DNA from: Gammaproteobacteria bacterium | GTDB lineage: Bacteria > Pseudomonadota > Gammaproteobacteria > SZUA-229 | Assembly (NCBI GenBank): GCA_029882215.1 | Contig: JAOULC010000009.1 | Coordinates: forward strand, 1 to 64,000 | Length of the DNA: 64,000 bases | Direction: 5' to 3' | Shown here: one piece after another, positions 1 through 64,000 of the stretch | Layout of the letters: each line of letters begins with the position of its first letter | How positions within the stretch are numbered: position 1 is the first letter of the stretch | Notes under the pieces: generated by a model | What the model saw: only the letters and a program-made list of their open reading frames with translations | Database searches by the model: none | Told to the model about the DNA's origin: nothing | Position numbers and translations under genes: made by a program

Positions 1-1
1 A

Positions 2-451
2 AAATTTGCGACAGGTTATTACCACTGGTTTTTTCTTATTCAGGATAATGGTTTACCAGAGCATATGATTGGTGCGGATCCTGCGTATTACCTGACGGAA
101 AAATTAAAACGCTGGAGTGCTGATGACGCTGTATTTTCTGCCGAGGCGATGGCGGAGTACATACGCTGTTTCAGTCAGCCAGAAACCATTCACGCCAGCT
201 GTGAGGATTACCGTGCAGCGGCCAGTATTGATTTGATTCATGATGAAGAGGATCAGGAAAAAAAGATAGAGTGTCCGTTACTTGTCCTTTGGGGCTTAAA
301 AGGTTTTGTGCACCGTATGTACGATACACGGGTGGTCTGGGGTGAGTATGCAACCAGAGTAAAAGGAAGAGGCATTAATTGCGGCCACTTTTTAGCAGAA
401 GAAGCCCCTGATGCTGTTATACACGAATTGACGCAGTTTTTTGCTGACTAG
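2..451 (+). CDS. haloacetate dehalogenase-like alpha/beta hydrolase, C-terminal part
   Basis: The reading frame is open from the left edge, so the gene starts outside the window. About 149 C-terminal residues are visible. The motif YHWFFLIQ followed by IGADPAYYL and a later LVLWGLKG...CGHFLAEEAP match the cap and C-terminal core of fluoroacetate/haloacetate dehalogenases and related epoxide-hydrolase-like enzymes. The catalytic His would be that of CGHFL. The nucleophilic Asp and the oxyanion region lie outside the window, so true dehalogenase activity cannot be judged from here. Cytoplasmic enzymes of this family hydrolyse carbon-halogen bonds of short haloacids, but many homologues have other ester or epoxide substrates. 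Confidence 0.8.
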   Translation, partial: KFATGYYHWFFLIQDNGLPEHMIGADPAYYLTEKLKRWSADDAVFSAEAMAEYIRCFSQPETIHASCEDYRAAASIDLIHDEEDQEKKIECPLLVLWGLKGFVHRMYDTRVVWGEYATRVKGRGINCGHFLAEEAPDAVIHELTQFFAD

Positions 452-664
452 AAGTGCTCTGTTTAAGTGACAAACAGGCCATTGTTGGTTTGTGTTATGA
501 GTATTATTGAACTAGAAGTAAGTACAGAGTTTGCATGGTTATTAACCGTTAGTCGGGGTTTATAATTTCACAAAATGACAGATCGCTAACAATTAAGCGA
601 CAGCAAACAAAATTTAGATCACCAGTAAGTATTGTTTGACGAGTCCGTTCAAATCAAGGATTAG
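452..664. other. intergenic gap, no gene seen
   Basis: This stretch separates the hydrolase from the sensor kinase. I see no credible reading frame. A short 6-bp hairpin, CTGTTT/AAACAG at 459-464 and 472-477, follows the hydrolase stop but has no T-run, so it is at best a weak terminator. The frame of the downstream kinase becomes open at 665, after a TAG at 662-664. Confidence 0.5.
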
Positions 665-751
665 AGTGCTATTAAACTACTTAAACAGATAATATCGGCC
701 TCTTCGCAACGAATCTGGCTTACAGCCACAGTCATTATTATAAGCGCCGGT

Positions 752-1447
752 GTGATAACGGGTATCTTACGCTGGTATGCCTATGAATATGTGCAAAAAG
801 ATGAATTTGAAAAACTATCCTTTCAGGCAAAGCTGGCTGAAAAAGAAGTATCCGGTTTCATTCGTAGTGTCAGTATTGTGCTTGAGGAAATTGAGCAGGC
901 CTTAGTTGTCGATGATGTTGAATCTGCTGTTAAGCTCGGCGAACATTACAAAAAGCTGTTTCCGGAAATCCGCTCTTTTACCATTGTTGATCATGCAGGG
1001 ATTATTCGTGCTGCATCGATCAAGGCGCTGATTGGCGGCGATCGTTCACAAGCAGCCTATTACAAAGAAGCCAGAGCAAACCCTGACGGAAATAAGATGC
1101 TGCTTGGGCGGCCTTTTAAGGATCCTTTAGGCGCATCAATTATGCTGTACAACTATGCGGTAGCGGATAGTCATGGTCAGCTAAAGTGGATTGCTATTGT
1201 CAGTGTTGATCTTAAGTTTTATGACCAGCTGCTTGCCCAGTTAATCAATACAGAAACTCAAACTATTTTTCTTGTGCACGGTGATGGTCTGATTCTGTCA
1301 CACAATGCGGACTATGAAGGGCTTCGTCTGCAGCCACTGTCGCAAAAAGCCGAGATTGCTGAACGCCACCTTAGCTCTGTGGAAAGACATCATCGTTATG
1401 AGGGTTTTAATACAAACGATGCTAAGCATATATGGTGTCACTGCTGA
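752..1447 (+). CDS. sensor histidine kinase, N-terminal sensory half (frameshifted gene)
   Basis: This is the N-terminal half of a membrane sensor kinase cut off by a frameshift near 1425-1432. It encodes the extracytoplasmic dCache/PDC-like sensing domain (FTIVDHAGIIRAAS, then GRPFKDPLGASIMLYN and AIVSVDLKFY). The frame is open upstream to 665 and those codons encode a good transmembrane helix (ATVIIISAGVITGIL), so the natural protein probably begins near 671. That stretch has no ATG, GTG or TTG; only ATT/ATA-type codons are available, and GTG 752 falls inside the helix. The ending after HIWCHC is artificial: the other frame continues with IYGVTADVVPETFLLSNRLVVG, which completes the same domain. 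Ligand unknown. Confidence 0.7.
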   Translation: MITGILRWYAYEYVQKDEFEKLSFQAKLAEKEVSGFIRSVSIVLEEIEQALVVDDVESAVKLGEHYKKLFPEIRSFTIVDHAGIIRAASIKALIGGDRSQAAYYKEARANPDGNKMLLGRPFKDPLGASIMLYNYAVADSHGQLKWIAIVSVDLKFYDQLLAQLINTETQTIFLVHGDGLILSHNADYEGLRLQPLSQKAEIAERHLSSVERHHRYEGFNTNDAKHIWCHC

Positions 1448-2759
1448 TGTGGTTCCTGAGACTTTCCTGTTATCAAACCGGCTGGTTGTTGGTATTACTG
1501 AAGAGGCTGGCTCGGTATTTTCCGACTGGAGCACTGATACTATCGTTTATTCGTTGTCCTGGTTGTTAGTATCCATTTTGATTATTTATCTGGTCTATCT
1601 GTATACGATCCGGGAGAAGTATTTACTTGAAAGTGAAAGTCGGTTCAGAGATTTTACTGACACCGCATCCGACTGGATCTGGGAAATGGATGCTGAACTG
1701 CGCTTTTCCTATCTTTCAGAACAGTTCTTTAATCTTGCTAACTTTCAGCCACAAGATCTTATCGGTAAACGACGCTGGGAATACACAAGTGCAGAATCGG
1801 CAGGGGTAACAGAAGAAGCCTGGCAGGCTCATCGCAGGCTGATGGAGGAACACCAGCCATTTCGAGACTTTCGTTATAACGTGAAGGATGCCGCTGGCAT
1901 AGAGCACAGTATAAGTCTGAGTGGTAACCCGGTGTTTTTGCATGATCAGTTTATGGGGTATCGCGGCACCGGAGCCAATATAACGGCGCTGGTCGCTGCG
2001 CTGAATAAAGCGCAAGAGGCACAAAAAAAGGCTGAGGCAGCCAGTGAAGCCAAAAGTGAATTTCTCTCTTCCATGAGTCATGAGCTCCGCACGCCGATGA
2101 ATGCTATTTTGGGTTACGCACAAATTCTGCAAATGACGGTTGACGATCCGGAGCATAAGGACAGTATACGTATTATGCTGGAGTCAGGACGGCATTTAAT
2201 GGAACTGATTAATGATGTGCTGGATCTGTCGGTAATAGAAGCGGAACAAATTCAATATCATTTAGAGCCGGTTAATGTGACCTTGTTACTGCAAGAGTGC
2301 AATGCCTTGTGTCAGCCACTGGCCATTGAGCGGGGCGCAACAGTTGAGCTTGAAGCCGGTGAATTGAGTGAGTCGTGCTGTGTCTCAGCAGATGTCGTTC
2401 GTTTGAAACAGGCACTGTTAAATTATCTTTCCAATGCCATCAAGTATGGCAAGCAGCATGACGGTGTGATCCGGGTTGTGGCAAGTCAACAAAAGCAGAA
2501 TGTACGTATCGCTGTTATTGATAATGGAGTGGGTATTTCTGCTGAAAAAATCAGTCAGCTTTTTTTACCGTTTAATCGTCTGGGTCTGGAAGGCGGTACG
2601 GTATTAGGTGCAGGCCTGGGTTTGTCGATTACAAAAAAAATCATTGAACTGATGGGGGGTGTCGTGGGTGTGCAGAGTGAAGCCGGAAAAGGGGCGGAGT
2701 TCTGGCTTGAGTTACCGGCTTGTGAAATCAGTATTGAGGCCGAGGTCGCCGAAAAGTGA
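1398..2759 (+). CDS. sensor histidine kinase, PAS-HisKA-HATPase half (frameshifted gene)
   Basis: This frame carries the rest of the same kinase. It holds the end of the dCache domain, a transmembrane helix (LSWLLVSILIIYLVYLY), a PAS domain (FRDFTDTASDWIWEMDAEL), a short coiled coil and HisKA with H-box SSMSHELRTPMN, whose phospho-accepting His codon is at 2079. HATPase_c follows, with N-box NYLSNAIKYG, G1 box DNGVGIS and G2 box GAGLGLSI. All catalytic boxes are intact. Genuine homology to the sensory domain begins about 1428; the ATG at 1398 is just the nearest in-frame start. Joined to the upstream frame, the protein would be about 695 residues. No receiver domain or response regulator gene is adjacent, so it is an orphan kinase. 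It is either disrupted or a product of a one-base error. Confidence 0.75.
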   Translation: MRVLIQTMLSIYGVTADVVPETFLLSNRLVVGITEEAGSVFSDWSTDTIVYSLSWLLVSILIIYLVYLYTIREKYLLESESRFRDFTDTASDWIWEMDAELRFSYLSEQFFNLANFQPQDLIGKRRWEYTSAESAGVTEEAWQAHRRLMEEHQPFRDFRYNVKDAAGIEHSISLSGNPVFLHDQFMGYRGTGANITALVAALNKAQEAQKKAEAASEAKSEFLSSMSHELRTPMNAILGYAQILQMTVDDPEHKDSIRIMLESGRHLMELINDVLDLSVIEAEQIQYHLEPVNVTLLLQECNALCQPLAIERGATVELEAGELSESCCVSADVVRLKQALLNYLSNAIKYGKQHDGVIRVVASQQKQNVRIAVIDNGVGISAEKISQLFLPFNRLGLEGGTVLGAGLGLSITKKIIELMGGVVGVQSEAGKGAEFWLELPACEISIEAEVAEK

Positions 2760-2917
2760 TACAAAGCTTAATCAGTATTGTGCGAACGGGCAAAGTGAGC
2801 AGCGGTTTGACCGCTACTTATCATCAAATATCAGACGCTGTGGAGTGCCACTTGAATGAGCAGCAAGCATCAGTCAGACGATGCTTCGGATTAGTTTGAT
2901 TATTAAGGTCGTTATAA

Positions 2918-3160
2918 ATGAAAGATGCAGAAAAAATTGAAGACACGGCTGAGTTTAATGCGGAGTTAATGAAAATAGTTAACCGTGAACGAAAAAAAGA
3001 AATCAAAAGGATCTTTAAAAAATACCGCTGTCCGGAACATCGACAATATGCAAAATTAATCAGCATAGAACGCGCTGATGGTGCATTTGATATCAATTTT
3101 TCAAGCTGTTGCGAGCAGCATCGTCAGCTGATTGAGGCGAAGGTTAGTGAAGGCGCTTAA
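2918..3160 (+). CDS. small hypothetical protein
   Basis: An 80-residue, very charged, probably helical protein, rich in Lys/Arg/Glu in the first half and with Cys residues in the second (RCPEH, FSSCCEQH). I do not recognise the family. It has no signal peptide or membrane segment. It stands alone, transcribed toward the GNAT/peptidase gene, with an AAGG sequence upstream of its ATG. The Cys/His pairs could bind a metal, but that is inference. Confidence 0.55.
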   Translation: MKDAEKIEDTAEFNAELMKIVNRERKKEIKRIFKKYRCPEHRQYAKLISIERADGAFDINFSSCCEQHRQLIEAKVSEGA

Positions 3161-3190
3161 AAGCAACAAAACTTAGCCACTGTCTTGTTC

Positions 3191-3225
3191 TGCTACAGAC
3201 CCTTGTCACAACAAAGTCTGTAGCA
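3191..3225. terminator. 10-bp inverted repeat between convergent genes
   Basis: Perfect arms TGCTACAGAC (3191-3200) and GTCTGTAGCA (3216-3225) flank a 15-nt loop, between the ends of the small hypothetical gene (+) and the GNAT/peptidase gene (-). The position suits a shared terminator, but there is no adjoining T-run on either strand. Confidence 0.4.
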
Positions 3226-3267
3226 GGATGAAAAAATGTCGGCCGCCGGTTTTATATTTTGTAAGCC

Positions 3268-4377
3268 TTAGCCGGCAGAAATAATAACAGCGGTTCTCAG
3301 CCGGTTACTGCCAAAAGAAGACATGGGATCAAAATCTTCTCGTGCAATGGGTAAGTACTGGCAGTCCAGCAGGTCCTGATGTTTTTCATCGGGATCGGGA
3401 TCATGTACATACAGGCACTTATCATCATAGCCACTGACGGTCACCCAGTGAGGTGTTTTCTTGCGATCCATGCGATAGGTGCTGATTAACATGATGGGTA
3501 TAGCTCCGCTCAGGCTGGCAGAAATCAGCATGGACTGGTTAATGTTCTCATGGTGTATGGTGATGCCTTCTGCTTTACTTTGTGCTACAAAATCATTATG
3601 AACGGTTTCGATCAGGCGCTTTTTCGCTTCACTGCGGACACCTTCTACAAACAGTGGCTGCTGCTGATTGATCCAGACCTCGGCATTAAATCCCCGGCGT
3701 CTGGCAGCCAGTGCCAAACCGATAGGGTGGCAACCGCCATGTCCAGAAGTCATATAAATCGTCGTCGCTTCTCGCCATATCTGAAGTTCTTCGCTCAATG
3801 ATGACTGATAAGTAGAAGATAAACCGGCCATTGCCATCATTAAAGATGCCGGGCCACAGGTAAACGGCGTGGTCTGTTGATACCACGGGATAATGGTATT
3901 GATTGAAGACTGGTTATGATAGCGAATACGTTTTTGCATTCGCAAAGCATCACTATGATCGTCGTAATAATCCTGCAGGTAGCCAAATTCAGTGAACCCC
4001 AGTGAGTGGTAGAACTGAATCGCGATGGTGTTTTTATGACTGACTTCCAGACGAAAGTAAAAAGCACCTCTGAGCTGTGCTTCTTCTTCACCGGCCAGCA
4101 TCAGTTTTCTGGCAATTCCCTGGCTCTGCCATTGCGGACCGACGGCAATGGAATAAAGCCGGGCTAAGCGGGTGCCACGATGAAAGATCGTCAGCAGATA
4201 TCCGACACACTCTCCGTCACACACGGCAAGCAGAAAAACGCTTTGATCACTGCTGAGAAATCGTCGCATACTGCGGCGGCTGAGCCGGTCTGTTGAAAAA
4301 CACTGTTGTTCAAGATTAAGCAAGGTATCAAGGTGTGTGAGTGTTGCCGGTTGAATAGTGATATTTTTATTAGACAT
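3268..4377 (-). CDS. GNAT acetyltransferase fused to C39-like cysteine peptidase
   Basis: A 369-residue two-domain protein. Residues 1-150 form a GNAT N-acetyltransferase (SIAVGPQWQSQGIARKLM acetyl-CoA loop). Residues 160-365 form a papain-like/C39 peptidase with Cys174 in TTPFTCGPAS, His310 in TPHWVTVSGYDD and Asp326/328 in HDPDP. I start it at ATG 4377 (MSNKNITI), because that ATG overlaps the stop of the upstream M14 peptidase gene by 8 bp, suggesting translational coupling. Comparative genomics (Pfam RLAN family notes, work on ATP-grasp amidoligases) links this fusion with RLAN-RimK ligases and a zinc carboxypeptidase, the genes found next door. Predicted role: trimming and acetylating a peptide or peptide-tagged product. 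Substrate unknown. Confidence 0.85.
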   Translation of the reverse strand: MSNKNITIQPATLTHLDTLLNLEQQCFSTDRLSRRSMRRFLSSDQSVFLLAVCDGECVGYLLTIFHRGTRLARLYSIAVGPQWQSQGIARKLMLAGEEEAQLRGAFYFRLEVSHKNTIAIQFYHSLGFTEFGYLQDYYDDHSDALRMQKRIRYHNQSSINTIIPWYQQTTPFTCGPASLMMAMAGLSSTYQSSLSEELQIWREATTIYMTSGHGGCHPIGLALAARRRGFNAEVWINQQQPLFVEGVRSEAKKRLIETVHNDFVAQSKAEGITIHHENINQSMLISASLSGAIPIMLISTYRMDRKKTPHWVTVSGYDDKCLYVHDPDPDEKHQDLLDCQYLPIAREDFDPMSSFGSNRLRTAVIISAG

Positions 4378-5467
4378 AATTAAGACCATCAAAAGCCTGT
4401 TGAATCGTTTGCCTTGCTTTAACAAGGACCAGTTCCTGCCAGTTAATATCAGACGGGGAAAAATGTGCTTTCATGGCTTCTGTACTTTTTTCAATTGCCT
4501 CGCGCTTAGCCGACCTCCAGCTCAGATGGTTGTCGATAACCACAGCAAACAAATTGTCAGTTGAATAAGTGCCAAACTCAAGTGTTACAAAGCAGCCGCG
4601 TTTCTGCATCAGCGGGTGCCAGGCATAATCAAGCAAGCCCTGCTTTAACACGGAGCAGGAATCACCGGCTGCGGGGGCAGTGACACTGGCACCATACCAT
4701 TGTCTGGCGGTGGCGTAGCCCCGACTGTTGAGCGGGTGGTCATTAATGACTTCACCGTGTGCATAAGCACCTAATCCGGTGTGTATATCAATCACCGCCA
4801 GATGTTTTTGCTTTAGCTGATAGCGCTCGATTATATGCTCTATTACCTGGCGACCGTGAGATGCTTTAGTGCCACCGTAAAAAGGACCGGACGGGTCATG
4901 ATACTGGCCGCCACTGATGGCAACTTCAAAAGCAGACTGGCCCCATTGCTGGCGGAGTTGATTAAACTGTTGTGAGCGCTGAGCTGCATCATGAGTGAAA
5001 ATGATGTTTTGTAATAACCGGTAGTTTTTATTAATCGGTAAGGAGGCAGAAAAATCAATGAAGTTACGGTTAAGGTCGATGCCATTTTCATCACAGCGGC
5101 GACTGCAGGAAAAACCATAGGGGTTAAGCGCAAAAATAATAATGACAGCCGTGTTGTCCGGCAGTAAGTTTTGCCGCTGCTGACGGATTAAAAAATCCGC
5201 TTGAATAGCGGCGCCGGCATAACCTTCGATGCCGTGTGTGGCGGAGATCAGCACAACAATGTTTTCTGCTGTGGCAGGACCAACCCAGAACAGCTCAGTT
5301 GCCAGTTCAGCGCTCTCATTGTGCTTTGTAGTGGCTAAGGGAAACGTCTCTGTATGGTCAGTCCATGGCTGCTGCTCTGCGAGAATTTTTAGTTTTGCTC
5401 TGGCAGCGGCATAGTCATGCTGAAAGCAGTTAAGTTCATCAGGGCTGAGTGACAGACGGAGCGGCAT
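4370..5467 (-). CDS. M14-type zinc carboxypeptidase (DUF2817 family)
   Basis: 365 residues. Zinc-binding HxxE is seen at His78/Glu81 (SATHGIEG), the third ligand at His229 (IDIHTGLG), substrate-binding NRNF at DLNRNF (131-136), and a probable catalytic Glu in VTLEFGTYS. No signal peptide, so it is probably cytoplasmic. It is the first gene of a two-gene minus-strand operon with the GNAT/C39 fusion and diverges from the RimK-like ligase. The pairing of a ligase that builds amide bonds with an M14 peptidase that cleaves C-terminal residues suggests editing or recycling of an amino-acid tag. That is inference; the DUF2817 substrates are unknown to me. Confidence 0.85.
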   Translation of the reverse strand: MPLRLSLSPDELNCFQHDYAAARAKLKILAEQQPWTDHTETFPLATTKHNESAELATELFWVGPATAENIVVLISATHGIEGYAGAAIQADFLIRQQRQNLLPDNTAVIIIFALNPYGFSCSRRCDENGIDLNRNFIDFSASLPINKNYRLLQNIIFTHDAAQRSQQFNQLRQQWGQSAFEVAISGGQYHDPSGPFYGGTKASHGRQVIEHIIERYQLKQKHLAVIDIHTGLGAYAHGEVINDHPLNSRGYATARQWYGASVTAPAAGDSCSVLKQGLLDYAWHPLMQKRGCFVTLEFGTYSTDNLFAVVIDNHLSWRSAKREAIEKSTEAMKAHFSPSDINWQELVLVKARQTIQQAFDGLNYV

Positions 5468-5685
5468 GTAAAGTGTCTCATGAAAAGTAGTAGATAAAAC
5501 CGTGTTGTTTATAGCCCGGCAAGCGTAGAAAAGTGTTAACAGCTACAGCGGGTTAATGGCTGCTAAGAATACTCCTAATTTTCAAATATGGAATCAATTA
5601 AATAATTATTTTTTTGTATAAAAGGCTATTGTGTAAATGAATTATTGGTCGCACAATTGGCGACTTATTTCACTCCGGAACATCC
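5468..5685. promoter_or_regulatory. divergent promoter region of the RimK-like/M14 locus
   Basis: An AT-rich 218-bp spacer between divergent genes, so it must hold promoters for both directions. A small palindrome GTCGC-7-GCGAC (5648-5664) lies 22 bp before the rimK-like ATG and could be an operator. I cannot place -35/-10 boxes with confidence. Confidence 0.4.
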
Positions 5686-7179
5686 ATGTCAGACACACTG
5701 ATTCTTATAGATAATAAAGATGATTGGGGGCCTTTTTACCCCAGTGAAAACGTTTTGACTTTTAAAGAATACCTCGATAGTTATAGTGCCTCTGGCGTGA
5801 ATGCCAGCGCTGAAAAGTCCTCTCGCCTGAGAATTATTAACCTGTGCCGAAATAACCGTTACCTCTCTGCCGGTTATTATTGCTCGCTGCTGGCTGAAGC
5901 CAGAGGGCACGGTGTTATACCATCGGTCAGAACACTTAATGACTTGAGTCAGAAAGCTCTATATCAGTTAGAACTTAACTACATGCCGGCAATGTTGTCG
6001 AAAAAAATAGCACCCAGCGAAGGTAAAGCACAGATAAAGGTGCTGAGCTTTTTTGGTACAACGACCGATCCGGAATACAGTGAACTGGCAAGAAAGCTGT
6101 TCGAGCACTTTCCCTGTCCGATACTTGAAATCACGCTGCGGCATGATAAACGCTGGAAAGTTGAAATGCTGAAGACAAGGAATCACAGTATCCTCGATGA
6201 TGCGAGCGAGACAGCTTTTGCCAAAGCACTGGATGACTTTAGTCGTAAGGTCTGGCGTAAAAAACGCTCAAAAAAGAAATTTCGTTTTGATCTGGCTATT
6301 CTGGTTGATCCAGATGAGAAAATGCCACCTTCTGATAAAACCGCGCTAAAGCGTTTCATTGCAGCCGGTAAGTCGCATGGTATTGATTGTGAACTGATTA
6401 CCCAGAAAGACTACCTGCGCCTACCCGAGTATGACGGTTTGTTTATTCGTACAACGACAGCGATCAATCACTATACGTACCGCTTTGCTAAACGGGCAGA
6501 AGCTGAGGACATGGTTGTTATAGATGACTCGACATCCATCCTGCGCTGTACCAATAAAATATATCTGGCAGACTTGTTCCGGCGTAATAAAGTGCCGTCA
6601 CCGCAGACAGAGTTAATACATAAGGGCGCACCTCAGCAAGTCACTGCCCTTGAAGACAAGATAAGCTATCCAATGGTCCTTAAAATCCCGGACGGGGCTT
6701 TCTCGGTTGGGGTTGAAAAGGTCAGTAACCGGCAGGAATTAACAACGGTGATTGAACGGCTGTTTAAAAAATCGGCATTGCTGCTGGTGCAGGAATTCTT
6801 GTATACCGATTTTGACTGGCGCATCGGCGTGCTGAATAACAAAGTGATTTATGCATGCCGTTATTATATGGTGAGAAACCACTGGCAGATTTATCAGCAT
6901 GGCGAGAATAAAACAGCCTCAGGTAATTTTGATACGTTGCCGATATCTGAGATACCCAAAGCGGTACTTGATGCGGCGATGAAAGCAACCCGGGTGATAG
7001 GTAATGGATTCTATGGAGTCGATATAAAAGAAAAAAACGGGCTGGGATATGTAATAGAAGTGAATGACAATCCGAGTATTGACAGCGGAGTTGAGGATAA
7101 ATATCTCGGCGATGAACTATACAGTATTATTATGGCTGAGCTTTTGCGAAGAATGGAATCTCGCCGCAGTCGAAACTAA
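5686..7179 (+). CDS. RLAN-domain RimK-family ATP-grasp ligase
   Basis: 497 residues. The N-terminal half (LILIDNKDDW, then RNNRYLSAGYYCSLLAEARG) is the RLAN domain. From about residue 290 there is an ATP-grasp fold of the RimK type: NKIYLADLFRRNKVPSP, nucleotide-binding Lys about residue 330 in MVLKIPDG, YGVDIKEK, and the Mg-binding IEVNDNPSI near 457-465. RimK enzymes add amino acids such as glutamate to protein or peptide ends by forming acyl phosphates. RLAN-RimK proteins are known mainly from gene-neighbourhood studies. The divergent GNAT/C39 and M14 genes are its usual partners. The target is unknown, and no obvious peptide substrate gene is seen inside the locus. Confidence 0.88.
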   Translation: MSDTLILIDNKDDWGPFYPSENVLTFKEYLDSYSASGVNASAEKSSRLRIINLCRNNRYLSAGYYCSLLAEARGHGVIPSVRTLNDLSQKALYQLELNYMPAMLSKKIAPSEGKAQIKVLSFFGTTTDPEYSELARKLFEHFPCPILEITLRHDKRWKVEMLKTRNHSILDDASETAFAKALDDFSRKVWRKKRSKKKFRFDLAILVDPDEKMPPSDKTALKRFIAAGKSHGIDCELITQKDYLRLPEYDGLFIRTTTAINHYTYRFAKRAEAEDMVVIDDSTSILRCTNKIYLADLFRRNKVPSPQTELIHKGAPQQVTALEDKISYPMVLKIPDGAFSVGVEKVSNRQELTTVIERLFKKSALLLVQEFLYTDFDWRIGVLNNKVIYACRYYMVRNHWQIYQHGENKTASGNFDTLPISEIPKAVLDAAMKATRVIGNGFYGVDIKEKNGLGYVIEVNDNPSIDSGVEDKYLGDELYSIIMAELLRRMESRRSRN

Positions 7180-7204
7180 GTAAATAAAACACAGGAATTA
7201 ACAA

Positions 7205-8002
7205 ATGGTATTTAGTAATAACCGCTTATCTGCCTTCAATATTGGTGAAATATATACCAGCAGAATAGATGAACAAAGTTTACTGCACAATGAACGCGGT
7301 GTTCGCTACCGTGATGCCGTACAGATCAGCTTACCTGACGGTGAAGTCTGGCTTTTTGATTACGGCGTTGTTGTCTTCTGGGGCATGAGTGAAGATGAGC
7401 GTCAGGCACTGATGAGTCGCCTGCAAATTGAGGACAGTTTGCTGGAAAAGATTGATCAGGAACATTTCCGCTTCGTCACCGAGGGTAACGAGCTGCGGAT
7501 TAACAGAGACACGATTACTCTAACCGATAATGACCCGCTGAAGCGGCTGGCTATCAGTCATGCTCTGGCTCAGTCATTAAAGTTGTCAGAGTATGAATCG
7601 CAAGCACAGGAGACCATCCTGAATCACTCTGATTTGCCTGCAGCTCTGGCGACAACCGGAAAAATAGCGCTGAGCCGGCGTGAGATTGCAAAAATTCGCG
7701 GCCGCTTATTCAGTGCCAAGAGTGATATTATTCTGCACTATGGCCTGCTCGATACACCGGAATTTTTCTGGGAATACCCTGAATATGAGGCAACCTATAA
7801 TACCGCAGCGCGTTATCTCGATATTCACCCGCGGCTGGAGTTGCTGTCTAAAAAGCTGGAGACTATACATGAACTGTTTCAAATGCTGGCCGATGAACAA
7901 AAGCATCAGCACTCGGCATTTCTGGAGTGGATTATTATTATACTGATAGCGCTGGAAATCGTTTTATTTGGGGCACAAAAAATTAAAGATCTATTTCTTT
8001 AA
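7205..8002 (+). CDS. RMD1/YagE (DUF155) family membrane-anchored protein
   Basis: 265 residues. The VWLFDYGVVVFWGMSEDER core, the middle NDPLKRLAISHALAQS segment and the C-terminal EYPEYE...YLDIHPRLELLSKKL helix are typical of the DUF155/RMD1 family. One C-terminal transmembrane helix (WIIIILIALEIVLFG) ends the chain, as in the eukaryotic mitochondrial homologues. It starts 25 bp after the rimK-like stop with a good AGGA site, so it is probably in the same transcript. Whether it works with the ligase is unknown; bacterial DUF155 proteins have no settled function. Confidence 0.8.
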   Translation: MVFSNNRLSAFNIGEIYTSRIDEQSLLHNERGVRYRDAVQISLPDGEVWLFDYGVVVFWGMSEDERQALMSRLQIEDSLLEKIDQEHFRFVTEGNELRINRDTITLTDNDPLKRLAISHALAQSLKLSEYESQAQETILNHSDLPAALATTGKIALSRREIAKIRGRLFSAKSDIILHYGLLDTPEFFWEYPEYEATYNTAARYLDIHPRLELLSKKLETIHELFQMLADEQKHQHSAFLEWIIIILIALEIVLFGAQKIKDLFL

Positions 8003-8101
8003 ATGTTTTTAATACAGAGTGCTGCCAGATATGAACCTGATGCAGACTGGCGTGAGAGGATAACAATCAGTCGGTATATTGTCAGCTAAGTTTGAGTGTT
8101 T

Positions 8102-8839
8102 ATGACTGAATTACTTTCATCGGCAGACTATGTATTATTAACCGTCACTATTTTAATCGCTTATACTTTTCGTGGTGTCACGGGATTTGGCTCCGGGCTG
8201 ATATCCGTGCCTTTACTGGCTTTGTTTTTACCCATCAGCTTTGTGGTGCCATTCATTAGTCTTATGGATATTTCTGCATCACTGCTGCATGCGTTACATA
8301 CACGGAAACATGTCGCCTGGAGTATTATTTTTCGGGCACTGCCGTTTTCTGTGGCCGGTGTGGCTGTGGCGTTGTTTGTTATTCAGTCTGTTGACAGCTT
8401 AATCTTAGTCAGATGGCTGGGTATCTTTATTATTGCGTTTGCAATATACAGTCTTATTGCGCCTGCACTGAAAAAAAATGATGCATTTATCTGGCCGGTG
8501 TTTGCCGGCTTTTTTGGCGGTCTTATCGGTGCTTTGTTTGGTACGGGAAGTCCGTTTTATGTGTTTTATTTTCACTTGCAGCAAATTGATAAAACCGTAT
8601 TCAGAGCCAGCTGTGCCTCGGTTTTTCTTTTGGACGGGCTTATCCGCGCGGCTGGGTTTACACTGTCGGGCTTTTATAGCGCTGAGGTTTTAATCAATAT
8701 CCTCTATGCTTTACCGCTTATGTTTTTATCAATGTATGCAGGTGAACACATCCATACCAGTATATCGCAGCGAACGTTTCAGCGTGCTGTCGGTGTTTTT
8801 TTAATGCTTAGCGGCATTGCTTTACTGTTTAAAAACTGA
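8102..8839 (+). CDS. TauE/SafE (TSUP) family sulfonate/sulfite exporter-like protein
   Basis: About 245 residues with roughly eight hydrophobic segments. The two halves each carry the family signature: RGVTGFGSGLISVPLL near residue 25 and GGLIGALFGTGSPFYV near 140. TSUP proteins export or import sulfite, sulfoacetate, thiosulfate or other small organic anions across the inner membrane. A GTG at 8096 is an alternative start two codons upstream; neither start has a strong ribosome site. It is not tightly linked to neighbours, so the substrate cannot be inferred. Confidence 0.82.
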   Translation: MTELLSSADYVLLTVTILIAYTFRGVTGFGSGLISVPLLALFLPISFVVPFISLMDISASLLHALHTRKHVAWSIIFRALPFSVAGVAVALFVIQSVDSLILVRWLGIFIIAFAIYSLIAPALKKNDAFIWPVFAGFFGGLIGALFGTGSPFYVFYFHLQQIDKTVFRASCASVFLLDGLIRAAGFTLSGFYSAEVLINILYALPLMFLSMYAGEHIHTSISQRTFQRAVGVFLMLSGIALLFKN

Positions 8840-8976
8840 ACTCCTAATCTGTAATAAAGCCGCGAATTTATTTCAGGTAATTCGCTTATGCCCGGCCTGT
8901 ATGTCTAAATTGCACTTGAGTTAACCGTCGTCAGGCATCAAAATGATCACTGATTACTTTCATGTTGAGATTGTGT

Positions 8977-10032
8977 ATGTCCAGTTATCGATTGGCCTGT
9001 ATTCCCGGTGACGGAATAGGTAAAGAAGTGTTACCGGAAGGAGTGCGTGTACTTGACGCGGCAGGGAAAAAGTTTGGTATTAAATTTGAGTACGACTACT
9101 TTGACTGGAGTTGTGAATATTATGCCAAGCACGGACGTATGATGCCGCCAGACGGTATTGAACAGATCAGACAGCATGATGCAGTGTTTCTTGGTGCGGT
9201 AGGCTTTCCGGGTGTGCCGGATCATGTTTCGTTATGGGGTTTGCTGATTCCTATCCGCCGGGAGTTTCAGCAGTATGTGAATTTAAGACCGGTACGGCTG
9301 ATGCCGGGTATTGCTTCACCGCTGGCTAACCGTCAGGTTGGCGATATTGATTACTATGTGGTCAGAGAAAATAATGAGGGCGAATATTCAGAAATCGGTG
9401 GGCGTTTATTCAGCGGCTCTGCAGATGAAGTGGTGATGCAGCAAAGCACCTTTACCCGTAAAGGTGTGGACCGCATACTGAAATATGCTTATGAGCTGGC
9501 ACAAAGCCGTGAAAAAAAGCACGTGACATCGGCCACAAAATCCAACGGTATTATGTACAGTATGCCATTTTGGGACGAGCGCGTGGCAGACATTGCCAAG
9601 CAATACCCGGATATAAAAACTGATCAGTATCACATTGATATTTTAACCGCACACTTTGTTCAGCATCCGGACTGGTTTGATGTTGTGGTCGGATCAAATC
9701 TGTTTGGTGATATTTTGTCGGATTTGGGGCCTGCCACGACCGGCACGATTGCGATTGCACCGTCTGCCAATATTAATCCAGAGAAAAACTTTCCGTCGAT
9801 GTTTGAACCTGTGCATGGTTCTGCACCGGATATTTATGGCAAAAATATTTCTAACCCGATCGGCCAGATCTGGTCAGCGTCAATGATGCTGGATCACTTT
9901 GGTGAAACCGAAGCGGCCAAAGCCATAATGGATGCGATTGAACAGGTATTAAAAAATGGCCCGAGAACACCGGATATAAACGGCAATGCCTCGACTCAGG
10001 ATGTGGGTGCGGCCATAGCGGCGGCCATATGA
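8977..10032 (+). CDS. tartrate/D-malate dehydrogenase (isocitrate/isopropylmalate DH family)
   Basis: 351 residues from ATG 8977 (MSSYRLACIPGDGIGKEV); an in-frame ATG at 8962 is possible but adds a non-homologous MLRLC. Signatures: GDGIGKEVLPEG at the N-terminus, VRENNEGEYSEIGGR, metal-binding DILSDLG, and NAD-binding EPVHGSAPDIYGK. The sequence around LWGLLIPIRREFQQYVNLRP favours the tartrate dehydrogenase/decarboxylase or D-malate dehydrogenase branch (TtuC/DmlA) over LeuB. It oxidatively decarboxylates (R)-malate or tartrate with NAD. It overlaps the next gene by ATGA, so the two are co-translated. Confidence 0.85.
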   Translation: MSSYRLACIPGDGIGKEVLPEGVRVLDAAGKKFGIKFEYDYFDWSCEYYAKHGRMMPPDGIEQIRQHDAVFLGAVGFPGVPDHVSLWGLLIPIRREFQQYVNLRPVRLMPGIASPLANRQVGDIDYYVVRENNEGEYSEIGGRLFSGSADEVVMQQSTFTRKGVDRILKYAYELAQSREKKHVTSATKSNGIMYSMPFWDERVADIAKQYPDIKTDQYHIDILTAHFVQHPDWFDVVVGSNLFGDILSDLGPATTGTIAIAPSANINPEKNFPSMFEPVHGSAPDIYGKNISNPIGQIWSASMMLDHFGETEAAKAIMDAIEQVLKNGPRTPDINGNASTQDVGAAIAAAI

Positions 10033-10664
10033 CGAAACTGCCGGTATTGTATTCGTTTCGCCGCTGTCCCTATGCCATCAGAGCAAGGCTGGCGATTAAA
10101 GTCAGCCGGCAGCCGGTTGAACTACGAGAGGTGTCGTTAGCGGATAAACCGGCTGAAATGCAGGCCATATCAGTGAAAGCCACCGTCCCTGTATTGCAAT
10201 TGCCTGATAGTACAGTTATTGATGAAAGCCGCGATATTATGCTTTGGGCATTGTCGAAAAATGATCCCGAAAACTGGCTGTCAGCTGATAACGGGCTGAG
10301 CAATCAGCTGATTGATATGAATGATACTGATTTCAAGCAGCACCTTGATCATTATAAATACGCGGACCGCTTTCCCGAGCAGCCGGTGGAAAAGTACCGC
10401 CAGGCTGCCGAGGTTTTTCTCCAGCAGCTAGAGCTGCGACTTTGTCAGCACCGTTACTTAACCGCAGATACGGTATCAATGGCGGATATGGCTATATTCC
10501 CTTTTATCAGGCAGTGCGCTTTTGTGGATAAACTGTGGTTTGATCAAACACCTTATATCAACTTGCAAAGGTGGCTAGCTGCCATGCTGGCAAGTGATCT
10601 TTTCAATGATGTGATGAAAAAATACCCGCTGTGGAAAACAGATGAAGACATTACAAGGTTTTAA
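10029..10664 (+). CDS. glutathione S-transferase family protein
   Basis: 211 residues. The N-terminal thioredoxin fold has RRCPYAIRARLAIK (Cys at residue 14 of a CPYA motif), cis-Pro TVPVLQL and the ESRDIMLWAL glutathione-binding segment. The C-terminal helical domain contains LTADTVSMADMAIFPFIRQC. The Cys in place of Ser/Tyr suggests an Omega/Beta-like or glutaredoxin-like transferase. Its ATG lies within the stop of the dehydrogenase gene (ATGA overlap), so the two probably function together, but a direct biochemical link is not known to me. Confidence 0.82.
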   Translation: MTKLPVLYSFRRCPYAIRARLAIKVSRQPVELREVSLADKPAEMQAISVKATVPVLQLPDSTVIDESRDIMLWALSKNDPENWLSADNGLSNQLIDMNDTDFKQHLDHYKYADRFPEQPVEKYRQAAEVFLQQLELRLCQHRYLTADTVSMADMAIFPFIRQCAFVDKLWFDQTPYINLQRWLAAMLASDLFNDVMKKYPLWKTDEDITRF

Positions 10665-10814
10665 CGTTTGTCTTTTTTGTGATGACCGGTCAACGCAAGT
10701 GAAGGCGATACTAAAGACAGTCACTTGATAAACGGAGTTTGTTAAGCTGAAAAGTTCTGTAGTGATAAAAAGTAAAGTTCGTAAACAATTTACAAAAAGC
10801 AAAGGAAGAAAAAT

Positions 10815-11085
10815 ATGTCAGCTGGCTCTGATCGCCCGGCAGCGGTTTCATTTATTACCGCACCGCTGACAGGCATTACAGCGGTGGCGGTTGGTGTTAT
10901 TTTAAATCTGGCCACTTTCTTTGCCTATCATGCGCTGTGGCCTCAGGGTTTTGAGTCGTCCTTTGAATGGTTTTCGGCTGATTGGGATAGCGGCTTTACT
11001 GGCCTTATTTAAATATCAGTCAGGAGTTGTAACGGTTATAGCCGGCAGTGCAGTGGCAGGTCTGCTGTATATACTGGTGATATAA
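10815..11085 (+). pseudogene. chrA: remnant of a ChrA-type chromate transporter, C-terminus only, frameshifted
   Basis: Only about 90 residues of the C-terminal end of a chromate transporter are left. Frame one (10815-11012) reads APLTGITAVAVGVILNL then FFAYHALWPQGF and FEWFSA. It then shifts near 10977-10981. Frame two resumes with IGIAALLALFKYQSGVV and ends at TAA 11083-11085. Adding two bases after TCGGCT restores one frame, so a 2-bp loss (or 1-bp gain) occurred. ChrA proteins usually have about 400 residues, so roughly 300 N-terminal residues are missing. The remnant keeps an ATG with an AAAGGAAG site before it, so a short hydrophobic peptide might still be made. Confidence 0.75.
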
Positions 11086-11118
11086 CAGTGATCAGCCTGC
11101 TGATTCGATAACACTCAC

Positions 11119-11631
11119 TCAGTTTGAGCTGCGGATTGTTGCGATGTCACCCAGTGTTTTTTGCATGCTTTGCAGGCTAAGGTGTGAAGCATTATAAGGG
11201 TCTTCCCAGTGGCTGCAGATCAGTTTTTTAATAACGGCCTGGCGCTCAGAGTAAATCTCCATTTCTGTCGTATATTCCATAGCCGAAATACCTGCCTGAC
11301 TAAGTAAGGCTGCCAACGGGTAAGCTCCGCTTTTAATTCTGACAACGCTTGTTAGCTGGCGAACTTTTGTGATGATAAATATATCTTTATGTATGATCTG
11401 CGGCTGGTCTTTTCTCTGCCACGATACAAACCAGCAGTGAGGGTAGTAGTTTTTAATAGCCGCATGACTGAGAACTTTGCCGTACTGAATACTGACTCTG
11501 GCATCATTGGGTTGAATGCCCAGGTTTTGATTCAGTTCAATACGGTCATTGATATGAACATCACTGTATGAGCTGACGCTGGCACAGCCCAGAGTGCTGA
11601 TGGTTAAAACAAGTATAAAGAGCTTTTTCAT
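11119..11631 (-). CDS. hypothetical lipoprotein
   Basis: 170 residues. The N-terminus MKKLFILVLTISTLGCAS is a classic lipoprotein signal with lipobox TLGC, so it is predicted to be anchored in a membrane facing the periplasm. The body (PHCWFVSWQRKDQPQ, FIITKVRQLTSVVRIKSG) shows no family I recognise. Two more Cys residues (PHCWF, LICSHW) could form a disulphide. It is a single gene, divergent from the cyclic-nucleotide-binding protein gene. Confidence 0.75.
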   Translation of the reverse strand: MKKLFILVLTISTLGCASVSSYSDVHINDRIELNQNLGIQPNDARVSIQYGKVLSHAAIKNYYPHCWFVSWQRKDQPQIIHKDIFIITKVRQLTSVVRIKSGAYPLAALLSQAGISAMEYTTEMEIYSERQAVIKKLICSHWEDPYNASHLSLQSMQKTLGDIATIRSSN

Positions 11632-11948
11632 TATTTCTGATTCTTTAGTGAGTCGCTCAAGTATAGTAAAAAACTGGCAAAACAGAATAGAAGAGATGTA
11701 CCCTGCTAATAAAAAGAATTGATTATTGGGCTCAGGAATGTGTTTAATGGCGTCAGGGCCGTGTCAGGTTACCGGCTGGTAATCCGTCAGATGACTTGAT
11801 GCCCCGGCGGAGCAGTGCTATAACCGACAGAAAATAATAAGCCTGTTATATTGGCGGATATTACGGGGCATTTACCCAGTTTGGGTGATTCGTTGGCTGA
11901 GTAAAGGCGTTAGAATTTAATGATCAGCGATTTTAAAGGCAGGGTGTC
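11632..11948. promoter_or_regulatory. divergent intergenic region with nested inverted repeats
   Basis: No gene is seen. The region must carry promoters for the lipoprotein (-) and the cNMP-binding protein (+). It contains nested arms: ATGCCCCG at 11799-11806 with CGGGGCAT at 11864-11871, and inside them TATAAC at 11819-11824 with GTTATA at 11845-11850. This could fold in the 5' leader of the plus-strand gene. It does not match a riboswitch consensus I know. Confidence 0.4.
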
Positions 11949-12968
11949 ATGAGTGATTCGTATTCATTTTTTCAGGATCTTTCTGAGTCGGAGATTGCCG
12001 AGATCAGATCACACTCAGTGATAAAGCAAATCAGCCAAGGGGATTTGATTTTTTCTGAAGGTGACGTGGTTGACTCTTTTTATATTATTGAGTCAGGCAA
12101 AGTGTCTATTTATGTGGATAAATGCGGCAAAGAAGAACCGATCTGTACCCTGGTTGACGGTGATTACTTCGGCGAAATGGCCATTTTCAATAAAGACACA
12201 CGCACTGCATCGGCACTGGCTTATAGCGACAGTGTTCTCCTGTGTGTTGATAAAGAACGCTTCTTGTCCTTTATATCTGAACATCCGCTACTGGGTGATA
12301 AGATCAATGCTATTTTATCCACAAGAAATGAAGAGCTGCATTTAAAAGAAAGTTTAATCGGTGTGACGGGGATTCACAGCGATAAACTACAGGTTAGTAT
12401 CAAAGGTGATCCGTCGTTAAGAGAGTCTGCATTTACCCGTGAACGTTATGAGAGTGTGGTTGATAAACTGTTAGCGGATCTGATCGTTAACATCACTGAT
12501 TTACTGGTTAACAGGTGCATCTATCAGGTGTTTATTAACTTTAATAGTGGTGAGATCAGAACGAGTTCTATTTTCGATCCTTTTAACGAAACCATACACA
12601 CGGCCAATAAAATGGTGAGCAAGGCCTATATTGAGCGTCACTTTCCGCAGGTTTTATACAAGGAAAAAGTAAAGTTTATTAAGCGAATATATCATGCTGT
12701 TATGGATGATCGTTTATTTACTGAGCAGTCGCTGCACCATAAAAATGTTTTTAAAAAGTCCTATGAAAACTGGGAACCTGTCGATAAAAGTGAAATTGAG
12801 CGGGTGATTTTGAAACTAAAGGATTTAAGAGAGTTGGAAAGCTTTTATTTGAGAAATTTCAGTATCAGTCTGGTTCAGGATGCAATAAGAATACAGTTTA
12901 ACTGTGACGGAACGCATTTTGTAAGTTCAGATGATTACCAGCGGTTTCTTGATGAGAATCTGGTTTAA
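11949..12968 (+). CDS. cyclic-nucleotide-binding-domain protein with unknown C-terminal domain
   Basis: 339 residues. Residues about 1-125 form a CRP-like cNMP-binding beta barrel: ISQGDLIFSEGDVVDSFYII, SGKVSIYV and the phosphate-binding cassette GDYFGEMAIFNKDTRTASALA, in which the GEMA...R pattern is intact. The rest (about 200 residues) has no DNA-binding helix-turn-helix that I can recognise and no kinase or membrane segment, so it is not a typical CRP regulator. It is mostly predicted alpha/beta and charged. The protein probably senses cAMP or c-di-GMP or uses the barrel structurally. It is monocistronic. Confidence 0.8.
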   Translation: MSDSYSFFQDLSESEIAEIRSHSVIKQISQGDLIFSEGDVVDSFYIIESGKVSIYVDKCGKEEPICTLVDGDYFGEMAIFNKDTRTASALAYSDSVLLCVDKERFLSFISEHPLLGDKINAILSTRNEELHLKESLIGVTGIHSDKLQVSIKGDPSLRESAFTRERYESVVDKLLADLIVNITDLLVNRCIYQVFINFNSGEIRTSSIFDPFNETIHTANKMVSKAYIERHFPQVLYKEKVKFIKRIYHAVMDDRLFTEQSLHHKNVFKKSYENWEPVDKSEIERVILKLKDLRELESFYLRNFSISLVQDAIRIQFNCDGTHFVSSDDYQRFLDENLV

Positions 12969-12971
12969 TGT

Positions 12972-13649
12972 TTACTGTGAAAAATGCTCGAATAAACTGT
13001 TCTTAGACTGATCAAACGCCATATGTACTGCTTTTTTAAGTCCGGCAAATTCTGCTGCCGGGTCAGCTGCAGCAGGAGTGCATTCAACCTGTTGCATCAC
13101 GCTGTGTTTCCATTCATGCTGATTGTTATCAAGATTAATCATATAACCGCTGAGGTGGCTGAAGCCTTTCGGCTCAGCCAGTGGCACAAAGCCGTAATAG
13201 GGGCGTATGCTGCCAATATGTTCAACACGGATAACAATCAGTTTGTCGATACCATGTATTAATTTCAATGGCCTGTAGTCTGCTTTAGAGCCATTGCCGG
13301 CTTTAGCGTCCATTTTTCGTAGTTGCTGTAGTACCTGATGGCTGCTCAAGCGTTTGACGTGCATGCCTTTAGATTTTAAGTAACGGCTTATTTTATCTGT
13401 GATTGACGTGATATCAGGCGGCTGCAGATTTTGTAAATGCTGCTCCAGGTCATTGGGTTGTGAGTTAACAGAAGGCGACAGCTGATTGTACTTGTCATTT
13501 TTATAAGCTGAAGCTGGCGGAATATTAGTGCTGATAATGCCAACGATGCGGGTGTTATTATCCCAGCTGGGCTTGACAGATATAGCAGGTGTCGTTGCAC
13601 CGCAACCGCTCAGGGTAAATATAATAAAGAGAAAAAATGCCTGATTCAT
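12972..13649 (-). CDS. hypothetical lipoprotein
   Basis: 225 residues from ATG 13649 (MNQAFFLFIIFTLSGCGA), which gives a clean lipoprotein signal with lipobox LSGC. The longer reading from 13685 would bury the signal behind 12 residues. The mature part includes KYLKSKGMHVKRLSSHQVLQQL and HGIDKLIVIRVEHIGSIRPYYG, resembling periplasmic lipoproteins with an amyloid/curli-assembly-like or DUF4136-like beta fold, but I cannot assign a family. It ends 3 bp from the convergent cNMP gene, leaving no room for a separate terminator. Confidence 0.7.
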   Translation of the reverse strand: MNQAFFLFIIFTLSGCGATTPAISVKPSWDNNTRIVGIISTNIPPASAYKNDKYNQLSPSVNSQPNDLEQHLQNLQPPDITSITDKISRYLKSKGMHVKRLSSHQVLQQLRKMDAKAGNGSKADYRPLKLIHGIDKLIVIRVEHIGSIRPYYGFVPLAEPKGFSHLSGYMINLDNNQHEWKHSVMQQVECTPAAADPAAEFAGLKKAVHMAFDQSKNSLFEHFSQ

Positions 13650-13896
13650 TATTTGCTTGCGGCTCCGGGCGGGATGTATTGACATTATATATTGCTCTAC
13701 ACGGGATAATATACAAAGATATTTTTTGAATTGTTATTTTGATTGTACAAAAGGTCTGTTCTGGTGAATAGCCGGCATAGCCAGTGATGGTAAATGAAGC
13801 GTGTATAGCAGCAATGGGGAATAATGAGGATTAAGATGATATTATGAGTCATGATTTAAGTCGATCAATCTGCATTGATCTGTGTGAGAGCGAGTA

Positions 13897-14259
13897 ATGA
13901 AATTATCAAACAAGGCCGCCATGTTTTCCGCTATTGTATTTCCCGGGGCGGGGTATTTTGTTGTAAAGAAAACAATACGGGGAGTGGTTTCACTTGTTGT
14001 TACTATCGGTTGTTTGTCATATCCAATGACCGATGTTTTCCAGCGGGCGGTGGCGGTTCGCGATAAAATCATCAACGGTGAAATCCCGATTGATATTGTT
14101 CTGATCCGGGAGCAGATATTGCTAACGCCGGGTAGCATGACCCAGCAGGATGTGAGCACACTGTCACTGTTGATAGCAGTGGTCTGGCTTGTGAGCATTA
14201 TTGACAGTTATTTAATTGGCCGGCGCAGTGAATCGAAAACGCAAAAGAGTAACATTTAA
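13897..14259 (+). CDS. small inner-membrane protein
   Basis: 120 residues with hydrophobic segments at about 8-22 (FSAIVFPGAGYFVV), 28-44 (GVVSLVVTIGCLSY) and 85-105 (LSLLIAVVWLVSIIDSYLIG), and a basic C-terminal tail. The opening FPGAGYFVVKKTIRG followed by a final IIDSY motif resembles small bacterial proteins of the DUF5683/TM2-like type that occur near membranes, but I do not recognise a function. The start is ATG 13897 with only a modest upstream GAG. It stands alone. Confidence 0.65.
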   Translation: MKLSNKAAMFSAIVFPGAGYFVVKKTIRGVVSLVVTIGCLSYPMTDVFQRAVAVRDKIINGEIPIDIVLIREQILLTPGSMTQQDVSTLSLLIAVVWLVSIIDSYLIGRRSESKTQKSNI

Positions 14260-14419
14260 TTCACCGGCTATTAAGCCTGCATGCATCTGTGATACGTTTT
14301 TTTGTACGGTATAAAATTTGACTTGTTTATCTGCAGTTTAATGATAGCTAATATTATTTAGTGCTTGCGGCTTAATAGGTGTATTGTGTGCCGCTATTAT
14401 ATTCATCAGGTAGATTTTT

Positions 14420-14965
14420 GTGGCTCTAAAACCAACAATTTATAAATTCAGAATTTCATTGTCTGATATTAACCGTAACTATTATGACACGCTGAACTTA
14501 ACGCTGGCACAGCATCCGTCTGAAACAACAGAGCGCATGATGGTGCGGGTGCTGGTGTACTGTATCAATGCCGAAGAAAACCTGAGCTTTACCAAGGGCC
14601 TGAGTGCGATTGATGAACCCGATTTATGGATACGAACACTGGACGAGCAGACCGCATTATGGATTGATGTCGGTGAACCGGCTGTTGAACGGGTAAAGAA
14701 AGCAAGCCGGGTTGCACAGCAGGTCAAAGTCTATAGCTTTAATTCAAAATCTGATGTCTGGTGGGAGCAGGGAGAGTCTAAATTCAGACAACTTAATGCC
14801 TCCTACTACCGCTTTGACTGGGAGAGTGTTAAGTCTTTAGCGGCGCTGCTGACGCGGACCATGGATATTTCCGTTACCATTACCGGCGATTCCGCCTATG
14901 TTGCCAGTGCGTCCGGTGAATGCGAGATCGCCTGGGAAACATTACGGGAACTGGCGTCAAAATAA
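14420..14965 (+). CDS. yaeQ: YaeQ family protein
   Basis: 181 residues, the usual YaeQ length. YKFRISLSDINRNYYDTLNLTLAQHPSET at the start, ERMMVRVLVYCINAEE and EPDLWIRTLDEQTALWIDVGEP are diagnostic. The start is GTG 14420. YaeQ proteins have a restriction-endonuclease-like (PD-(D/E)XK) fold: the acidic residues in DEPDLW and WIDVGEP are the likely remnants of a nuclease site. E. coli YaeQ was once suggested to compensate for loss of RfaH, but its role is unsettled. Single gene, followed after 50 bp by msrA. Confidence 0.9.
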   Translation: MALKPTIYKFRISLSDINRNYYDTLNLTLAQHPSETTERMMVRVLVYCINAEENLSFTKGLSAIDEPDLWIRTLDEQTALWIDVGEPAVERVKKASRVAQQVKVYSFNSKSDVWWEQGESKFRQLNASYYRFDWESVKSLAALLTRTMDISVTITGDSAYVASASGECEIAWETLRELASK

Positions 14966-15015
14966 TCTGTCTCAATGGTTCTGTTGTGAAATAACCATAA
15001 TGAGGAGCGCTTCTT

Positions 15016-15606
15016 GTGCAAAAAAAAATATGCATGCTAGTACTGGCCGGGCTGATGTCTTACCTGCCGAATGCCGTTGCGGATAAAGCGGTATTTGCCG
15101 GTGGCTGTTTCTGGTGTATGGAGTCCGATTTTGAAAAGCTCGCCGGTGTCAGTCAGGTAATTTCAGGCTTTACTGGCGGTACGCTCGAAAATCCAACCTA
15201 CAATGGTAATCATAAGGGGCACTATGAAGCTGTTGAGGTGATATATGATCCGCAAAAAGTCAGCTATCAGGATTTGCTGGATTACTTCTGGGTCAATATC
15301 GATCCGTTTGATGCAAGAGGGCAGTTCTGTGATAAAGGTACAAGCTACTTAAGTGCTATTTTTGTCGCTAATGATAAAGAAAAAGCCCTGGCTGAACGCT
15401 CACGTCGCAAAGTGGTGGAACAGTTTAGCGAAAATAAAGTGGTGACACCTGTGCTGAGCTTGTCAACCTTCTATCCGATTAAGGGCAGTGAAAGCTATCA
15501 TCAGGATTACTATAAAAACAATCCGCTGCGTTATAAATATTATCGCTGGAACTGTGGCCGGGATCAGCGATTAAAAGAAATCTGGGGTGATAAAGCAACA
15601 CACTGA
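15016..15606 (+). CDS. msrA: peptide methionine-S-sulfoxide reductase MsrA, exported form
   Basis: 196 residues. Catalytic motif GGCFWCMESDFEKL (the first Cys is the nucleophile), the GHYEAVEVIYDP segment and the C-terminal DYYKNNPLRYKYYRWNCGRD are those of MsrA, which reduces the S-epimer of methionine sulfoxide. The first 22 residues, MQKKICMLVLAGLMSY then LPNAVA before DKAVFAGG, look like a signal peptide, so the enzyme should act in the periplasm. The GTG at 15016 follows a GAGGAG site at 15002-15007 and gives the full signal peptide; the ATG at 15034 would truncate it. A single-domain MsrA, with no MsrB adjacent. Confidence 0.9.
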   Translation: MQKKICMLVLAGLMSYLPNAVADKAVFAGGCFWCMESDFEKLAGVSQVISGFTGGTLENPTYNGNHKGHYEAVEVIYDPQKVSYQDLLDYFWVNIDPFDARGQFCDKGTSYLSAIFVANDKEKALAERSRRKVVEQFSENKVVTPVLSLSTFYPIKGSESYHQDYYKNNPLRYKYYRWNCGRDQRLKEIWGDKATH

Positions 15607-15629
15607 AAGACTGACTGATTAACTGCAGC

Positions 15630-15905
15630 TCAGGAAATTTTAATTCTGACAACCGTCATTGTTTCAATTTTAAAGCCGGCAACCACTTCAGCGGACGGGT
15701 AATATGTCAGGTTAACACGCTGGCCTTTGAGGTTTTTGTACAGTTTCTTGCGCTTGTATTTGAATGGCACATCGATGCCTTCAATCATTAAGGTGTTGAT
15801 AAACCACTCGGCGGTTTCTCGCTGTACATGTGACTCTACTTTCAGCATCTCACTGTGCGTGAGTTGCGGATGTTTTTTTAAAAGCTGTGTTGCCGCTGAT
15901 TTCAT
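15630..15905 (-). CDS. small hypothetical protein
   Basis: 91 residues, basic, no membrane segment. The sequence runs through HSEMLKVESHVQRETAEWF, a central IEGIDVPFKYKRKKLYKNL and an end with alternating hydrophobic residues (VVAGFKIETMTVVRIKI), suggesting a helix-beta fold. I do not recognise the family. It is convergent with msrA and upstream of nothing obvious. Confidence 0.65.
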   Translation of the reverse strand: MKSAATQLLKKHPQLTHSEMLKVESHVQRETAEWFINTLMIEGIDVPFKYKRKKLYKNLKGQRVNLTYYPSAEVVAGFKIETMTVVRIKIS

Positions 15906-15980
15906 TTGTTAACCGTAAACGTTATTTATGCTGCGACAATTGTAATTGATAAGCCTGCAGGCCGGAATAATGCAGGCTTA

Positions 15981-16856
15981 TCATTCATCGGGCTCATCGG
16001 CTTCTCGCAGGCGCTGCAGACGTTCTTCCTGTTCGATCAGTGCGGCCTGTATTTCCTGTAAAACCAGATCAATATCGGTGTCGTCGGCGCTTTCTTCAAA
16101 TTCGCCTGTGATAACGCTTTCCGGGCTCAGTTCACCGGCTTCATACAGTGCCCAAATTTCTTTTGCATATTTTGTATCCAGTAACTCGGGCGCATACTGG
16201 CCATAGTATGTGGTCATATTATTAACATCACGGGCTAACATTTTCTGAGCATTGTTATTAGCGGCCGCATCAACCGCCTGTGGCAGATCAATAATGACCG
16301 GGCCGTAGTCATCGACCAGCACATTAAACTCTGACAAGTCACCATGTACAATGCCGGCACAAAGCATGCGAACGATATCCTGCATCACCAGCGTATGATC
16401 TTCCACCGCCTGTTCGGCCGACATAGTGACATCATTAAGACGAGGTGCAACCTGTCCCTCACCATCTGTAATCAGCTCCATTAACAAAACACCGTCAAAG
16501 CAGCCGTAGGGCTTAGGCACACGAACACCGGCATTGGCCAGCCGGTAGAGCGCTTCAACTTCGGCGTTTTGCCAGGCTTCTTCCTGCTGCTCGCGGCCAA
16601 ATTTTGAGCCTTTTTCCATGGCCCGGGCACGTCGGGAATTTTTGACTTTACGGCCTTCCTGGTACTGAACAGCTTGCTTGAAGCTGCGTTTTGCGGCTTC
16701 TTTATAGACTTTGGCACAGCGAATTTCCGTGCCGCTTCGTACCATATAGACAGAGGCTTCTTTTCCGCTCATCAACTGGCGGATAACTTCATCAACAAGA
16801 CCATCTTCGATTAGGGGTTGTATTCGTTTGGGGGTTTTCATAGCGCATTTATACAT
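15981..16856 (-). CDS. RIO1-family serine protein kinase
   Basis: 291 residues. N-lobe GKEASVYMVRSG (P-loop of RIO kinases) with the ATP-binding Lys in RCAKVYK, hinge LLMELI, catalytic loop IVHGDLSEFNVLVDD and metal-binding IIDLPQAVD are all intact. The C-terminal part is acidic (SADDTDIDLVLQEIQ...DEPDE). Archaeal and eukaryotic RIO1 act in small-subunit ribosome maturation; the bacterial proteins are little studied. The start at 16856 has AGGCGG 7 nt upstream; ATG 16841 is the alternative. Monocistronic. Confidence 0.88.
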   Translation of the reverse strand: MYKCAMKTPKRIQPLIEDGLVDEVIRQLMSGKEASVYMVRSGTEIRCAKVYKEAAKRSFKQAVQYQEGRKVKNSRRARAMEKGSKFGREQQEEAWQNAEVEALYRLANAGVRVPKPYGCFDGVLLMELITDGEGQVAPRLNDVTMSAEQAVEDHTLVMQDIVRMLCAGIVHGDLSEFNVLVDDYGPVIIDLPQAVDAAANNNAQKMLARDVNNMTTYYGQYAPELLDTKYAKEIWALYEAGELSPESVITGEFEESADDTDIDLVLQEIQAALIEQEERLQRLREADEPDE

Positions 16857-17027
16857 TAAACCGCCTGTGGATGGAATAGAGCTGGTCAGTAATGGCTCTG
16901 AAACAGAGTTTGAAGTAGTCGATTATGTGCAGGAGAAAAAAATATTGCACGACTATATATCAGTAAAAGGCCTGTATATTAAGATCTGTAAGGTATAATT
17001 AGTCGATTATATAATCTGGTGAACACG

Positions 17028-17267
17028 ATGAAGCTACTGATACGCAACCTTGCACGTACGACTACCGAAGCAGAACTTAAGGTTTTGTTTGATGAATTTG
17101 GCACAGTGCAATCCTGTAATCTGGTTATGGATAAAGTCAGCGGTGGCTCAAAAGGCTTTGGTTTTGTCGAAATGCCAAAGGCAGGTGAGGCTAAAGCTGC
17201 CAGTAAGAACCTGAATGGCAAAGAGGTGGCTGGCAATAAAATCCGGGTAAAAAAGGCTGAAGAGTAA
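17028..17267 (+). CDS. RRM-type RNA-binding protein
   Basis: 79 residues, a single RNA-recognition motif: RNP2 is LLIRNL at the start and RNP1 is SKGFGFVEM in the middle, followed by a basic KIRVKKAEE tail. I choose ATG 17028 because GGTGA lies 5 nt before it and it starts directly with beta strand 1 (MKLLIRNL); GTG 17019 is possible. Bacterial stand-alone RRM proteins are often cold- or stress-linked RNA chaperones. Twenty bp before the VF530 gene, so probably co-transcribed. Confidence 0.88.
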   Translation: MKLLIRNLARTTTEAELKVLFDEFGTVQSCNLVMDKVSGGSKGFGFVEMPKAGEAKAASKNLNGKEVAGNKIRVKKAEE

Positions 17268-17286
17268 AATAGGAAGGTACATTTAA

Positions 17287-17508
17287 GTGAATGCTGCAAA
17301 CAATAAGGATCCTATGCACGGAGTCACACTCGAAATGGTCATAAATCACCTGGTTCATGTCTATGGCTGGGAAAAGCTGGGGCAGCTGGTGAAGATAAAG
17401 TGCTTTAGCAATGATCCCAGTGTTTCATCCAGTTTAAAGTTTTTACGTAAAACACCCTGGGCCAGAGAAAAAGTTGAAACACTTTATCTGAATAGCAAAG
17501 AACAATAA
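17287..17508 (+). CDS. VF530 (DUF2132) family DNA-binding-like protein
   Basis: 73 residues. The [21 protein letters not shown] start and [25 protein letters not shown] core are near-invariant in the VF530 family, whose structure from Vibrio fischeri is a small helical DNA-binding-like fold. The start is GTG 17287, with AGGAAGG about 10 nt upstream. Lies just after the RRM gene, hinting at a nucleic-acid-related pair. Function unproven. Confidence 0.88.
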
Positions 17509-17584
17509 GGGCTAGATCAAAAATAAAAGACAGCTGAACTATGAATTGCTGTATATACATAAGTAACAGAAATAATTTGTCTGT

Positions 17585-18133
17585 ATGGGGTATAACAAAA
17601 TGAAAGCTGTGTTGATTGCAGAGAAAAAGCCGGCGGGTGGCTTTAATTTGTCAGTGCTTATCCTGTTGTTTTCAGCAGCGGTATGGTATCTGGAAAAATA
17701 TCTTTCACTACTTCATCTGCTGACAGATAAACTGAAACAGAACACTCTGCCTGCTTCGGCAGAATATGTGTTTATAGCAGTTTGTGCGTTGCTGCTGGCA
17801 TTAATAACGCATACTGTTATTAAATATATTCAGCTGAAAAAATTAAAGCTCATCATTTTTTCAGTAAAACTGGCGGTCGACGAAAGTTATCATTACGTGC
17901 AGGCACCGGCGGCAATGACATCGTCAATGTTTTTGAAATTATTTTTTAAACAGCTGATGGCTGCAGCTAATAAAGACAAGTACAGCAAGGTTTTAAAACA
18001 GTATAAGCCGCAACTTGAAATCAGAAGAAGTGACACGCTGATGCGATTTAACGAATCACAGACCTTAGAGAACGGCGGATTGAAAAACGGAGATATCTGT
18101 CAGATCATTGGCAAGCCTAAAAGCGTGAGCTGA
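17585..18133 (+). CDS. hypothetical two-helix membrane protein
   Basis: 182 residues. Two hydrophobic stretches: LSVLILLFSAAVWYLE (about 23-38) and YVFIAVCALLLALITHTVI (about 61-79), then a cytoplasmic basic part ending in LRxx-like text TLENGGLKNGDICQIIGKP, which reads like the end of a beta-grasp domain. I do not recognise the family. The ATG at 17600 is an equally good start. It is followed after 88 bp by a 33-codon membrane ORF. Confidence 0.6.
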   Translation: MGYNKMKAVLIAEKKPAGGFNLSVLILLFSAAVWYLEKYLSLLHLLTDKLKQNTLPASAEYVFIAVCALLLALITHTVIKYIQLKKLKLIIFSVKLAVDESYHYVQAPAAMTSSMFLKLFFKQLMAAANKDKYSKVLKQYKPQLEIRRSDTLMRFNESQTLENGGLKNGDICQIIGKPKSVS

Positions 18134-18221
18134 GTTCCTGACATGCTGCTGATTACAGAGATAAACAGGTTCGTTAATATCGCCGGGTGGCAGGATTCCT
18201 GGCTGACAGACAAGGACAGCT

Positions 18222-18323
18222 ATGGAAGCGTTTAATAAAGATACATTTCGTTTGCTAATTTACTCATCTGTTATCATTATTGTTTTTATCGTCGGGCTGT
18301 TTGCCTGGTATAAGGGAAAGTAA
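18222..18323 (+). CDS. 33-residue single-helix membrane peptide
   Basis: ATG 18222 to TAA 18323 encodes a 33-residue peptide, with AGGA at about 18213 as ribosome site. It starts with polar MEAFNKDTFR, continues with a strongly hydrophobic stretch (VIIIVFIVGLFAW) and ends YKGK, giving a textbook single-span topology with a positive end. Small membrane peptides of this type often bind transporters or oxidases. The function here is unknown, and the small size makes coding status uncertain. Confidence 0.5.
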   Translation: MEAFNKDTFRLLIYSSVIIIVFIVGLFAWYKGK

Positions 18324-18663
18324 ACTGCTGATAAAAATATCTTTCAGACAATAAGTATTCTTAGAGTGCCTGCACAAGCTGTATTCTTTTTTGCAGCGTT
18401 CTTTACGGATCTCTTAGTTGAAAGTCACTCATAAACTGCCAGACCATAAACCTCATCTCCAGATCTTTTTTATTTGCCTATAAATAAAACAAATATAAAC
18501 GCCCGTTTTTGCTGTGTACACAAGTGATCAGTATTATTTAGCCTGATACAAGTAATTTTGATCTATTGTGTGTTGCAAGATTTGGGTGCAGTATCTGTGT
18601 ACTATAAAATTTAGATTATAAAAAATGCCGGGTTATCCGGTTAAAAATAAAATGGAGATGGAT
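18324..18663. other. intergenic gap upstream of adk
   Basis: No reading frame of note. It presumably holds the adk promoter: an AT-rich tract with TATAAA at about 18604 and a TTGGGT element 15 bp before it, which is only a moderate promoter match. No hairpin with a T-run is seen. Confidence 0.35.
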
Positions 18664-19311
18664 ATGCGTTTAATTTTGTTAGGGGCACCAGGTGCCGGTA
18701 AAGGTACGGTTGCAAAGCTGTTGACTGCAATGAGCGGTGCTGTACAAATTTCTACTGGTGATATTTTACGTGCGGCAGTAGCAGCAGGTACCGAACTGGG
18801 GAAAAAAGCAGAAGCAGCAATGAAAGCGGGTGATCTGGTTTCTGATGATCTGATCATGGGTATTATGGGCGAGCGACTGAAAGAAGATGACTGTAAAAAA
18901 GGTTATTTGCTGGATGGCTTTCCGCGTACCATTCCGCAAGCTGAAGCACTTAAAGTATTGATGGCGAATATCGGTGAAGAACTGGATTTTGTTGTGAATA
19001 TTGATGTACCAAAAGATGTGATACTGGACAGGCTGACAACACGTCGCACCTGTACCGGTTGTGGTGCAATTTACAATGTAAAATCAAACCCGCCAAAAGA
19101 AGAAGGTAAGTGTAATGACTGTGGCGGTTCTGTTGTACAGCGTGATGATGAAACAGAAGAAGCAATATCTAACAGGCTGGATGTGTACAATGAAAAAACA
19201 GCACCGTTAGCGGGCTTCTATGAAAAAGAAGGTATGTTGCTGACGGTTAGTGCCACATCCAGTGATGCGGTGATCGAGGCGATTGAAGAACGTTTAGGTG
19301 CAACTGCTTAA
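18664..19311 (+). CDS. adk: adenylate kinase (Cys4 lid type)
   Basis: 215 residues from ATG 18664, which follows GGAG at 18654-18657 by 6 nt and gives the standard MRLILLGAPGAGKGT start. P-loop GAPGAGKGT, AMP-binding STGDILRAA and DGFPRT, and the LID arginines are present. The lid carries CTGC...CNDC with 16 residues between the pairs (C-x2-C-x16-C-x2-C), i.e. a zinc-binding lid. E. coli-type adenylate kinases have no zinc, so this form is unusual for gammaproteobacteria. It interconverts AMP, ADP and ATP in the cytoplasm. Single gene. Confidence 0.95.
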   Translation: MRLILLGAPGAGKGTVAKLLTAMSGAVQISTGDILRAAVAAGTELGKKAEAAMKAGDLVSDDLIMGIMGERLKEDDCKKGYLLDGFPRTIPQAEALKVLMANIGEELDFVVNIDVPKDVILDRLTTRRTCTGCGAIYNVKSNPPKEEGKCNDCGGSVVQRDDETEEAISNRLDVYNEKTAPLAGFYEKEGMLLTVSATSSDAVIEAIEERLGATA

Positions 19312-19338
19312 GTGTATTTCTAAGCTAATTTGCTCTGA

Positions 19339-19380
19339 ACCTAGGGGCAGGTGAAGATGTTTCATCACTTGCTTCTAGGT
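19339..19380. terminator. inverted repeat between adk and the convergent zinc-finger gene
   Basis: ACCTAG (19339-19344) pairs with CTAGGT (19375-19380). The inner GGGCAGGTGA pairs with TCACTTGCTT through several G-U wobbles, giving about 16 pairs. There is no T-run on the plus side, so it may be a bidirectional transcript end rather than a canonical terminator. It overlaps the last codon and stop of the minus-strand gene. Confidence 0.45.
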
Positions 19381-21105
19381 CTTAGGCCCGAACTTATTTG
19401 CTTTTAAATTGGCATATTTATTTATAGTAGCCATTGTGTTTGTGTTCAGGTATTTGCTTTCCTTTAGTCTGAATTTTTTCTGAAAATCTTTTACAGCTCT
19501 GTCGGTCTCTTTGTTGTATTCGCCGTCAGCAGTGATGTTTTTATAGCCTAATGAAATCAGTTTGTGTTGAGTGGCTTTAATAAGCTGTCGGCTGCTCACT
19601 GTTTCAGAATCTTTTTCAGGAACAAAGTAAAAGAACCTGATCAACTGTTCGGCTGTATAGTAATCAGACCAGCGCTGGTCGGCCGGCAGCAGATTAGGAG
19701 AAAGTGTAGAGTATATAATCAATACAGAGGCAATCAGTGACGGTATGCGTTCAACGGATGAAGAATCAGTTTTAAAATTGAGTTTCCTGCGTTTTCTTAA
19801 TGTCAGTGTTCTGCTGAACAGGTTGCCAAGAAAAATAAACACAGCTATGTGAACAACCAGTGTGGTTAGCGTGCCTATGGGGCTGCTGGGTGCAAGCCCG
19901 AAATAATATCCGGATAATAATCCTGCCGATGTAATACCGATCCAAGAAAACAGGCTGTAACGCGGAATTAAAGCTTCTTTTAACTGCGTGAGTTTCTTAA
20001 TGATGCTGTGAATACTGTCTTTACTTAACAGCTCGTCAGAATTGTTTTCCAGTAAAGTTTCCAGATCATCTGTGGTGCGGTTTTTATCGCTGCTTAAAAT
20101 TATATTGATTAGCGGAATAGACTGCAGCCTGGAGTACTTGCCAGCGCTTTTGATTTTTGCACTGATGCCGACGACAGAATTAACAGCAGCGAGCAAAATG
20201 TCATCGAGTATCTTTGGTTTGGCGATGCATTTGACATTATCACCAAAGCCAAGAATTTTGTACTCCTTATTCAATACTAAAAGAGAAAGTAGCAGATATT
20301 TTGTTTTGCTCTGGTAGAGTACTGCACAATGATCCTTATCGACATCTTTTAACTTTAACAAAGCTGGAGTCAGATAGTCGTCAATCAGGGTTTGATGCGA
20401 CTGCCGGGAAAGGAAACTTTCAATTTCCTTCTTAACACCTGGATCGGCAGTGTCTACAGAGTTCTTGTGCTTTCTGCTGGCATCGACGTGTACGGTGTAA
20501 ACACGTTTAACTTCACCACTGCCCGAGCAGTTTTTGCAGTCGATAGTGCCTCTGCCGCTGCAGTCCGGGCAGGTATTAATGGCAGAAAAATTTTCTGTGG
20601 TTCTTAGTAGATCCTGTTTTTTAGTGATGGCTTTATGTGTGCCTTTGCCGGCGCAACGCGGACATTTGACCTGTCCCCGGTCGCAATGGCGGTCACACAG
20701 CTCTACATAAGCATGCGGTTTGCCGCCATTTAGTTTGACGGTGCTGTGTTTGAAAAAGTGAGCGGGATCTTCGTTGATATTGTGTATCAGCTCTATTTTA
20801 CCCAGCGAGTTCTGGATGATGTGCTGGCCCTGTTTCTTTGCTGCGGCCTGCGCTTCACTGACACTGTTATGAAGTACTGCATTGACCCTATCCTTGCCGC
20901 TCATAATGCTTGCTTTAAGGCTGACTTTTACGTTCCAGACAAACTGCGTGTTAACGCTAACCTCTTTAATGGTAGCGCTTAAGACGGTAATGTCTGATAA
21001 CGAGGCGCCATTGCCTTTGATCGTTTTGACGATGCCTTCACAGAGTGACTGAGTACCTTTATCTGGCTTAAACAGGTAGTTAATAGAGTTGATAACTGTA
21101 CTCAT
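19375..21105 (-). CDS. DnaJ-type zinc-finger and peptidoglycan-binding-domain membrane protein
   Basis: 576 residues from ATG 21105, preceded on its strand by AAGAGA. Residues about 135-200 carry DnaJ-like zinc repeats: CDRHC, CPRCAGKG, CPDCSGRG and CKNCSGSG, the CxxCxGxG rubredoxin-like pattern of Hsp40, but no J domain. Hydrophobic segments follow in the middle (GITSAGLLSGYYFGLAP, TLVVHIAVFIFLGNLF, PSLIASVLIIYSTL), three likely membrane spans. The C-terminal 70 residues (LIKATQHKLISLGY...AVKDFQKKFRLK) form a PG_binding_1 domain. I do not know this architecture; a role linking the cell wall to a cytoplasmic chaperone-like zinc module is speculation. Confidence 0.75.
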   Translation of the reverse strand: MSTVINSINYLFKPDKGTQSLCEGIVKTIKGNGASLSDITVLSATIKEVSVNTQFVWNVKVSLKASIMSGKDRVNAVLHNSVSEAQAAAKKQGQHIIQNSLGKIELIHNINEDPAHFFKHSTVKLNGGKPHAYVELCDRHCDRGQVKCPRCAGKGTHKAITKKQDLLRTTENFSAINTCPDCSGRGTIDCKNCSGSGEVKRVYTVHVDASRKHKNSVDTADPGVKKEIESFLSRQSHQTLIDDYLTPALLKLKDVDKDHCAVLYQSKTKYLLLSLLVLNKEYKILGFGDNVKCIAKPKILDDILLAAVNSVVGISAKIKSAGKYSRLQSIPLINIILSSDKNRTTDDLETLLENNSDELLSKDSIHSIIKKLTQLKEALIPRYSLFSWIGITSAGLLSGYYFGLAPSSPIGTLTTLVVHIAVFIFLGNLFSRTLTLRKRRKLNFKTDSSSVERIPSLIASVLIIYSTLSPNLLPADQRWSDYYTAEQLIRFFYFVPEKDSETVSSRQLIKATQHKLISLGYKNITADGEYNKETDRAVKDFQKKFRLKESKYLNTNTMATINKYANLKANKFGPKT

Positions 21106-21191
21106 AAAAATCTCTTTGAAAATGTCTGTGCAAATATAGCCGAAATCGCTGCTATGTACCAATCAGGCTAACCCGAAGTTAAACTTTTTGC

Positions 21192-21221
21192 AAAAAAAAG
21201 CCCTGCATGAGCAGGGCTTTT
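21192..21221 (-). terminator. rho-independent terminator of the YeeE/YedE gene
   Basis: On the minus strand AAAAGCCCTGC and GCAGGGCTTTT form a perfect stem with a 4-nt loop, followed by a run of eight T (A-run 21192-21199 on plus). It lies 20 bp after the transporter stop. Confidence 0.9.
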
Positions 21222-21240
21222 GATTTACAGCAATGAGTAC

Positions 21241-22452
21241 TTATACTGCATCAAGCTTACGCATGCTGGCAGGTAATAACTTCATATCAACCAGAGCAGT
21301 AATGAATGATTTGATGAAGCTGGCTTCTTCTTCATAAACCATTTTGTAGAACTGGATCTTCATTGTCAGTGCGCTACCGAAGACGATAGAGACAAACACA
21401 AGAATAGAGCCCAGTGCTAAGGTAGAGAACCCTGTAATACCCTGGCCGATAGTGCAACCCATACCCAGAACACCGCCAATACCCATTAGCACTGCACCAA
21501 ACATGTGGTTGATAAAGTCTTTAAGGTCATTGAACCATTCGATTCGGAACGCTTTTGTCAGTAAAGAGATCACGAATGATCCGGCAATGACACCAAACAG
21601 AGCCATGACACCAAAGCTAATCAGCGTTGTGTTGGTTGGATTTAATGCCAGACTAAAGGTATCGCCCATCGGGTTAATAAACGTGTATGACTGTGACATA
21701 ACGCCAACCGGTACCTGATCCATGAAATCAACCGCTTCTTTCCATGCGGCGCCCATGCTGCCACCGGTAATTGCCCAGGCCAGAACGATCAGTATGCCAA
21801 TTACTGTGCCGCCGATGATATTTTCACTGTTGCTGCGGAAGTCTTGTGAGCGGAATACGTGGAATAAAATCGCTGCGCCAATAACAAGGCCACAGATGAT
21901 GCGCAGTGTTGTCAGGCTTTCGGCGCCGGTGATGCCACCAATAATGGCAGGAATATCCTGTCCTGTCATACCAAAGCTGCCCAGGTTGATGGTTGTTGCC
22001 GTTATCCATGGGTGAAACAGAACCGCATAAAAGTCAGTCTTGGTCATCAGGTAGGCGAAGAAACCGGCAACAATTAAAACAAAGATTGATTTGATGTTAC
22101 CGCCACCGATACGTACCAGTGTTTTATTACCGCAACCACTGGCAAAGGTCATGCCGATACCAAATAACACTCCACCAACGATATAGCGTAACCAGGCGAA
22201 TTGCTCTGTGCGATAGGGCGGCAATGAAGGATCTATTGATGCATAACCCATGATGCTTTCAATAAGGGTCACACCAAGCAAGGCAACTGCAATCGCTAAT
22301 AACCAGGATTTCATGCGATTAGTATCGTTCATGTTAACCCAGTCAGAAACTGCGCCCATGGTGCAGAAGTTGGTTTTGTTGGCTACTGCGCCAAGTACGA
22401 ATGCCAGAGCGAAAGCCCAGAGTAAAACCTGAGTTGTAATTTCTAATTCCAT
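21241..22452 (-). CDS. YeeE/YedE family sulfur-compound transporter
   Basis: 403 residues, about nine to ten membrane helices. The motifs KTNFCTMGAVSDW, FASGCGNKTLVRIGGGN and GMGCTIGQGITGFSTL, each with a conserved Cys, are those of the YeeE/YedE (DUF395) family, in which thiosulfate passes along a line of Cys residues. It is a long single-chain form covering both halves. Monocistronic, so thiosulfate or another reduced sulfur compound as substrate is inference from the family. Upstream is a 193-bp region with the bat-operon end on the other side. Confidence 0.85.
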   Translation of the reverse strand: MELEITTQVLLWAFALAFVLGAVANKTNFCTMGAVSDWVNMNDTNRMKSWLLAIAVALLGVTLIESIMGYASIDPSLPPYRTEQFAWLRYIVGGVLFGIGMTFASGCGNKTLVRIGGGNIKSIFVLIVAGFFAYLMTKTDFYAVLFHPWITATTINLGSFGMTGQDIPAIIGGITGAESLTTLRIICGLVIGAAILFHVFRSQDFRSNSENIIGGTVIGILIVLAWAITGGSMGAAWKEAVDFMDQVPVGVMSQSYTFINPMGDTFSLALNPTNTTLISFGVMALFGVIAGSFVISLLTKAFRIEWFNDLKDFINHMFGAVLMGIGGVLGMGCTIGQGITGFSTLALGSILVFVSIVFGSALTMKIQFYKMVYEEEASFIKSFITALVDMKLLPASMRKLDAV

Positions 22453-22591
22453 AACTATCCCATTGTGGTTAAGGTCGTAAAATAATAAAAGCTGCTATAT
22501 AAGCAGGCCGCTGGTTCCGTTCCATGGTACCAATCTTTAGCAAGGCATGATTTTACCTGCTTTTATAAGAGGCTTTAAGAGCCTTGGACTA

Positions 22592-22628
22592 AAATATCTG
22601 CAAAATTAAGTTAATTTTGCAGATATTT
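22592..22628 (-). terminator. 37-bp perfect palindrome at the end of the bat operon
   Basis: Two 18-bp arms (left 22592-22609, right 22611-22628) around a single G form a perfect AT-rich inverted repeat starting 17 bp after the BatD stop in the sense of transcription. As RNA it gives an 18-pair hairpin followed by TTTT on the minus strand, so a terminator is the likely use. The arms are unusually long. Confidence 0.6.
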
Positions 22629-22645
22629 GCTGATTAAAATAATAG

Positions 22646-24331
22646 TTAAGCTAATTTATGTAATGGTTTAAGAGTCTGTGTTGCAGAATCAACTGATGCT
22701 AGGGGTTTCCCCTTAAATTTTTCAAAGCAGGATAAAAGTTCTTTCGCCTGCCAGTCATTAGTGTGATCTGAATATAGACTGCGGTTTAACTGACGAACCT
22801 GCTCGGCGAAATCAGTATCAAGTTTTAGGGCAACGTCACTAAGACTACTGAAGCTTTCACCGGGCCAGGTCTGGCTGGCCCATTCAATCAGTAGTGATTT
22901 GCAAAGTTCTGTGTTGTTAACATGACAGGCGCTGATTATTTTTTTTGAAATATTTTTAGTAACGGGTTTTGTCGTGCTAGGGCTGTTAGTGACAACGCTT
23001 GTATGGCGTTTTAAAGTCAGCAGGAAATACAGCGTTGTTAGCCAGACAATAAGCAGCACGAGACTGCTGTAAAACCAGAAGTTTGTCGTTTGCTGTGGAA
23101 TAGCTGTGGACGAAGTACTGGCTGGTGTTTTACTGGCCGCTAAAGCGGGTGCCTGTGCGGTAGAGGAAACAGTTGCACCTGCTTTAATGGTAATTTGTTT
23201 GGCGGCTATACGCGCATATTCAACTTTTTCAGTCAGTGTGTTCCACCAGGCAATGCTTAATTCTGGTAATGTCACACTGCCGGAACGGGTCGGAATAAAG
23301 GCAATTTTTTCCTGACGGATACCGGTAATCCCGAGATCATCTTTAGTGTCATTTAATGACGGCTGATCAGGGTATTGCTTAACCCCTTCGATATCTTTTA
23401 TGGCCATTACAGGAAGCTGTGCTGCGGTTAAGCCATTGGCCATCAATGTGATGGTTCTTGTTACCGGTTCGCCAACTTTAAATTCAGTATTGTCTGGCCA
23501 CTCATCAACCAGCTTTATCTGTGAGGAGGGCAGCCAGTTTTTATTCTTGAACAGGGCAGGTACAGGTTTTACCTCTATATCAATTTGTTTTGAGTAGACC
23601 CGTTTAGTGGAATTACTGAATGGGATCGAATCAAAAAATGAGCGTCGCTGTGCAACAATCTGGCCGTTAAATTCCAGTGGTTTGATACTTAAACTACCGC
23701 TTTGTTGCGGAAAGATGGCGTAACGACGCTCAATAACTACAAAGCGCACACCGTCGCGCGTGGTCTGATAACGTTTGTCTTCACCGAGTTTTTCAACAAT
23801 AGCGTCAGCGTGACTCAGCTCAGGTTCGGTCAGGCTGGCATTCTGTATGTCAACAGAGCGAAATAACTTTACGGTATAAATGAGTTGCGCCTGAACATAA
23901 ACAGATGGCTGGTCAATTTCAGCTTCAAGGAAGAGATTTTTATCTGCCGCGGAAGGTGATGCCGAAGACTTCTGGATTTTAATATTGAGACCGGGGCTCT
24001 TATCGTTACCAAAATCAATGGACGGCAAAGAATAGTTGCCCGCCTGTTTGGCCAGCAGGACTAACGTCCATACTGTCTTACGATTAAAGTTGCCGTTAAT
24101 AATCGTCATGTTACTGCTCTGACTTTTATTAAGAATGTCGAAATAAACAGACAGTGGTGAAAAGTCAGGCTCCGCATCAACGGTGCCGTCGGCTTCAAAC
24201 ACCAGATTGAACGACTCGTTAGTAGTGATGTTCTGCCGGTCAACAAAGACACGAATGTCAGCCGCGCTCGCATGGCTGACAAATAAACTGAGTATCGTGA
24301 AGACAGATAAGAAAAGAAACTTTTTTACCAT
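22646..24331 (-). CDS. batD: BatD family protein
   Basis: 561 residues. A signal peptide (MVKKFLFLSVFTILSLFVSH then ASA) leads into repeated beta domains (DIRVFVDRQNITTNESFNLVF, RKTVWTLVLLAKQAGNYSLPSIDFG) typical of BatD/oxygen-tolerance proteins. A transmembrane helix near residue 430 (FYSSLVLLIVWLTTLYFLL) precedes a cytoplasmic helical tail. Last gene of a six-gene operon; its start overlaps the end of the BatB/C gene by 7 bp. Bat proteins are linked to aerotolerance in Bacteroides and to periplasmic stress and virulence in Leptospira/Francisella; the mechanism is unclear. Confidence 0.85.
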   Translation of the reverse strand: MVKKFLFLSVFTILSLFVSHASAADIRVFVDRQNITTNESFNLVFEADGTVDAEPDFSPLSVYFDILNKSQSSNMTIINGNFNRKTVWTLVLLAKQAGNYSLPSIDFGNDKSPGLNIKIQKSSASPSAADKNLFLEAEIDQPSVYVQAQLIYTVKLFRSVDIQNASLTEPELSHADAIVEKLGEDKRYQTTRDGVRFVVIERRYAIFPQQSGSLSIKPLEFNGQIVAQRRSFFDSIPFSNSTKRVYSKQIDIEVKPVPALFKNKNWLPSSQIKLVDEWPDNTEFKVGEPVTRTITLMANGLTAAQLPVMAIKDIEGVKQYPDQPSLNDTKDDLGITGIRQEKIAFIPTRSGSVTLPELSIAWWNTLTEKVEYARIAAKQITIKAGATVSSTAQAPALAASKTPASTSSTAIPQQTTNFWFYSSLVLLIVWLTTLYFLLTLKRHTSVVTNSPSTTKPVTKNISKKIISACHVNNTELCKSLLIEWASQTWPGESFSSLSDVALKLDTDFAEQVRQLNRSLYSDHTNDWQAKELLSCFEKFKGKPLASVDSATQTLKPLHKLA

Positions 24332-26112
24332 TGCTGATCGCCTGCGTTTTGATTGGGTCTTTGCTGTGACTGATACTGAAATTTGCGTCTTAATAATCCA
24401 CCAGGATCATCGGGTATGCGGCGCAGCCATTGCTCATTAGCCTGTTGCTGTTCTCTGGAAAATTGCTGCTGCTCGGCTGATTGTGCGTCTTTGTTATCAT
24501 CGGCAGAATTCTCAGTCTGTTGTTTTTCATCTTGCTGGCTTTGATCTGCAGTGCTGCTTTTATCTGCCGCCTGCTGTTGTTGATCCTGTGGTTCTTTTTC
24601 AGCCTGTTTGTCTGCAGGGTCACTGTTCTGATTTTCACTGTCTGCAGAAGATTCTTGTTCTGCAGACTGTTTGTCTGATGGTTTATTATCTTTGTTGTCA
24701 GCAGACTTGTCATTGTCATTTTTTTTATTTGTATCGTTTTTCTGATCCTGTTGTTTCAGCATTTTTTCAACCTGCTCACGGTTGTGTTTCGCATCACTAT
24801 GATCCGGGGCTTTCTCGATCAATTTGTTATAGCTTTCAAGTGCTTTATCATACTGGCCAAGCTGCGCCTGAGTATTTGCCAGGTTGTACAGGTTGTCCGG
24901 ATCAGTTGTATCGAGCTGCTGGTATGATTCAAGTGCTTTTTGATACTGCCCTGATTTGTACTGCGCCGCTGCTTTCCATTTGCTATCGGTGAATTTTTCC
25001 GCAGCTTCTTGTGTTTTGTTGTTATTAAATAATTCACGTGCCTGCTGGTTCTGATTTTTCCAGAGCTGGTTCATTTCAAATGCATAAACCGGATCAGACT
25101 GAGGCAGAATAAACAAAACAATGATAAATAAATAGCCTTTACGAAAAGCAAAAGCGGCAAGCGGTAGCAACGCTAGTAACAGCCATGGGCCGGCTTCAAC
25201 CCATGTGTCGGTATTGAGTTCAGTGGCTGTCGTCTGGTCTTTATCCGGATAGCGCTCAAGTGGTTTCAGTAACTGGCGGATATCACTGTCATCAGCCGAT
25301 AAAAATCGAAAAGAGCCGGCGCCACTCAGTGCCAGTTGCCTGAGTTTTTCCTGCTCGACTTTAGCAATAACAATAGCACCGCTGCTGTCTTTAAAGAAGC
25401 CACCGGAACTGAGCGGAATAGGCGCACCTTCCGGGTTGCCAACTGCCAGCACAGACAGTGTATAGTTTGGTGATAATAAAGACTCCGTAAGTGAAATAGC
25501 TCGCTCATTAATACCATCGGTGATCAGTAAGACATGGCCTTTAAGCTGCGCTGTCTGCTTAAACAGTGAGTGAGCCAGCTGAATGGCTTTGTCCGTCTGA
25601 CTGCCTTGTAGCGGCATAATCGACGTGTTTAAACTTTTCACCTGAGATGATATTGTGGCCGTGTCTTCGGTTAACGGCGTGACAGTAAAAGCGTCACCGG
25701 CATACACAATGAGGGCGGTCTGACCTTCTTTTCGCTGCTGCAGAATGTCTTCAACTTTAAGCAGTGCACGGGACAAACGGCTGGGTTTAATGTCTTCTGC
25801 ATCCATCGAACGTGAAAGATCCAGCACAATGATAAGTGCTGATTGATTTTTAAAAACCGGTTGCGGGCGCTGTTCCCAGCTTGGTCCGGCAAGGGCAATA
25901 ATGGCAATGAGACCGGCCAGCAGCAAAAGAAGTAAAGGGCTTTTGTTTTGCTGTAATACAGTTTTATGGAACAAATGGGGTAGCAGGTCTTTGTCACAAA
26001 AACTTTGCCAGCTTTTATTTTGTAACTGCAGCTTGCGCATTAGCCAGTAGCAAATAATGAGCGGGAATATGGCAATAAACCATTCAGGTCTGAGGAAGTG
26101 GAATAAACTCAT
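24325..26112 (-). CDS. fused BatB/BatC: VWA domain, TPR repeats and acidic low-complexity tail
   Basis: 595 residues. Two N-terminal membrane helices (FIAIFPLIICYWL; LLLLLLAGLIAIIALAG), a von Willebrand A domain with MIDAS DLSRSMDAEDIK, a further helix pair (LLLALLPLAAFAF), TPR repeats (YKSGQYQKALESYQQLD, YDKALESYNKLIEKAP) and a long Q/D/K/N-rich tail from about residue 450. This merges what are separate BatB and BatC genes elsewhere. Overlaps BatA by 4 bp and BatD by 7 bp. The tail is repetitive and probably disordered. The MIDAS Asp/Ser residues are intact, so it should bind a divalent metal. Confidence 0.85.
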   Translation of the reverse strand: MSLFHFLRPEWFIAIFPLIICYWLMRKLQLQNKSWQSFCDKDLLPHLFHKTVLQQNKSPLLLLLLAGLIAIIALAGPSWEQRPQPVFKNQSALIIVLDLSRSMDAEDIKPSRLSRALLKVEDILQQRKEGQTALIVYAGDAFTVTPLTEDTATISSQVKSLNTSIMPLQGSQTDKAIQLAHSLFKQTAQLKGHVLLITDGINERAISLTESLLSPNYTLSVLAVGNPEGAPIPLSSGGFFKDSSGAIVIAKVEQEKLRQLALSGAGSFRFLSADDSDIRQLLKPLERYPDKDQTTATELNTDTWVEAGPWLLLALLPLAAFAFRKGYLFIIVLFILPQSDPVYAFEMNQLWKNQNQQARELFNNNKTQEAAEKFTDSKWKAAAQYKSGQYQKALESYQQLDTTDPDNLYNLANTQAQLGQYDKALESYNKLIEKAPDHSDAKHNREQVEKMLKQQDQKNDTNKKNDNDKSADNKDNKPSDKQSAEQESSADSENQNSDPADKQAEKEPQDQQQQAADKSSTADQSQQDEKQQTENSADDNKDAQSAEQQQFSREQQQANEQWLRRIPDDPGGLLRRKFQYQSQQRPNQNAGDQQW

Positions 26113-27098
26113 AGTCTGCCTCTGCTACTGACTCGTATCAAGATAATTAGCCCCGATAATATAAATGAAATACCCAGTGGCCAGAAGTAAAGCGCGGTCG
26201 TGGGTCTGAAGCTTTGAGTTTCCTTTTCAACCGGTTCGAGCTCATCCAGTAGCTGGTATATTTGTTCTAGCTGTTCGGTGTTACGTGCGCGGAAATATTT
26301 GCCGCCGGTTGTGCTGGCGATGGCGGTTAAGGTTTTCTCGTCCAGGTCCGCAGACGGGTTGACTCGACGTGAACCGAATATTGAACGCACAATCATTTCG
26401 TCAGCACCGATGCCGATGGTATAAATTTTAAGCTGGTATTGTTTTGCCAGTTCGGCAGCTTTTAGTGGCTGTATTTCACCCGCTGTGTTGGCACCATCGG
26501 TTAGTAAAATAAGTACCCGGCTATTCACATCGGTCTTTTCAAGTCGCTTTACCGCAAGGCCGATGGCATCGCCAATCGCTGTTTCTTTTCCGGCAAGACC
26601 AATGACGGATTCGTCTAATAATGTACTGACTGTCTGCCGGTCAAATGTCAGCGGGGTTTGTAAGTAGGCTTTTTTACCAAATAAAATGAGCCCGACCCTG
26701 TCACCCGTCCGGCGTTTGATAAATTCGCTGGCAACGGCTTTGGTCGCTGTTAGCCGGTCGGCCAGCTGACCGTTGAGTTTGAAATCTTCAACTTCCATAC
26801 TGCCGGATAAATCAACGGCTAACATCAGGTCACGGCCACTGACGGGCAGCTCCACCGGTTCACCTAACCATTGCGGGCGTGCAGCCGCAATCACCAGTAA
26901 CAGCCATGCCAGCAGGGCAAGGTATAAAAGCAGTTTGTTACTAGTGTCGGCTTTATCTGCACTGTAACTTTCAAAGTCATGCATGAAAGGGACATGCAGA
27001 GCGGCTTCATTCTGCCGTGCAGCCGGCGGTAAAAATTTGTAGGCAAGGTACGGCAGTGGTATGGCCAGTAATGCCCAGATCCAGTCGAAATGAATCAT
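26109..27098 (-). CDS. batA: BatA: membrane VWA-domain protein
   Basis: 329 residues. One N-terminal helix pair (WIWALLAIPLPYLAY; LLYLALLAWLLLVIAAA), a von Willebrand A domain with intact MIDAS DLSGSMEVEDF and LILLTDGANT, and a C-terminal helix (LYFWPLGISFILSGLIILI). The VWA domain should face the periplasm. It overlaps DUF4381 by 4 bp and BatB/C by 4 bp, so the three are translationally coupled. Likely forms a complex with BatB/C and BatD activated by the MoxR ATPase. Confidence 0.88.
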   Translation of the reverse strand: MIHFDWIWALLAIPLPYLAYKFLPPAARQNEAALHVPFMHDFESYSADKADTSNKLLLYLALLAWLLLVIAAARPQWLGEPVELPVSGRDLMLAVDLSGSMEVEDFKLNGQLADRLTATKAVASEFIKRRTGDRVGLILFGKKAYLQTPLTFDRQTVSTLLDESVIGLAGKETAIGDAIGLAVKRLEKTDVNSRVLILLTDGANTAGEIQPLKAAELAKQYQLKIYTIGIGADEMIVRSIFGSRRVNPSADLDEKTLTAIASTTGGKYFRARNTEQLEQIYQLLDELEPVEKETQSFRPTTALYFWPLGISFILSGLIILIRVSSRGRL

Positions 27099-27595
27099 GC
27101 GCTTTTACCTGTCGGTGGCGGCAGTTGTTTTAACCACAGCAGCGATAACTTCAGTAAATCATCGATATCGTCTGCTTTTTGTGATGAAGAGTAAATAAAT
27201 TCGGTTAACAAATAGCCCGGGCCGTTGGAAAAGTTAAGCGTTGAATTTGACAGCTGTTTATCCAGCCAGTTTAACCAGGGCTTGCCGATAAGTCCGGCAC
27301 ATTCAGACTCAGGGTAGCTACTGATCGCCGCGCGTCGTAATAATGCAGATAATGCCGCAGAGAGTTGTTTCGGGTCATGGTTTTCTGCGTAGGCTTTTTT
27401 AATTCGCTGATACTCAGCCAGTGCCAGGCGCCGTATTTCATGTTTCTTGCGGTAAGACCTGATTATTAAATAAGTCATAACAGCGATGATGATGCAAACA
27501 AAAATTATCCAGTAGCCTGCTGCCAGTGGCCACCAGGATAATGTGTCTGGCAAATGTATGTCTTTTAAATCAAGTTGCTGTTGTGGGGGTTGCAT
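27095..27595 (-). CDS. DUF4381 domain protein
   Basis: 166 residues. The start LKDIHLPDTLSWWPLAAGYWII is characteristic of DUF4381, followed by one membrane helix (WIIFVCIIIAVMTYLII) and a helical cytoplasmic part (QLSAALSALLRRAAIS, CAGLIGKPWLNWLD). A constant member of MoxR-Bat operons, probably an assembly partner. It starts 31 bp after the DUF58 gene and overlaps batA. Confidence 0.88.
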   Translation of the reverse strand: MQPPQQQLDLKDIHLPDTLSWWPLAAGYWIIFVCIIIAVMTYLIIRSYRKKHEIRRLALAEYQRIKKAYAENHDPKQLSAALSALLRRAAISSYPESECAGLIGKPWLNWLDKQLSNSTLNFSNGPGYLLTEFIYSSSQKADDIDDLLKLSLLWLKQLPPPTGKSA

Positions 27596-27626
27596 AGCGG
27601 TATCAAGAAGTTCTCTATTAGTATTG

Positions 27627-28592
27627 TTAGCGAAACGATGACTGAAGCTGTTGCAAAGGGTTTTGCTCAGTGCTGCATTCTATTAAAGATATGCGGTGTT
27701 TGACGGCAAAATCTTTTAATGCGGCTAAACGTTCAGTGAAGTGCTGCTGGTACTGTGCCTGACTGTTATTATGTGTGCTAAAGCGTAATGTCTTATCCTG
27801 ATATTCAATCAGGTACTGGCCGGAAGGCGGCAATGATTTTTCTAGCGTGTCATAAATAAAAAACATAACAATATCGTTATGCCGTGATAACTGAGTAATA
27901 TGTGACAGTGCCTGCTCACCAAGGTTTCTGAAATCACTGAGCAAAAATATCAGGCTGCCGGGTCTGGCAACACGTCGCAGCCGGGCTAATGCCTGCTCGG
28001 CATTGATCTGGCTGCCGGGCTTGTCGCTGTCTGTGTTTTGGATCTGTTCCAGTTGTTTAATAAAATGCAGGACACTGGTTTTTCCGCGCTGAGGTTTGAG
28101 TTCCTGATGCGTGTGTTCGGAAAAAACCAGACCACCGATGCGGTCGCCCTGTGCATTAGCCGCCCATGCAATACTGGCAGCGGCTTTGGCCGCAATCACT
28201 GACTTAAAAACACCGTGAGTTGCAAAGCGCATGGGTTCTCGAAAATCGGCCCAGCAAAGTACCGGTCTTTCTTTTTCTTCTGAAAAAACTTTAGTGTGTG
28301 CTGTGCCTGTTCTGGCAGTGACTTTCCAGTCCATGCTGCGAATATCATCGCCGGGCTGGTAACTGCGTGATTCGTTAAACTCCATGCCGCGGCCACGAAA
28401 GGATGAGAGATAGGCTCCGCTTTGCATGGCTTTAATATTGCGTGATGATAGCACCAGTTGTGATGTCTGATGGCGGCACTGAATCAAACCATGCTGGCTG
28501 ATATGAATGAGCCCGTCAGTCGGTGCTGTTGTCTGCTTAGCTGCAGCCTGAGCAGAGAGAACTGATTTTTTTCTGAAGGCCGATGCAAACAT
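27627..28592 (-). CDS. DUF58 family protein
   Basis: 321 residues. The RSYQPGDDIRSMDWKVTARTG signature near residue 75 defines DUF58; the remainder is a VWA-like fold (PGSLIFLLSDFRNLG). No membrane helix is seen, unlike many longer DUF58 proteins. Encoded directly after moxR (start and stop share a base), the usual MoxR-DUF58 pairing in which the AAA ATPase remodels VWA-type clients. Confidence 0.88.
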   Translation of the reverse strand: MFASAFRKKSVLSAQAAAKQTTAPTDGLIHISQHGLIQCRHQTSQLVLSSRNIKAMQSGAYLSSFRGRGMEFNESRSYQPGDDIRSMDWKVTARTGTAHTKVFSEEKERPVLCWADFREPMRFATHGVFKSVIAAKAAASIAWAANAQGDRIGGLVFSEHTHQELKPQRGKTSVLHFIKQLEQIQNTDSDKPGSQINAEQALARLRRVARPGSLIFLLSDFRNLGEQALSHITQLSRHNDIVMFFIYDTLEKSLPPSGQYLIEYQDKTLRFSTHNNSQAQYQQHFTERLAALKDFAVKHRISLIECSTEQNPLQQLQSSFR

Positions 28593-29551
28593 CAGGGAAC
28601 GGCGATTCGGTTAATCAGTTCATTAATAAAACGGTCGGTGGTGACGCCGTCGGCTTCCGCTTCATAGCTTAAAATCAAACGATGACGCAGCACATCAAAT
28701 GCCATGGCCTGAATATCTTCCGGGCCGACAAAATCTCTGCCGGCTAACCAGGCGTGTGCGCGAGCGCAACGGTCGAGCGTAATGGTGGCACGCGGGCTGG
28801 CACCATATTGCAGCCATTGTTGTAAATCGTTACCGTATTTTTCAGGCTGCCGGGTAGCGAGTACAATTTCCAGCAAATAGCTTTCAATATTATCAGCCAT
28901 GTGAATATCAAGAATATCATCACGGGCAGAAAGCATGTCCTGAATGCTGATTTTTTCGACCGGTTCGGCGGCTTTGTGGTGTGCTTCACCACGCGCCAGT
29001 TTTAAGATTTTGCGTTCTGATTCGGCATCCGGGTAGTCAATACGAACATGCATTAAGAAGCGATCCAGCTGTGCTTCCGGTAACGGGTATGTGCCTTCCT
29101 GCTCGATCGGATTCTGTGTTGCCATGACCATAAACAGCCCTGGCAGTGGATAGGTGGTCGAGCCGATGGTGATTTGTCGCTCTGCCATGGCTTCCAGTAG
29201 CGCAGACTGTACTTTTGCCGGCGCACGGTTAATTTCATCGGCTAATACCAGGTTATGAAATAGCGGACCTTTCTGGAATATAAATGTACTGTCCTGCGGG
29301 CGGTAAATCTCAGTGCCGGTGAGGTCAGACGGTAACAGGTCGGGTGTAAACTGTATGCGGTGAAAATCGGCTTCAATGCCATCGCTGAGGACTTTTATAG
29401 CGCGAGTTTTAGCCAGCCCGGGCGCGCCTTCTACCAGTAAATGCCCGTCTGCCAGGAGAGCAATTAACAGGCGGTTTACCAGGTGGTCCTGACCAATAAT
29501 GTGTTTTTCTACGTGCTGTTTTAACTGCTGTATTTTTTCAAAATTAGACAT
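28592..29551 (-). CDS. MoxR family AAA ATPase
   Basis: 319 residues. Walker A EGAPGLAKTRAIK, Walker B LVLADEINRAPAK, sensor-1 ATQNPIEQEGTYPLPEAQLDRF and sensor-2 region YGASPRAT are intact. The AAA_3 plus lid architecture is of the MoxR proper type. First gene of the six-gene bat operon (moxR, DUF58, DUF4381, batA, batB/C, batD), read from a promoter upstream of 29551. MoxR ATPases act as chaperones that mature VWA-containing partners. Confidence 0.92.
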   Translation of the reverse strand: MSNFEKIQQLKQHVEKHIIGQDHLVNRLLIALLADGHLLVEGAPGLAKTRAIKVLSDGIEADFHRIQFTPDLLPSDLTGTEIYRPQDSTFIFQKGPLFHNLVLADEINRAPAKVQSALLEAMAERQITIGSTTYPLPGLFMVMATQNPIEQEGTYPLPEAQLDRFLMHVRIDYPDAESERKILKLARGEAHHKAAEPVEKISIQDMLSARDDILDIHMADNIESYLLEIVLATRQPEKYGNDLQQWLQYGASPRATITLDRCARAHAWLAGRDFVGPEDIQAMAFDVLRHRLILSYEAEADGVTTDRFINELINRIAVP

Positions 29552-29950
29552 AAGTTAGGCTTTTAAGTAAAAATGTGAGTTTAATTCTATTCAGTAGAAT
29601 ACTTCATATAAATATTATGGGTATTTATTATGTTTGATTATTTATATTGGGCATATTTTAAAGGCAGAATATGAAATATCCAAGTGCGGAACCAGCGAGG
29701 GAGTCTGGTTCCGCGTTCTTGGCAGGATATTCCAATTTGCTCTGCGCAAAAGTCACAGAGTTTTCCACTTTAATCTTAACCACGTACAGTTAGTCAGTAA
29801 TATGTGAAGATAGTTCGGTAAGCCGTTAAAATTTTTTGTTTTAACGGTAAACTCGGGGCATGAGAGTGTTTGCACTGTTATTGGCAGGCGTTGTGAACGG
29901 CCATGTAAAGAAAACAGATATGTGAAATCAACGGTCTTATAGGGTAAATT
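29552..29950. promoter_or_regulatory. divergent promoter region moxR / cobalamin adenosyltransferase
   Basis: No gene. It must carry the promoters of the bat operon (-) and of the adenosyltransferase gene (+). The centre holds a long imperfect hairpin (separate entry). I looked for a B12-box and other cobalamin riboswitch elements before 29951 and found none. Confidence 0.5.
29675..29731. repeat. long imperfect inverted repeat, possible structured RNA
   Basis: A perfect inner stem GCGGAACCAG (29686-29695) and CTGGTTCCGC (29705-29714) with a 9-nt loop is extended by CCAAG (29680-29684) with CTTGG (29718-29722), and by AATAT with ATATT at the outside. No T-run follows on either strand, so it is not a standard terminator; an operator or a 5'-leader structure is possible. 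Confidence 0.5.
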
Positions 29951-30505
29951 ATGGGTTATCGATTAAGCAAAATATACACGAAGACCGGTGATAAGGGTGA
30001 CACCGGGATGGCTGACGGCACGCGGCTGGCCAAGAATCATATCAAGGTCAGTGTTATTGGTGATGTTGATGAGCTGAATTCTCAAATGGGTTTGCTGGTT
30101 GTTGAAGTGGCTAATGACGAGATGAAAAGCAAGCTCAATCAAATTCAGCATATATTATTTGATCTGGGTGCTGAACTCACGTTGCCAGAGTATCAGGCAA
30201 TTGAAAGCGCGCACGTGAGCTTGCTTGAGGCTTATCTCGATCAGCTAAATGAACATTTAAAACCACTGGATGAGTTTATTTTACCGGGCGGTAGCCGTTC
30301 TGCTGCAGTGGCCCATATTACGCGCGCTGTTTGCCGGCGGCTTGAAAGAAGCCTGGTGAGTTTGAATCGTGAGTATCCTATTAATAAGGAATCAATGGCT
30401 TTTATCAATCGCTTATCAGACCTGTTATTCGTGATAGCCAGACAGTGCTGTAAAGATGATGGTGTAGATGAAGTTTACTGGCAAAAAGGCAGAGCCCGCC
30501 CTTAA
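29951..30505 (+). CDS. PduO-type ATP:cob(I)alamin adenosyltransferase
   Basis: 184 residues. N-terminal KIYTKTGDKGDTGMADG (ATP-binding), DVDELNSQMGL, the ALPGG-like ILPGGSRSAAVAHITRAVCRRLER with invariant Arg residues, and FINRLSDLLFVIAR are all typical of the PduO/MMAB family. The enzyme transfers the adenosyl group of ATP to cob(I)alamin, making coenzyme B12 for B12-dependent mutases or ribonucleotide reductase. Start 29951 has AGGG upstream. No B12 biosynthesis or B12-dependent gene is adjacent; the kinase gene follows closely. Confidence 0.92.
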   Translation: MGYRLSKIYTKTGDKGDTGMADGTRLAKNHIKVSVIGDVDELNSQMGLLVVEVANDEMKSKLNQIQHILFDLGAELTLPEYQAIESAHVSLLEAYLDQLNEHLKPLDEFILPGGSRSAAVAHITRAVCRRLERSLVSLNREYPINKESMAFINRLSDLLFVIARQCCKDDGVDEVYWQKGRARP

Positions 30506-30547
30506 TAACAACAGGTACAGATACTGATGATCATTAGAGAAATCGAG

Positions 30548-31450
30548 ATGAACAAGAATTACCGGATTGGTGTTGATCTCGGCGGCACTAAAATAGAAGC
30601 CATGGTGCTGAATCAGCAGGGTAGAGAAATCAGCCGGATGAGAGTTGCTACGCCGAAAGGTGATTACCGGAAAATTCTGCTGACGATTGCAGATCTGGTG
30701 GAAGAGGTGGAAAACGATTTAAATGAAGTGGCCACCATTGGTATCTGTACACCGGGTGCGCTGTCACCGGCCACCGGCCTGTTAAAAAATTCCAACACCG
30801 TCTGCATGAATGGCAAGCCTGTCTATAAAGATCTGGTTTCATTGTTGGGCCGTGAAATTCGTATTGCTAATGATGCTAATTGTTTTGCACTGTCAGAGGC
30901 GGTCGATGGTGCCGCAGCCGGCGCCGAGGTGGTGTTCGGTGTTATCGTCGGCACCGGCACAGGCGGTGGAATTGTCATTAATCAAAAACTATTAACGGGG
31001 ACACATGCAATTGCCGGCGAGTGGGGGCATAACCCGTTACCCTGGCCAGACGAACAGGAGTTTACCGGGCCAGATTGTTATTGTGGGAAAAAAGGCTGCA
31101 TAGAAACCTATCTTTCTGGTCCGGCAATTACCCGTGATCATCAGGCTCACGGTGGCGATAAAGTCAGTGCCGAGGAAATAGTTGAGCTGGCAGCTCTGGG
31201 CTTTGAACGCGCCGAAGAAACCTTGTGCCGGTATGAAGAGAGAATGGCTAAAAGTCTGGCCAGTGTGATTAATCTGCTTGACCCCGATGTGATTGTCCTG
31301 GGCGGAGGTATGTCAAATATCGAGCGGCTTTACACCAATGTTCCGAAATTATTGCCCGCGTATGTGTTTTCAGATGAAGTTCATACTTCGATAGTAGCCC
31401 CCAAGTTTGGTGACTCAAGTGGGGTCAGAGGCGCTGCCTGGTTGTGGTGA
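30548..31450 (+). CDS. ROK family sugar kinase, fructokinase/Mak-like
   Basis: 300 residues from ATG 30548 (MNKNYRIGVDLGGTKIEAM), 42 bp after the adenosyltransferase gene. The phosphate-binding DLGGTKIE, NDANCFALSEA, GTGTGGGIVIN, catalytic-region GEWGHNPLPWP and the zinc-binding CYCGKKGCIETYLSGPA mark a ROK kinase. The pattern is closest to bacterial fructokinase/manno(fructo)kinase (Mak). An earlier ATG at 30527 is possible but has a poorer ribosome site. Cytoplasmic; feeds fructose or a related hexose into glycolysis. Confidence 0.88.
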   Translation: MNKNYRIGVDLGGTKIEAMVLNQQGREISRMRVATPKGDYRKILLTIADLVEEVENDLNEVATIGICTPGALSPATGLLKNSNTVCMNGKPVYKDLVSLLGREIRIANDANCFALSEAVDGAAAGAEVVFGVIVGTGTGGGIVINQKLLTGTHAIAGEWGHNPLPWPDEQEFTGPDCYCGKKGCIETYLSGPAITRDHQAHGGDKVSAEEIVELAALGFERAEETLCRYEERMAKSLASVINLLDPDVIVLGGGMSNIERLYTNVPKLLPAYVFSDEVHTSIVAPKFGDSSGVRGAAWLW

Positions 31451-31615
31451 GTGAGCTGGAAGACTACTTGTTTATTGTGCCGCTCTTTTGTTTGCTGCTG
31501 GTTTGATAAAATATACCGTGCAATGGCTTGTGCGGGCTGATTGCTGTAATAAGGCGTGCTAAAATTGCTGTCTTTTTTGATCCTGGCTCTGATTCTTTAG
31601 TTTAGTGGAAATTTA

Positions 31616-32017
31616 ATGATACCTGAAATCACACTCACCACACCTGCATTATTATTTCCTGCTGTTTCATTATTGCTGGTCGCGTATAACAACCGCTTTA
31701 ATGCACTGAGCTCCAGAATTCGAGCGATGAGTGCGAGTTATAAAGCACTGCCCGATATGGTGTTAATGGCTCAGATACAAAGCCTGCGTCGTCGTGTTTG
31801 CATTATTCGTAATATGCAGGGATTTGGTGTGGGTAGCCTTTTTATGTGTGTCTTATGCATGTTCGCATTGTTTGGCGGTTTGCTTTTATTAGGAAAAATA
31901 ATTTTCGGCGCCAGTTTGTTGATGATGCTGATGTCATTAGGCTATTCGCTGTATGAAGTATCATTGTCAGTTCACGCGCTTAACCTTGAACTAAATGAAC
32001 TGGAAAAACAGGTTTAA
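31616..32017 (+). CDS. DUF2721 family membrane protein
   Basis: 133 residues. The start TTPALLFPAVSLLLVAYNNRFNALSSRIR is diagnostic of DUF2721, with two further helices (GVGSLFMCVLCMFALFGGLLLL and IIFGASLLMMLMSLGYSLYE) and a terminal ELNELEKQ helix. Widespread in proteobacteria, function unknown. Single gene. Confidence 0.85.
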   Translation: MIPEITLTTPALLFPAVSLLLVAYNNRFNALSSRIRAMSASYKALPDMVLMAQIQSLRRRVCIIRNMQGFGVGSLFMCVLCMFALFGGLLLLGKIIFGASLLMMLMSLGYSLYEVSLSVHALNLELNELEKQV

Positions 32018-32093
32018 AGCATACCGTGTTGTCATCTAAAGGTTTAATAAATCGCTCTGAGGGTGAATCGCTTTTGATAAGCCGGAGCGCTAG

Positions 32094-32642
32094 TTGAATA
32101 CTGGTGCCGCAGAGATAATCGAATTCTGGTATTCAGACCGAGTTAAAAAGCAATGGTTTGCATCAACCCCTGAGCTGGATAAAGAAATATTAGACAAATA
32201 TGAGTCTGCTTGGGAAAAGGCTTTGGCGGGAGACTTTGATAACTGGTGTAATGAGCCCGATAGCTGTCTGGCACTGGTCATTATTCTCGACCAGTTTCCG
32301 TTGAATATGTTCAGGGGGCAGGCTAAGTCATTTCAGTCTGAGGGTAAGTCGTTGCAGGTGGCGCAACAGGCTGTGGACAATGGCTTTGCGCAAGCACTGG
32401 ATAAAGGCAAGTTGTCCTTCTTATTTATGCCATTTATGCACGCAGAAGATCTGAACAGGCAGCAGCAGTCTGTGGCATTGTTTAAAAAGCATGCACTGGA
32501 AGGCAATATCCGCTTTGCGGAGCATCACCGGGATATTATCGCAAAGTATGGTCGTTTTCCTCATCGTAACCGTATTTTAGGTCGCGAAAGCACGCAGGAA
32601 GAACTGAACTATCTTGCTTCCGATAAGGCATTTAAAGGCTGA
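32094..32642 (+). CDS. DUF924 family protein
   Basis: 182 residues. IIEFWYSDRVKKQWF at the N-terminus, LALVIILDQFPLNMFRG in the middle and FPHRNRILGRESTQEELNYL at the end are the family signatures; the fold is all-helical and TPR-like. The start is TTG 32094, supported by GGAG about 7 nt upstream; no ATG or GTG would preserve the conserved N-terminus. Cytoplasmic, function unknown. Confidence 0.88.
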   Translation: MNTGAAEIIEFWYSDRVKKQWFASTPELDKEILDKYESAWEKALAGDFDNWCNEPDSCLALVIILDQFPLNMFRGQAKSFQSEGKSLQVAQQAVDNGFAQALDKGKLSFLFMPFMHAEDLNRQQQSVALFKKHALEGNIRFAEHHRDIIAKYGRFPHRNRILGRESTQEELNYLASDKAFKG

Positions 32643-32822
32643 TGTTGCGGTCTATGATTGAATCATGCCGTGTTATTGCACCTGTTCAGCTTTCTGAAAA
32701 AAGAAAACTCCATTAATGCAACATAGTTTATAATATCCGTTCACTAGTCAGGCTGCAGAAACAGGAGCCAGCCATCGACTATCTATGTAATCAGCAGTAC
32801 CCTCACCGAGCAGGACAAAAAA

Positions 32823-33284
32823 GTGACGAATAACGATATATTACGACGTATCCGCTATACCTTTGATTTTAATGACGACAAAATGATCGCTATTTTTGCA
32901 CTGGCTGATGTTGAAGTGACGAGGGAGCAGGTCAGTGACTGGCTGAAACAGGATGAAGACCCGGCGTTCAAATCCTGTATCGATGTGACTTTTGCCTCTT
33001 TCTTAAACGGTCTGATCATTGAAAAGCGCGGTAAAAAAGACGGCCCGCAGCCACAGCCGGAAAAACGCTTAACGAATAATATTATTTTTAGAAAGTTAAA
33101 AATCGCACTTAATCTGAAAGACGATGATGTGCTTGAAATCATGTCGCTGGCTGACTTTAATATTAGCAAGCATGAACTGAGTGCGTTCTTCCGCAAAGCA
33201 GATCATAAGCATTATCGTGACTGTAAAGACCAGATATTGAGACGATTTTTACACGGTATGCAGATCAAATATCGTTCAGAGTAA
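32823..33284 (+). CDS. DUF1456 (YehS-like) family protein
   Basis: 153 residues made of two homologous halves: NNDILRRIRYTFDFNDDKMIAIFALADVEVTREQVSDWLK and TNNIIFRKLKIALNLKDDDVLEIMSLADFNISKHELSAFF, each followed by a similar CIDVTFASFLNGL/CKDQILRRFLHGM helix. This tandem is DUF1456, as in E. coli YehS. The start is GTG 32823. The duplicated helical domain resembles DNA- or protein-binding modules; function unknown. Confidence 0.88.
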   Translation: MTNNDILRRIRYTFDFNDDKMIAIFALADVEVTREQVSDWLKQDEDPAFKSCIDVTFASFLNGLIIEKRGKKDGPQPQPEKRLTNNIIFRKLKIALNLKDDDVLEIMSLADFNISKHELSAFFRKADHKHYRDCKDQILRRFLHGMQIKYRSE

Positions 33285-33461
33285 CAGTCTGGCCAGTCAT
33301 AGCCATTGCTCGTTTTTCAGCCGGTGTTCTCTTAACCGGCAGCTGAACAAACTGCCAGATAAATAAAGGCTTATAACATCAGTCTAATTAGCGTAAAATT
33401 TGTGAGATTACTCTTCATTAGAAAGTATTTAGCCATAGTGATTCGGTTTGGGGTCTTCTGA

Positions 33462-34838
33462 ATGAAAATTCTTATTCTCGGGGCAGGGCAGGTGGGTTCA
33501 TCTGTTGCTGCTAATCTTGCACGTGAAGCTAATGACATTACGCTTGTGGACAAGAATCCCGACTGGCTGAATGAGCTGCGTGACCGCATGGATATTCAGA
33601 CAGTTGTCGGTGATGCATCTCACCCCAATGTGCTGGAAAAAGCAGGTATTCAGGATACCGATATGCTGATCGCTGTGACCAATAGCGATGAGACCAATAT
33701 GGTTGCCTGTCAGATTGCCTATTCGCTTTATAATACACCGACAAAAATTGCACGTATTCGCGCGCTGGATTACATCACCCATCCCGAATTATTTCAGCGT
33801 GATGCCTTTCCTATCGATGTCATTATCAGTCCGGAACAGATCATGACCGATTATATTCGTCATCTCATCGAGTACCCCGGAGCGTTACAGGTGCTTGATT
33901 TTGCCGGTGGTAAAGTACAGCTGGTTGGCGTTAAGGCATATAACGACGGGCTGCTGGTCGGACATGAGCTGCAGGCCGTGCGCGATCATATGCCGGGAAT
34001 TGATACGCGGGTAGCCGCTATTTATCGTCGGGGGCATGCCATCGAGCCTAAGCGCGATACGATTATTGAAATAGACGATGAAGTGTTTTTTATCGCCGCC
34101 AGAAAAAATATCCGTGCGGTGATGAGTGAACTCAGGCGTGTTGACAAACCGTTCAAGCGAATCATGATTATTGGCGGCGGACACATTGGCAAGCGTCTGG
34201 CATCGACACTGGAAAAAAATCATCAGGTAAAAATCATTGAATTTGATCCGCAGCGGGCAAAATACCTTTCGCATACACTTGATAAGGCGGTTGTACTGCT
34301 GGGTAGTGCGACAGACGAAGAACTGCTGATGGAGGAAAATGTTGAAAGCATGGATGTGGTTATTTCCTGTACTAACAGCGATGAAATCAATATTTTATCA
34401 ACCATGCTGGCCAAGCACATGGGGGCTGGCAAAGTGATGGCGCTGATTAATAAGCCCGGTTATAACGAACTGATCGAAAAACAGGGTTTGATTGATGTCG
34501 CCATTTCACCGCAGCAGGTCACCATTGGGGAATTACTCACACACGTTCGCCGTGGTGATGTTGTTGCGGTACATTCATTGCGCAAGGGTGCGGCAGAAGC
34601 TATTGAGGCTGTGGCGCATGGTGATGAAGCAACATCACAAGTTGTCGGCAAAAGGGTAGATGAGATTGCCTTGCCTAAGGGTGCAAACATCGGAGCCATT
34701 GTACGTAACAGCGAAGTACTGATTGCACACCATGATACGGTTATCCAGTCCGAAGATCATGTTGTTCTTTTTGTTACCGAAAAATCTAAAATTCATGAAG
34801 TGGAGCACTTGTTCCAGGTCAGTGCTTTCTTTATATAA
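33462..34838 (+). CDS. trkA: Trk system potassium uptake regulator TrkA
   Basis: 458 residues, two full RCK units: KILILGAGQVGSSVAANLA with TrkA-C around 140-230, and RIMIIGGGHIGKRLASTLE around 235 with a second TrkA-C at the end. It binds NAD(H)/ATP peripherally and gates TrkH. It is the first gene of trkA-trkH, 22 bp apart. No rsmB/fmt upstream, unlike many gammaproteobacteria. Confidence 0.94.
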   Translation: MKILILGAGQVGSSVAANLAREANDITLVDKNPDWLNELRDRMDIQTVVGDASHPNVLEKAGIQDTDMLIAVTNSDETNMVACQIAYSLYNTPTKIARIRALDYITHPELFQRDAFPIDVIISPEQIMTDYIRHLIEYPGALQVLDFAGGKVQLVGVKAYNDGLLVGHELQAVRDHMPGIDTRVAAIYRRGHAIEPKRDTIIEIDDEVFFIAARKNIRAVMSELRRVDKPFKRIMIIGGGHIGKRLASTLEKNHQVKIIEFDPQRAKYLSHTLDKAVVLLGSATDEELLMEENVESMDVVISCTNSDEINILSTMLAKHMGAGKVMALINKPGYNELIEKQGLIDVAISPQQVTIGELLTHVRRGDVVAVHSLRKGAAEAIEAVAHGDEATSQVVGKRVDEIALPKGANIGAIVRNSEVLIAHHDTVIQSEDHVVLFVTEKSKIHEVEHLFQVSAFFI

Positions 34839-34860
34839 ATAAGATACAGGCAGAGTTCCG

Positions 34861-36312
34861 TTGCATATTAAAATGATCCAGCAAATTATAGGTTTGTTAC
34901 TGATGTTGTTCAGCACCAGTATGTTGCCGCCTATTGTCATGGATTTGTTCTTTTCAGAAGATGCACTGAATTCATTTTTACTGAGTTATGTGATTCTGAT
35001 AATCACGGGGCTATTGTTCTGGTACCCGGTCCGAAAAAATAAAAAAGAACTGAAAATTCGCGATGGTTTTGTTGTGGTTGTTATGTTCTGGAGTGTACTG
35101 GGTATTTCTGGAGCGCTGCCCTTTATATTTTATCAGCCGTTGCAGATCAGTATGACAGATGCTGTGTTTGAGTCGGTGTCGGCGCTGACCACAACCGGCG
35201 CGACGGTTATCACCAGCTTGGATACACTGCCGCATGCCTTGTTGTTTTACCGCCAGCAGCTACAGTGGATGGGCGGTATGGGAATCATTGTGCTGGCAGT
35301 TGCCATTCTTCCCATGCTGGGTATTGGGGGGATGCAGTTATACCGGGCGGAAACACCAGGGCCGGTTAAAGACAGTAAACTCACTCCGCGGATAACAGAA
35401 ACAGCAAAGGCACTCTGGTATATTTATTTGTGGTTAACTATTTCCTGTGCATTGGCATACTGGGCTGCGGGAATGAACTGGTTTGATGCCATAGGACACA
35501 GTTTTAGTACAGTAGCGATCGGTGGTTTTTCTACCCATGATGCCAGCCTTGGTTATTTTGATAGCCCTCTGATAGAAGCGGTTGCGATTGTGTTTATGTT
35601 TCTGGGCGGAATTAACTTTGCGCTGCATTTCTTAGCGTTTAAGCGCAGAAGTTTTATCCCGTTCCTCGCTGACGCAGAATTTAAAACCTATGCACTGGTG
35701 TTGTTGCTTTCAGTTGTGATTGCTGTTTTGTTTCTCTTCTTTAGTCAGACGGTTGATACATTTTCAGTGGCGTTCAGGCAGGGTGTTTTTCAGGCTGTTT
35801 CAATCGGTACTACGACGGGTTTTACCACGACCGGTTATTTTTTATGGCCGGTTTTTTTACCGGTGTTTCTCTTATTTATCAGTTTTATTGGCGGTTGCTC
35901 CGGTTCAACCGGCGGTGGCATGAAGGTCATCCGGGTGTTGTTGCTGTTTAAACAGGGAGCCCGTGAGCTGGTAAAGCTGGTGCATCCTAATGCGCAGGTG
36001 GTGGTAAAAATTGGTAAACAGCCGATGTCAGACCGTGTTATTGATGCCGTCTGGGGGTTCTTTGCCGCATACGTAGCACTTTTTGTTTTGATGATGTTGC
36101 TGCTGATGATGGCAGGTAATGATCAGGTTACAGCCTTCTCTGCTGTTGCAGCTACTATGAATAACCTGGGCCCCGGTCTTGGTGAAGTCGGAGCAAATTA
36201 CTCTTCGATTAATGATTTTTCAAAATGGGTACTCTGTTTTGCGATGTTATTAGGCCGTCTTGAAGTCTTTACTCTGCTGGTATTATTCACACCAGTGTTC
36301 TGGCGGCGCTGA
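34861..36312 (+). CDS. trkH: Trk system potassium uptake protein TrkH
   Basis: 483 residues, about ten helices with four selectivity loops: ALTTTGATVIT, STVAIGGFSTHD, SIGTTTGFTTTGY and TMNNLGPGLGEVG. Start chosen at TTG 34861 because the encoded HIKMIQQIIGLLLMLFS matches the N-terminus of E. coli TrkH; ATG 34873 is the alternative. It forms the K+ channel gated by TrkA. The gene is the second of a tight operon; its last base overlaps the following methyltransferase start (TGATG). Confidence 0.93.
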   Translation: MHIKMIQQIIGLLLMLFSTSMLPPIVMDLFFSEDALNSFLLSYVILIITGLLFWYPVRKNKKELKIRDGFVVVVMFWSVLGISGALPFIFYQPLQISMTDAVFESVSALTTTGATVITSLDTLPHALLFYRQQLQWMGGMGIIVLAVAILPMLGIGGMQLYRAETPGPVKDSKLTPRITETAKALWYIYLWLTISCALAYWAAGMNWFDAIGHSFSTVAIGGFSTHDASLGYFDSPLIEAVAIVFMFLGGINFALHFLAFKRRSFIPFLADAEFKTYALVLLLSVVIAVLFLFFSQTVDTFSVAFRQGVFQAVSIGTTTGFTTTGYFLWPVFLPVFLLFISFIGGCSGSTGGGMKVIRVLLLFKQGARELVKLVHPNAQVVVKIGKQPMSDRVIDAVWGFFAAYVALFVLMMLLLMMAGNDQVTAFSAVAATMNNLGPGLGEVGANYSSINDFSKWVLCFAMLLGRLEVFTLLVLFTPVFWRR

Positions 36313-36905
36313 TGCTTGCAGATGTAAATAAACAACAAAGCTGGAATCAGCGCTATCAGCAAAAGCAGGTTGACGAACAGCTTCCTGCTCCGGTGCTTAC
36401 GCTGAACCAGAAATTATTGCCGGCTAAAGGCAGCGTTCTGGATCTGGCTTGCGGCCTGGGTGGTAATGCTATTTTTCTGGCAAAACTCGGTTACGAGGTA
36501 AGCGCGTTAGATTATTCGGCCATCGCGCTGGAAAAGCTTGCTTTATATGCACAACAAAACCGGCTTTCAATTAAACCCCGTTTACTTGATTTGCAAAGTC
36601 AGTCACTGGAGCCTGCTCAATATGATGTAGTAGTTGTCAGTTATTATTTGCAGCGCGATCTCTTTCCAGTGATATTTGATCAGCTAAAAACAGGCGGACT
36701 ATTATTCTATCAAACCTTTGGTGTTGCAGCAGATAATGCCAGCGGGCCGAAAAATCCTGCGTTCAGATTAAGCAAGGGTGAGTTGTTATCATTATGTACT
36801 AATCACTCTGTGCTCTTCTACAGAGAGGATCAGGGCTGCTGTATCGGTGATGAGTGTTTTAATAATGATGCTATGATTGTCGTCAGGAAGAACCGGCATG
36901 AGTAA
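36312..36905 (+). CDS. class I SAM-dependent methyltransferase (TehB-like)
   Basis: 197 residues. QQSWNQRYQ at the start, motif I VLDLACGLGGNAIFLAKLGYEV and an acidic ALDYSA loop identify a small class I methyltransferase; the closest look is the TehB/UbiE-like group. Substrate unknown. Translationally coupled both ways: TGATG with trkH, and an 8-bp overlap with the acyltransferase start. Confidence 0.82.
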   Translation: MLADVNKQQSWNQRYQQKQVDEQLPAPVLTLNQKLLPAKGSVLDLACGLGGNAIFLAKLGYEVSALDYSAIALEKLALYAQQNRLSIKPRLLDLQSQSLEPAQYDVVVVSYYLQRDLFPVIFDQLKTGGLLFYQTFGVAADNASGPKNPAFRLSKGELLSLCTNHSVLFYREDQGCCIGDECFNNDAMIVVRKNRHE

Positions 36906-37854
36906 AAAAATCGCCCGCTCACCACTCAGTCATACTGAATATGTTCCCCTGTTTCAGCGCTCGTTTTTTTTGCCAAAGTACTGGCTGACCTGGACGGGTG
37001 TTTTTATTTTGTGGCTGCTGATGTTTTCAACATCTGCTTTCAGAAACAAGATTGCAGCAGTGATTGTGAGGCTTACGGTTAAAAAAAACTCGCGACAGTA
37101 CCGTGTGGTGAAAACGAACCTGGAATTGTGCTTTGCTGAGAAAACAGAAACGGATATTGAAGAGATGGCCGGACGCTTTTTTTATTATAAGGCGCGGATA
37201 TTTCTCGATTATGCGTTCTTGTGGTTTGCCGGTGAAAAAAAACTGCAGCAGATTTATCAGATTTATAATGATGATGAACTTAAGGTGCTCAACGCATCCG
37301 GTAATAATATTATCTTATTAACCTGTCATATGCTGGCACTGGATCACGGCGCGCAGGCATTGTCATTTGATTACCCGGTTATTGGACTGGTCAAAGCTAT
37401 CAAGAACCCTGTCACTGACTGGCTGGTTGCGAGAGGAAGAACCCGCTTCAATACCCGTTTGTATGAGCGTTCTTTTGGCATGAAGGGGATTGTCAGTAGT
37501 ATTAAAAAAGGTGATCAGTTTTTTTATTTGCCGGATGAAGATTTGGGTAATGAACGGTCGGAGTTTTTACCATTTTTTGGTGTTCAGAAGGCGACTATTA
37601 CAGCGCTGGGGCGACTGGCAAAAATATGTGATGCTAAGGTTGTTCCCTGTGTTCCTGTTTTCAATGAGAGTAACGGTAAATATGAAGTGCGTTTTCTGCA
37701 CTCGATGGTTCACTACCCGACGGGCGATAAAGTTGCAGATGCAGTTACGATGAATCAGATGCTGGAGGAAATGATACTGCTGGCACCGGAGCAATACCTG
37801 TGGAGCTTTCGTTATTTTAAAACAAGACCTGATGGTGAGCCGCCGGTTTACTGA
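36898..37854 (+). CDS. LpxL/HtrB-type lipid A acyltransferase
   Basis: 318 residues from ATG 36898 (MSKKIARSPLSHTEY). An N-terminal membrane helix (YWLTWTGVFILWLLMFS), the catalytic H-x4-D motif in TCHMLALDHGAQ near residue 145, then FYLPDEDLG, FLPFFGVQKAT and the C-terminal YLWSFRYFKTRP are those of lysophospholipid acyltransferases of the LpxL/LpxM family, which add a secondary acyl chain to Kdo2-lipid IVA on the inner leaflet. Whether it is the lauroyl or myristoyl enzyme cannot be told. Coupled to the methyltransferase gene. Confidence 0.88.
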   Translation: MSKKIARSPLSHTEYVPLFQRSFFLPKYWLTWTGVFILWLLMFSTSAFRNKIAAVIVRLTVKKNSRQYRVVKTNLELCFAEKTETDIEEMAGRFFYYKARIFLDYAFLWFAGEKKLQQIYQIYNDDELKVLNASGNNIILLTCHMLALDHGAQALSFDYPVIGLVKAIKNPVTDWLVARGRTRFNTRLYERSFGMKGIVSSIKKGDQFFYLPDEDLGNERSEFLPFFGVQKATITALGRLAKICDAKVVPCVPVFNESNGKYEVRFLHSMVHYPTGDKVADAVTMNQMLEEMILLAPEQYLWSFRYFKTRPDGEPPVY

Positions 37855-37872
37855 TGGTTGACTGGAGTTATA

Positions 37873-38055
37873 ATGTTCAAAATTCTTAATAGCGTTCCCT
37901 ATATAGGCGCACTTATTGTTGCGGTTGGTCTGGTTGCGGGGTTTACATTTATGTTTTTAGGTAACGATCCGTTAACGAAAATATTTCTTGGTATGATCCC
38001 GGTAGGTTTTCTGATTTTATTTGTCGGTGTCGTCACTAATTTACTAAAAGACTGA
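37873..38055 (+). CDS. small two-helix membrane protein
   Basis: 60 residues: YIGALIVAVGLVAGFTFMFLG and IFLGMIPVGFLILFVGVV are two membrane spans joined by NDPLTK. I choose ATG 37873 since GGAG precedes it by 6 nt; TTG 37858 is unlikely. Begins 18 bp after the acyltransferase stop, so it may be part of that operon. Function unknown. Confidence 0.7.
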   Translation: MFKILNSVPYIGALIVAVGLVAGFTFMFLGNDPLTKIFLGMIPVGFLILFVGVVTNLLKD

Positions 38056-38235
38056 ATAAATTACTGGTGACGATAAATGTTCGCCTTTGAACTTTACGCT
38101 AAAGCGCCGTTGCCTTTTTGCTATATCATCTTTGTTTTTCAAATGATAATCGCTGGTAACAGGAATCTGCTTATCAATAACTAACCCCCCCCCCGCCTTT
38201 TTCATGCTCTGCTGATGAGCTAAATACCATAGCAT
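38044..38235 (-). CDS. uncertain small ORF containing a G10 tract
   Basis: A 63-codon frame, overlapping the small membrane protein gene's end, that contains a run of ten G (plus-strand C10, 38185-38194) near codon 15. The sequence after the tract (VIDKQIPVTSDYHLKNKD, then IAKRQRRFSVKFKGEH) looks protein-like but matches no family I know. It may be a pseudogene fragment or a phase-variable ORF. I rate it low. Confidence 0.25.
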   Translation of the reverse strand: MLWYLAHQQSMKKAGGGLVIDKQIPVTSDYHLKNKDDIAKRQRRFSVKFKGEHLSSPVIYSVF

Positions 38236-38344
38236 ATTATTTCTACAGTGGGGGTGCTCGCTGCTTTAGCACTGTAGCTGATAAAAAGTAAGCGTAACGA
38301 AAAGTTCTTAATAAATCTGGTATTCATGATATTTCTGACTATGG

Positions 38345-39124
38345 TCATACTTGAGCCGTTTTTTTGGTAACCACCTGTGTGTCGTCAAATTCTGGCATGC
38401 CTTCGGCCATGATGGGTTTGAGTGTGCTTAAGAGAGTTTTGAATAGTGTTTTATTGTTCTGTTCTTCTTTATGCAGTAACTGTTTCATGTGCTCGCGCTG
38501 AGTGGGCATGCTGAAACAGGCCGGGCAGCTGTCGGCAATCACTGGAATCTGATGTTCCTTCACAAAGTCTCTGCTTTGTCTTTCGCGCATATACACCAGT
38601 GGCCTGATGATTCTTAAGTCACCGTCATCATTGGTATAGTGAGCTTTCATGGTTTTGACTTTACCAAGGTGAAAGGCGGACATTAAAAAGCTTTCGGCAA
38701 GGTCGTCAAGGTGCTGACCTAATGCCAGAACGTTGTAGCCATGTTTTCTGGCGGTGCTGTACATGATGCCGCGTTTAATACGTGAACAAAACGCGCAATA
38801 AGATGGCTTGCCCATATGAGCTTTCGCCATCTCCATGATGGGTTCACGCATATAATGATATTCAAGCCCCAGTGACTCGATATAGGGAATCATTGATGAC
38901 GGGTCAAAGTCACCGGCCTGCGGATCAACGGTAATCACGCCAAGCTCAAAATTTATTGGTGCGTGTTTTTGAAAATGGTTCAGTACGTGTAATAAGGTTA
39001 AAGAGTCTTTTCCACCGGATAAACCCAGTAAAATCCGGTCGCCGTCATGAATCATTTTAAAGTGACTAATAGCCTGACCTGCCAGGCGTAAAATTGATTT
39101 AGGGGGTGGAAAAAATTGATTCAT
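38345..39124 (-). CDS. ttcA: TtcA family tRNA 2-thiocytidine synthetase
   Basis: 259 residues. PP-loop ILLGLSGGKDSLTLL, a YCAFCSRIKRG CxxC motif and the third-Cys region DSCPACF provide the adenylation site and Fe-S ligands; FHLGKVKTMKA and IRPLVYMRERQ complete the TtcA pattern. It thiolates C32 of some tRNAs. It is slightly shorter than E. coli TtcA (about 311), lacking mainly the C-terminal extension. Single gene, with the RNA-rich region upstream. Confidence 0.85.
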   Translation of the reverse strand: MNQFFPPPKSILRLAGQAISHFKMIHDGDRILLGLSGGKDSLTLLHVLNHFQKHAPINFELGVITVDPQAGDFDPSSMIPYIESLGLEYHYMREPIMEMAKAHMGKPSYCAFCSRIKRGIMYSTARKHGYNVLALGQHLDDLAESFLMSAFHLGKVKTMKAHYTNDDGDLRIIRPLVYMRERQSRDFVKEHQIPVIADSCPACFSMPTQREHMKQLLHKEEQNNKTLFKTLLSTLKPIMAEGMPEFDDTQVVTKKTAQV

Positions 39125-39263
39125 CTTTGCAGTCTCTGATTAAGCCCGAAACATTATAGACTTAATCGGCCGTGGCCAACATAAAATACTGGTACTGAAT
39201 GTAATCCCGGTGCAAGTGTAATCGGTTAGGTGTTTAGGATTTTGCTGATATTGTGCCAGTGGT

Positions 39264-39300
39264 AAAAAGAAATCTCAGCCTATCCGTGGCTGAGATTTTT
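39264..39300. terminator. terminator-like hairpin between ttcA and the CsrB-like RNA
   Basis: AAATCTCAGCC (39270-39280) and GGCTGAGATTT (39288-39298) form a perfect 11-bp stem with a 7-nt loop. T-runs occur on both strands (TTTTT at 39296-39300 on plus; AAAAA at 39264-39268 giving CTTTTT on minus). Which transcript it ends is unclear: possibly a second small RNA or read-through into ttcA. Confidence 0.6.
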
Positions 39301-39513
39301 GGCTTCTCTGACAGGAGGTGTGTCAGCTTTAATGAAGAATTGGGGTATCTTCATGGCATCCATGCCCTAAGGCATATTGATAATATAGCGGTGTTATTGG
39401 CAGCGATGTCGGTAAAGTCTTAAAATTGAAGATGAAGGTTTCTTGATTTTATGTAAGAAACATCTGAAGAGCAGCGCTGCAGTGGCGTTGTAGTGAGATA
39501 AAATATAGGGCAA

Positions 39514-39712
39514 TAAAAAACCCGGTCAATCCATGACCGGGTTTCGCCATCCTAGCAGACTTGGTGATTAGTCTCGCGCATTTAAGTACGTCCTAGTATT
39601 TCCGCTCGTTCCTTTGAGAGTCTCTGACTGTCCGTAGATTCCTTATCCCTGAGACTCCTCTACTTCCTGATATAATTTAGCTTCCTTGCAGACCTTTATT
39701 TCCTTAGGTCTG
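39514..39712 (-). ncRNA. CsrB/RsmZ-like CsrA-sponge small RNA (putative)
   Basis: About 199 nt on the minus strand with 12 GGA motifs, mostly AAGGA, CAGGA, AGGGA or TAGGA contexts, the hallmark of CsrB/RsmY/Z RNAs that titrate the translation regulator CsrA/RsmA. The 5' hairpin AGACCT...AGGTCT (39690-39711) exposes AAGGA in its loop; GAGTCTC...GAGACTC (39618-39657) encloses three more. It ends in a strong rho-independent terminator. A -10-like CATAAT at 39719-39724 places the start about 39712. No protein frame is convincing. The exact 5' end and function are inferred. Confidence 0.82.
39515..39544 (-). terminator. rho-independent terminator of the CsrB-like RNA
   Basis: On the minus strand AAACCCGGTC (39535-39544 complement) and GACCGGGTTT (39518-39527 complement) form a perfect 10-bp stem with a 7-nt loop that itself contains a GGA, followed by a T-run (A6 at 39515-39520 on plus). 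Confidence 0.9.
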
Positions 39713-39718
39713 GTAAGG

Positions 39719-39724
39719 ATTATG
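39719..39724 (-). promoter_or_regulatory. -10-like element of the CsrB-like RNA
   Basis: CATAAT on the minus strand (5 of 6 to TATAAT), preceded by TG as in an extended -10. The -35 position (17-bp spacer) reads TAGTGA, a poor match, as is common at activator-dependent promoters. Confidence 0.5.
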
Positions 39725-39790
39725 CACGATGCCTTTTGGGATCACTAGGCGTGGAATCGGAACGTACTGTAAGGAAAATGAATCATAGTA

Positions 39791-39808
39791 TGTAGGAAAT
39801 ATCCTACA
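39791..39808. promoter_or_regulatory. 18-bp palindrome resembling a GacA/UvrY box
   Basis: TGTAGG-N6-CCTACA, an exact palindrome in its 7-bp arms (TGTAGGA/TCCTACA), differs from the known GacA upstream activating sequence TGTAAG-N6-CTTACA by one base per half. It lies about 80-95 bp upstream of the predicted RNA start, a usual distance for this site. A weaker TGTAAG-N7-CTTATG follows at 39837-39855. Confidence 0.65.
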
Positions 39809-39901
39809 TCTAGTGAGATATTTCTAAAACGGGCATTGTAAGCATCTTTCTTATGGCTGAGTATGGCATATAATTCTAAAAAAGAATAAAGGAAAGCTAC
39901 C

Positions 39902-40855
39902 GTGCGTAATTATTTATACCCAGACTTGCACCCCTATCACCAACAGTTCTTGCAGGTTGATGAGTGTCACCGGCTTTATATCGAAGAGTCGGGTAATCCT
40001 GATGGTATTCCGGTGGTTTTTTTACACGGCGGGCCTGGTGCCAGTTGCGGGCCTATGCACAGGCGGTTTTTTGATCCTAAAAAATATCGAATTATCCTTT
40101 TTGATCAGAGGGGCTGTGGCCAGTCGATACCGCATGCCAGTTTACAGGATAATACCAGTCAGGAACTGGTACAGGATATGGAGCGTATACGGGCTGCTCT
40201 GGAAATTAAACAATGGATTGTCTTTGGTGGTTCATGGGGCTCTACACTGGCTCTGCTTTATGCTCAGGCTCATCCGAAGAGCGTCCTGGCTCTGGTTGTA
40301 CGGGGTATTTTCCTGTGCCGGGACGAAGATGTTAAATGGTTTTACCAGCAGGGCACCAGCGCGTTGTTTCCCGAGTACTGGCAGGATTTTGTTGCACCCA
40401 TTCCGGAGTCTGAACGCGGCGACATGATTAAGGCCTATTATAAAGTATTAACGGGTAAGGATGATGTTGCGAAAATGCGTGCGGCTGAGGCGTGGTCACT
40501 CTGGGAAGGGCGAACCGCCTGTCTGCAGGCTAATGATGTTGTGATTGATTATTTTTCTGACCCCTATGTAGCCCTGAGCGTGGCAAGAATCGAAGCGCAT
40601 TACTTTGTTAATAACAGTTTTTTGCAGCCAGATCAGATACTAAATAATACCTATAAATTGAAAAATATCCCCGGTTATATCGTCCACGGGCGTTACGATG
40701 TAATTTGTCCTGCTCAACAAGCATGGGCTTTGCATCAGGCCTGGCCAGAGTCGCAATTAAATATGATTGAAGATGCCGGTCATGCAGTTAGTGAACCGGG
40801 TATTACACAGCGACTGGTTGAAATTATGGATGAATTAGCGGTGACACTTTCTTGA
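39902..40855 (+). CDS. pip: prolyl iminopeptidase
   Basis: 317 residues. HGGPGASCGPMHRRFFDPKKYR and FDQRGCGQS, nucleophile elbow GGSWGSTLALLYAQ (Ser in GGSWG), Asp in HGRYDVICP and His in DAGHAVSEPG make an intact S33 serine peptidase triad that releases N-terminal proline. Start GTG 39902 with AAAGGAAAGC upstream. Overlaps dtd by 4 bp (TTGA). Confidence 0.93.
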   Translation: MRNYLYPDLHPYHQQFLQVDECHRLYIEESGNPDGIPVVFLHGGPGASCGPMHRRFFDPKKYRIILFDQRGCGQSIPHASLQDNTSQELVQDMERIRAALEIKQWIVFGGSWGSTLALLYAQAHPKSVLALVVRGIFLCRDEDVKWFYQQGTSALFPEYWQDFVAPIPESERGDMIKAYYKVLTGKDDVAKMRAAEAWSLWEGRTACLQANDVVIDYFSDPYVALSVARIEAHYFVNNSFLQPDQILNNTYKLKNIPGYIVHGRYDVICPAQQAWALHQAWPESQLNMIEDAGHAVSEPGITQRLVEIMDELAVTLS

Positions 40856-41298
40856 TTGCATTATTGCAACGAGTGACTGAGGCTTCCGTTGAAGTAAACG
40901 GGGTGCAGATAGCCGCTATTACGAAGGGGTTGATGGTCTTATTGGCTGTTGAAAAAGATGATGACGATAATATTGCTCGGCGCTTAGTAGATAAGTTGCT
41001 GAAATATAGGGTGTTTTCAGACGAAGAAGAGAAAATGAATTTAAGTTTGCTGGATATTCAGGGCGAGCTATTACTGGTGCCGCAATTTACGCTTGCAGCG
41101 AATACGGAAAAAGGCTTGCGGCCAAGTTTTTCATCGGCAGCGCTGCCTTCTAGCGCTGAGCGACTATTTGAACGCTGTGTTTTATTGGCTAATGAGACCG
41201 GCTGTGCCGTTAGGGCTGGCCAGTTTGGAGCAGATATGAAGGTATCTTTAGTCAATGACGGGCCGGTTACTTTTTGGTTGCAGGTTGCGGCTAAATGA
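40852..41298 (+). CDS. dtd: D-aminoacyl-tRNA deacylase
   Basis: 148 residues. MIALLQRVTEASVEV start, the cross-subunit Gly-cisPro in NDGPVTFWLQV and the AGQFGADMKVSLVNDG segment are as in Dtd, which removes D-amino acids from tRNA. The usual SQ(F/V)TL motif reads PQFTL here: the Ser is replaced by Pro next to the substrate pocket. Start TTG 40852 overlaps the pip stop (TTGA), consistent with coupled translation. Confidence 0.9.
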   Translation: MIALLQRVTEASVEVNGVQIAAITKGLMVLLAVEKDDDDNIARRLVDKLLKYRVFSDEEEKMNLSLLDIQGELLLVPQFTLAANTEKGLRPSFSSAALPSSAERLFERCVLLANETGCAVRAGQFGADMKVSLVNDGPVTFWLQVAAK

Positions 41299-41435
41299 GA
41301 TGCAGCCTTGAAAAATAACTTAATGGTTAAAAATCAACCTAAGCAACGGAAAAACAGTGATTTTTTACTGGAAAACGATACAACGTCGGCCTTATCCGTT
41401 GTATCCTATGACTTTTAAAGATCGGAGCTTGCCGC

Positions 41436-42029
41436 ATGGCGCAACGCAAGGCTGAGATAAGCCGCGACACACTGGAAACCCAGATCAGTGTCAGTATTAA
41501 TCTAGATGGTACTGGAAAATCAAATTTTGAAACCGGAGTGGCTTTTTTAGACCACATGATGGATCAGATTGCTCGTCATGGCATGATAGATCTTGATGTG
41601 CGAGCAATGGGCGACTTACATATAGATGCACACCACACGGTTGAAGACATTGGTATCACTCTGGGACAGGCGTTTAGTAAGGCAATGGGTGATAAGGTGG
41701 GTATTACACGCTACGGACATTCGTACGTTCCATTAGATGAGGCACTGTCTCGTGTCGTCATCGACTTTTCAGGCCGGCCCGGACTGGAGTTTGATGTCGA
41801 CTTCAAACGCGGCATGATTGGTGACTTTGATGTTGACCTGTTTCACGAGTTCTTTCAGGGTTTTGTTAACCACGCACATGCAACCTTACACATTGATAAT
41901 ATCAAAGGTCGTAATGCACACCATATCGCCGAAACAGTTTTTAAAGCTTTCGGCCGGGCAATTCGCATGGCGATCGAGCCAGATGCTCGCATGCAAGGTA
42001 TTCTGCCATCAACAAAAGGGGCTTTGTAA
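41436..42029 (+). CDS. hisB: imidazoleglycerol-phosphate dehydratase HisB
   Basis: 197 residues, monofunctional form without the N-terminal phosphatase. Metal-binding repeats [16 protein letters not shown] and [15 protein letters not shown] are present, plus the [13 protein letters not shown] segment. Catalyses dehydration of imidazole glycerol phosphate, step six of histidine synthesis. First gene of hisBHAFIE; no attenuator-like His-rich leader is seen in the 137-bp upstream gap. Six bp before hisH. Confidence 0.95.
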
Positions 42030-42035
42030 GTTCCA

Positions 42036-42683
42036 ATGTCTTTGATAGCAGTTGTTGATTATGGCATGGGTAACCTGCGCTCGGTTTCCAAGGCCATCGA
42101 ACATGTCGCCGATAGTTCAGACCGAGTTATAGTAACTTCCAGACCGGAAGATATTCATAATGCTGATCGTGTGGTTTTTCCAGGGCAGGGAGCTGCGCGT
42201 GACTGCATGCATGAGTTGACGGCGTGTGATTTAGATCAGCCAGTACTACAGGCTGCCCGAGAAAAACCATTTCTTGGTATCTGCATGGGTATGCAAATTT
42301 TACTGAGTCATAGTGAAGAAAATCAGGGCACGCCTTGCCTGGATTTATATAAAGGTGAAGTACGTCACTTTGATAAAAACATGCATGCTGAAGACGGCTT
42401 GAAATTAAAAGTCCCGCACATGGGATGGAATGAAGTGAACTGGGCGATTGAACATCCCATGCTGCATAACATTGCGCAGGGCAGTCGCTTTTATTTTGTG
42501 CATAGTTATTATGCTGATCCTGCCGACAGCGCTCTGACTGCAGCGCGTAGTCAGTACGGTATTGATTTTACCTGTGCATTATCTAAAGATAATGTCATGG
42601 CCGTGCAGTTTCACCCGGAGAAAAGCGCGGCAGACGGATTACAACTTTTAAAAAATTTCTGTGACTGGAATGGGAAGCCATAA
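42036..42683 (+). CDS. hisH: imidazole glycerol phosphate synthase subunit HisH
   Basis: 215 residues. Class I glutamine amidotransferase: oxyanion/nucleophile GICMGMQIL (Cys nucleophile), and the His-Glu of QFHPEKSAADG. It starts with VDYGMGNLRSV as usual. Supplies ammonia to HisF through a channel. Located between hisB and hisA as in most gammaproteobacteria. Confidence 0.95.
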   Translation: MSLIAVVDYGMGNLRSVSKAIEHVADSSDRVIVTSRPEDIHNADRVVFPGQGAARDCMHELTACDLDQPVLQAAREKPFLGICMGMQILLSHSEENQGTPCLDLYKGEVRHFDKNMHAEDGLKLKVPHMGWNEVNWAIEHPMLHNIAQGSRFYFVHSYYADPADSALTAARSQYGIDFTCALSKDNVMAVQFHPEKSAADGLQLLKNFCDWNGKP

Positions 42684-42708
42684 AAGTGGACAATAAAAGA
42701 GGCGAGAT

Positions 42709-43452
42709 ATGTTATTAATTCCTGCAATTGATCTTAAAGATGGCAAATGCGTTCGTCTGAGACAAGGCGATATGGAAGACGAAACCATTTTTTCTGAAGA
42801 TCCGGTTGAAGTAGCGGCCAGATGGGTTGAAGCAGGGGCTCGTCGTTTACATCTGGTTGATTTGAACGGTGCATTTGCAGGTGAGCCAAAAAATGCCGGT
42901 ATCGTGCATGAAATCTGCAAGGCCTTTCCTGATTTGCCTGTACAGATAGGCGGCGGTATCCGCAGTGAAGAAACCATTGAAACCTATCTTGATGCCGGAG
43001 TGAGATACGTTATTGTCGGCACCAAGGCGGTACAGGAATCACACTTCGTACCAGAAATTTGCGCAGAATTCCCGACTCATATTATTGTCGGCCTGGATGC
43101 TAAAGACGGTAAAGTGGCGACTGATGGCTGGTCAAAACTGTCCAAGCATGACGTAATTGATATGGCTAAACACTTTGAAGAAGACGGTGTTGAAGCCATT
43201 ATTTATACTGATATCTCCCGTGATGGCATGATGAAGGGAGTAAATGTTGAAGCCACCGTAAAACTGGCTCAGGCGATAAATATTCCTGTTATTGCTTCCG
43301 GTGGTATTACCAATATGGATGATATTAAAGCATTAGCAGCAGTTGAAGATGAAGGTATCATGGGTGCGATTACCGGTCGTGCTATCTATGAGGGTACACT
43401 GAATCTGAAAGAGGCTCAGGCATGGGCCGACACAGTAGGTAAAAGAGCTTAA
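42709..43452 (+). CDS. hisA: ProFAR isomerase HisA
   Basis: 247 residues, (beta/alpha)8 barrel. [15 protein letters not shown] with the catalytic Asp, [10 protein letters not shown] and the second phosphate site [10 protein letters not shown] are intact. Amadori isomerisation of ProFAR to PRFAR. Its stop overlaps the HisF start (TAATG). Confidence 0.95.
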
Positions 43453-44225
43453 TGTCACTTGCGAAAAGAATCATTCCTTGTCTTGATGTGGCTAATGGTC
43501 GGGTCGTTAAAGGTGTTCAGTTTGTTGATATCCGTGATGCCGGTGATCCGGTTGAAGTTGCGAAGCGCTATGACCTTGAAGGTGCCGATGAAATCACCTT
43601 CCTTGATATCACCGCTACATCGGATGATCGCGATACAATTATTCATGTTGTAGAACAGGTTGCCGAACAGGTTTTTATCCCGCTGACTGTTGGCGGTGGA
43701 GTACGCAGTATTGATGATGTGCGCAAGTTATTAAATGCAGGTGCTGACAAGGTTGCTATTAATTCCGCAGCAATTTTTAATCCTGAGTTTGTTAAAGAAG
43801 TCGCTGATAAAGTGGGCTCTCAATGTATCGTTGTTGCCATTGATGCCAAACGGGTTAATGCTGAAGGCGAAATCAGTCGTTGGGAAATATTTACCCATGG
43901 CGGCAGAAAAGAAACAGGTATTGATGCCGTTGAATGGGCTGTCAAGATGGTAAGCTATGGTGCCGGTGAAATCCTGCTAACCAGCATGGACAGAGACGGC
44001 ACAAAAATTGGTTTTGATCTTGAGTTAACCCGGGCCATTACTGATGCCGTTAATGTACCGGTGATTGCTTCGGGAGGTGTTGGTAATCTTGAACATCTTG
44101 CTCAGGGGATTACTGAAGGCCATGCTGATGCAGTATTAGCAGCCAGTATTTTTCACTTTGCAGAGTATACTGTTGGCGAAGCTAAACAGTATATGGCCGA
44201 TCGCGGCATAGAAGTACGGCTGTGA
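43452..44225 (+). CDS. hisF: imidazole glycerol phosphate synthase subunit HisF
   Basis: 257 residues. [31 protein letters not shown] and [12 protein letters not shown] are the barrel's active-site strands, with Asp in CLDV and in SMDRDGT. Cyclises PRFAR with ammonia from HisH. Starts within the hisA stop. Confidence 0.95.
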
Positions 44226-44241
44226 CGAGTGTTTGCTGATC

Positions 44242-44637
44242 ATGTCAGATAAAAAGACAGCCTGGCTTGATCAGGTAAAATGGACAGATGACGGCCTGGT
44301 GCCGGTGATTGCGCAGGATGCAACATCAGGGCGAATTTTAATGATGGCCTGGATGAATCGTGAGTCGTTATTAATGACGGCAGAAAAAAATGAAGCGGTT
44401 TATTGGTCGCGCTCGCGGCAAAAGCTATGGCATAAAGGTGAGAGCTCAGGCCATACGCAAAAAGTGAAATCAATTCGACTCGATTGTGATGCAGATGTTA
44501 TTGTCTTACAGGTTGAGCAGCTTGGCGGGATTGCCTGTCACACTGGGCGTGAAAGTTGTTTTTATAGTGAATTAAACAATAGCGAGTGGCAGGTGGTTGA
44601 GGCTGTCATAAAAGACCCAAAGGAAATCTATCAATGA
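44242..44637 (+). CDS. hisI: phosphoribosyl-AMP cyclohydrolase HisI
   Basis: 131 residues from ATG 44242 ([14 protein letters not shown]); the TTG 44233 reading adds three residues. [35 protein letters not shown] and the metal-binding [29 protein letters not shown] are diagnostic. Separate from HisE, as in pseudomonads, not fused as in E. coli. Overlaps hisE by ATGA. Confidence 0.94.
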
Positions 44638-44957
44638 ATAGTGATGTCCTGAAGCGTCTTGAAGAAGTTCTGGATGCACGCAAAAGTGCTGACCCGGATT
44701 CATCTTATGTTGCCAAGCTTTATCATAAAGGGCTGGACTCGATTTTAAAAAAAATCGGTGAAGAAGCCACTGAAACGGTAATGGCAGCCAAGGATGGAGA
44801 AAAGGACAAAATAATCTATGAAACTGCGGACCTGTGGTTTCATTGCATGGTGTTGTTAAGCCAACAAAATATTAAAGTAGAAGATGTCTTAACAGAACTG
44901 GATCGCCGTTTCGGCTTGTCTGGTTTGGAAGAAAAAGCATCTCGATCAACTGACTAA
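44634..44957 (+). CDS. hisE: phosphoribosyl-ATP pyrophosphohydrolase HisE
   Basis: 107 residues of the all-alpha MazG-like fold: [26 protein letters not shown] and [17 protein letters not shown] (acidic metal site EExxE). Hydrolyses PRATP to PRAMP. Last his gene; tatA follows after 21 bp. Confidence 0.94.
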
Positions 44958-44978
44958 AAATTATCTTTGGAGAAAAAT

Positions 44979-45224
44979 ATGGGTATTAGTATTTGGCAAT
45001 TAGTAATTATTCTGGGTATCGTAATTTTATTATTCGGTACAAAAAAATTACGCAATGTGGGTGGCGATTTAGGTAATGCCATTAAAAGCTTTAAAAGCGC
45101 AGTAAAAACAGGCGAAGAAGAAGCTGCCAGCGCAGAAAAAGCGAATGATCAGATTGTAAAAAAAGAAGACGGTCGTATTATCGAAGCTGAAGTCAGCAAA
45201 GAAAAAGACGAAAATAAGTCTTAA
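44979..45224 (+). CDS. tatA: Sec-independent translocase subunit TatA
   Basis: 81 residues from ATG 44979, preceded by TTGGAG 6-7 nt upstream. N-terminal helix [18 protein letters not shown], hinge-linked amphipathic helix [17 protein letters not shown], then an acidic/lysine-rich tail. Forms the Tat pore. Directly after hisE, the arrangement known from pseudomonads. Confidence 0.95.
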
Positions 45225-45269
45225 GCAATCGTAGAGCGTTGGTCGGTTTACTTAACAGGTATTTGATAC

Positions 45270-45773
45270 ATGTTTGATATTGGTTTCTGGGAAATCATGC
45301 TGATTTCCATTCTCGCAATGGTCGTTATAGGTCCCGAGCGATTACCGGGGGTTGCGCGAACTGCCGGCCGCTGGTTCGGTAAGGCCCGGCGGTTTATTGA
45401 AGGGGTAAAGTATGATGTCGAGAATGAATTCGATACGGCAGAATTAAAACGCCTTTTACATAATCAGGAAGTTCAGCTTAAAGAATTACAGGGTAAAGTG
45501 AATACCGAAGCCGGTGATATCCGCAGTGGATTTTCTTACAGTCTGGATGATGATAATACGGCTAAGGCGAAAGATGATGACTATCTGGAGTTCATGGATG
45601 AAAACGAAGAAAAGGATCATGAGCAGATAGCGGCAGAAAAAGCACCTCAGGAAGACGAATTTTATGTTGAGGCGCGTGAAACCAAAAGCTTTGCCAAACC
45701 AGCTGTCGAGAATCAAAACAAGACAGACGATGATCATTTAGATAACTCTAAGACAACAGATAAAAACGCCTAA
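45270..45773 (+). CDS. tatB: Sec-independent translocase subunit TatB
   Basis: 167 residues. MFDIGFWEIMLISILAMVVIG, PERLP and the RTAGRWFGKARRFIEGV amphipathic helix are typical; the C-terminal half is long and acidic (EENEEKDHEQ...). Acts with TatC as the signal-peptide receptor. Two bases from tatC. Confidence 0.95.
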   Translation: MFDIGFWEIMLISILAMVVIGPERLPGVARTAGRWFGKARRFIEGVKYDVENEFDTAELKRLLHNQEVQLKELQGKVNTEAGDIRSGFSYSLDDDNTAKAKDDDYLEFMDENEEKDHEQIAAEKAPQEDEFYVEARETKSFAKPAVENQNKTDDDHLDNSKTTDKNA

Positions 45774-45774
45774 G

Positions 45775-46659
45775 ATGACGGATAATAGTATTTCTCCTGA
45801 AAATAATCAGGAACCAGAAAAGGGCTTTATGTCCCATCTGCTAGAGTTGCGTGATCGCATTATGCGTATGACGCTGGTTGTATTGGTTTTCTTTGTGGCT
45901 CTGTTTGGCTTCTCTGAACAAATCTTTACATTTGTTGCTCAGCCTCTGATCTCACTGATGCCGGAAGGCACATCGATGATAGCAACTGGAGTAGCCGCGC
46001 CATTTTTGGTACCTTTTAAACTGGTATTGATGGTTTCAGTGTTTCTCTCTGTACCTTATTTGTTGTATGAGATCTGGGCATTTGTGGCGCCGGGCTTATA
46101 CAAAAATGAAAAAATGATGGCTGCACCATTACTGATATCCAGTATCATTTTATTCTATTGCGGCGTTGCGTTCGCATATTATGTTTTATTCCCCTTGCTG
46201 TTTGGATTTTTAATTGCGATTTCTCCGGAAGGCGTTGTTATGATGACAGACATTGGTCAGTATCTGGATTTTATTCTGGCTATTTTCTTTGCATTTGGTA
46301 TTGCTTTTGAAGTACCCATAGCCGTCTTTTTGTTGATAATGATTGGTGCAACCACACCGGATGCGTTAGCAGAAAAACGTCCCTATGTTGTGGTGGGTGC
46401 TTTCGTTATCGGCATGCTGTTAACGCCACCTGATATCATCTCTCAAACTATTTTAGCGGTACCCATGCTACTGTTGTTTGAGATCGGTCTGATTGTCTCA
46501 CGTATCGTTCTGAAACGGCGTGCCGAGCAGCAAGATGAAGACGATAAAGAAGATGAATACAGTGAAATGACAGAAGATGAAATGGATTCAGAGCTTGATC
46601 GAATTGAAGCAGAAGAAGAAAGTGAAAGTCTTAGCGAGCAGAAACCTGACGATAAATAG
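45775..46659 (+). CDS. tatC: Sec-independent translocase subunit TatC
   Basis: 294 residues with six helices. HLLELRDRIMRM at the start, FKLVLMVSVFLSVPYLLYEIWAF and the later IAFEVPIAVFLL are core motifs. A longer than usual, strongly acidic tail (DEDDKEDEYSEMTEDEMDSELDRIE...) makes up about the last 45 residues. Recognises twin-arginine signals. Confidence 0.95.
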   Translation: MTDNSISPENNQEPEKGFMSHLLELRDRIMRMTLVVLVFFVALFGFSEQIFTFVAQPLISLMPEGTSMIATGVAAPFLVPFKLVLMVSVFLSVPYLLYEIWAFVAPGLYKNEKMMAAPLLISSIILFYCGVAFAYYVLFPLLFGFLIAISPEGVVMMTDIGQYLDFILAIFFAFGIAFEVPIAVFLLIMIGATTPDALAEKRPYVVVGAFVIGMLLTPPDIISQTILAVPMLLLFEIGLIVSRIVLKRRAEQQDEDDKEDEYSEMTEDEMDSELDRIEAEEESESLSEQKPDDK

Positions 46660-46770
46660 TATTTATCCGGTATCGGGGGATACGCTGAATTGATTTACTT
46701 CAGCATCATTAGTTATATAATGGTGCGCAGGTGTAAATGAGATCCGGTCTGGTAATATCAATGGGAAGTG

Positions 46771-47904
46771 ATGAATACAGATGTCGAAAAACTAAGGTCT
46801 GAAAAGCTCCAGCTTAAGTGTCAGCTAAAAAGTCTGGTACAAAATGCACGCCTGAATGAAGAAAAAATGCTCCGTTTTTCTGAAATGGAGCTATTACTGA
46901 TTGGTACGCACTCCCTTCGTGATTTATTAAAAGTCATTATTACAACTTACCGCAATGTCTTTGATCTCGATAAAGTATCACTGGTGCTGATTGATCAGGA
47001 CTATGAATTATTACGCTTCCTTGATGAAACTGGTCTGCAGCTGGATCAGTTGCCCGGGCTGAAACTGTTTGCTGATTCAGCAGAACTTGAAGCGTGGTTT
47101 GATCATGATCTGTTACCTATTCTCACTCACTATGAAGCGGGCCATGAAAGCCTGTTTTCGCCGCTGGATAATATCTTGCAGTCGGTTGCCTTAGTTCCAT
47201 TAGTGCGGCAAGGGCGGCTTATAGGGAGTCTTAACCTCGGTAGTCATGAAGCAGACCGCTTTCAGGAATCCAATAGCACGGATTTCTTACAACGGCTTGC
47301 AGCTATCATCTCAATTTGTTTTGAAAACTCACTTAATATTAGCAGGCTTGAGAGAGTGGGTATGACCGACGCTTTAACCTGTGTTTATAACCGTCGTTTT
47401 TTTGAACAGCGACTGGTTGAAATTGTTTCAAACTCTATCCGTCATCAGTATGAACTGAGCTGTATGTTTCTGGATGTTGACTGGTTTAAAACGGTTAATG
47501 ATAGCCAGGGTCATCAGGTAGGAGATCTGGTATTACAGGAAGTGGCGGGAATCATCAATGAGTATTTGCGCGCTGGAGATATGATGGCGCGATATGGTGG
47601 TGAAGAGTTTGTTGTCTTATTACCACAAACACCGATTAGTGATGCATTAGCCGTTGCTGAAAGAATAAGAAAAAAAATGGCATCACATCAGTTTAATCTG
47701 GCGGAGGGAAAGACCCTGTCTTTAACACTTTCAATAGGGGTTGCCAGTATGTGTGTCGGTGATTTGGGACATGCAGCAATCGAGCTCGGGCGTGACTTAG
47801 TCAAACGTGCTGATAATGCGCTGTTAAGCGCGAAATCTTCTGGCAGAAATAAAGTAGTGTCAGCAGAAGAGATGGCAGAAGCAGCCGGTCTGCCTATTTG
47901 CTGA
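46771..47904 (+). CDS. diguanylate cyclase with N-terminal GAF/DUF484-like sensor
   Basis: 377 residues. The first ~30 residues form a coiled coil, followed by a DUF484/GAF-like domain (about 40-190) and a GGDEF domain. The active site ARYGGEEFVVLL is intact (GGEEF), and RAGD five residues before it is the inhibitory I-site RxxD. It should make c-di-GMP and be product-inhibited. Cytoplasmic. ATG 46771 is preferred; GTG 46768 adds one residue. Located 110 bp after tatC. Confidence 0.9.
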   Translation: MNTDVEKLRSEKLQLKCQLKSLVQNARLNEEKMLRFSEMELLLIGTHSLRDLLKVIITTYRNVFDLDKVSLVLIDQDYELLRFLDETGLQLDQLPGLKLFADSAELEAWFDHDLLPILTHYEAGHESLFSPLDNILQSVALVPLVRQGRLIGSLNLGSHEADRFQESNSTDFLQRLAAIISICFENSLNISRLERVGMTDALTCVYNRRFFEQRLVEIVSNSIRHQYELSCMFLDVDWFKTVNDSQGHQVGDLVLQEVAGIINEYLRAGDMMARYGGEEFVVLLPQTPISDALAVAERIRKKMASHQFNLAEGKTLSLTLSIGVASMCVGDLGHAAIELGRDLVKRADNALLSAKSSGRNKVVSAEEMAEAAGLPIC

Positions 47905-48458
47905 GAATAAAAAAAGGCCACCAGTAAACTAATGACCTTTCAAGAGGATATTTACATATAACAATGACTTCAATTGACAGTTTTAATTGTCTTTTGTAGA
48001 CATTAAGCAGCAGTGTTTGAGCAATGTTGCTTGGCTATGCATTAGAGCGCTTCTAAGCGAAAATTTGTATAGGGTAGAAAATGTATTTTTTTAGGGGTTT
48101 CCCCTTGTTTGTTTCATATCTGATTGAAAATAATAGAAATATTTTTATAAAATAAATGAACATTCAGTGGTATAGGAAAACAATAGTGTCAATGTCGGAC
48201 TGTTGCTGCTAGTAATTGAGTGGCTAAATTGATGATTGATTCGAGTGAAAAACGTCACGTTTTTAAGAAACATCGAGAGATGAGTCGTATTTATTATATA
48301 CAATACCCCTGTTTTTAGTGCATATTACTCGCTATAGCGCGCACTTTAATGGAGCTTAGGGTGCAATCGGGCAGGTCTTTAAGCTTGAGATAAAAATAAG
48401 AACATAAAGCTCGCTTATTTGGGTATTTTTGCAAAAGTGATAGTCTGGAACGGTTTAG
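47905..48458. other. intergenic gap, 554 bp
   Basis: No gene seen. The left end (47911-47942) has an imperfect hairpin, AAAGGCCA/TGACCTTT with an A-run, which might end transcripts poorly in either direction. The rest is AT-rich and probably holds the promoter of the protease gene, but no clear -35/-10 pair stands out. Confidence 0.4.
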
Positions 48459-50138
48459 ATGAATTTTGTTAAAAGTTTAGTATTTGTAACAGGGGTGATC
48501 TTGTGTAATTTAGCTGGAGTACAGGCCAGTTCAGCACAGACCAATATTGAAACGCGTATTGTGGGCGGTACGCAGTCCAGTGCGTCAGATTGGCCCTGGA
48601 TGGTATTGCTCTCCACAACGACTTCAACCTCAAACTTCTTTTGTGGTGCTACTTTGATTGCCGACCAGTGGCTATTAACGGCGGCACATTGTGTCGATGG
48701 CAGAACAGCAGCCGGTGTACATGCCTTTGTTGGCTTATATGATAAATCAGCACCAACAAGTCCTTCTATCGCGGTCACTCAAATCATTATTCATCCAAAC
48801 TATGACTCAAATACGTCAAATAATGATATTGCACTGTTAAAGCTAGGGTCAGTAGCACCTGAGATCCCGTTAAAGATAATTACTCCAACAGAGGCTTCGA
48901 TGCTTGAAGGTCAAGCGGATGATCTGGCTAACGATGTTTATGCACTTGGCTGGGGCGATACTGAGGATCCCGTCTTGGGAACCAGCCCCGATATTTTACG
49001 TGAAGTTTTCATGCCCTATGTATCCAATGTTGAATGTAATTTGAGTATGAACGGTCAGATTACTGATAATATGATGTGTGCCGGTTTAATTAGCGGAGGT
49101 GTTGATACTTGTCAGGGCGATAGTGGCGGACCACTGGTGTATTTTGACGGTATAGAATGGTTTCAGTCAGGCGTCGTTAGCTGGGGCTATGGCTGTGCAG
49201 ATGCCGGGAATTATGGGGTCTATACCAGGGTAGCAAACTATATCGGCTGGATTCAGAGAGCGGTTAATGGTGTGACACCGAGTGTTGACTTTGGTACTTG
49301 GGTAGCGGGTAAAACGGCAAAGGCTCAGATAGATATCGATAATAGTACGGGCCAAGAATTTACTATTCTCTCTGAGATAACAAGCACAAACGCCGCGTTT
49401 GTCGTGAGTCATAACTGTCCTATATACCCTGTAACTATGACTGCCGGTAGCTCTTGCGTTATTAACCTCACTTTTTCAGAATCGATAGTAAATATATACG
49501 AAGGCAATATCGTGATTAACACGGATCACCCTGTACTGGGTGTGGCGGAAGTTGATGTTGTTGCCAAGCTGGTGGATAAAGTGAACTTTGGATTAGTGCA
49601 AAAGGACAGTTCAATAGAATGGGCATTGGCCGGTAATAGTGCCTGGGTAGAAAGACAGGTGACAGTCGATGGTTCCTATTCTTTTCAGTCGGGGGATATC
49701 ACCGATAATGAATACAGTAGCTTATTGGCCTATGTAAGCCTTGCACCAGGGGTAGCCTCGCAAACGGTTTGGTTCGACTGGAAGGTTTGTTCAGAATTTG
49801 ACTACGATTTCCTTGAATTATGGGTGGACAATAAGAAAGTCGCGGCTCGTTCAGGAAATGCTGACTGGGCTGTGAAATATATTAATTTGCTTGGTGAGGG
49901 TGATCACGTCATAGAGTGGCGCTATAACAAAGACTATAGCGTAACCAATGGTTTTGATGCGGGTTGGGTCAATAATGTTGAACTGGGTATCAAAACCAGG
50001 CTGACACCTGTTCACATAGCTGAGTGTAGGTTAGAACCAGCACCATCCGGGCGCAGCTCTGGTGCGCTATCACTCTGGTTTTATTTAGGCTTAGTGATTC
50101 CATTGATGATTCGCCGGCGCTTTAAAAAGCTAAACTAG
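48459..50138 (+). CDS. secreted trypsin-family serine protease with GlyGly-CTERM-like tail (Ves-like)
   Basis: 559 residues. Signal peptide to about residue 26, short propeptide ending TR33 before IVGG, then an S1 peptidase: His77 in TAAHC, Asp123 in NNDIALL, Ser222 in CQGDSGGP. Asp216, six residues before Ser222, occupies the trypsin S1-pocket position, so cleavage after Arg/Lys is predicted and self-activation at Arg33 is possible. Residues about 275-380 form an Ig-like domain (VDFGTWVAGKTAKAQIDI...) and 385-520 a second beta domain. The tail GALSLWFYLGLVIPLMIRRRFKK is a GlyGly-CTERM-like sorting signal cut by rhombosortase. VesA/B of Vibrio have this layout and leave by type II secretion. 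Confidence 0.9.
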   Translation: MNFVKSLVFVTGVILCNLAGVQASSAQTNIETRIVGGTQSSASDWPWMVLLSTTTSTSNFFCGATLIADQWLLTAAHCVDGRTAAGVHAFVGLYDKSAPTSPSIAVTQIIIHPNYDSNTSNNDIALLKLGSVAPEIPLKIITPTEASMLEGQADDLANDVYALGWGDTEDPVLGTSPDILREVFMPYVSNVECNLSMNGQITDNMMCAGLISGGVDTCQGDSGGPLVYFDGIEWFQSGVVSWGYGCADAGNYGVYTRVANYIGWIQRAVNGVTPSVDFGTWVAGKTAKAQIDIDNSTGQEFTILSEITSTNAAFVVSHNCPIYPVTMTAGSSCVINLTFSESIVNIYEGNIVINTDHPVLGVAEVDVVAKLVDKVNFGLVQKDSSIEWALAGNSAWVERQVTVDGSYSFQSGDITDNEYSSLLAYVSLAPGVASQTVWFDWKVCSEFDYDFLELWVDNKKVAARSGNADWAVKYINLLGEGDHVIEWRYNKDYSVTNGFDAGWVNNVELGIKTRLTPVHIAECRLEPAPSGRSSGALSLWFYLGLVIPLMIRRRFKKLN

Positions 50139-50147
50139 CGCTCAAAT

Positions 50148-50174
50148 AAAAAAGCCGGCTTAGCCGGCTTTTTT
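50148..50174. terminator. bidirectional rho-independent terminator
   Basis: A perfect AAAAAAGCCGGC/GCCGGCTTTTTT stem with a short TTA-type loop sits between the convergent protease (+) and dihydroorotase-like (-) genes and has T-runs on both strands. Confidence 0.95.
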
Positions 50175-50182
50175 GTGTCTGC

Positions 50183-51469
50183 TTATTTTATAAGCCTGCC
50201 ACTAATGATGGTGTGCTTAACCTGATGTTCAAAATTCCAACCAAGAAAAGGTGTGTTTTTTGCCAGGCTGTTTATGTTAGCCGTCTCCAGTGTCCAGTCT
50301 TTGTCTGGATCAATAATGGCCAAGTCAGCAACAGCGCCTGTTGATAAGTGACCCTTGTCAATGCCCAGTATACGAGCCGGAGCAGAGGTTAATGAAGCAA
50401 TCGCCTGAGACCAGCTTAAGACACCTTCGGTTACCAGTTTTAAGGTCAGTGGTAACAGGGTTTCAAGGCCGGAAATCCCTGGTTCGGTTGCCGGGAAAGG
50501 GTGTAGCTTTGCGTCTTCTTCATGCGGCTGGTGATCGGAGCAGATAGCCTGAATGAAACCGTCAGCGATGGCTTGCCTGAGGGTGTCGCGGTCGCGTAGT
50601 TCCCGCAGTGGTGGCAGCACATGGCAGTGACTGTTGTAGCTGCTTAAATCCATCTCGGTCAAAAATAGCTGGTGAACAGCAACGTCAGCGGTGACTTGCA
50701 AGCCTTGCTGCTGGGCCTGTTCAATCAGCCGGATACTCCTGGCCGATGATAAGCGGCCAAAATGAACACGGGCACCAATTTCTGCGATCAGTTCAAGGTC
50801 GCGGGCAATAATCGTGCTTTCTGCAGCACTTGGAATGCCTGGTAAGCCAAGTCGTGTGGCGACGGCGCCGTCATGGGCGCAGCCATGATCACTTAAATGA
50901 GGATCATTGGGTTGCAGAAAAACAGTGAGGTCGTGTGATGAGGCATATTCCAGTGCGCGGCGCAGCACCAGTGTGTTGGTGATCGGCATACTGGCATTGG
51001 AAACACCCACACAGCCGGCATTTTTAAGGGCAGCCATTTCACTGAGGTGTTCGCCCTTCAAGCCGGAGGTGAGTGCGCCCAGGCAGACGATATGGCTATG
51101 CGCTGCATCTTTGACGCGCTGATTAATAAGGTCTACCACGGCTGACTCATCAATAACAGGGTCGGTATCGGGCGGGCAGCAAAGCGTTGTAATACCGGCT
51201 TTTGAAGCCGCAATGGTTTCGGATTTAATGGTGGCTTTATGCTCTAATCCGGGTTCACGCATACGCGCACAAAGATCAATAACTCCGGGGATAACGATTA
51301 AACCGCTTGCATCGATTTGCTGAGCATCGCCTGCTTTGTCGGCGGAAATATGATCGTCGATAGCAATGATATGACCATTTTTAATATAGATGTCTTTAAC
51401 AGCGTCAAGCTCATTGGCAGGGTCGATAACGCGGCCTTGTTTAATGATTAATGCGTTAGACAGGCTCAT
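50183..51469 (-). CDS. pyrX: non-catalytic dihydroorotase homologue (PyrC-prime/PyrX)
   Basis: 428 residues of the amidohydrolase-type dihydroorotase fold, with [11 protein letters not shown] and [11 protein letters not shown] still recognisable. The key zinc motif after PGVIDL, normally HxH (DLHVHLREPG), reads CAR ([10 protein letters not shown]), so two zinc ligands are gone. In Pseudomonas such a pyrC-prime gene, overlapping pyrB, makes an inactive subunit needed to assemble aspartate transcarbamoylase. Here its ATG overlaps the pyrB stop by ATGA, the same layout. A true dihydroorotase must be encoded elsewhere. Confidence 0.88.
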
Positions 51470-52491
51470 TTATCTTCTCCCGTCTGCTGGGCGCTGGTGC
51501 CAAGTGTCATCGACATAACCGCCATGCGTACAGCGATACCATTGCTGACCTGATCCAGAATAACGGATTGAGGCCCGTCTGCCACAGAGGACTCAATTTC
51601 AACACCACGGTTGATTGGCCCTGGGTGCATGACGATGGCATCAGGTTTGGCGTATTTTAGTGTCTCTCTGCTCAGACCGTATTGCTGATAATATTCCAGT
51701 TCACTGGGTAGCATGGCGCCTTGCATACGTTCTTTTTGTAGTCGTAACATGATCACAACATCAGCGTCTTGTATGCCTTGCTGCAGGCTGTAATGCACCT
51801 TCACGCCTAATTTTTCAATATCGGCAGGCAGCAGGGTGCGTGGAGCGACCACACGAATCTCACCGGTGTTTAAGGTATTGAGTGCATGAATTTGTGAGCG
51901 GGCAACGCGAGAGTGCAAAATATCACCGACAATGGCAACTCTGAGAGCACTAAAATCATGGCCTTTTTTCTGTCGGATGGTCAGCATGTCGAGCATCGCT
52001 TGCGTGGGATGGGCATGACGGCCATCACCGGCATTTAATACGCTGATATAGGGTGCAACGTGGCGGGCTGCAAAGTGCGCGGCGCCGGAATCCTGATGAC
52101 GAATCACAAACATATCTGTCTGCATAGCCTGTAAGTTATAAAGTGTATCGAGCAGTGACTCGCCTTTAGTGGCGGCAGAAGTGCTGATATTGATATTGAG
52201 AACATCGGCCGATAGTCGCTTTGCGGCTAGTTCAAACGTTGTGCGGGTACGTGTGCTGGCTTCAAAAAATAAATTGGTAATGGTTTTGCCGCGCAGTAGC
52301 GGTACTTTTTTTACGACCCGTTTATTAACACTGGTGAAGTTTTCAGCGGTGTCTAAAATTTCATTGAGTATGTCGCTACCCAGTCCTTCGATGGTCAGGA
52401 AATGTTTTAAACGACCATTTTTATCCAGCTGGATATTCCAGTGATCTTGTCCCAGTAACGGGTTTGTGGCGCGGGCGTTTTTATTAACCAT
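51466..52491 (-). CDS. pyrB: aspartate carbamoyltransferase catalytic chain
   Basis: 341 residues. Carbamoyl-phosphate site [26 protein letters not shown] and [11 protein letters not shown] are intact. The N-terminus is extended relative to E. coli PyrB (class A, Pseudomonas-type), which fits a complex with the dihydroorotase-like protein in place of PyrI. Second of the pyrR-pyrB-pyrX set. Confidence 0.94.
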
Positions 52492-52510
52492 GGTATTAAT
52501 ATTGCCTTTT

Positions 52511-53023
52511 TTACTGGACGTTAACTTGTTTTATTTCAAGGGCCAGCGGTACCGGCCCGGTTAATTTAATTTGTTCATCATCCTGCAGACTGAGTTGCTG
52601 GCCGACAATGTCAGCGCGGATGGGTAGTTCATGCCCGCCGCGCTCTACCAGACAGACTAAAGTAATCGATGCTGGCCGGCCATAGTCAAATAATTCATTC
52701 ATAGCGGCGCGAATGGTGCGGCCGGTTTGCAGGACATCATCGACTAAAATGATATGGCGGCCGTCAACCTCGGTTGGCAAGGTCGATGGTGTAACCTGCG
52801 GGTGTACGCCAATGCGTGAAAAATCATCCCGATAAAAACTGATATTGAGTGTGCCTAACGGTTCTTCAAGACCGAGGTTTTTATGCAGTCGCTCTGCCAC
52901 CCAAACACCACCGGTGTGAATGCCAACCATAACGGGGTTACTGATATTTTTTTGCGATAAAGTAGCGGAAAGCTTGTCGCTGAGCTGCTGGATTAAGGTG
53001 TCTGGGCTGATAATTTTAGTCAT
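52511..53023 (-). CDS. pyrR: PyrR: uracil phosphoribosyltransferase/regulator
   Basis: 170 residues. [18 protein letters not shown] and the PRPP motif [16 protein letters not shown] define PyrR. In Bacillus PyrR binds pyr mRNA for attenuation; in Pseudomonas-type operons the role is mainly as UPRTase and possible regulator. No anti-antiterminator is evident upstream of pyrB. Two bases from ruvX. Confidence 0.93.
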
Positions 53024-53024
53024 A

Positions 53025-53492
53025 TTATTTTTGTTCTTGGAGCCAGGTTTCTATGATGAGTGCTGCCGCTAGTTTATCAATTTCATGTTTGTTTTGCTTG
53101 CCTATTTTTTTAGTTTGTTTGAGTTGTTCTTCGGCTTCAAATGACGACAGAGTTTCAGAGACAGTAAAAACAGGCAAGCCAAAGCGGCCGTGTAATCTTC
53201 TGGCAAATTTATCAGCCCGCAGTGTCATGTCTGTTTCTGTGCCGTCGAGCAGATACGGGAGGCCGACAATGAGTGCCTGAGGCTTCCATTCATTGATAAG
53301 GCTTTCAATTTTAACCCAGTCTGGTTTGTTGTTGACATTGCTGAGTGTAAGGAGAGGGTTGGCGTGACCGGTTAAGGTCTGACCGCTGGCAATACCGATG
53401 CGCTTGGCACCAAAGTCAAAACCAAGCACAGTCTGAATGGGTTTTTTGCGGGCTTTTGGCTCAGGTTCTAAGGTATCAGGCATGTCCTGCAT
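53025..53492 (-). CDS. ruvX: pre-16S rRNA nuclease / Holliday-junction resolvase-like YqgF
   Basis: 155 residues. [15 protein letters not shown] with the metal-binding Asp, [17 protein letters not shown] and [17 protein letters not shown] (catalytic Asp) mark YqgF/RuvX of the RNase H fold, which finishes the 5' end of 16S rRNA. The start at 53492 follows GAG at a proper distance; ATG 53483 is the alternative. Overlaps yqgE by 17 bp. Confidence 0.93.
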
Positions 53493-54054
53493 CGTTACTC
53501 AGTAATTGCAAATCAATTCCGAGCAATGATGCAGCAGATTCCCATCGCTTTTCAATAGGTGTATCAAAAATAATACTGGAATCAGACGGGCAGTTTAGCC
53601 ACAGATTGCTGGCTATTTCCTGTTCAAGCTGGCCACTGGCCCATCCCGCATAGCCGAGGGTGATTAAGAATTTGTCGGGCCCTTGATTATTGGCAATGCT
53701 TTTGAGAATGTCTTTTGAGCTGGTCAGCTGGATATTATCGGTGACATCGAGACTGGCTTCCCACTGCTCTGCGGTTTTATTGTGTAAAATAAAACCGCGA
53801 TCAGTTTGTACCGGTCCGCCATGGTAAATGGTTTCATGGCCGATTTCAGAAGTAGCAGGTTTGATATCGATCTGTTGCAGAATATCCTGCAATAGAATGT
53901 CTGACGGCCGGTTAATGGTGACACCCATAGCGCCTTCAGCACTGTGCTCGCAGATGTAGGTCACGGATTGTGTGAAGTTAATATCGTCCAGACGCGGCAT
54001 CGCAATCAAAAAGTGATTGGTTAAGTACTGGGTTTGCTCGTTGTGAATTTCCAT
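53476..54054 (-). CDS. yqgE: YqgE (UPF0301/AlgH-like) protein
   Basis: 192 residues from ATG 54054 (MEIHNEQTQYLTNHFLIAMP); four more residues are possible from 54066. NHFLIAMPRLDDINFTQSVTYICEHS, GAMGVTINRPSD and the YHGGPVQTDRGFILH segment are family signatures. Always next to ruvX in this synteny block. Function unknown (AlgH in Pseudomonas). Confidence 0.93.
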   Translation of the reverse strand: MEIHNEQTQYLTNHFLIAMPRLDDINFTQSVTYICEHSAEGAMGVTINRPSDILLQDILQQIDIKPATSEIGHETIYHGGPVQTDRGFILHNKTAEQWEASLDVTDNIQLTSSKDILKSIANNQGPDKFLITLGYAGWASGQLEQEIASNLWLNCPSDSSIIFDTPIEKRWESAASLLGIDLQLLSNDAGHA

Positions 54055-54126
54055 ACATATAAGCATATACGGAATTTTGAATTTTAGGGGCGTAATTTCA
54101 AATATATTATGGTTTGCTGCAGAGGG

Positions 54127-55002
54127 TTAGTGGCTAGTCAGCAAGTTTTTGCTCTCAAACACCCAGCTACGGGTAATATGCAGAATATCGGCTTCTTTTT
54201 TTAGAGTTTCAGGAAATGCGTTAAAAGGCGAGGCTAAGGTGACGATACGTCTGGCGGCATCATCGAGCACCCTGTGGCCTGATGAACGTTGCAGGTTGTA
54301 TTCGATTAGCTCGCCTTTGCTATTGATGACCACATCGACGATTAAAGTGCCGCTGAGTTTGTTACGTATGGCGGCATCGGGGTAATTTAAGTTACCGATA
54401 CGCTCTACCTTATCAATCCATTTGCGCATATAACCGGCTGCAACGTGCTCACGGGTGCGCGAGTTAATAAACTTCTCACGAGGCTTATTGGCATATTCTT
54501 GCGTAGTTTTGTCGAGCTCCGCTGCGAGCCGGGCGATCTCGGCCTGATAGTCAGGCGTTTGTTCTGACGGTGGTGTGGCTTGCTCTTCTTTGCTGAGCTG
54601 TTTTTGTGTGTCGACTGAGTAATCGGAGTTCTTCTGGGTTAATAATTTGTTTTGATTAATTTGCTGGATCTTATTAACAGATGCAATGCTTTGCTCCGGT
54701 GCAATGCCAGGGGTTTCTGATAAGGTGGGTGCAGAAAACATATCGGTCGGGCGAAGTTTTTGATCTGTGTTGCCACCACCTTCCTGTGAATACTGGGCAA
54801 GGTAATCTGCTTTCAGCGGAGTTGTACTCTTTTGAGCCTGAACAAGTATCACATCGAGTGTGGGCGCGGTTTCGCTCTTGTCTTCAGTGTCGGTAAACGT
54901 AATGCCGAGAATAACAATGGCATGAAAAATAGCGGTTAATAAAATGGTCATGCTCAATCTGTCGCTGGAGCCAACTGTTGTGGGTGGAATAATGGATGCC
55001 AT
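54127..55002 (-). CDS. TonB-family energy transducer
   Basis: 291 residues. One N-terminal membrane helix (MTILLTAIFHAIVILGITF), a long polar linker with a coiled-coil-like middle (YQAEIARLAAELDKTTQEY), and a C-terminal TonB fold (GTLIVDVVINSKGELIEYNLQRSSG...LDDAARRIV). No exbB/exbD nearby. In the gshB-ruvX block of pseudomonads a TonB3-like gene linked to twitching motility (PA0406) sits at this place. Confidence 0.88.
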   Translation of the reverse strand: MASIIPPTTVGSSDRLSMTILLTAIFHAIVILGITFTDTEDKSETAPTLDVILVQAQKSTTPLKADYLAQYSQEGGGNTDQKLRPTDMFSAPTLSETPGIAPEQSIASVNKIQQINQNKLLTQKNSDYSVDTQKQLSKEEQATPPSEQTPDYQAEIARLAAELDKTTQEYANKPREKFINSRTREHVAAGYMRKWIDKVERIGNLNYPDAAIRNKLSGTLIVDVVINSKGELIEYNLQRSSGHRVLDDAARRIVTLASPFNAFPETLKKEADILHITRSWVFESKNLLTSH

Positions 55003-55026
55003 TTTTTTACTAACTCGTTAAATTTA

Positions 55027-56079
55027 TCATAGTGCTGCACTGATTTTAACAGAAGCGTGTCCGGTATTGTTCAGCTGAATTCGCTTTATCATTGCAGGGT
55101 TTATATGTATATCACCATTGGCAGCCACTAGCATGACATATTTAATGCCCATTTTTTTTGCGATGCGATGCCAGTGGTCGGGGCCGGCAACAAACAAGGC
55201 GGTGGCTGCAGCATCGGCGATCCCTGCGTTGTTGTGAATAACCGTGACAGACTGCGACAAATTAGCAGGGTAGCCGGTTCGCGGGTCTAAAATGTGGTGA
55301 TAGCGTGCAGAGTTGTGGATAAAATAATCGTTATAGTCAGCATGGGTGAACACGCTTTCTCCGTCTGTCGGTTGTACTGACGCTATGATGCTGTCTTTAA
55401 GTCTGGGGTGAGGGATATTAATCTTCCGTGCACGATCACTGTGCTGGCCGATCACTTTTAGGTTGCCACCGGCATTGATAACTGCATTTTGAATGCCGAG
55501 TTTTTGTAGGGTTTCGGTGCTTTTGTCGATGGCATAAGCTTTAGCAAAGGCCCCAAAATTTAACTGTACCGCAGCGTTATTGCTTTGTAGTCGTATGCCA
55601 TTTAACTGCAAATTTAGCATGTTCGGGTTTTCAGCGAGCAGTGCCTGAATTTTATCGTTATCAGGTGGTTGCTTGTTGGATATATCTGTTTCATGGGATT
55701 TCCAAAGGTTAAGCAGATGCCCGATAGCCGGATTAAATAGTTCTTCTGATTGTTCGTAAAGTGCAGTGCTTTGACGGATAAGCGGAATCAGGTGTAGCGG
55801 CAGATTAAAGCCGGCTTCAGTCGGTATTAAGCTATTAACTCTGCTTAAAGGGCCATTAATCCATGGGTTCCATACTTTATGCCAATAAGCAAAATCTTCA
55901 TCGAGGGTAGCAAAAGCTTGCTCTGCCAGTAACGGGTCAGTGCCAGTAATGCTAACATCAATAATGCTGCCGAAGCTTAAAATGGAATGGCGAAATGTCT
56001 CACTGGCCGGCGTGTTGTCGGCTGGACTGCAAGATATCAGAAATATACAGCAAAATAGTATGCGGCTGAGGATCTTCAT
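55027..56079 (-). CDS. apbE: FAD:protein FMN transferase ApbE
   Basis: 350 residues. Lipoprotein signal MKILSRILFCCIFLISCS with lipobox ISCS, FAYWHKVWNPWINGPLSRVN, NAVINAGGNLKVIGQ and the metal-binding HHILDPRTGYPANLSQSVTV define ApbE, a periplasmic enzyme that puts FMN on Rnf/Nqr subunits. Overlaps gshB by 4 bp, an insertion relative to the pseudomonad order. Confidence 0.92.
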   Translation of the reverse strand: MKILSRILFCCIFLISCSPADNTPASETFRHSILSFGSIIDVSITGTDPLLAEQAFATLDEDFAYWHKVWNPWINGPLSRVNSLIPTEAGFNLPLHLIPLIRQSTALYEQSEELFNPAIGHLLNLWKSHETDISNKQPPDNDKIQALLAENPNMLNLQLNGIRLQSNNAAVQLNFGAFAKAYAIDKSTETLQKLGIQNAVINAGGNLKVIGQHSDRARKINIPHPRLKDSIIASVQPTDGESVFTHADYNDYFIHNSARYHHILDPRTGYPANLSQSVTVIHNNAGIADAAATALFVAGPDHWHRIAKKMGIKYVMLVAANGDIHINPAMIKRIQLNNTGHASVKISAAL

Positions 56080-57029
56080 GCCCGTAGTTTTTTCTCGATG
56101 ATATTCATTAAGTCAGTTGCTATATCCAGATTGAATTGCTGATCCAGCTCACGAATGCAGGTCGGGCTGGTGACATTGATTTCTGTCAGAAAATCACCAA
56201 TCACGTCAATACCGACGAATAACAGGCCTTTTTCTTTTAGCGTTGGACCGACCTGCTGACAAATCCAGTAGTCGCGTTCTGTTAATGGCTGGCCTTTGGC
56301 GCTACCACCGGCAGCCAGATTGCCACGAGTTTCACCTTTACTGGGAATGCGTGCCAGTGCAAAGGGGACAGGTTCACCATCAATCAATAAAATACGTTTG
56401 TCACCGTTTACAATATCAGGTATGAACTGTTGGGCCATGGATAGTTTGCGGCCTTGTTCGGTCAGGGTTTCAATGATGACATTCAGGTTCGGGTCGTTAG
56501 CCCGAACTCTGAAAATAGAAGCACCGCCCATGCCATCCAGAGGTTTTAAAATAACGTCCTGTTGATCGTGCACAAATTGCTTTAGCTGCTGCATATTGCA
56601 GCTGACAAGGTTGGGTACGCAGCACTGCGGGAACATGCTGGTGAAAAGTTTTTCGTTGTGGTCGCGAATACTGGCTGCCTTATTAACGACCAGAACGCCA
56701 TCATTTTCAGCCATCTCTAGCAAATAGGTTACATAAATGTAATCCATGTTAAATGGCGGGTCTTGGCGCATTAAAATAGTGTCAAAATAGCTGAGCGGAG
56801 TGTCTTGCGTGTTGTGGGTCTGAAACCAGGATTCCGGCTCATCAATGACAGAAATCCGGCTGGAAATAGCATGTGCTTGGGAGTCGCTAATATATAGGTC
56901 CTGAGGGCGTATATAATAAATTTCCCAGTTTTTTTTCTGCGCAGACAGCATCATGGCGAAACTGCTGTCTTTTTTAGTGTTTATTTTTTCTATAGGGTCC
57001 ATAACGACCCCGATTTTAATAGCTTCCAT
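56076..57029 (-). CDS. gshB: glutathione synthetase
   Basis: 317 residues. KIGVVMDPIEKINTKKDSSFAMMLSAQ start, ATP-grasp segments VLVVNKAASIRDHNEKLF and VILKPLDGMGGASIFR, and the C-terminal FVGIDVIGDFLTEINVTSPTCIREL are all typical of bacterial GshB. Ligates gamma-glutamylcysteine and glycine. First gene of the minus-strand set gshB-apbE-tonB-yqgE-ruvX-pyrRBX. Confidence 0.95.
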   Translation of the reverse strand: MEAIKIGVVMDPIEKINTKKDSSFAMMLSAQKKNWEIYYIRPQDLYISDSQAHAISSRISVIDEPESWFQTHNTQDTPLSYFDTILMRQDPPFNMDYIYVTYLLEMAENDGVLVVNKAASIRDHNEKLFTSMFPQCCVPNLVSCNMQQLKQFVHDQQDVILKPLDGMGGASIFRVRANDPNLNVIIETLTEQGRKLSMAQQFIPDIVNGDKRILLIDGEPVPFALARIPSKGETRGNLAAGGSAKGQPLTERDYWICQQVGPTLKEKGLLFVGIDVIGDFLTEINVTSPTCIRELDQQFNLDIATDLMNIIEKKLRA

Positions 57030-57410
57030 GATATCGATTCTAAAGGTAAATGATTGTTAAGTAATGAGTTTTATTTGTTTTTTTGCTTTTAGTAATGTTT
57101 TATTAAATTGAACTTAAGTGCTGAAACTACACTATTGTTTAGATTTAAGTAAGGCCTGTTTTGCTAGTTAGCAAGAGCGTAATCATTGTCGTAAAAGTGT
57201 CAATTTCTTTATTATTCAACAATTTAACTTAATTGTGTTAAGATTTTACATAATGTTTGTTAGCTAAGTTTCTTAATAAAAGGAATTTTTATTTGCGAAA
57301 GCCTATGACATAGGCTAAATTACTGGCAAATGACCGGTGGGGCGCAGACCTGTTAAATTTTAATCTAAGTATGTAAATATAGCGTTTATATATGGGTAAT
57401 CGGGAATACT
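57030..57410. promoter_or_regulatory. divergent promoter region gshB / pilG operon
   Basis: No gene. The AT-rich spacer serves gshB (-) and the pil-chp operon (+). A perfect AGCCTAT-GAC-ATAGGCT palindrome lies at 57300-57316, about 95 bp before the pilG start; it could be an operator. Confidence 0.45.
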
Positions 57411-57815
57411 ATGGCAGACGATTCTGTTGAAATCTCAGGCTTAAAAGTGATGGTGATTGACGATAGCAAGACCATTCGCCGAACTGCTGAAAATCTATTG
57501 AAAAAAGAAGGCTGTGAGGTAGTTACGGCCGTTGATGGTTTTGAAGCGCTATCAAAAATAGCTGAACATAAACCTGACATTATATTTGTTGATATTATGA
57601 TGCCCCGACTGGATGGTTATCAAACCTGTGCCTTAATCAAGCATAATAATGTCTTTAAAAGTACTCCTGTTATTATGCTATCAAGCAAAGACAGCATCTT
57701 TGACCGTGCACGAGGTCGCATTGTAGGTTCGGAACAATACTTAACGAAGCCCTTTACAAAAGACGATCTACTGAGTGCGATCAAGCAATATGCCTTTAAT
57801 GGTACGAACGCATAA
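57411..57815 (+). CDS. pilG: twitching motility response regulator PilG
   Basis: 134 residues, a single receiver domain: VMVIDDSKTIRRTAENLLKKEG with acidic pocket, phospho-acceptor Asp in IIFVDIMMPRLDGYQTC, Thr/Ser in IMLSSKDSIFDRARGRIVGSEQYLTKPF (Lys invariant). CheY-like partner of ChpA that promotes pilus extension and cAMP via CyaB in Pseudomonas. First gene of the pil-chp operon. Confidence 0.95.
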   Translation: MADDSVEISGLKVMVIDDSKTIRRTAENLLKKEGCEVVTAVDGFEALSKIAEHKPDIIFVDIMMPRLDGYQTCALIKHNNVFKSTPVIMLSSKDSIFDRARGRIVGSEQYLTKPFTKDDLLSAIKQYAFNGTNA

Positions 57816-57885
57816 AAATATCTGAATGCAAGTCAGATGAAAAAAATATTATTAATTAATTAATTTAAGTGAGTGGTATAGAAAG

Positions 57886-58251
57886 ATGGCGCATATACTG
57901 ATTGTTGACGATTCGCCCACAGAAGTGCATGTATATCGTGGGTATTTAGAAAAAAATGGACATCAGGTTTCAGTCGCTATTTCTGGCGAAGAAGGCGTTG
58001 AGAAAGCAAAAGAAGTTATTCCGGATTTAATATTAATGGATGTGGTTATGCCCGGAATGAATGGTTTTCAGGCTACTCGCTCTTTAAGTAAAGATGCAAG
58101 TACAAAAGATATTCCAATCATTATTATTACCACAAAAGATCAGGAAACCGATAAGGTCTGGGGCATGCGTCAGGGCGCTAAAGACTATATCGTTAAGCCG
58201 GCAAAGGAATCCGAATTAATCGAACGTGTTAACTCTGTTTTGGGTGCGTAG
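57886..58251 (+). CDS. pilH: twitching motility response regulator PilH
   Basis: 121 residues, single receiver domain: ILIVDDSPTEVHVYRGYLEKNGH, phospho-Asp in LILMDVVMPGMNGFQATR, TTKDQETDKVWGMRQGAKDYIVKP. In Pseudomonas PilH counters PilG as a phosphate sink. Placed 70 bp after pilG, as expected. Confidence 0.95.
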   Translation: MAHILIVDDSPTEVHVYRGYLEKNGHQVSVAISGEEGVEKAKEVIPDLILMDVVMPGMNGFQATRSLSKDASTKDIPIIIITTKDQETDKVWGMRQGAKDYIVKPAKESELIERVNSVLGA

Positions 58252-58298
58252 GTAGATTATCTCAACATAATATTTACGAAATTTAAGAGCTGGTAACT

Positions 58299-58829
58299 AT
58301 GGCAAGTCCATTTGAAGTATTGCAGGCTGTGGAATCTGAGTGTCTTTCTAAGGCTGCAGGCTTACCAATTCTTGATGACGTAAAGCAAAGCTGGACAGGT
58401 ATAGGTTTCAGAATAGGCGATATGGAGTTGGTTGCCTCAATGGATGAAGTGGCTGAGATTTTACATATGCCGCCTTATACGTCAATTCCTGGTGTCCGGT
58501 CGTGGATGGTTGGCTTGGCTAATGTTCGTGGCAATTTATTACCATTAATGGATCTGAAGGGCTTTGTTACTGGTCAGGATGTCTCCTCAAAGAAAAAAAG
58601 CCGTGTGGTAGTAGCACGGCATGAAGACGGAATGACAGGCCTGGTGGTTGATGAAATTCTGGGCTTAAAGCATTTTTATCTTGAAGAACAAGTGTTTGAA
58701 ATACCCTCTTTGGTAGACAGCTACCGGCCATATATTAAAATGGCATTTAAAAATGCTGATCAACATTGGCCAGTTTTTAGTATTAAAAAATTAGCACAAC
58801 AAGAAAAATTTTTACAAATCGCAATATAA
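58299..58829 (+). CDS. pilI: twitching motility CheW-like adaptor PilI
   Basis: 176 residues with a single CheW domain: GIGFRIGDMELVASMDEVAEIL, SWMVGLANVRGNLLPLMDLKGFV, RVVVARHEDGMTGLVVDEILGLKHF. Links the transducer PilJ to the kinase ChpA. Between pilH and pilJ as usual. Confidence 0.94.
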   Translation: MASPFEVLQAVESECLSKAAGLPILDDVKQSWTGIGFRIGDMELVASMDEVAEILHMPPYTSIPGVRSWMVGLANVRGNLLPLMDLKGFVTGQDVSSKKKSRVVVARHEDGMTGLVVDEILGLKHFYLEEQVFEIPSLVDSYRPYIKMAFKNADQHWPVFSIKKLAQQEKFLQIAI

Positions 58830-58868
58830 AAAATATGCAGTGTGAAAATAAATTGAGGAATACTCGTT

Positions 58869-60926
58869 ATGGCAGCAGGTACAGGTACAGCTTCGGGACT
58901 AAGTAAATTAGAGTTAGGATTGCTAGGGGTCGTAGTAAGTACTCTTATAGCAGCCTTTGTTTTGTTTTTTTGGGCAAGTAGTGAACGTGATACCATTAAG
59001 GTACAACTAGAAATTGTTGCTAAAGAAGCACTGATTTCCCAGCGTTTATCAACCCAGGCCCTTGAGGCAGCATCCGGAAAAGTCGGTTCTTTTAAACAAC
59101 TCGAAGCTTTACGTAATTCATTTGCTGTAACTATCAATCAGTTAAAGAAAGGTGATCAGGGGCTGGGTATAAAGCCCTTAACGGTTGATGCTACTGCTGA
59201 GTTTAAGGCGGTGGAGACTATCTGGTCGAACTATCAGTCTGATATTAACGTTATCTTGGATGGTCTGGAGCCAATTTCAAAGGTTTCAGAATACGTTGTT
59301 GTTATTAATGAATTTATTCCTCAGTTACTGGCTTTTTCAGATGAAGTTGTGGGTATCCTTGTCCGTAAAAATGCCGATCCGCATCAGATATATATAGCGA
59401 GCAGGCAGTTAATGCTGACGCAGCGTATTGAGAACAACCTGAACCTTGTTTTGGCCGGTGGTGAGGGTGCAACAACAGCTGCCGATCGATTTGGTCGGGA
59501 TGCCACCTTGTTTGGCAGTGTTCTGGAGGGGATGTTAAAAGGCTTTCCCGGGCTGAATATCAAGAAAGTTCATGATGCTGAGGTTCGAGATAAGCTACGT
59601 GAAGTAGCCATGCTGTTTACATCGGTAAGTGATCATGTTGATGCAATTTTAGAACTTTCACCTGTCTTGTTTGAAGTTAAGGATGCATCAAGCCGAATGG
59701 AAGTAACAGCTGCCAGTTTGCTTTCAGCAACTGAAAAACTTGATGCCAAGATTCAGTCTGAAGAATATCATCTGGACTATGCTGACTACGCGGTAATCTT
59801 ATTAGGTATCACCGCAATGCTTGCGTTCCTTTATTTTGGCTGGATAAATGTAACGACTGCCAGAGAACGAGAAGAGCTTGCACTTGAACAAAACCGTCGT
59901 AACCAGCGTGCGATTTTGCGCTTACTTGATGAAATGGCTAACCTTGCGGAAGGTGATTTAACAGTTCATGCCACGGTTACCGAAGAAATCACCGGTGCAA
60001 TCGCCGACTCGGTTAACTATGCGATTGATGCACTGCGTTCACTGGTTACCACGATTAATATAACGGCTGTGAGGGTTTCCTCTTCGGCAGAAAAGACACT
60101 TGCAACAGCGGGCCGGCTGGCAGATGCATCATCGCATCAGGCGCGTGAAATTGTCTCGGCATCCGCGGCAATTACCGACATGGCGGACTCTATGGAAGGT
60201 GTATCGAATAACGCCGCACAGTCAGCTGAGGTTGCACGAAAATCGGTTGATATTGCACAGCAAGGTGCGACTCTGGTACGTAACAGTATTACGGGTATGG
60301 ATAGCATTCGTGAACAGATTCAAGAGACATCAAAACGAATTAAGCGACTGGGTGAATCATCTCAGGAGATCGGTGATATCGTTGGACTGATTACTGAAAT
60401 CGCAGACCAAACTAATATCCTTGCATTGAACGCAGCTATTCAGGCATCGACAGCCGGTGATGCTGGCCGAGGCTTCGCGGTTGTTGCCGACGAGGTACAG
60501 CGACTGGCGGAACGTTCATCTAATGCAACCAAACAGATCGAAGCACTGGTTAAAACGATCCAGGCCGATACCAACGAAGCAGTACACTCAATGGAACAAA
60601 GTACATCGGGTGTGGTAAGCGGAGGTAAGATGGCCGAGGATGCCGGTGAGGCACTTACCCGAATTGAGGATGTATCGACTGAGCTGGCAAGTCTTATTCA
60701 GGGTATCTCTGATGCTGCAAGCAGACAGGCTATCGTTGCAACCGATGTATCAAATACCATGAATGTAATACAGGAAATTACTGTACAGACATCTGAAGGC
60801 TCTGAAGAAACATCGAGCTCAATTGGTAATCTGAGTGAGATGGCAAATGAACTACGTAAGTCTGTAGCCGGCTTTAAGCTGCCTGATTCTGGTGATCAGG
60901 TTGAAACCGTTATTTTGAATAGTTAG
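58869..60926 (+). CDS. pilJ: twitching motility chemoreceptor PilJ
   Basis: 685 residues. Membrane helices at about 15-38 ([21 protein letters not shown]) and 300-325 ([20 protein letters not shown]), a PilJ periplasmic domain between them, a HAMP-like segment ([20 protein letters not shown]) and a signalling domain with the highly conserved hairpin tip [20 protein letters not shown]...[19 protein letters not shown]. Senses surface contact via pilin in Pseudomonas. Confidence 0.95.
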
Positions 60927-60982
60927 TAGTTTCAAAAAAACGATTTGAAGCATTTATCAATGATAATAAATGGTAGTCATTA

Positions 60983-63900
60983 ATGAAGAACCCGAGTGAC
61001 ACAGTTGAATTTAATTCGCTAAACTGGGTAAAAAAAGAGCTCGACCTGGTACTGGAGGATGCTCAGAAAGCCTTCAATATCTATATTGATGATGCCTCGG
61101 AGACTGATAAGCTACAGGAGTGTATCGATCAAATACATCTGATCCATGGTACTCTGTTAATGGTAGAGCTTTATGGCGCTGCCATGCTGGCTGAAGAAAT
61201 TGAAGAGTTAGTCAAGAGTCTCAGAGATGAAGAGGTTTCCGGAAATGAGGAAATCTACCAGTTAATTATGGGTGCAATGCTCAGATTACCTGATTACCTT
61301 GACGGACTCATCAGTGGTAATAAAGATGTCCCTATCGTTCTGCTTCCTGTTTTAAATGACTTGCGTGCTGCGCGTAATGAAAGCTTGCTTTCAGAAAGTC
61401 TGTTGTTTTTCCCTGATGTTGATGTGGATGAAAATGATATCGAGAATATTGTTGTCGATGCCAGTGCAAATAATGAACTACAGGCACTGGCAAAACGATT
61501 ACGCCCGCATTTTCAGTTAGGGTTGCTAACCTGGTTTAAAGATGAGAAGCCGTTAACAGGTTTAAAAAGAATTCAGGCTGTTATCAATGAGCTTGAAAAA
61601 AATTCTGTAGAGAAAAAAGTCCGGCGGCTATGGACGGTTTCATCTGCTCTGCTTGAGTCGCTGATTCATAAAGGTATTAATTCCAGTATTACCGTTAAAT
61701 TATTAATTGGAAAAATAGATCGTCTTAATAAAGAGTTAATTGATCACGGTGAAGCTGCACTGGAAAAATCACTGCCTGCCGATATTATTAAAAATATTCT
61801 GTACTACATAGCAAGATCAGATTCTTTAGGTGACCGCGTCTCTAATATTAAAGAGATATATAAACTCAATGAGCTGTTGCCCGGCAATAATGCAGAAAAT
61901 GAAGCAGCGCTCAATATGGGCGGGCCAAATATTGATCTGTTACAGACTGTTGCGCAGGCAATACGCGAAGACTTTACAGAAGTAAAAGACGCTTTAGAAA
62001 TATTTGTTCATGGAGAAGAGCAAGACAGGTCAAAACTTGAGTCACTGCCTGCTTTACTGGCTAAAATTGCTGACACTATGGGAATGCTGAGTCTTGGCGC
62101 ACCAAGACAAATGATTCTCGAGCAAAAAAACCAGGTTGAGAAATTTGTCAGCGGCGAGCTGGATGCCACTGATCAGCAGGTTATGGATGTGGCAAGTGTT
62201 CTGTTAAATGCAGAAGCTAAACTTAATAACTTTATTTCGCGTAAAAGTGATAGCAGCTCAGATGCAGCTGACGAAGCTGATGAAAGTCATGACTCAGAAT
62301 ATCAGGAAGTTTTATCAACGGTTGCCCGTGAAGCCTTAACCGATTTTAATCAGGCAAAACATCTTATCCTGCAATATGCGGAATCACCTGGTGACAGCTC
62401 AGATTTAGAGCGGGTCGTCAAACTGTTTGCTGATGTTAGTGGTGCTATGTTTATGGAACCACTGGATATTCTGGCGCCATTGATCAGAGGAATCAGTAGT
62501 TATATTCAAACGGTGTTAATAAACGCCGGACAGCTTATCCCGGAACAGCTTGATGTTGTGGCTGATGCTGTAACGAGTATCGAATATTATCTGGAATCGG
62601 TCATCGAAGGCAGAAAGGATCTCAATGCTGATCTGAATTTTGGCCGTAGTGCAGTTGATAAACTGCGTGTTTTCGCCGCTGAGTTAGGCAGCAGTGTTGA
62701 CTCAGCTACTGCTGAAAAAGCAGCGCAAGCAAATGAGGCTAGTATTGATCTGGATGAGACCGCTGTTGAGACAGCGGCAGATGATGGCTTTTCGCTTGAT
62801 ATGGAAGACAGTGAGTTTGAATTAAATGATACTGAAATTGATGCAGAGCCTGCAATAGATGATACAGATTTTGGTTTAGACTTAGAGTTAGAGTTAGATT
62901 CAGGTTTTGATTTAGTCGAAGAAAGCAGTGAAGTAGAACCAGCACCTGTCGCTGAGAAAACCACTTCTGTTATCAGTAAAACTAAGCGTCCTGAATTAGC
63001 TATTATCGGTGATGATACCGATGAAGAAATTTTTGAAATCTTTATTGAAGAAGCTTTAGAGGTACTGGCTGAGATCAATGAGAACCTGCCTCAGTGGAAG
63101 TTTGACAATAGTAATGAAGATGCGCGGGCGTCAGTAAGAAGGTCTTTTCATACACTTAAAGGCAGTGGCCGCCTGATTGGTGCGATGATGATTGGTGAGT
63201 TCTCATGGAGTATTGAGAACATGATCAATAAAGTTATCGATAAAAGTATCCCCTTAACGGCGGAAGTTTTTTTTGTTTTAGAAGAGGCTGTGACAGTATT
63301 ACCACAGCTTATCGAACAGATGCAGGGTAATAAGCAGCCAGTCGCAAATATTTATGATCTCATGGAACATGCGGATGCGTTAAGCAGAGGAGAAAGATTC
63401 TCCCCCCCCGTTAAAGCCGAGGTTACCGCTACAGTAGCCTCGGAAAACTTACCTGTAGACGACACCGGCGCAGATGAAGCTATCATGGATCCGGCCGGTG
63501 CAGATGTCACTGATCACAATGTAAGCAGTCTAGATATTGAAGACGGTACTGACGAAATCATCAATTTATCTGAGCCTGAAGATGAACTGATGAATTTTGA
63601 TGAAGATTCATTTGAAGTAACTGATGAGATTGAATTTAACAGTACTGAGCTAACTGACTTTGATGAGGGTAACCTTTCAGATGAGCTGGAGTTAAGTGAT
63701 GAGTTTTCTCTGGAATCAGAACTCATAGTTGAAGATGAAGATAATGAATTCAGCTTTGAAGTTTCTGAAGATGAGATTTCGCTGGAGTCGGCACTTGAAG
63801 TTGACGAGCTTGCAATTGATTTAGATGACGACTTGTCATTAACTGAAGTACCGGTAAAGTTAGAAATTGATCCTGAGTTGTTCAGAATATTCCGGGCTGA

Positions 63901-64000
63901 GTCAGAAGGTCACCTAGATACAATTCGACATATTTTAATACTCAATCAAACAGACAATACGCCGGTAATCGCTAATGATGAGCTGATCAGAGCACTGCAT
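60983..64000 (+). CDS. chpA: ChpA/PilL-type hybrid chemotaxis kinase, N-terminal part
   Basis: Open from ATG 60983 to the right edge (1006 codons, in frame through a C8 tract at 63402-63409); the gene continues beyond. Begins NWVKKELDLVLEDAQKAF as in PilL/ChpA, with a degenerate Hpt-like start (IHLIHGTLLMVELYGAAML). The canonical Hpt motif SFHTLKGSGRLIGA has its phospho-His about residue 723. A second Hpt begins at the very edge (DELIRALH). Between them are long acidic linkers (EVDELAIDLDDDL). The CheA catalytic core, CheW-like domain and receiver must lie outside. Follows pilJ directly; the pilK methyltransferase found there in Pseudomonas is absent. Confidence 0.93.
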   Translation, partial: MKNPSDTVEFNSLNWVKKELDLVLEDAQKAFNIYIDDASETDKLQECIDQIHLIHGTLLMVELYGAAMLAEEIEELVKSLRDEEVSGNEEIYQLIMGAMLRLPDYLDGLISGNKDVPIVLLPVLNDLRAARNESLLSESLLFFPDVDVDENDIENIVVDASANNELQALAKRLRPHFQLGLLTWFKDEKPLTGLKRIQAVINELEKNSVEKKVRRLWTVSSALLESLIHKGINSSITVKLLIGKIDRLNKELIDHGEAALEKSLPADIIKNILYYIARSDSLGDRVSNIKEIYKLNELLPGNNAENEAALNMGGPNIDLLQTVAQAIREDFTEVKDALEIFVHGEEQDRSKLESLPALLAKIADTMGMLSLGAPRQMILEQKNQVEKFVSGELDATDQQVMDVASVLLNAEAKLNNFISRKSDSSSDAADEADESHDSEYQEVLSTVAREALTDFNQAKHLILQYAESPGDSSDLERVVKLFADVSGAMFMEPLDILAPLIRGISSYIQTVLINAGQLIPEQLDVVADAVTSIEYYLESVIEGRKDLNADLNFGRSAVDKLRVFAAELGSSVDSATAEKAAQANEASIDLDETAVETAADDGFSLDMEDSEFELNDTEIDAEPAIDDTDFGLDLELELDSGFDLVEESSEVEPAPVAEKTTSVISKTKRPELAIIGDDTDEEIFEIFIEEALEVLAEINENLPQWKFDNSNEDARASVRRSFHTLKGSGRLIGAMMIGEFSWSIENMINKVIDKSIPLTAEVFFVLEEAVTVLPQLIEQMQGNKQPVANIYDLMEHADALSRGERFSPPVKAEVTATVASENLPVDDTGADEAIMDPAGADVTDHNVSSLDIEDGTDEIINLSEPEDELMNFDEDSFEVTDEIEFNSTELTDFDEGNLSDELELSDEFSLESELIVEDEDNEFSFEVSEDEISLESALEVDELAIDLDDDLSLTEVPVKLEIDPELFRIFRAESEGHLDTIRHILILNQTDNTPVIANDELIRALH

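Follow-up and report, generated by a model that had tools for sequence, protein, structure and literature searches.

Background

Gene neighbourhoods combining an RLAN-RimK ligase, a GNAT protein with a papain-like domain and an M14 peptidase were reportedly predicted by Iyer et al. in 2009. These neighbourhoods reportedly hold the same families as the locus described here, namely the ligase, the GNAT-C39 fusion and the M14 peptidase. The GNAT-DUF3335 fusion is mentioned again, with reference to that work, in the available text of PMC10318531. A RimK-fold ligase adjoining a protease that may undo the ligase product is described for RimK-RimB and Pseudomonas RloABC (PMC12239564, available text). 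RimK-RimB, which carries out S6 polyglutamylation, and RloABC share this arrangement with our locus, but their proteases are retropepsin-like rather than of the C39 and M14 types, no GNAT is mentioned in the text available, and their RimK is without RLAN. RimI and the Nat acetyltransferases share a fold (Z about 23) and a catalytic Glu/Tyr pair with the GNAT of the window (the whole stretch of 64,000 nucleotides that was analysed), which, unlike them, carries a C39 domain in the same chain and has a ligase gene in its locus.

The DUF155 family spans bacteria to humans, and RMND1 mutations cause mitochondrial disease. RMND1, Sif2-Sif3 and Mrx10 share PF02582 and a C-terminal membrane helix with the DUF155 protein of the window; the latter differs in being bacterial and in being encoded with peptide-modifying enzymes. 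The action of RMND1 is described, in the text of PMC5264221 available, only as that of an anchor or stabiliser of the mitoribosome. The cluster is mostly of the previously predicted type, and a recurrent DUF155 partner is the unexpected addition.

Methods

Locus gene content was read by six-frame profile searches; antisense shadow ORFs in high-GC loci mislead ORF picking. Before the class counts, weak partial matches were dropped, five of 62 for DUF3335 and 19 of 34 for DUF2817; one weak DUF2817 match (G293) was retained. For the ligase tree, 27 loci, mostly near-duplicates, were removed by hand, as were one duplicate phage contig and loci that were short upstream. Gene content in this tree was set by hand for L113-L128, L190-L201, L203, L209 and the phage loci, and the presence of a GNAT was assumed for L195, where it would lie past the contig end.

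Results

The locus comprises two divergent gene pairs with the following features.

3268..4377, minus strand: GNAT-C39 fusion, 369 aa from ATG 4377; the open frame extends to TTG 4425
3280..3891, minus strand: C39-like papain-fold domain (PF11814, DUF3335) with Gln168, Cys174, His310 and Asp326
3901..4377, minus strand: GNAT domain of RimI/Nat type (fold matches at Z 22-23; sequence alignment to RimI)
4370..5467, minus strand: DUF2817 M14-like zinc peptidase (ORF, Pfam, and residues His78, Glu81, Arg134, His229 and Glu297)
5468..5685, no strand: divergent intergenic region from DUF2817 to the ligase, with promoter-like matches at chance level
5686..7179, plus strand: RLAN-RimK ATP-grasp ligase, 497 aa (Pfam, alignments, model and fold matches)
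5806..6228, plus strand: RLAN domain (PF14401, Pfam), missing from most phage relatives
6553..7086, plus strand: RimK-like ATP-grasp catalytic domain (PF08443, Pfam)
7205..8002, plus strand: DUF155 protein of the RMND1/Sif2-Sif3/Mrx10 family, 265 aa (Pfam)
7919..7981, plus strand: C-terminal hydrophobic helix of the DUF155 protein, a probable membrane anchor (hydropathy 2.49 over 19 residues)

All four ORFs were found where an earlier note on this DNA had placed them, and all four proteins exceed their Pfam cut-offs in a profile search. The 8-base overlap which that note gave for the minus-strand pair holds with the GNAT-C39 start at ATG 4377, from which, rather than from TTG 4425, residues of this protein are numbered here; the 25-base gap between the ligase and the YagE/RMD1 (DUF155) gene 3' of it was likewise confirmed. 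PADLOC gave no match for any of the four proteins, and an anti-phage defence system was rejected on this ground.

The ligase carries PF14401 (158.9 bits, cut-off 25) followed by a RimK-type ATP-grasp domain (PF08443; 46.8 bits, cut-off 21), the order that defines the RLAN-RimK family. Its model (pLDDT 83.1) matches RimK, ArgX and LysX at Z 26-28 in a fold search, over the ATP-grasp part only (residues 199 to about 495). The putative ATP-grasp catalytic residues, with roles assigned by analogy, are intact: K291, K333, R379, D446, E458 and N460 are invariant in ligase alignments of 22 and of 38 sequences. The ligase had been called divergent, which is accurate against RimK (about 22% identity in the fold matches) but not within the RLAN family, where it is an ordinary member at 40-62% identity to its own relatives. 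In the ligase tree its nearest relatives are without DUF155. Identity with the S6 ligase RimK was rejected at 50.3 bits on NF007764 (cut-off 331), and two other loci in the genome pass that cut-off at 477.1 and 384.1 bits, in agreement with the expectation that the window ligase is not a housekeeping RimK.

The GNAT-C39 protein (model pLDDT 90.3) matches Acetyltransf_1 at 61.2 bits (cut-off 20.7) and DUF3335/C39-like (PF11814) at 302.3 bits (cut-off 25). Fold-search matches cover the GNAT part only (residues 3-158); N-terminal acetyltransferases (Ard1, RimI, NatA, NatC and Naa60) lead the best 50 matches listed, and RimI structure 2cnm is matched at Z 23.3 over 148 residues. In a sequence alignment (offset 8), Glu111 and Tyr123 correspond to residues 103 and 115 of RimI, a pair which we take to be the catalytic residues of RimI, and both are invariant in 31 aligned GNAT-C39 proteins. 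By fold and by this pair, the GNAT belongs to the wider RimI/Nat-type group of N-terminal acetyltransferases. It was rejected as RimI itself, the S18 N-acetyltransferase, because it scores 77.6 bits on TIGR01575 (80.6 in the genome search) against a cut-off of 86.4; the true RimI sits elsewhere in the genome, at 119.2 bits. In the C39 part, the Cys-His-Asp triad expected of the DUF3335/C39-like family is present, and Gln168, Cys174, His310 and Asp326 are invariant in the 31 proteins. Asp328, which had been named as an alternative to Asp326, is neither invariant nor near-invariant. A sequence search found no convincing relative of the C39 domain among solved structures.

The DUF2817 protein (284.7 bits, cut-off 23) has the features of an M14 peptidase. 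Its zinc ligands (the HxxE motif at His78 and Glu81, and His229), as previously proposed, its catalytic Glu297 and Asn133-Arg134 are invariant in 16 aligned DUF2817 proteins.

The constant core of these loci is the ligase together with a RimI/Nat-type GNAT. Among the 70 of the best 80 named loci that have at least 2.6 kb of upstream sequence, the ligase adjoins a GNAT in 67, and C39 occurs in 40, DUF2817 in 15 and DUF155 in 3. Bare GNAT-ligase pairs lacking RLAN occur on some phage contigs, and the two genes overlap in 4 of 9 viral contigs; one group of Xanthomonadales has just the ligase and a stand-alone GNAT. On these grounds the peptidases are accessories, and their proposed place as core parts found no support. 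Because DUF155 and DUF2817 are missing from most loci, the four-gene form cannot be needed for the core reaction. In the class-wide set (369 genomes), RLAN is carried by 81 genomes, 23 of which have none of the three neighbours nearby, and 56 of the 57 genomes with a strong DUF3335 match also carry RLAN. Four RLAN loci (L120-L123) with DUF155 at 3-7 kb gave no GNAT match. Near the Xanthomonadales loci are DUF484, a phage-integrase family protein, presumably of XerC type, and AAA and proteasome-type proteins, which we take to be HslU/HslV. These housekeeping neighbours were rejected as parts of the system in favour of group synteny.

DUF155 (PF02582; 171.5 bits, cut-off 27) is a minority yet recurrent partner of RLAN loci. 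A hydrophobic segment similar to its C-terminal helix (at least 1.85) is found in 33 of 34 other DUF155 proteins, the lone exception being truncated by a contig end, and a sequence search found no convincing relative among solved structures. The earlier note had allowed that its idea would suffer if DUF155 and the peptidases were only occasionally adjacent to the ligase. In frequency they are (of the 81 RLAN-carrying class genomes, 12 have DUF155 no more than 9 kb from RLAN and 6 have DUF2817 near it), but both recur in differing gene orders and in another class, a pattern that accidental adjacency would not produce. RLAN is absent from 23 of 52 DUF155-bearing class genomes; among the 29 that hold both, the same 12 have them within 9 kb, with a chance of about 1e-19 under random placement in 3-Mb genomes treated as unrelated. 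A phylum-level co-occurrence test, likewise treating genomes as unrelated, drops to p = 0.014 without family f199. The complete four-family set occurs in 17 loci, arranged in five gene orders, and DUF155 is linked to RLAN in 11 loci from another class, which bears out DUF155 as an extra component. The window protein falls in a clade of 11 (support 95/90 in a tree of 53, two DUF155 fragments excluded) that a larger quick tree did not recover whole, its members being split there between two supported sets, with one row on its own. A tie of DUF155/RMND1 to RimK/ATP-grasp or to RLAN was not found among the matches listed in the literature searched, nor did that literature yield the recurrent DUF155 fourth gene, the stand-alone GNAT core or the RLAN-less phage pair.

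Discussion

We propose, with a probability of roughly 0.5, that this is a locus for peptide-end editing, made up of a ligase, a GNAT cap, trimming peptidases and a DUF155 anchor. The RLAN-RimK ligase would use ATP to activate a carboxylate as an acyl-phosphate and then join an amino acid to it, the target perhaps being a peptide C-terminus or side chain, or a short protein tail. The RimI/Nat-type GNAT would acetylate the alpha-amino group of this same peptide or of a partner. In loci that have them, C39 and the M14 DUF2817 may cut or trim a precursor or remove the modification. DUF155 could use its C-terminal membrane helix to tether the enzymes to the inner membrane, much like RMND1, its relative, which is held at the mitochondrial inner membrane. 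The earlier idea of a peptide-ligation and editing system with intact enzymes is supported by the families and their invariant catalytic residues, by the fold affinities, and by the core with its recurrent DUF155 company; the substrate, the reactions and the anchoring are what we infer.

A possible but, on balance, unlikely alternative is a small acetylated oligopeptide metabolite, an osmolyte or storage compound comparable to NAGGN, in which the ligase couples one amino acid to another, the GNAT caps the resulting N-terminus and M14 and C39 degrade the product. A core of exactly one ligase and one N-acetyltransferase suits this, dipeptide recycling would be within reach of an M14 enzyme that has the Asn-Arg motif and the His/Glu zinc ligands, and many RLAN carriers have names that point to marine or halophilic organisms. 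However, Rhodanobacter, Dyella and kin also carry the core, the GNAT resembles acetyltransferases of peptide and protein N-termini, and an osmolyte pair would seem of little obvious use to a phage. NAGGN synthetase itself was rejected, since GNAT-C39 scores 25.6 bits on TIGR03103 against a cut-off of 569, with the GNAT part only matched. Methylofuran polyglutamate synthesis was also considered; the methylofuran ligases MyfA and MyfB are ATP-grasp enzymes (PMC8141765, available text), and many of the top matches are methylotrophs. It was set aside, many RLAN carriers being non-methylotrophs by name.

We consider it improbable that the locus is a second ribosome-modifying set, with RimK-like and RimI-like enzymes and an RMND1-like anchor acting on ribosomal proteins or translation factors. 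The nearest characterised relatives are ribosomal (RimI on S18, RimK on S6 and, in the available text of PMC5264221, RMND1 as a mitoribosome anchor), and phage copies would suit a takeover of translation, jumbo-phage GNATs near ribosomal ones being reported (PMC7824862, available text). Yet the genome has its own RimI and two RimKs above cut-off, the window GNAT and ligase fall below the RimI and S6-ligase cut-offs, and DUF155 is missing from most RLAN loci. A long shot along these lines is that RMND1-family proteins of bacteria anchor to the membrane a RimK-like/RimI-like complex that modifies peptide ends, working at the ribosome or on proteins that are nascent or ribosomal, that the stripped two-gene phage version alters host translation, and that mitochondrial RMND1 retains the anchor part of an ancient partnership.

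DUF155 is most improbably an accidental passenger next to the ligase. Its absence from the nearest ligase relatives and most RLAN loci would fit such a passenger, but RLAN-linked DUF155 proteins fall in two distant DUF155 clades as well as in the five gene orders and the second class, and no other neighbour is common to more than 3 of 20 RLAN-unlinked DUF155 loci, bar frames overlapping DUF155 itself.

Microviridin clusters hold ATP-grasp, GNAT and C39 enzymes, and a graspetide-type RiPP cluster would explain the identical three enzyme classes, but it is scarcely credible here: no precursor gene conserved beyond close kin was found near the ligase among 3194 short ORFs at 81 loci, the widest short-ORF cluster is that of 13 loci in one Xanthomonadales-type group, no transporter gene stands out among ligase neighbours, and the best-matching ligase profile models are RimK, LysX and MptN.

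For the peptide-end editing system, the division into a core (ligase and Nat-type GNAT) and accessories narrows RLAN biochemistry to N-acetylated, C-extended peptides, and the phage GNAT-ligase pairs are a reduced form suited to assay. A recurrent bacterial DUF155 neighbourhood with two defined peptide-modifying enzymes is also a simple system in which to seek DUF155 binding partners.

Within the divergent intergenic region, promoter-like matches showed no excess (12, against 11.8 in shuffled sequences). Terminator-like matches also numbered 12, against 5.9 in shuffles.

Results

The segment 3268-8002 holds four intact open reading frames, each reaching its own Pfam cut-off in a profile search:

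3268-4377 (end 3268, ATG 4377), minus strand: GNAT-C39 fusion
4370-5467, minus strand: DUF2817, an M14-like zinc peptidase
5686-7179, plus strand: RLAN-RimK ATP-grasp ligase
7205-8002, plus strand: DUF155 (RMND1 family)

As the earlier note had described, the 3' end of DUF2817 and the start of the fusion share 8 bases, and DUF155 begins 25 bases past the ligase end on the same strand. Its claim of intact catalytic residues was borne out by invariance among relatives in the C39 part (Gln168, Cys174, His310, Asp326; 31 aligned sequences), DUF2817 (His78, Glu81, Asn133-Arg134, His229, Glu297; 16) and the ligase (K291, K333, R379, D446, E458, N460; alignments of 22 and 38). Genome searches returned a single RLAN and a single DUF155 match, both at this locus. 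A TauE/SafE-type transporter gene (8096-8839), 93 bases past DUF155 on the same strand, was not seen as a conserved neighbour. At 752-2759, a sensor histidine kinase is apparently split into two overlapping frames (752-1447, 1305-2759), possibly through a frameshift or an error in sequencing.

Scanning GTDB contigs yielded at least 584 confirmed relatives, and the analysis went on with the best 80. Among these, 70 named loci had at least 2.6 kb upstream; GNAT was found in 67/70, C39 in 40, DUF2817 in 15 and DUF155 in three. In Dyella, Rhodanobacter and their kin, the ligase is partnered by a GNAT without C39, and such loci adjoin unrelated housekeeping genes. Given the 67 loci and these C39-less partners, the core of the system is therefore ligase plus GNAT. 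Four loci (L120-L123) have a ligase with RLAN, DUF155 3-7 kb away and no GNAT match; the ligase tree places them together with two phage sequences, on long branches and with support 91. Three others (L053, L058, L108) show, a few kb away from their main ligase, additional matches to the RLAN family, either partial or second ones.

In a survey of 369 class genomes, window included, RLAN occurred in 81, DUF155 in 52, DUF3335 (the C39-like domain) in 62 (57 strong matches) and DUF2817 in 33 (strong and full-length in 14). RLAN was present in 56 of the 57 genomes with strong DUF3335. In the 81 RLAN genomes, a distance of up to 6 kb from RLAN took in C39 in 53 and DUF2817 in six (one a weak match). 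DUF155 lay no more than 9 kb from RLAN in 12; in eight of these it is downstream, on the strand of RLAN and at most 3.5 kb away.

DUF155 was found in 29/81 RLAN genomes versus 23/288 others (Fisher p = 6e-9, kinship ignored). Across 254 genomes of the phylum, RLAN occurred in 49, DUF155 in 28 and both in 18 (p = 2.4e-8); with family f199 removed, DUF155 was present in 6/36 with RLAN versus 9/204 without (p = 0.014). By coordinates, RLAN and DUF155 share a contig in 12 of the 18, window included, and are no more than about 3.5 kb apart. Two RLAN genes per genome were seen in G415, G419 and G498, all of one genus. Where DUF155 is unlinked (20 genes), no gene recurred as its neighbour at more than three of the 20 loci, frames overlapping DUF155 excepted.

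All four families occur together at 17 loci in five gene orders, counting L195, whose own GNAT lies past the contig end.

Gene orders of the four-family loci
C39-M14 divergent from ligase-DUF155: window, L113, L051
DUF155 after C39: L046
ligase-M14-C39-DUF155: L116, L090
C39-ligase-DUF155 facing M14: L190-L195
C39-ligase facing DUF155-M14: L196-L200

Five further loci (L114, L115, L117-L119) have C39-ligase-DUF155 without M14. On the ligase tree, the 17 four-family rows require 8 changes, against a mean of 15.7 after shuffling, and the window's nearest ligase relatives lack DUF155; the four-family state seems to have been repeatedly gained and lost. Ligase-linked DUF155 proteins fall into two distant clades in trees of 35 and 53 proteins. 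In the latter, the window's clade has 11 members, all from genomes with RLAN and eight of them from inside the locus; this clade was not kept whole in a larger quick tree.

Over residues 199-494, the predicted ligase model (pLDDT 83.1) resembled RimK, ArgX and LysX in fold (Z 26.3-27.6). Fold matches of the GNAT-C39 model (pLDDT 90.3) were confined to the GNAT part (Z 20-23.5) and included archaeal Ard1, RimI with a peptide bisubstrate, NatA, NatC, Naa50 and Naa60. Two residues that do not vary across 31 sequences, Glu111 and Tyr123, align with RimI positions 103 and 115, and we take them to be the RimI-type catalytic Glu/Tyr pair. From these matches and aligned residues, the acetyltransferase belongs to the kind acetylating the alpha-amino ends of peptides or proteins.

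Judged by profile scores, the ligase/GNAT set is not a housekeeping one. The ligase was rejected as an S6 ligase (50.3 bits, cut-off 331), and two separate RimK genes of the same genome (G000:C118, G000:C8) exceed that cut-off, the two scores being 477.1 and 384.1 bits. The GNAT was rejected as RimI (80.6 bits, cut-off 86.4); the true RimI (119.2 bits) lies on a different contig.

Discussion

The most economical account is a predicted two-enzyme core, in which ligase and GNAT would modify peptide ends, with the peptidases as optional accessory parts and DUF155, whose proteins bear a hydrophobic helix at the C-terminal end, as an optional membrane anchor. The likeness of the members to RimI, RimK and RMND1 invites a ribosomal target; because this genome already has RimI and RimK elsewhere and no sign of ribosome contact was seen, we keep such a target as a rival to the peptide-end account and as the more novel reading.

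The RLAN neighbourhood was reportedly predicted in 2009. That paper is cited by PMC10318531 and PMC12239564. Neither the DUF155-ligase link nor a phage ligase-GNAT pair was found in searches of open-licence papers, covering listings and passages from a few of them. An annotated phage collection gave three weak matches only, all below 30% identity.

Two family searches of viral contigs, each scanning a selection of ten reading frames, placed ligase relatives on nine contigs. The RLAN domain is absent from seven (RLAN-less ligases lie among L173-L189, e.g. L175:3570-4882 and L173:3977-4909), partial in one and cut by the contig end in one. On four of the nine, a GNAT gene lies directly upstream, overlapping the ligase frame. 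Some of these loci are flanked by terminase, portal, tail and integrase genes, and one type lies a few bases past the terminase large subunit gene, ahead of the portal gene.

Follow-up and report, generated by a model that had tools for sequence, protein, structure and literature searches.

Small RNAs that act as CsrA sponges are described in a review as widespread in Gammaproteobacteria (PMC7652899). In E. coli, RNase E starts the decay of one of them, CsrB, in an unstructured segment ahead of the terminator, and CsrA bound nearby is protective (PMC5027483). In Marinomonas mediterranea, CsrB and CsrC were first predicted and later shown to be PpoS/PpoR-dependent, and a TGTAGG variant of the GacA half-site has been reported upstream of csrA1 (PMC8523701). 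The kind of RNA that concerns us is thus already known, since the review calls it widespread (PMC7652899) and the joint use of box, GGA motifs and terminator has found others (PMC8523701). Here we describe a locus in a stretch of 64,000 nucleotides (the whole stretch of DNA analysed, hereafter the window) which, judging from its sequence, we predict with high confidence to encode a non-coding RNA of about 200 nt that would act as a CsrA sponge in the manner of CsrB/CsrC and RsmX/Y/Z, under the control of GacA/UvrY.

A GGA-rich RNA predicted between ttcA and pip

The locus lies in a gap of 777 bp between a PP-loop protein gene (ttcA-like, 38345-39124, minus strand), which is a separate gene downstream of the predicted RNA, and a divergent upstream gene for an alpha/beta hydrolase (proline iminopeptidase-like, pip; 39902-40855, plus strand). 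In the list of open reading frames of the window, none of 60 or more amino acids overlaps positions 39125-39901. The predicted RNA occupies 39514-39712 on the minus strand, and is longer than Pseudomonas RsmX, RsmY and RsmZ. Its 3' end is placed by the terminator; at its other end CATAAT at 39724-39719 (minus strand), invariant in eight sequences compared, is a plausible and likely -10 element, and the 5' end is therefore put near 39712.

The original prediction counted 12 GGA motifs within these 199 nt, and our count was the same, with 8 of the 12 reading AGGA. The density of GGA at the RNA is the maximum of the window on both strands, the plus strand reaching at most 7 and the minus strand averaging 1.4 per 199 nt. 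When the intergenic region was shuffled 2000 times by dinucleotides, a single shuffle had as many as 12 GGAs. For 11 of the 12 motifs in the RNA an exposed, mostly unpaired state is predicted, and in 27 homologues the GG bases had a mean unpaired probability of 0.54 versus 0.31 for other Gs.

The minimum-energy fold of the single sequence is more stable than that of shuffled sequences (z = -3.3), and the structural elements proposed earlier were all recovered. The 5' hairpin with AAGGA in its loop is present as CAGACCT/AGGTCTG, a stem of 7 bp (39689-39713, minus strand) that is identical in four congeners. The second stem, GAGTCTC/GAGACTC, does enclose three GGAs (39618-39658, minus strand) and shows compensatory changes relative to genus g5; the single-sequence fold favours a competing pairing, but the consensus of four congeners brings the stem back. 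The strong terminator consists of a 12-bp stem, itself with compensatory changes, followed by a T run (39514-39547, minus strand).

A search for paralogues indicates that the RNA is single-copy in its own genome, the locus scoring 102 bits and the next match 20.6 bits; the latter, with two GGAs and no box, was ruled out as a paralogue.

The upstream palindrome

An exact palindrome TGTAGG-N6-CCTACA had been claimed about 80-95 bp upstream of the RNA. We find this putative GacA/UvrY box at 39791-39808 (minus strand), where it reads TGTAGGATATTTCCTACA with ATATTT as the spacer and spans 79-96 bp ahead of the putative RNA start, with its centre at about 87 bp. It is, as stated, one base per half-site away from the consensus TGTAAG-N6-CTTACA, and the 3.4-Mb genome has no other TGTARG-N6-CYTACA site. 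Congeners carry TGTAAG-N6-CCTACA, one of them ending in CCTACG.

The box was left out of the covariance models R1 and R2 described below. An exact TGTARG-N6-CYTACA was present upstream in 27 of the 30 loci examined in the order, and boxes with one mismatch were seen at L051, L053, L074 and also L076. When up to one mismatch was allowed, all of the 31 in-order loci examined had a box at one of two set distances: about -71 to -73 in genera g8, g10, g12, g13 and g14 (with L074 at -66), these distances being counted from full 5' ends, or about -92 to -95 in genera g1, g3, g4, g5, g7 and g11. The two groups are thus about 22 bp apart, or approximately two helical turns (upstream regions of L046-L075), an offset that we infer to be what a factor acting from one face of the DNA needs. 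GacA very probably controls the RNA gene, to the extent that this can be read from its sequence.

Conservation and covariation within the order

Conservation of the RNA in relatives, set beforehand as a point on which the prediction might be refuted, was found both in congeners and across the order. Three congeners carry the same RNA, with a near-identical RNA body and upstream DNA that has diverged apart from the box; in L013, a record matching one congener, the pip and ttcA neighbours are kept too. A clearly diverged relative occurs in genus g5 (L008, L011) next to the same divergent pip gene, with another gene downstream. Weak blastn matches at L006, L009 and L010 were rejected as terminator look-alikes without GGA clusters or box, and when ttcA homologues of other families (L015 onwards) were included, blast matched the intergenic region in the congeners alone.

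A covariance model (R1) built from eight sequences (congeners and genus g5) matches an RNA in 34 of the 54 genomes of the order, which is one family among the genomes compared, and the matched RNAs hold 9-17 GGAs each. In the other 20 genomes R1 gave no match, in part owing to filtering and to assemblies that are incomplete; one of them (G011) was later matched by R2. No fewer than 12 genera in the order keep the box along with the GGA-rich RNA, as the surrounding sequence diverges. In one genome of genus g12 (G066) there are two strong R1 matches (C136:3544-3736 and C29:25747-25937, 49.4 and 47.2 bits); the sponge RNA may be duplicated there, in the manner of CsrB/CsrC.

Across 27 sequences, two long-range helices (of the GAGCC/GGCTC and GTAGC/GCTAC types) together with the terminator have 79% standard pairs. 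Covariation of the helices in this set was 0.312 versus 0.174 in shuffles (0 of 500 reach it) and at most 0.128 when the helices were slid, which we regard as supporting, not decisive, because related sequences can inflate shuffle-based controls. The outer helix was also proposed unprompted by RNAalifold on 14 of the 27 sequences. Pairing of a sequence with its own partner strand beats foreign pairing on average (-14.9 versus -12.1 kcal/mol), with an effect that is uneven by genus: it is strong for g13, g14 and g8, whereas g5 and g3 are flat. Some genera have the shifted register TTGGC/GCCAA, and in genus g1 the outer helix appears to be replaced by a local 5' hairpin; the architecture is therefore flexible.

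Weak matches in other families

Model R2 gave 13 weak matches in other families (26-40 bits). Ten of them are preceded by TGTARG-N6-CYTACA at a distance of 70-187 bp, and most of the 13 have ATCACC and GGA-rich flanks. R3, a covariance model of the 3' module, added L110, L111, L112 and L114, each with a box. Its overall tally of 248 of 369 genomes was rejected as a measure of distribution, since R3 matches ordinary terminators below about 30 bits. Neither can the box serve as a marker by itself: the palindrome class was found in 128 of the 369 genomes of the class, and of the instances looked at across the class, most have no GGA cluster beside them. What is diagnostic is the combination of box and GGA-rich RNA, not the palindrome alone.

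Several further loci were noted in the course of these searches. L086 has 16 GGAs in 365 nt and a terminator, with no box found where one was looked for, and L085 has 9 GGAs in 284 nt, a terminator and a TGTAGG-N6-CCTACA box at -165 (families f127 and f105); both are possible further Csr RNAs. At L152 and L153, the class-wide palindromes TGTAAGATATTTCCTACA and TGTAAGACATGTCTTACA have 11 and 12 GGAs, respectively, within 150 nt on one side, and these are likely candidates for other Csr RNAs.

A conserved motif ahead of the terminator

Directly before the terminator lies the motif AATCACC (39563-39569, approximate to a base, minus strand), of which the literature consulted here gives no description. 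Apart from the terminator, no element of the RNA and its homologues is better conserved than the ATCACC core of this motif. The core is near-invariant in the order, one member reading AACACC; E. coli CsrB and CsrC lack it. Its predicted accessibility is average (0.50 versus 0.49 overall). The segment resembles the 3' end of 16S rRNA, and the 16S-like stretch at the motif reads AATCACCTCC in L079, L082 and L119; a pairing role suggested by this likeness is a guess. It is equally a guess, by analogy, that ATCACC may mark a site equivalent to the one at which RNase E starts the decay of CsrB.

Rfam and the pathway genes

A search against the Rfam families CsrB, RsmX, RsmY and RsmZ had been proposed as a check; these families do not match, and neither does CsrC. 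At gathering score, Rfam release 15 has no family that fits either the window or the homologues tested, and at a relaxed E-value the window region and seven homologues gave no Csr/Rsm family, only sub-threshold noise. Since the RNA and the relatives tested go unrecognised by every family of this release, the RNA belongs to the functional class CsrB/RsmZ as an uncatalogued member, outside those Rfam families.

Both csrA and a gacA/uvrY homologue, which the original prediction asked to be looked for, are present in the genome. There is one CsrA of 67 aa, above curated cut-offs, its gene lying downstream of an aspartokinase gene. A gene for a 221-aa response regulator is located directly upstream of uvrC, and its best NCBIfam match is UvrY/SirA/GacA, with a score of 270.7 bits, just under the cut-off of 280, the next family scoring 152. 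A BarA/GacS-like kinase was recognised by its sCache_4-HAMP-HisKA-HATPase part, and adjoins a cysteine synthase gene.

We found no support for the suggestion that the locus could connect nearby pil-chp and c-di-GMP genes. Genes for a PilJ-type MCP chemoreceptor (58869-60926) and for a GGDEF protein (46768-47904, plus strand), whose GGDEF domain is C-terminal and follows a DUF484-like N-terminal part, do lie in the window, 7-19 kb away, but because a sponge RNA acts in trans their closeness is uninformative on regulation.

Discussion

The reading of the locus as the host's CsrA sponge is supported by the co-conservation of RNA and box and by the presence of csrA, uvrY/gacA and a BarA/GacS-like kinase. 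Counted against it are the box being one base per half-site off the classical consensus, the score of the UvrY/GacA homologue below the cut-off, the lack of a match to Rfam Csr/Rsm families, the palindrome not being diagnostic alone, and the 20 genomes of the order that R1 did not match. The conspicuous ATCACC segment, best conserved besides the terminator and similar to the 16S rRNA 3' end, could point instead to a GacA-regulated base-pairing sRNA, whose AUCACC would pair with ribosome-binding sites and whose GGAs would bind CsrA secondarily. We consider this highly improbable, since the number of GGAs per RNA, held despite changes in spacing and sequence, far exceeds what such an sRNA would need, and ATCACC is of no more than average predicted accessibility.

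A reading of the sequence as a leader of the ttcA-like gene, or as an element of read-through into it, with no free sRNA being made, is very improbable: the two share a strand, but a strong terminator stands about 390 bp ahead of that gene, and genus g5 swaps the downstream gene and keeps the RNA and the pip side. The palindrome class is frequent among genomes of the class and often has no GGA cluster nearby, which would suit a chance placement of GGA-rich intergenic DNA beside a chance palindrome. Yet 31 loci keep box and RNA together with fixed spacing, and the helices covary; this leaves chance a negligible probability, and we count it as refuted.

Returning to the CsrA sponge, we propose that the 221-aa regulator encoded beside uvrC, as GacA/UvrY in its phosphorylated form, would bind the palindrome near -87 and switch on a weak promoter, that about 11 accessible GGAs of the resulting RNA would bind several CsrA dimers, and that the CsrA so bound would be taken off its target mRNAs. 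Transcription, GacA binding, CsrA binding and the effect on targets are here the inferred steps, set on an observed sequence anatomy, its conservation, the co-conservation of RNA and box, and the pathway genes. As the sole copy found, the RNA probably serves the bacterium as its main antagonist of CsrA.

More tentatively, and with somewhat less than an even chance in our judgement, there may be a large uncatalogued lineage of CsrA sponges over several gammaproteobacterial families, having a TGTAGG-N6-CCTACA box and a 3' module (ATCACC, usually a GGA hairpin, and the terminator) with a role besides CsrA binding. By analogy, that role might for example be to set the start of RNase E decay as in CsrB (PMC5027483), or pairing with ribosome-binding sites.

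The RNA is ordinary in its mechanism, and its use is that a missing RNA family can be anchored on it. The sequences of CsrA sponges change so rapidly in evolution that they escape the models in the catalogue, and here models from one locus found relatives throughout the order as well as weak matches in about a dozen further families. The Gac/Csr switch thereby becomes traceable in uncultured Gammaproteobacteria, and a conserved 3' motif was exposed.

Of the described systems, CsrB and CsrC of M. mediterranea are alike by search logic, having been found through a GacA box, A(N)GGA repeats and a terminator (PMC8523701); expression data exist for those, whereas the RNA here is predicted from sequence. 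RsmX, RsmY and RsmZ of Pseudomonas share the upstream GacA palindrome, several exposed GGAs and what is here a predicted standalone intergenic gene (PMC2375449), but the box here is mostly TGTAGG/CCTACA as opposed to TGTAAG/CTTACA (consensus in PMC8523701), and their Rfam families do not match. The present RNA differs from E. coli CsrB and CsrC in its length of about 200 nt, its 12 GGAs, its ATCACC and its lack of an Rfam match, and the E. coli upstream stretches compared contain no exact TGTA-N10-TACA box. With CsrB and CsrC it nevertheless has in common the many GGAs (22 in CsrB, 14 in CsrC) and the intrinsic terminator, together with the BarA/UvrY-type activation that we expect and the sponge mechanism that we propose for it.
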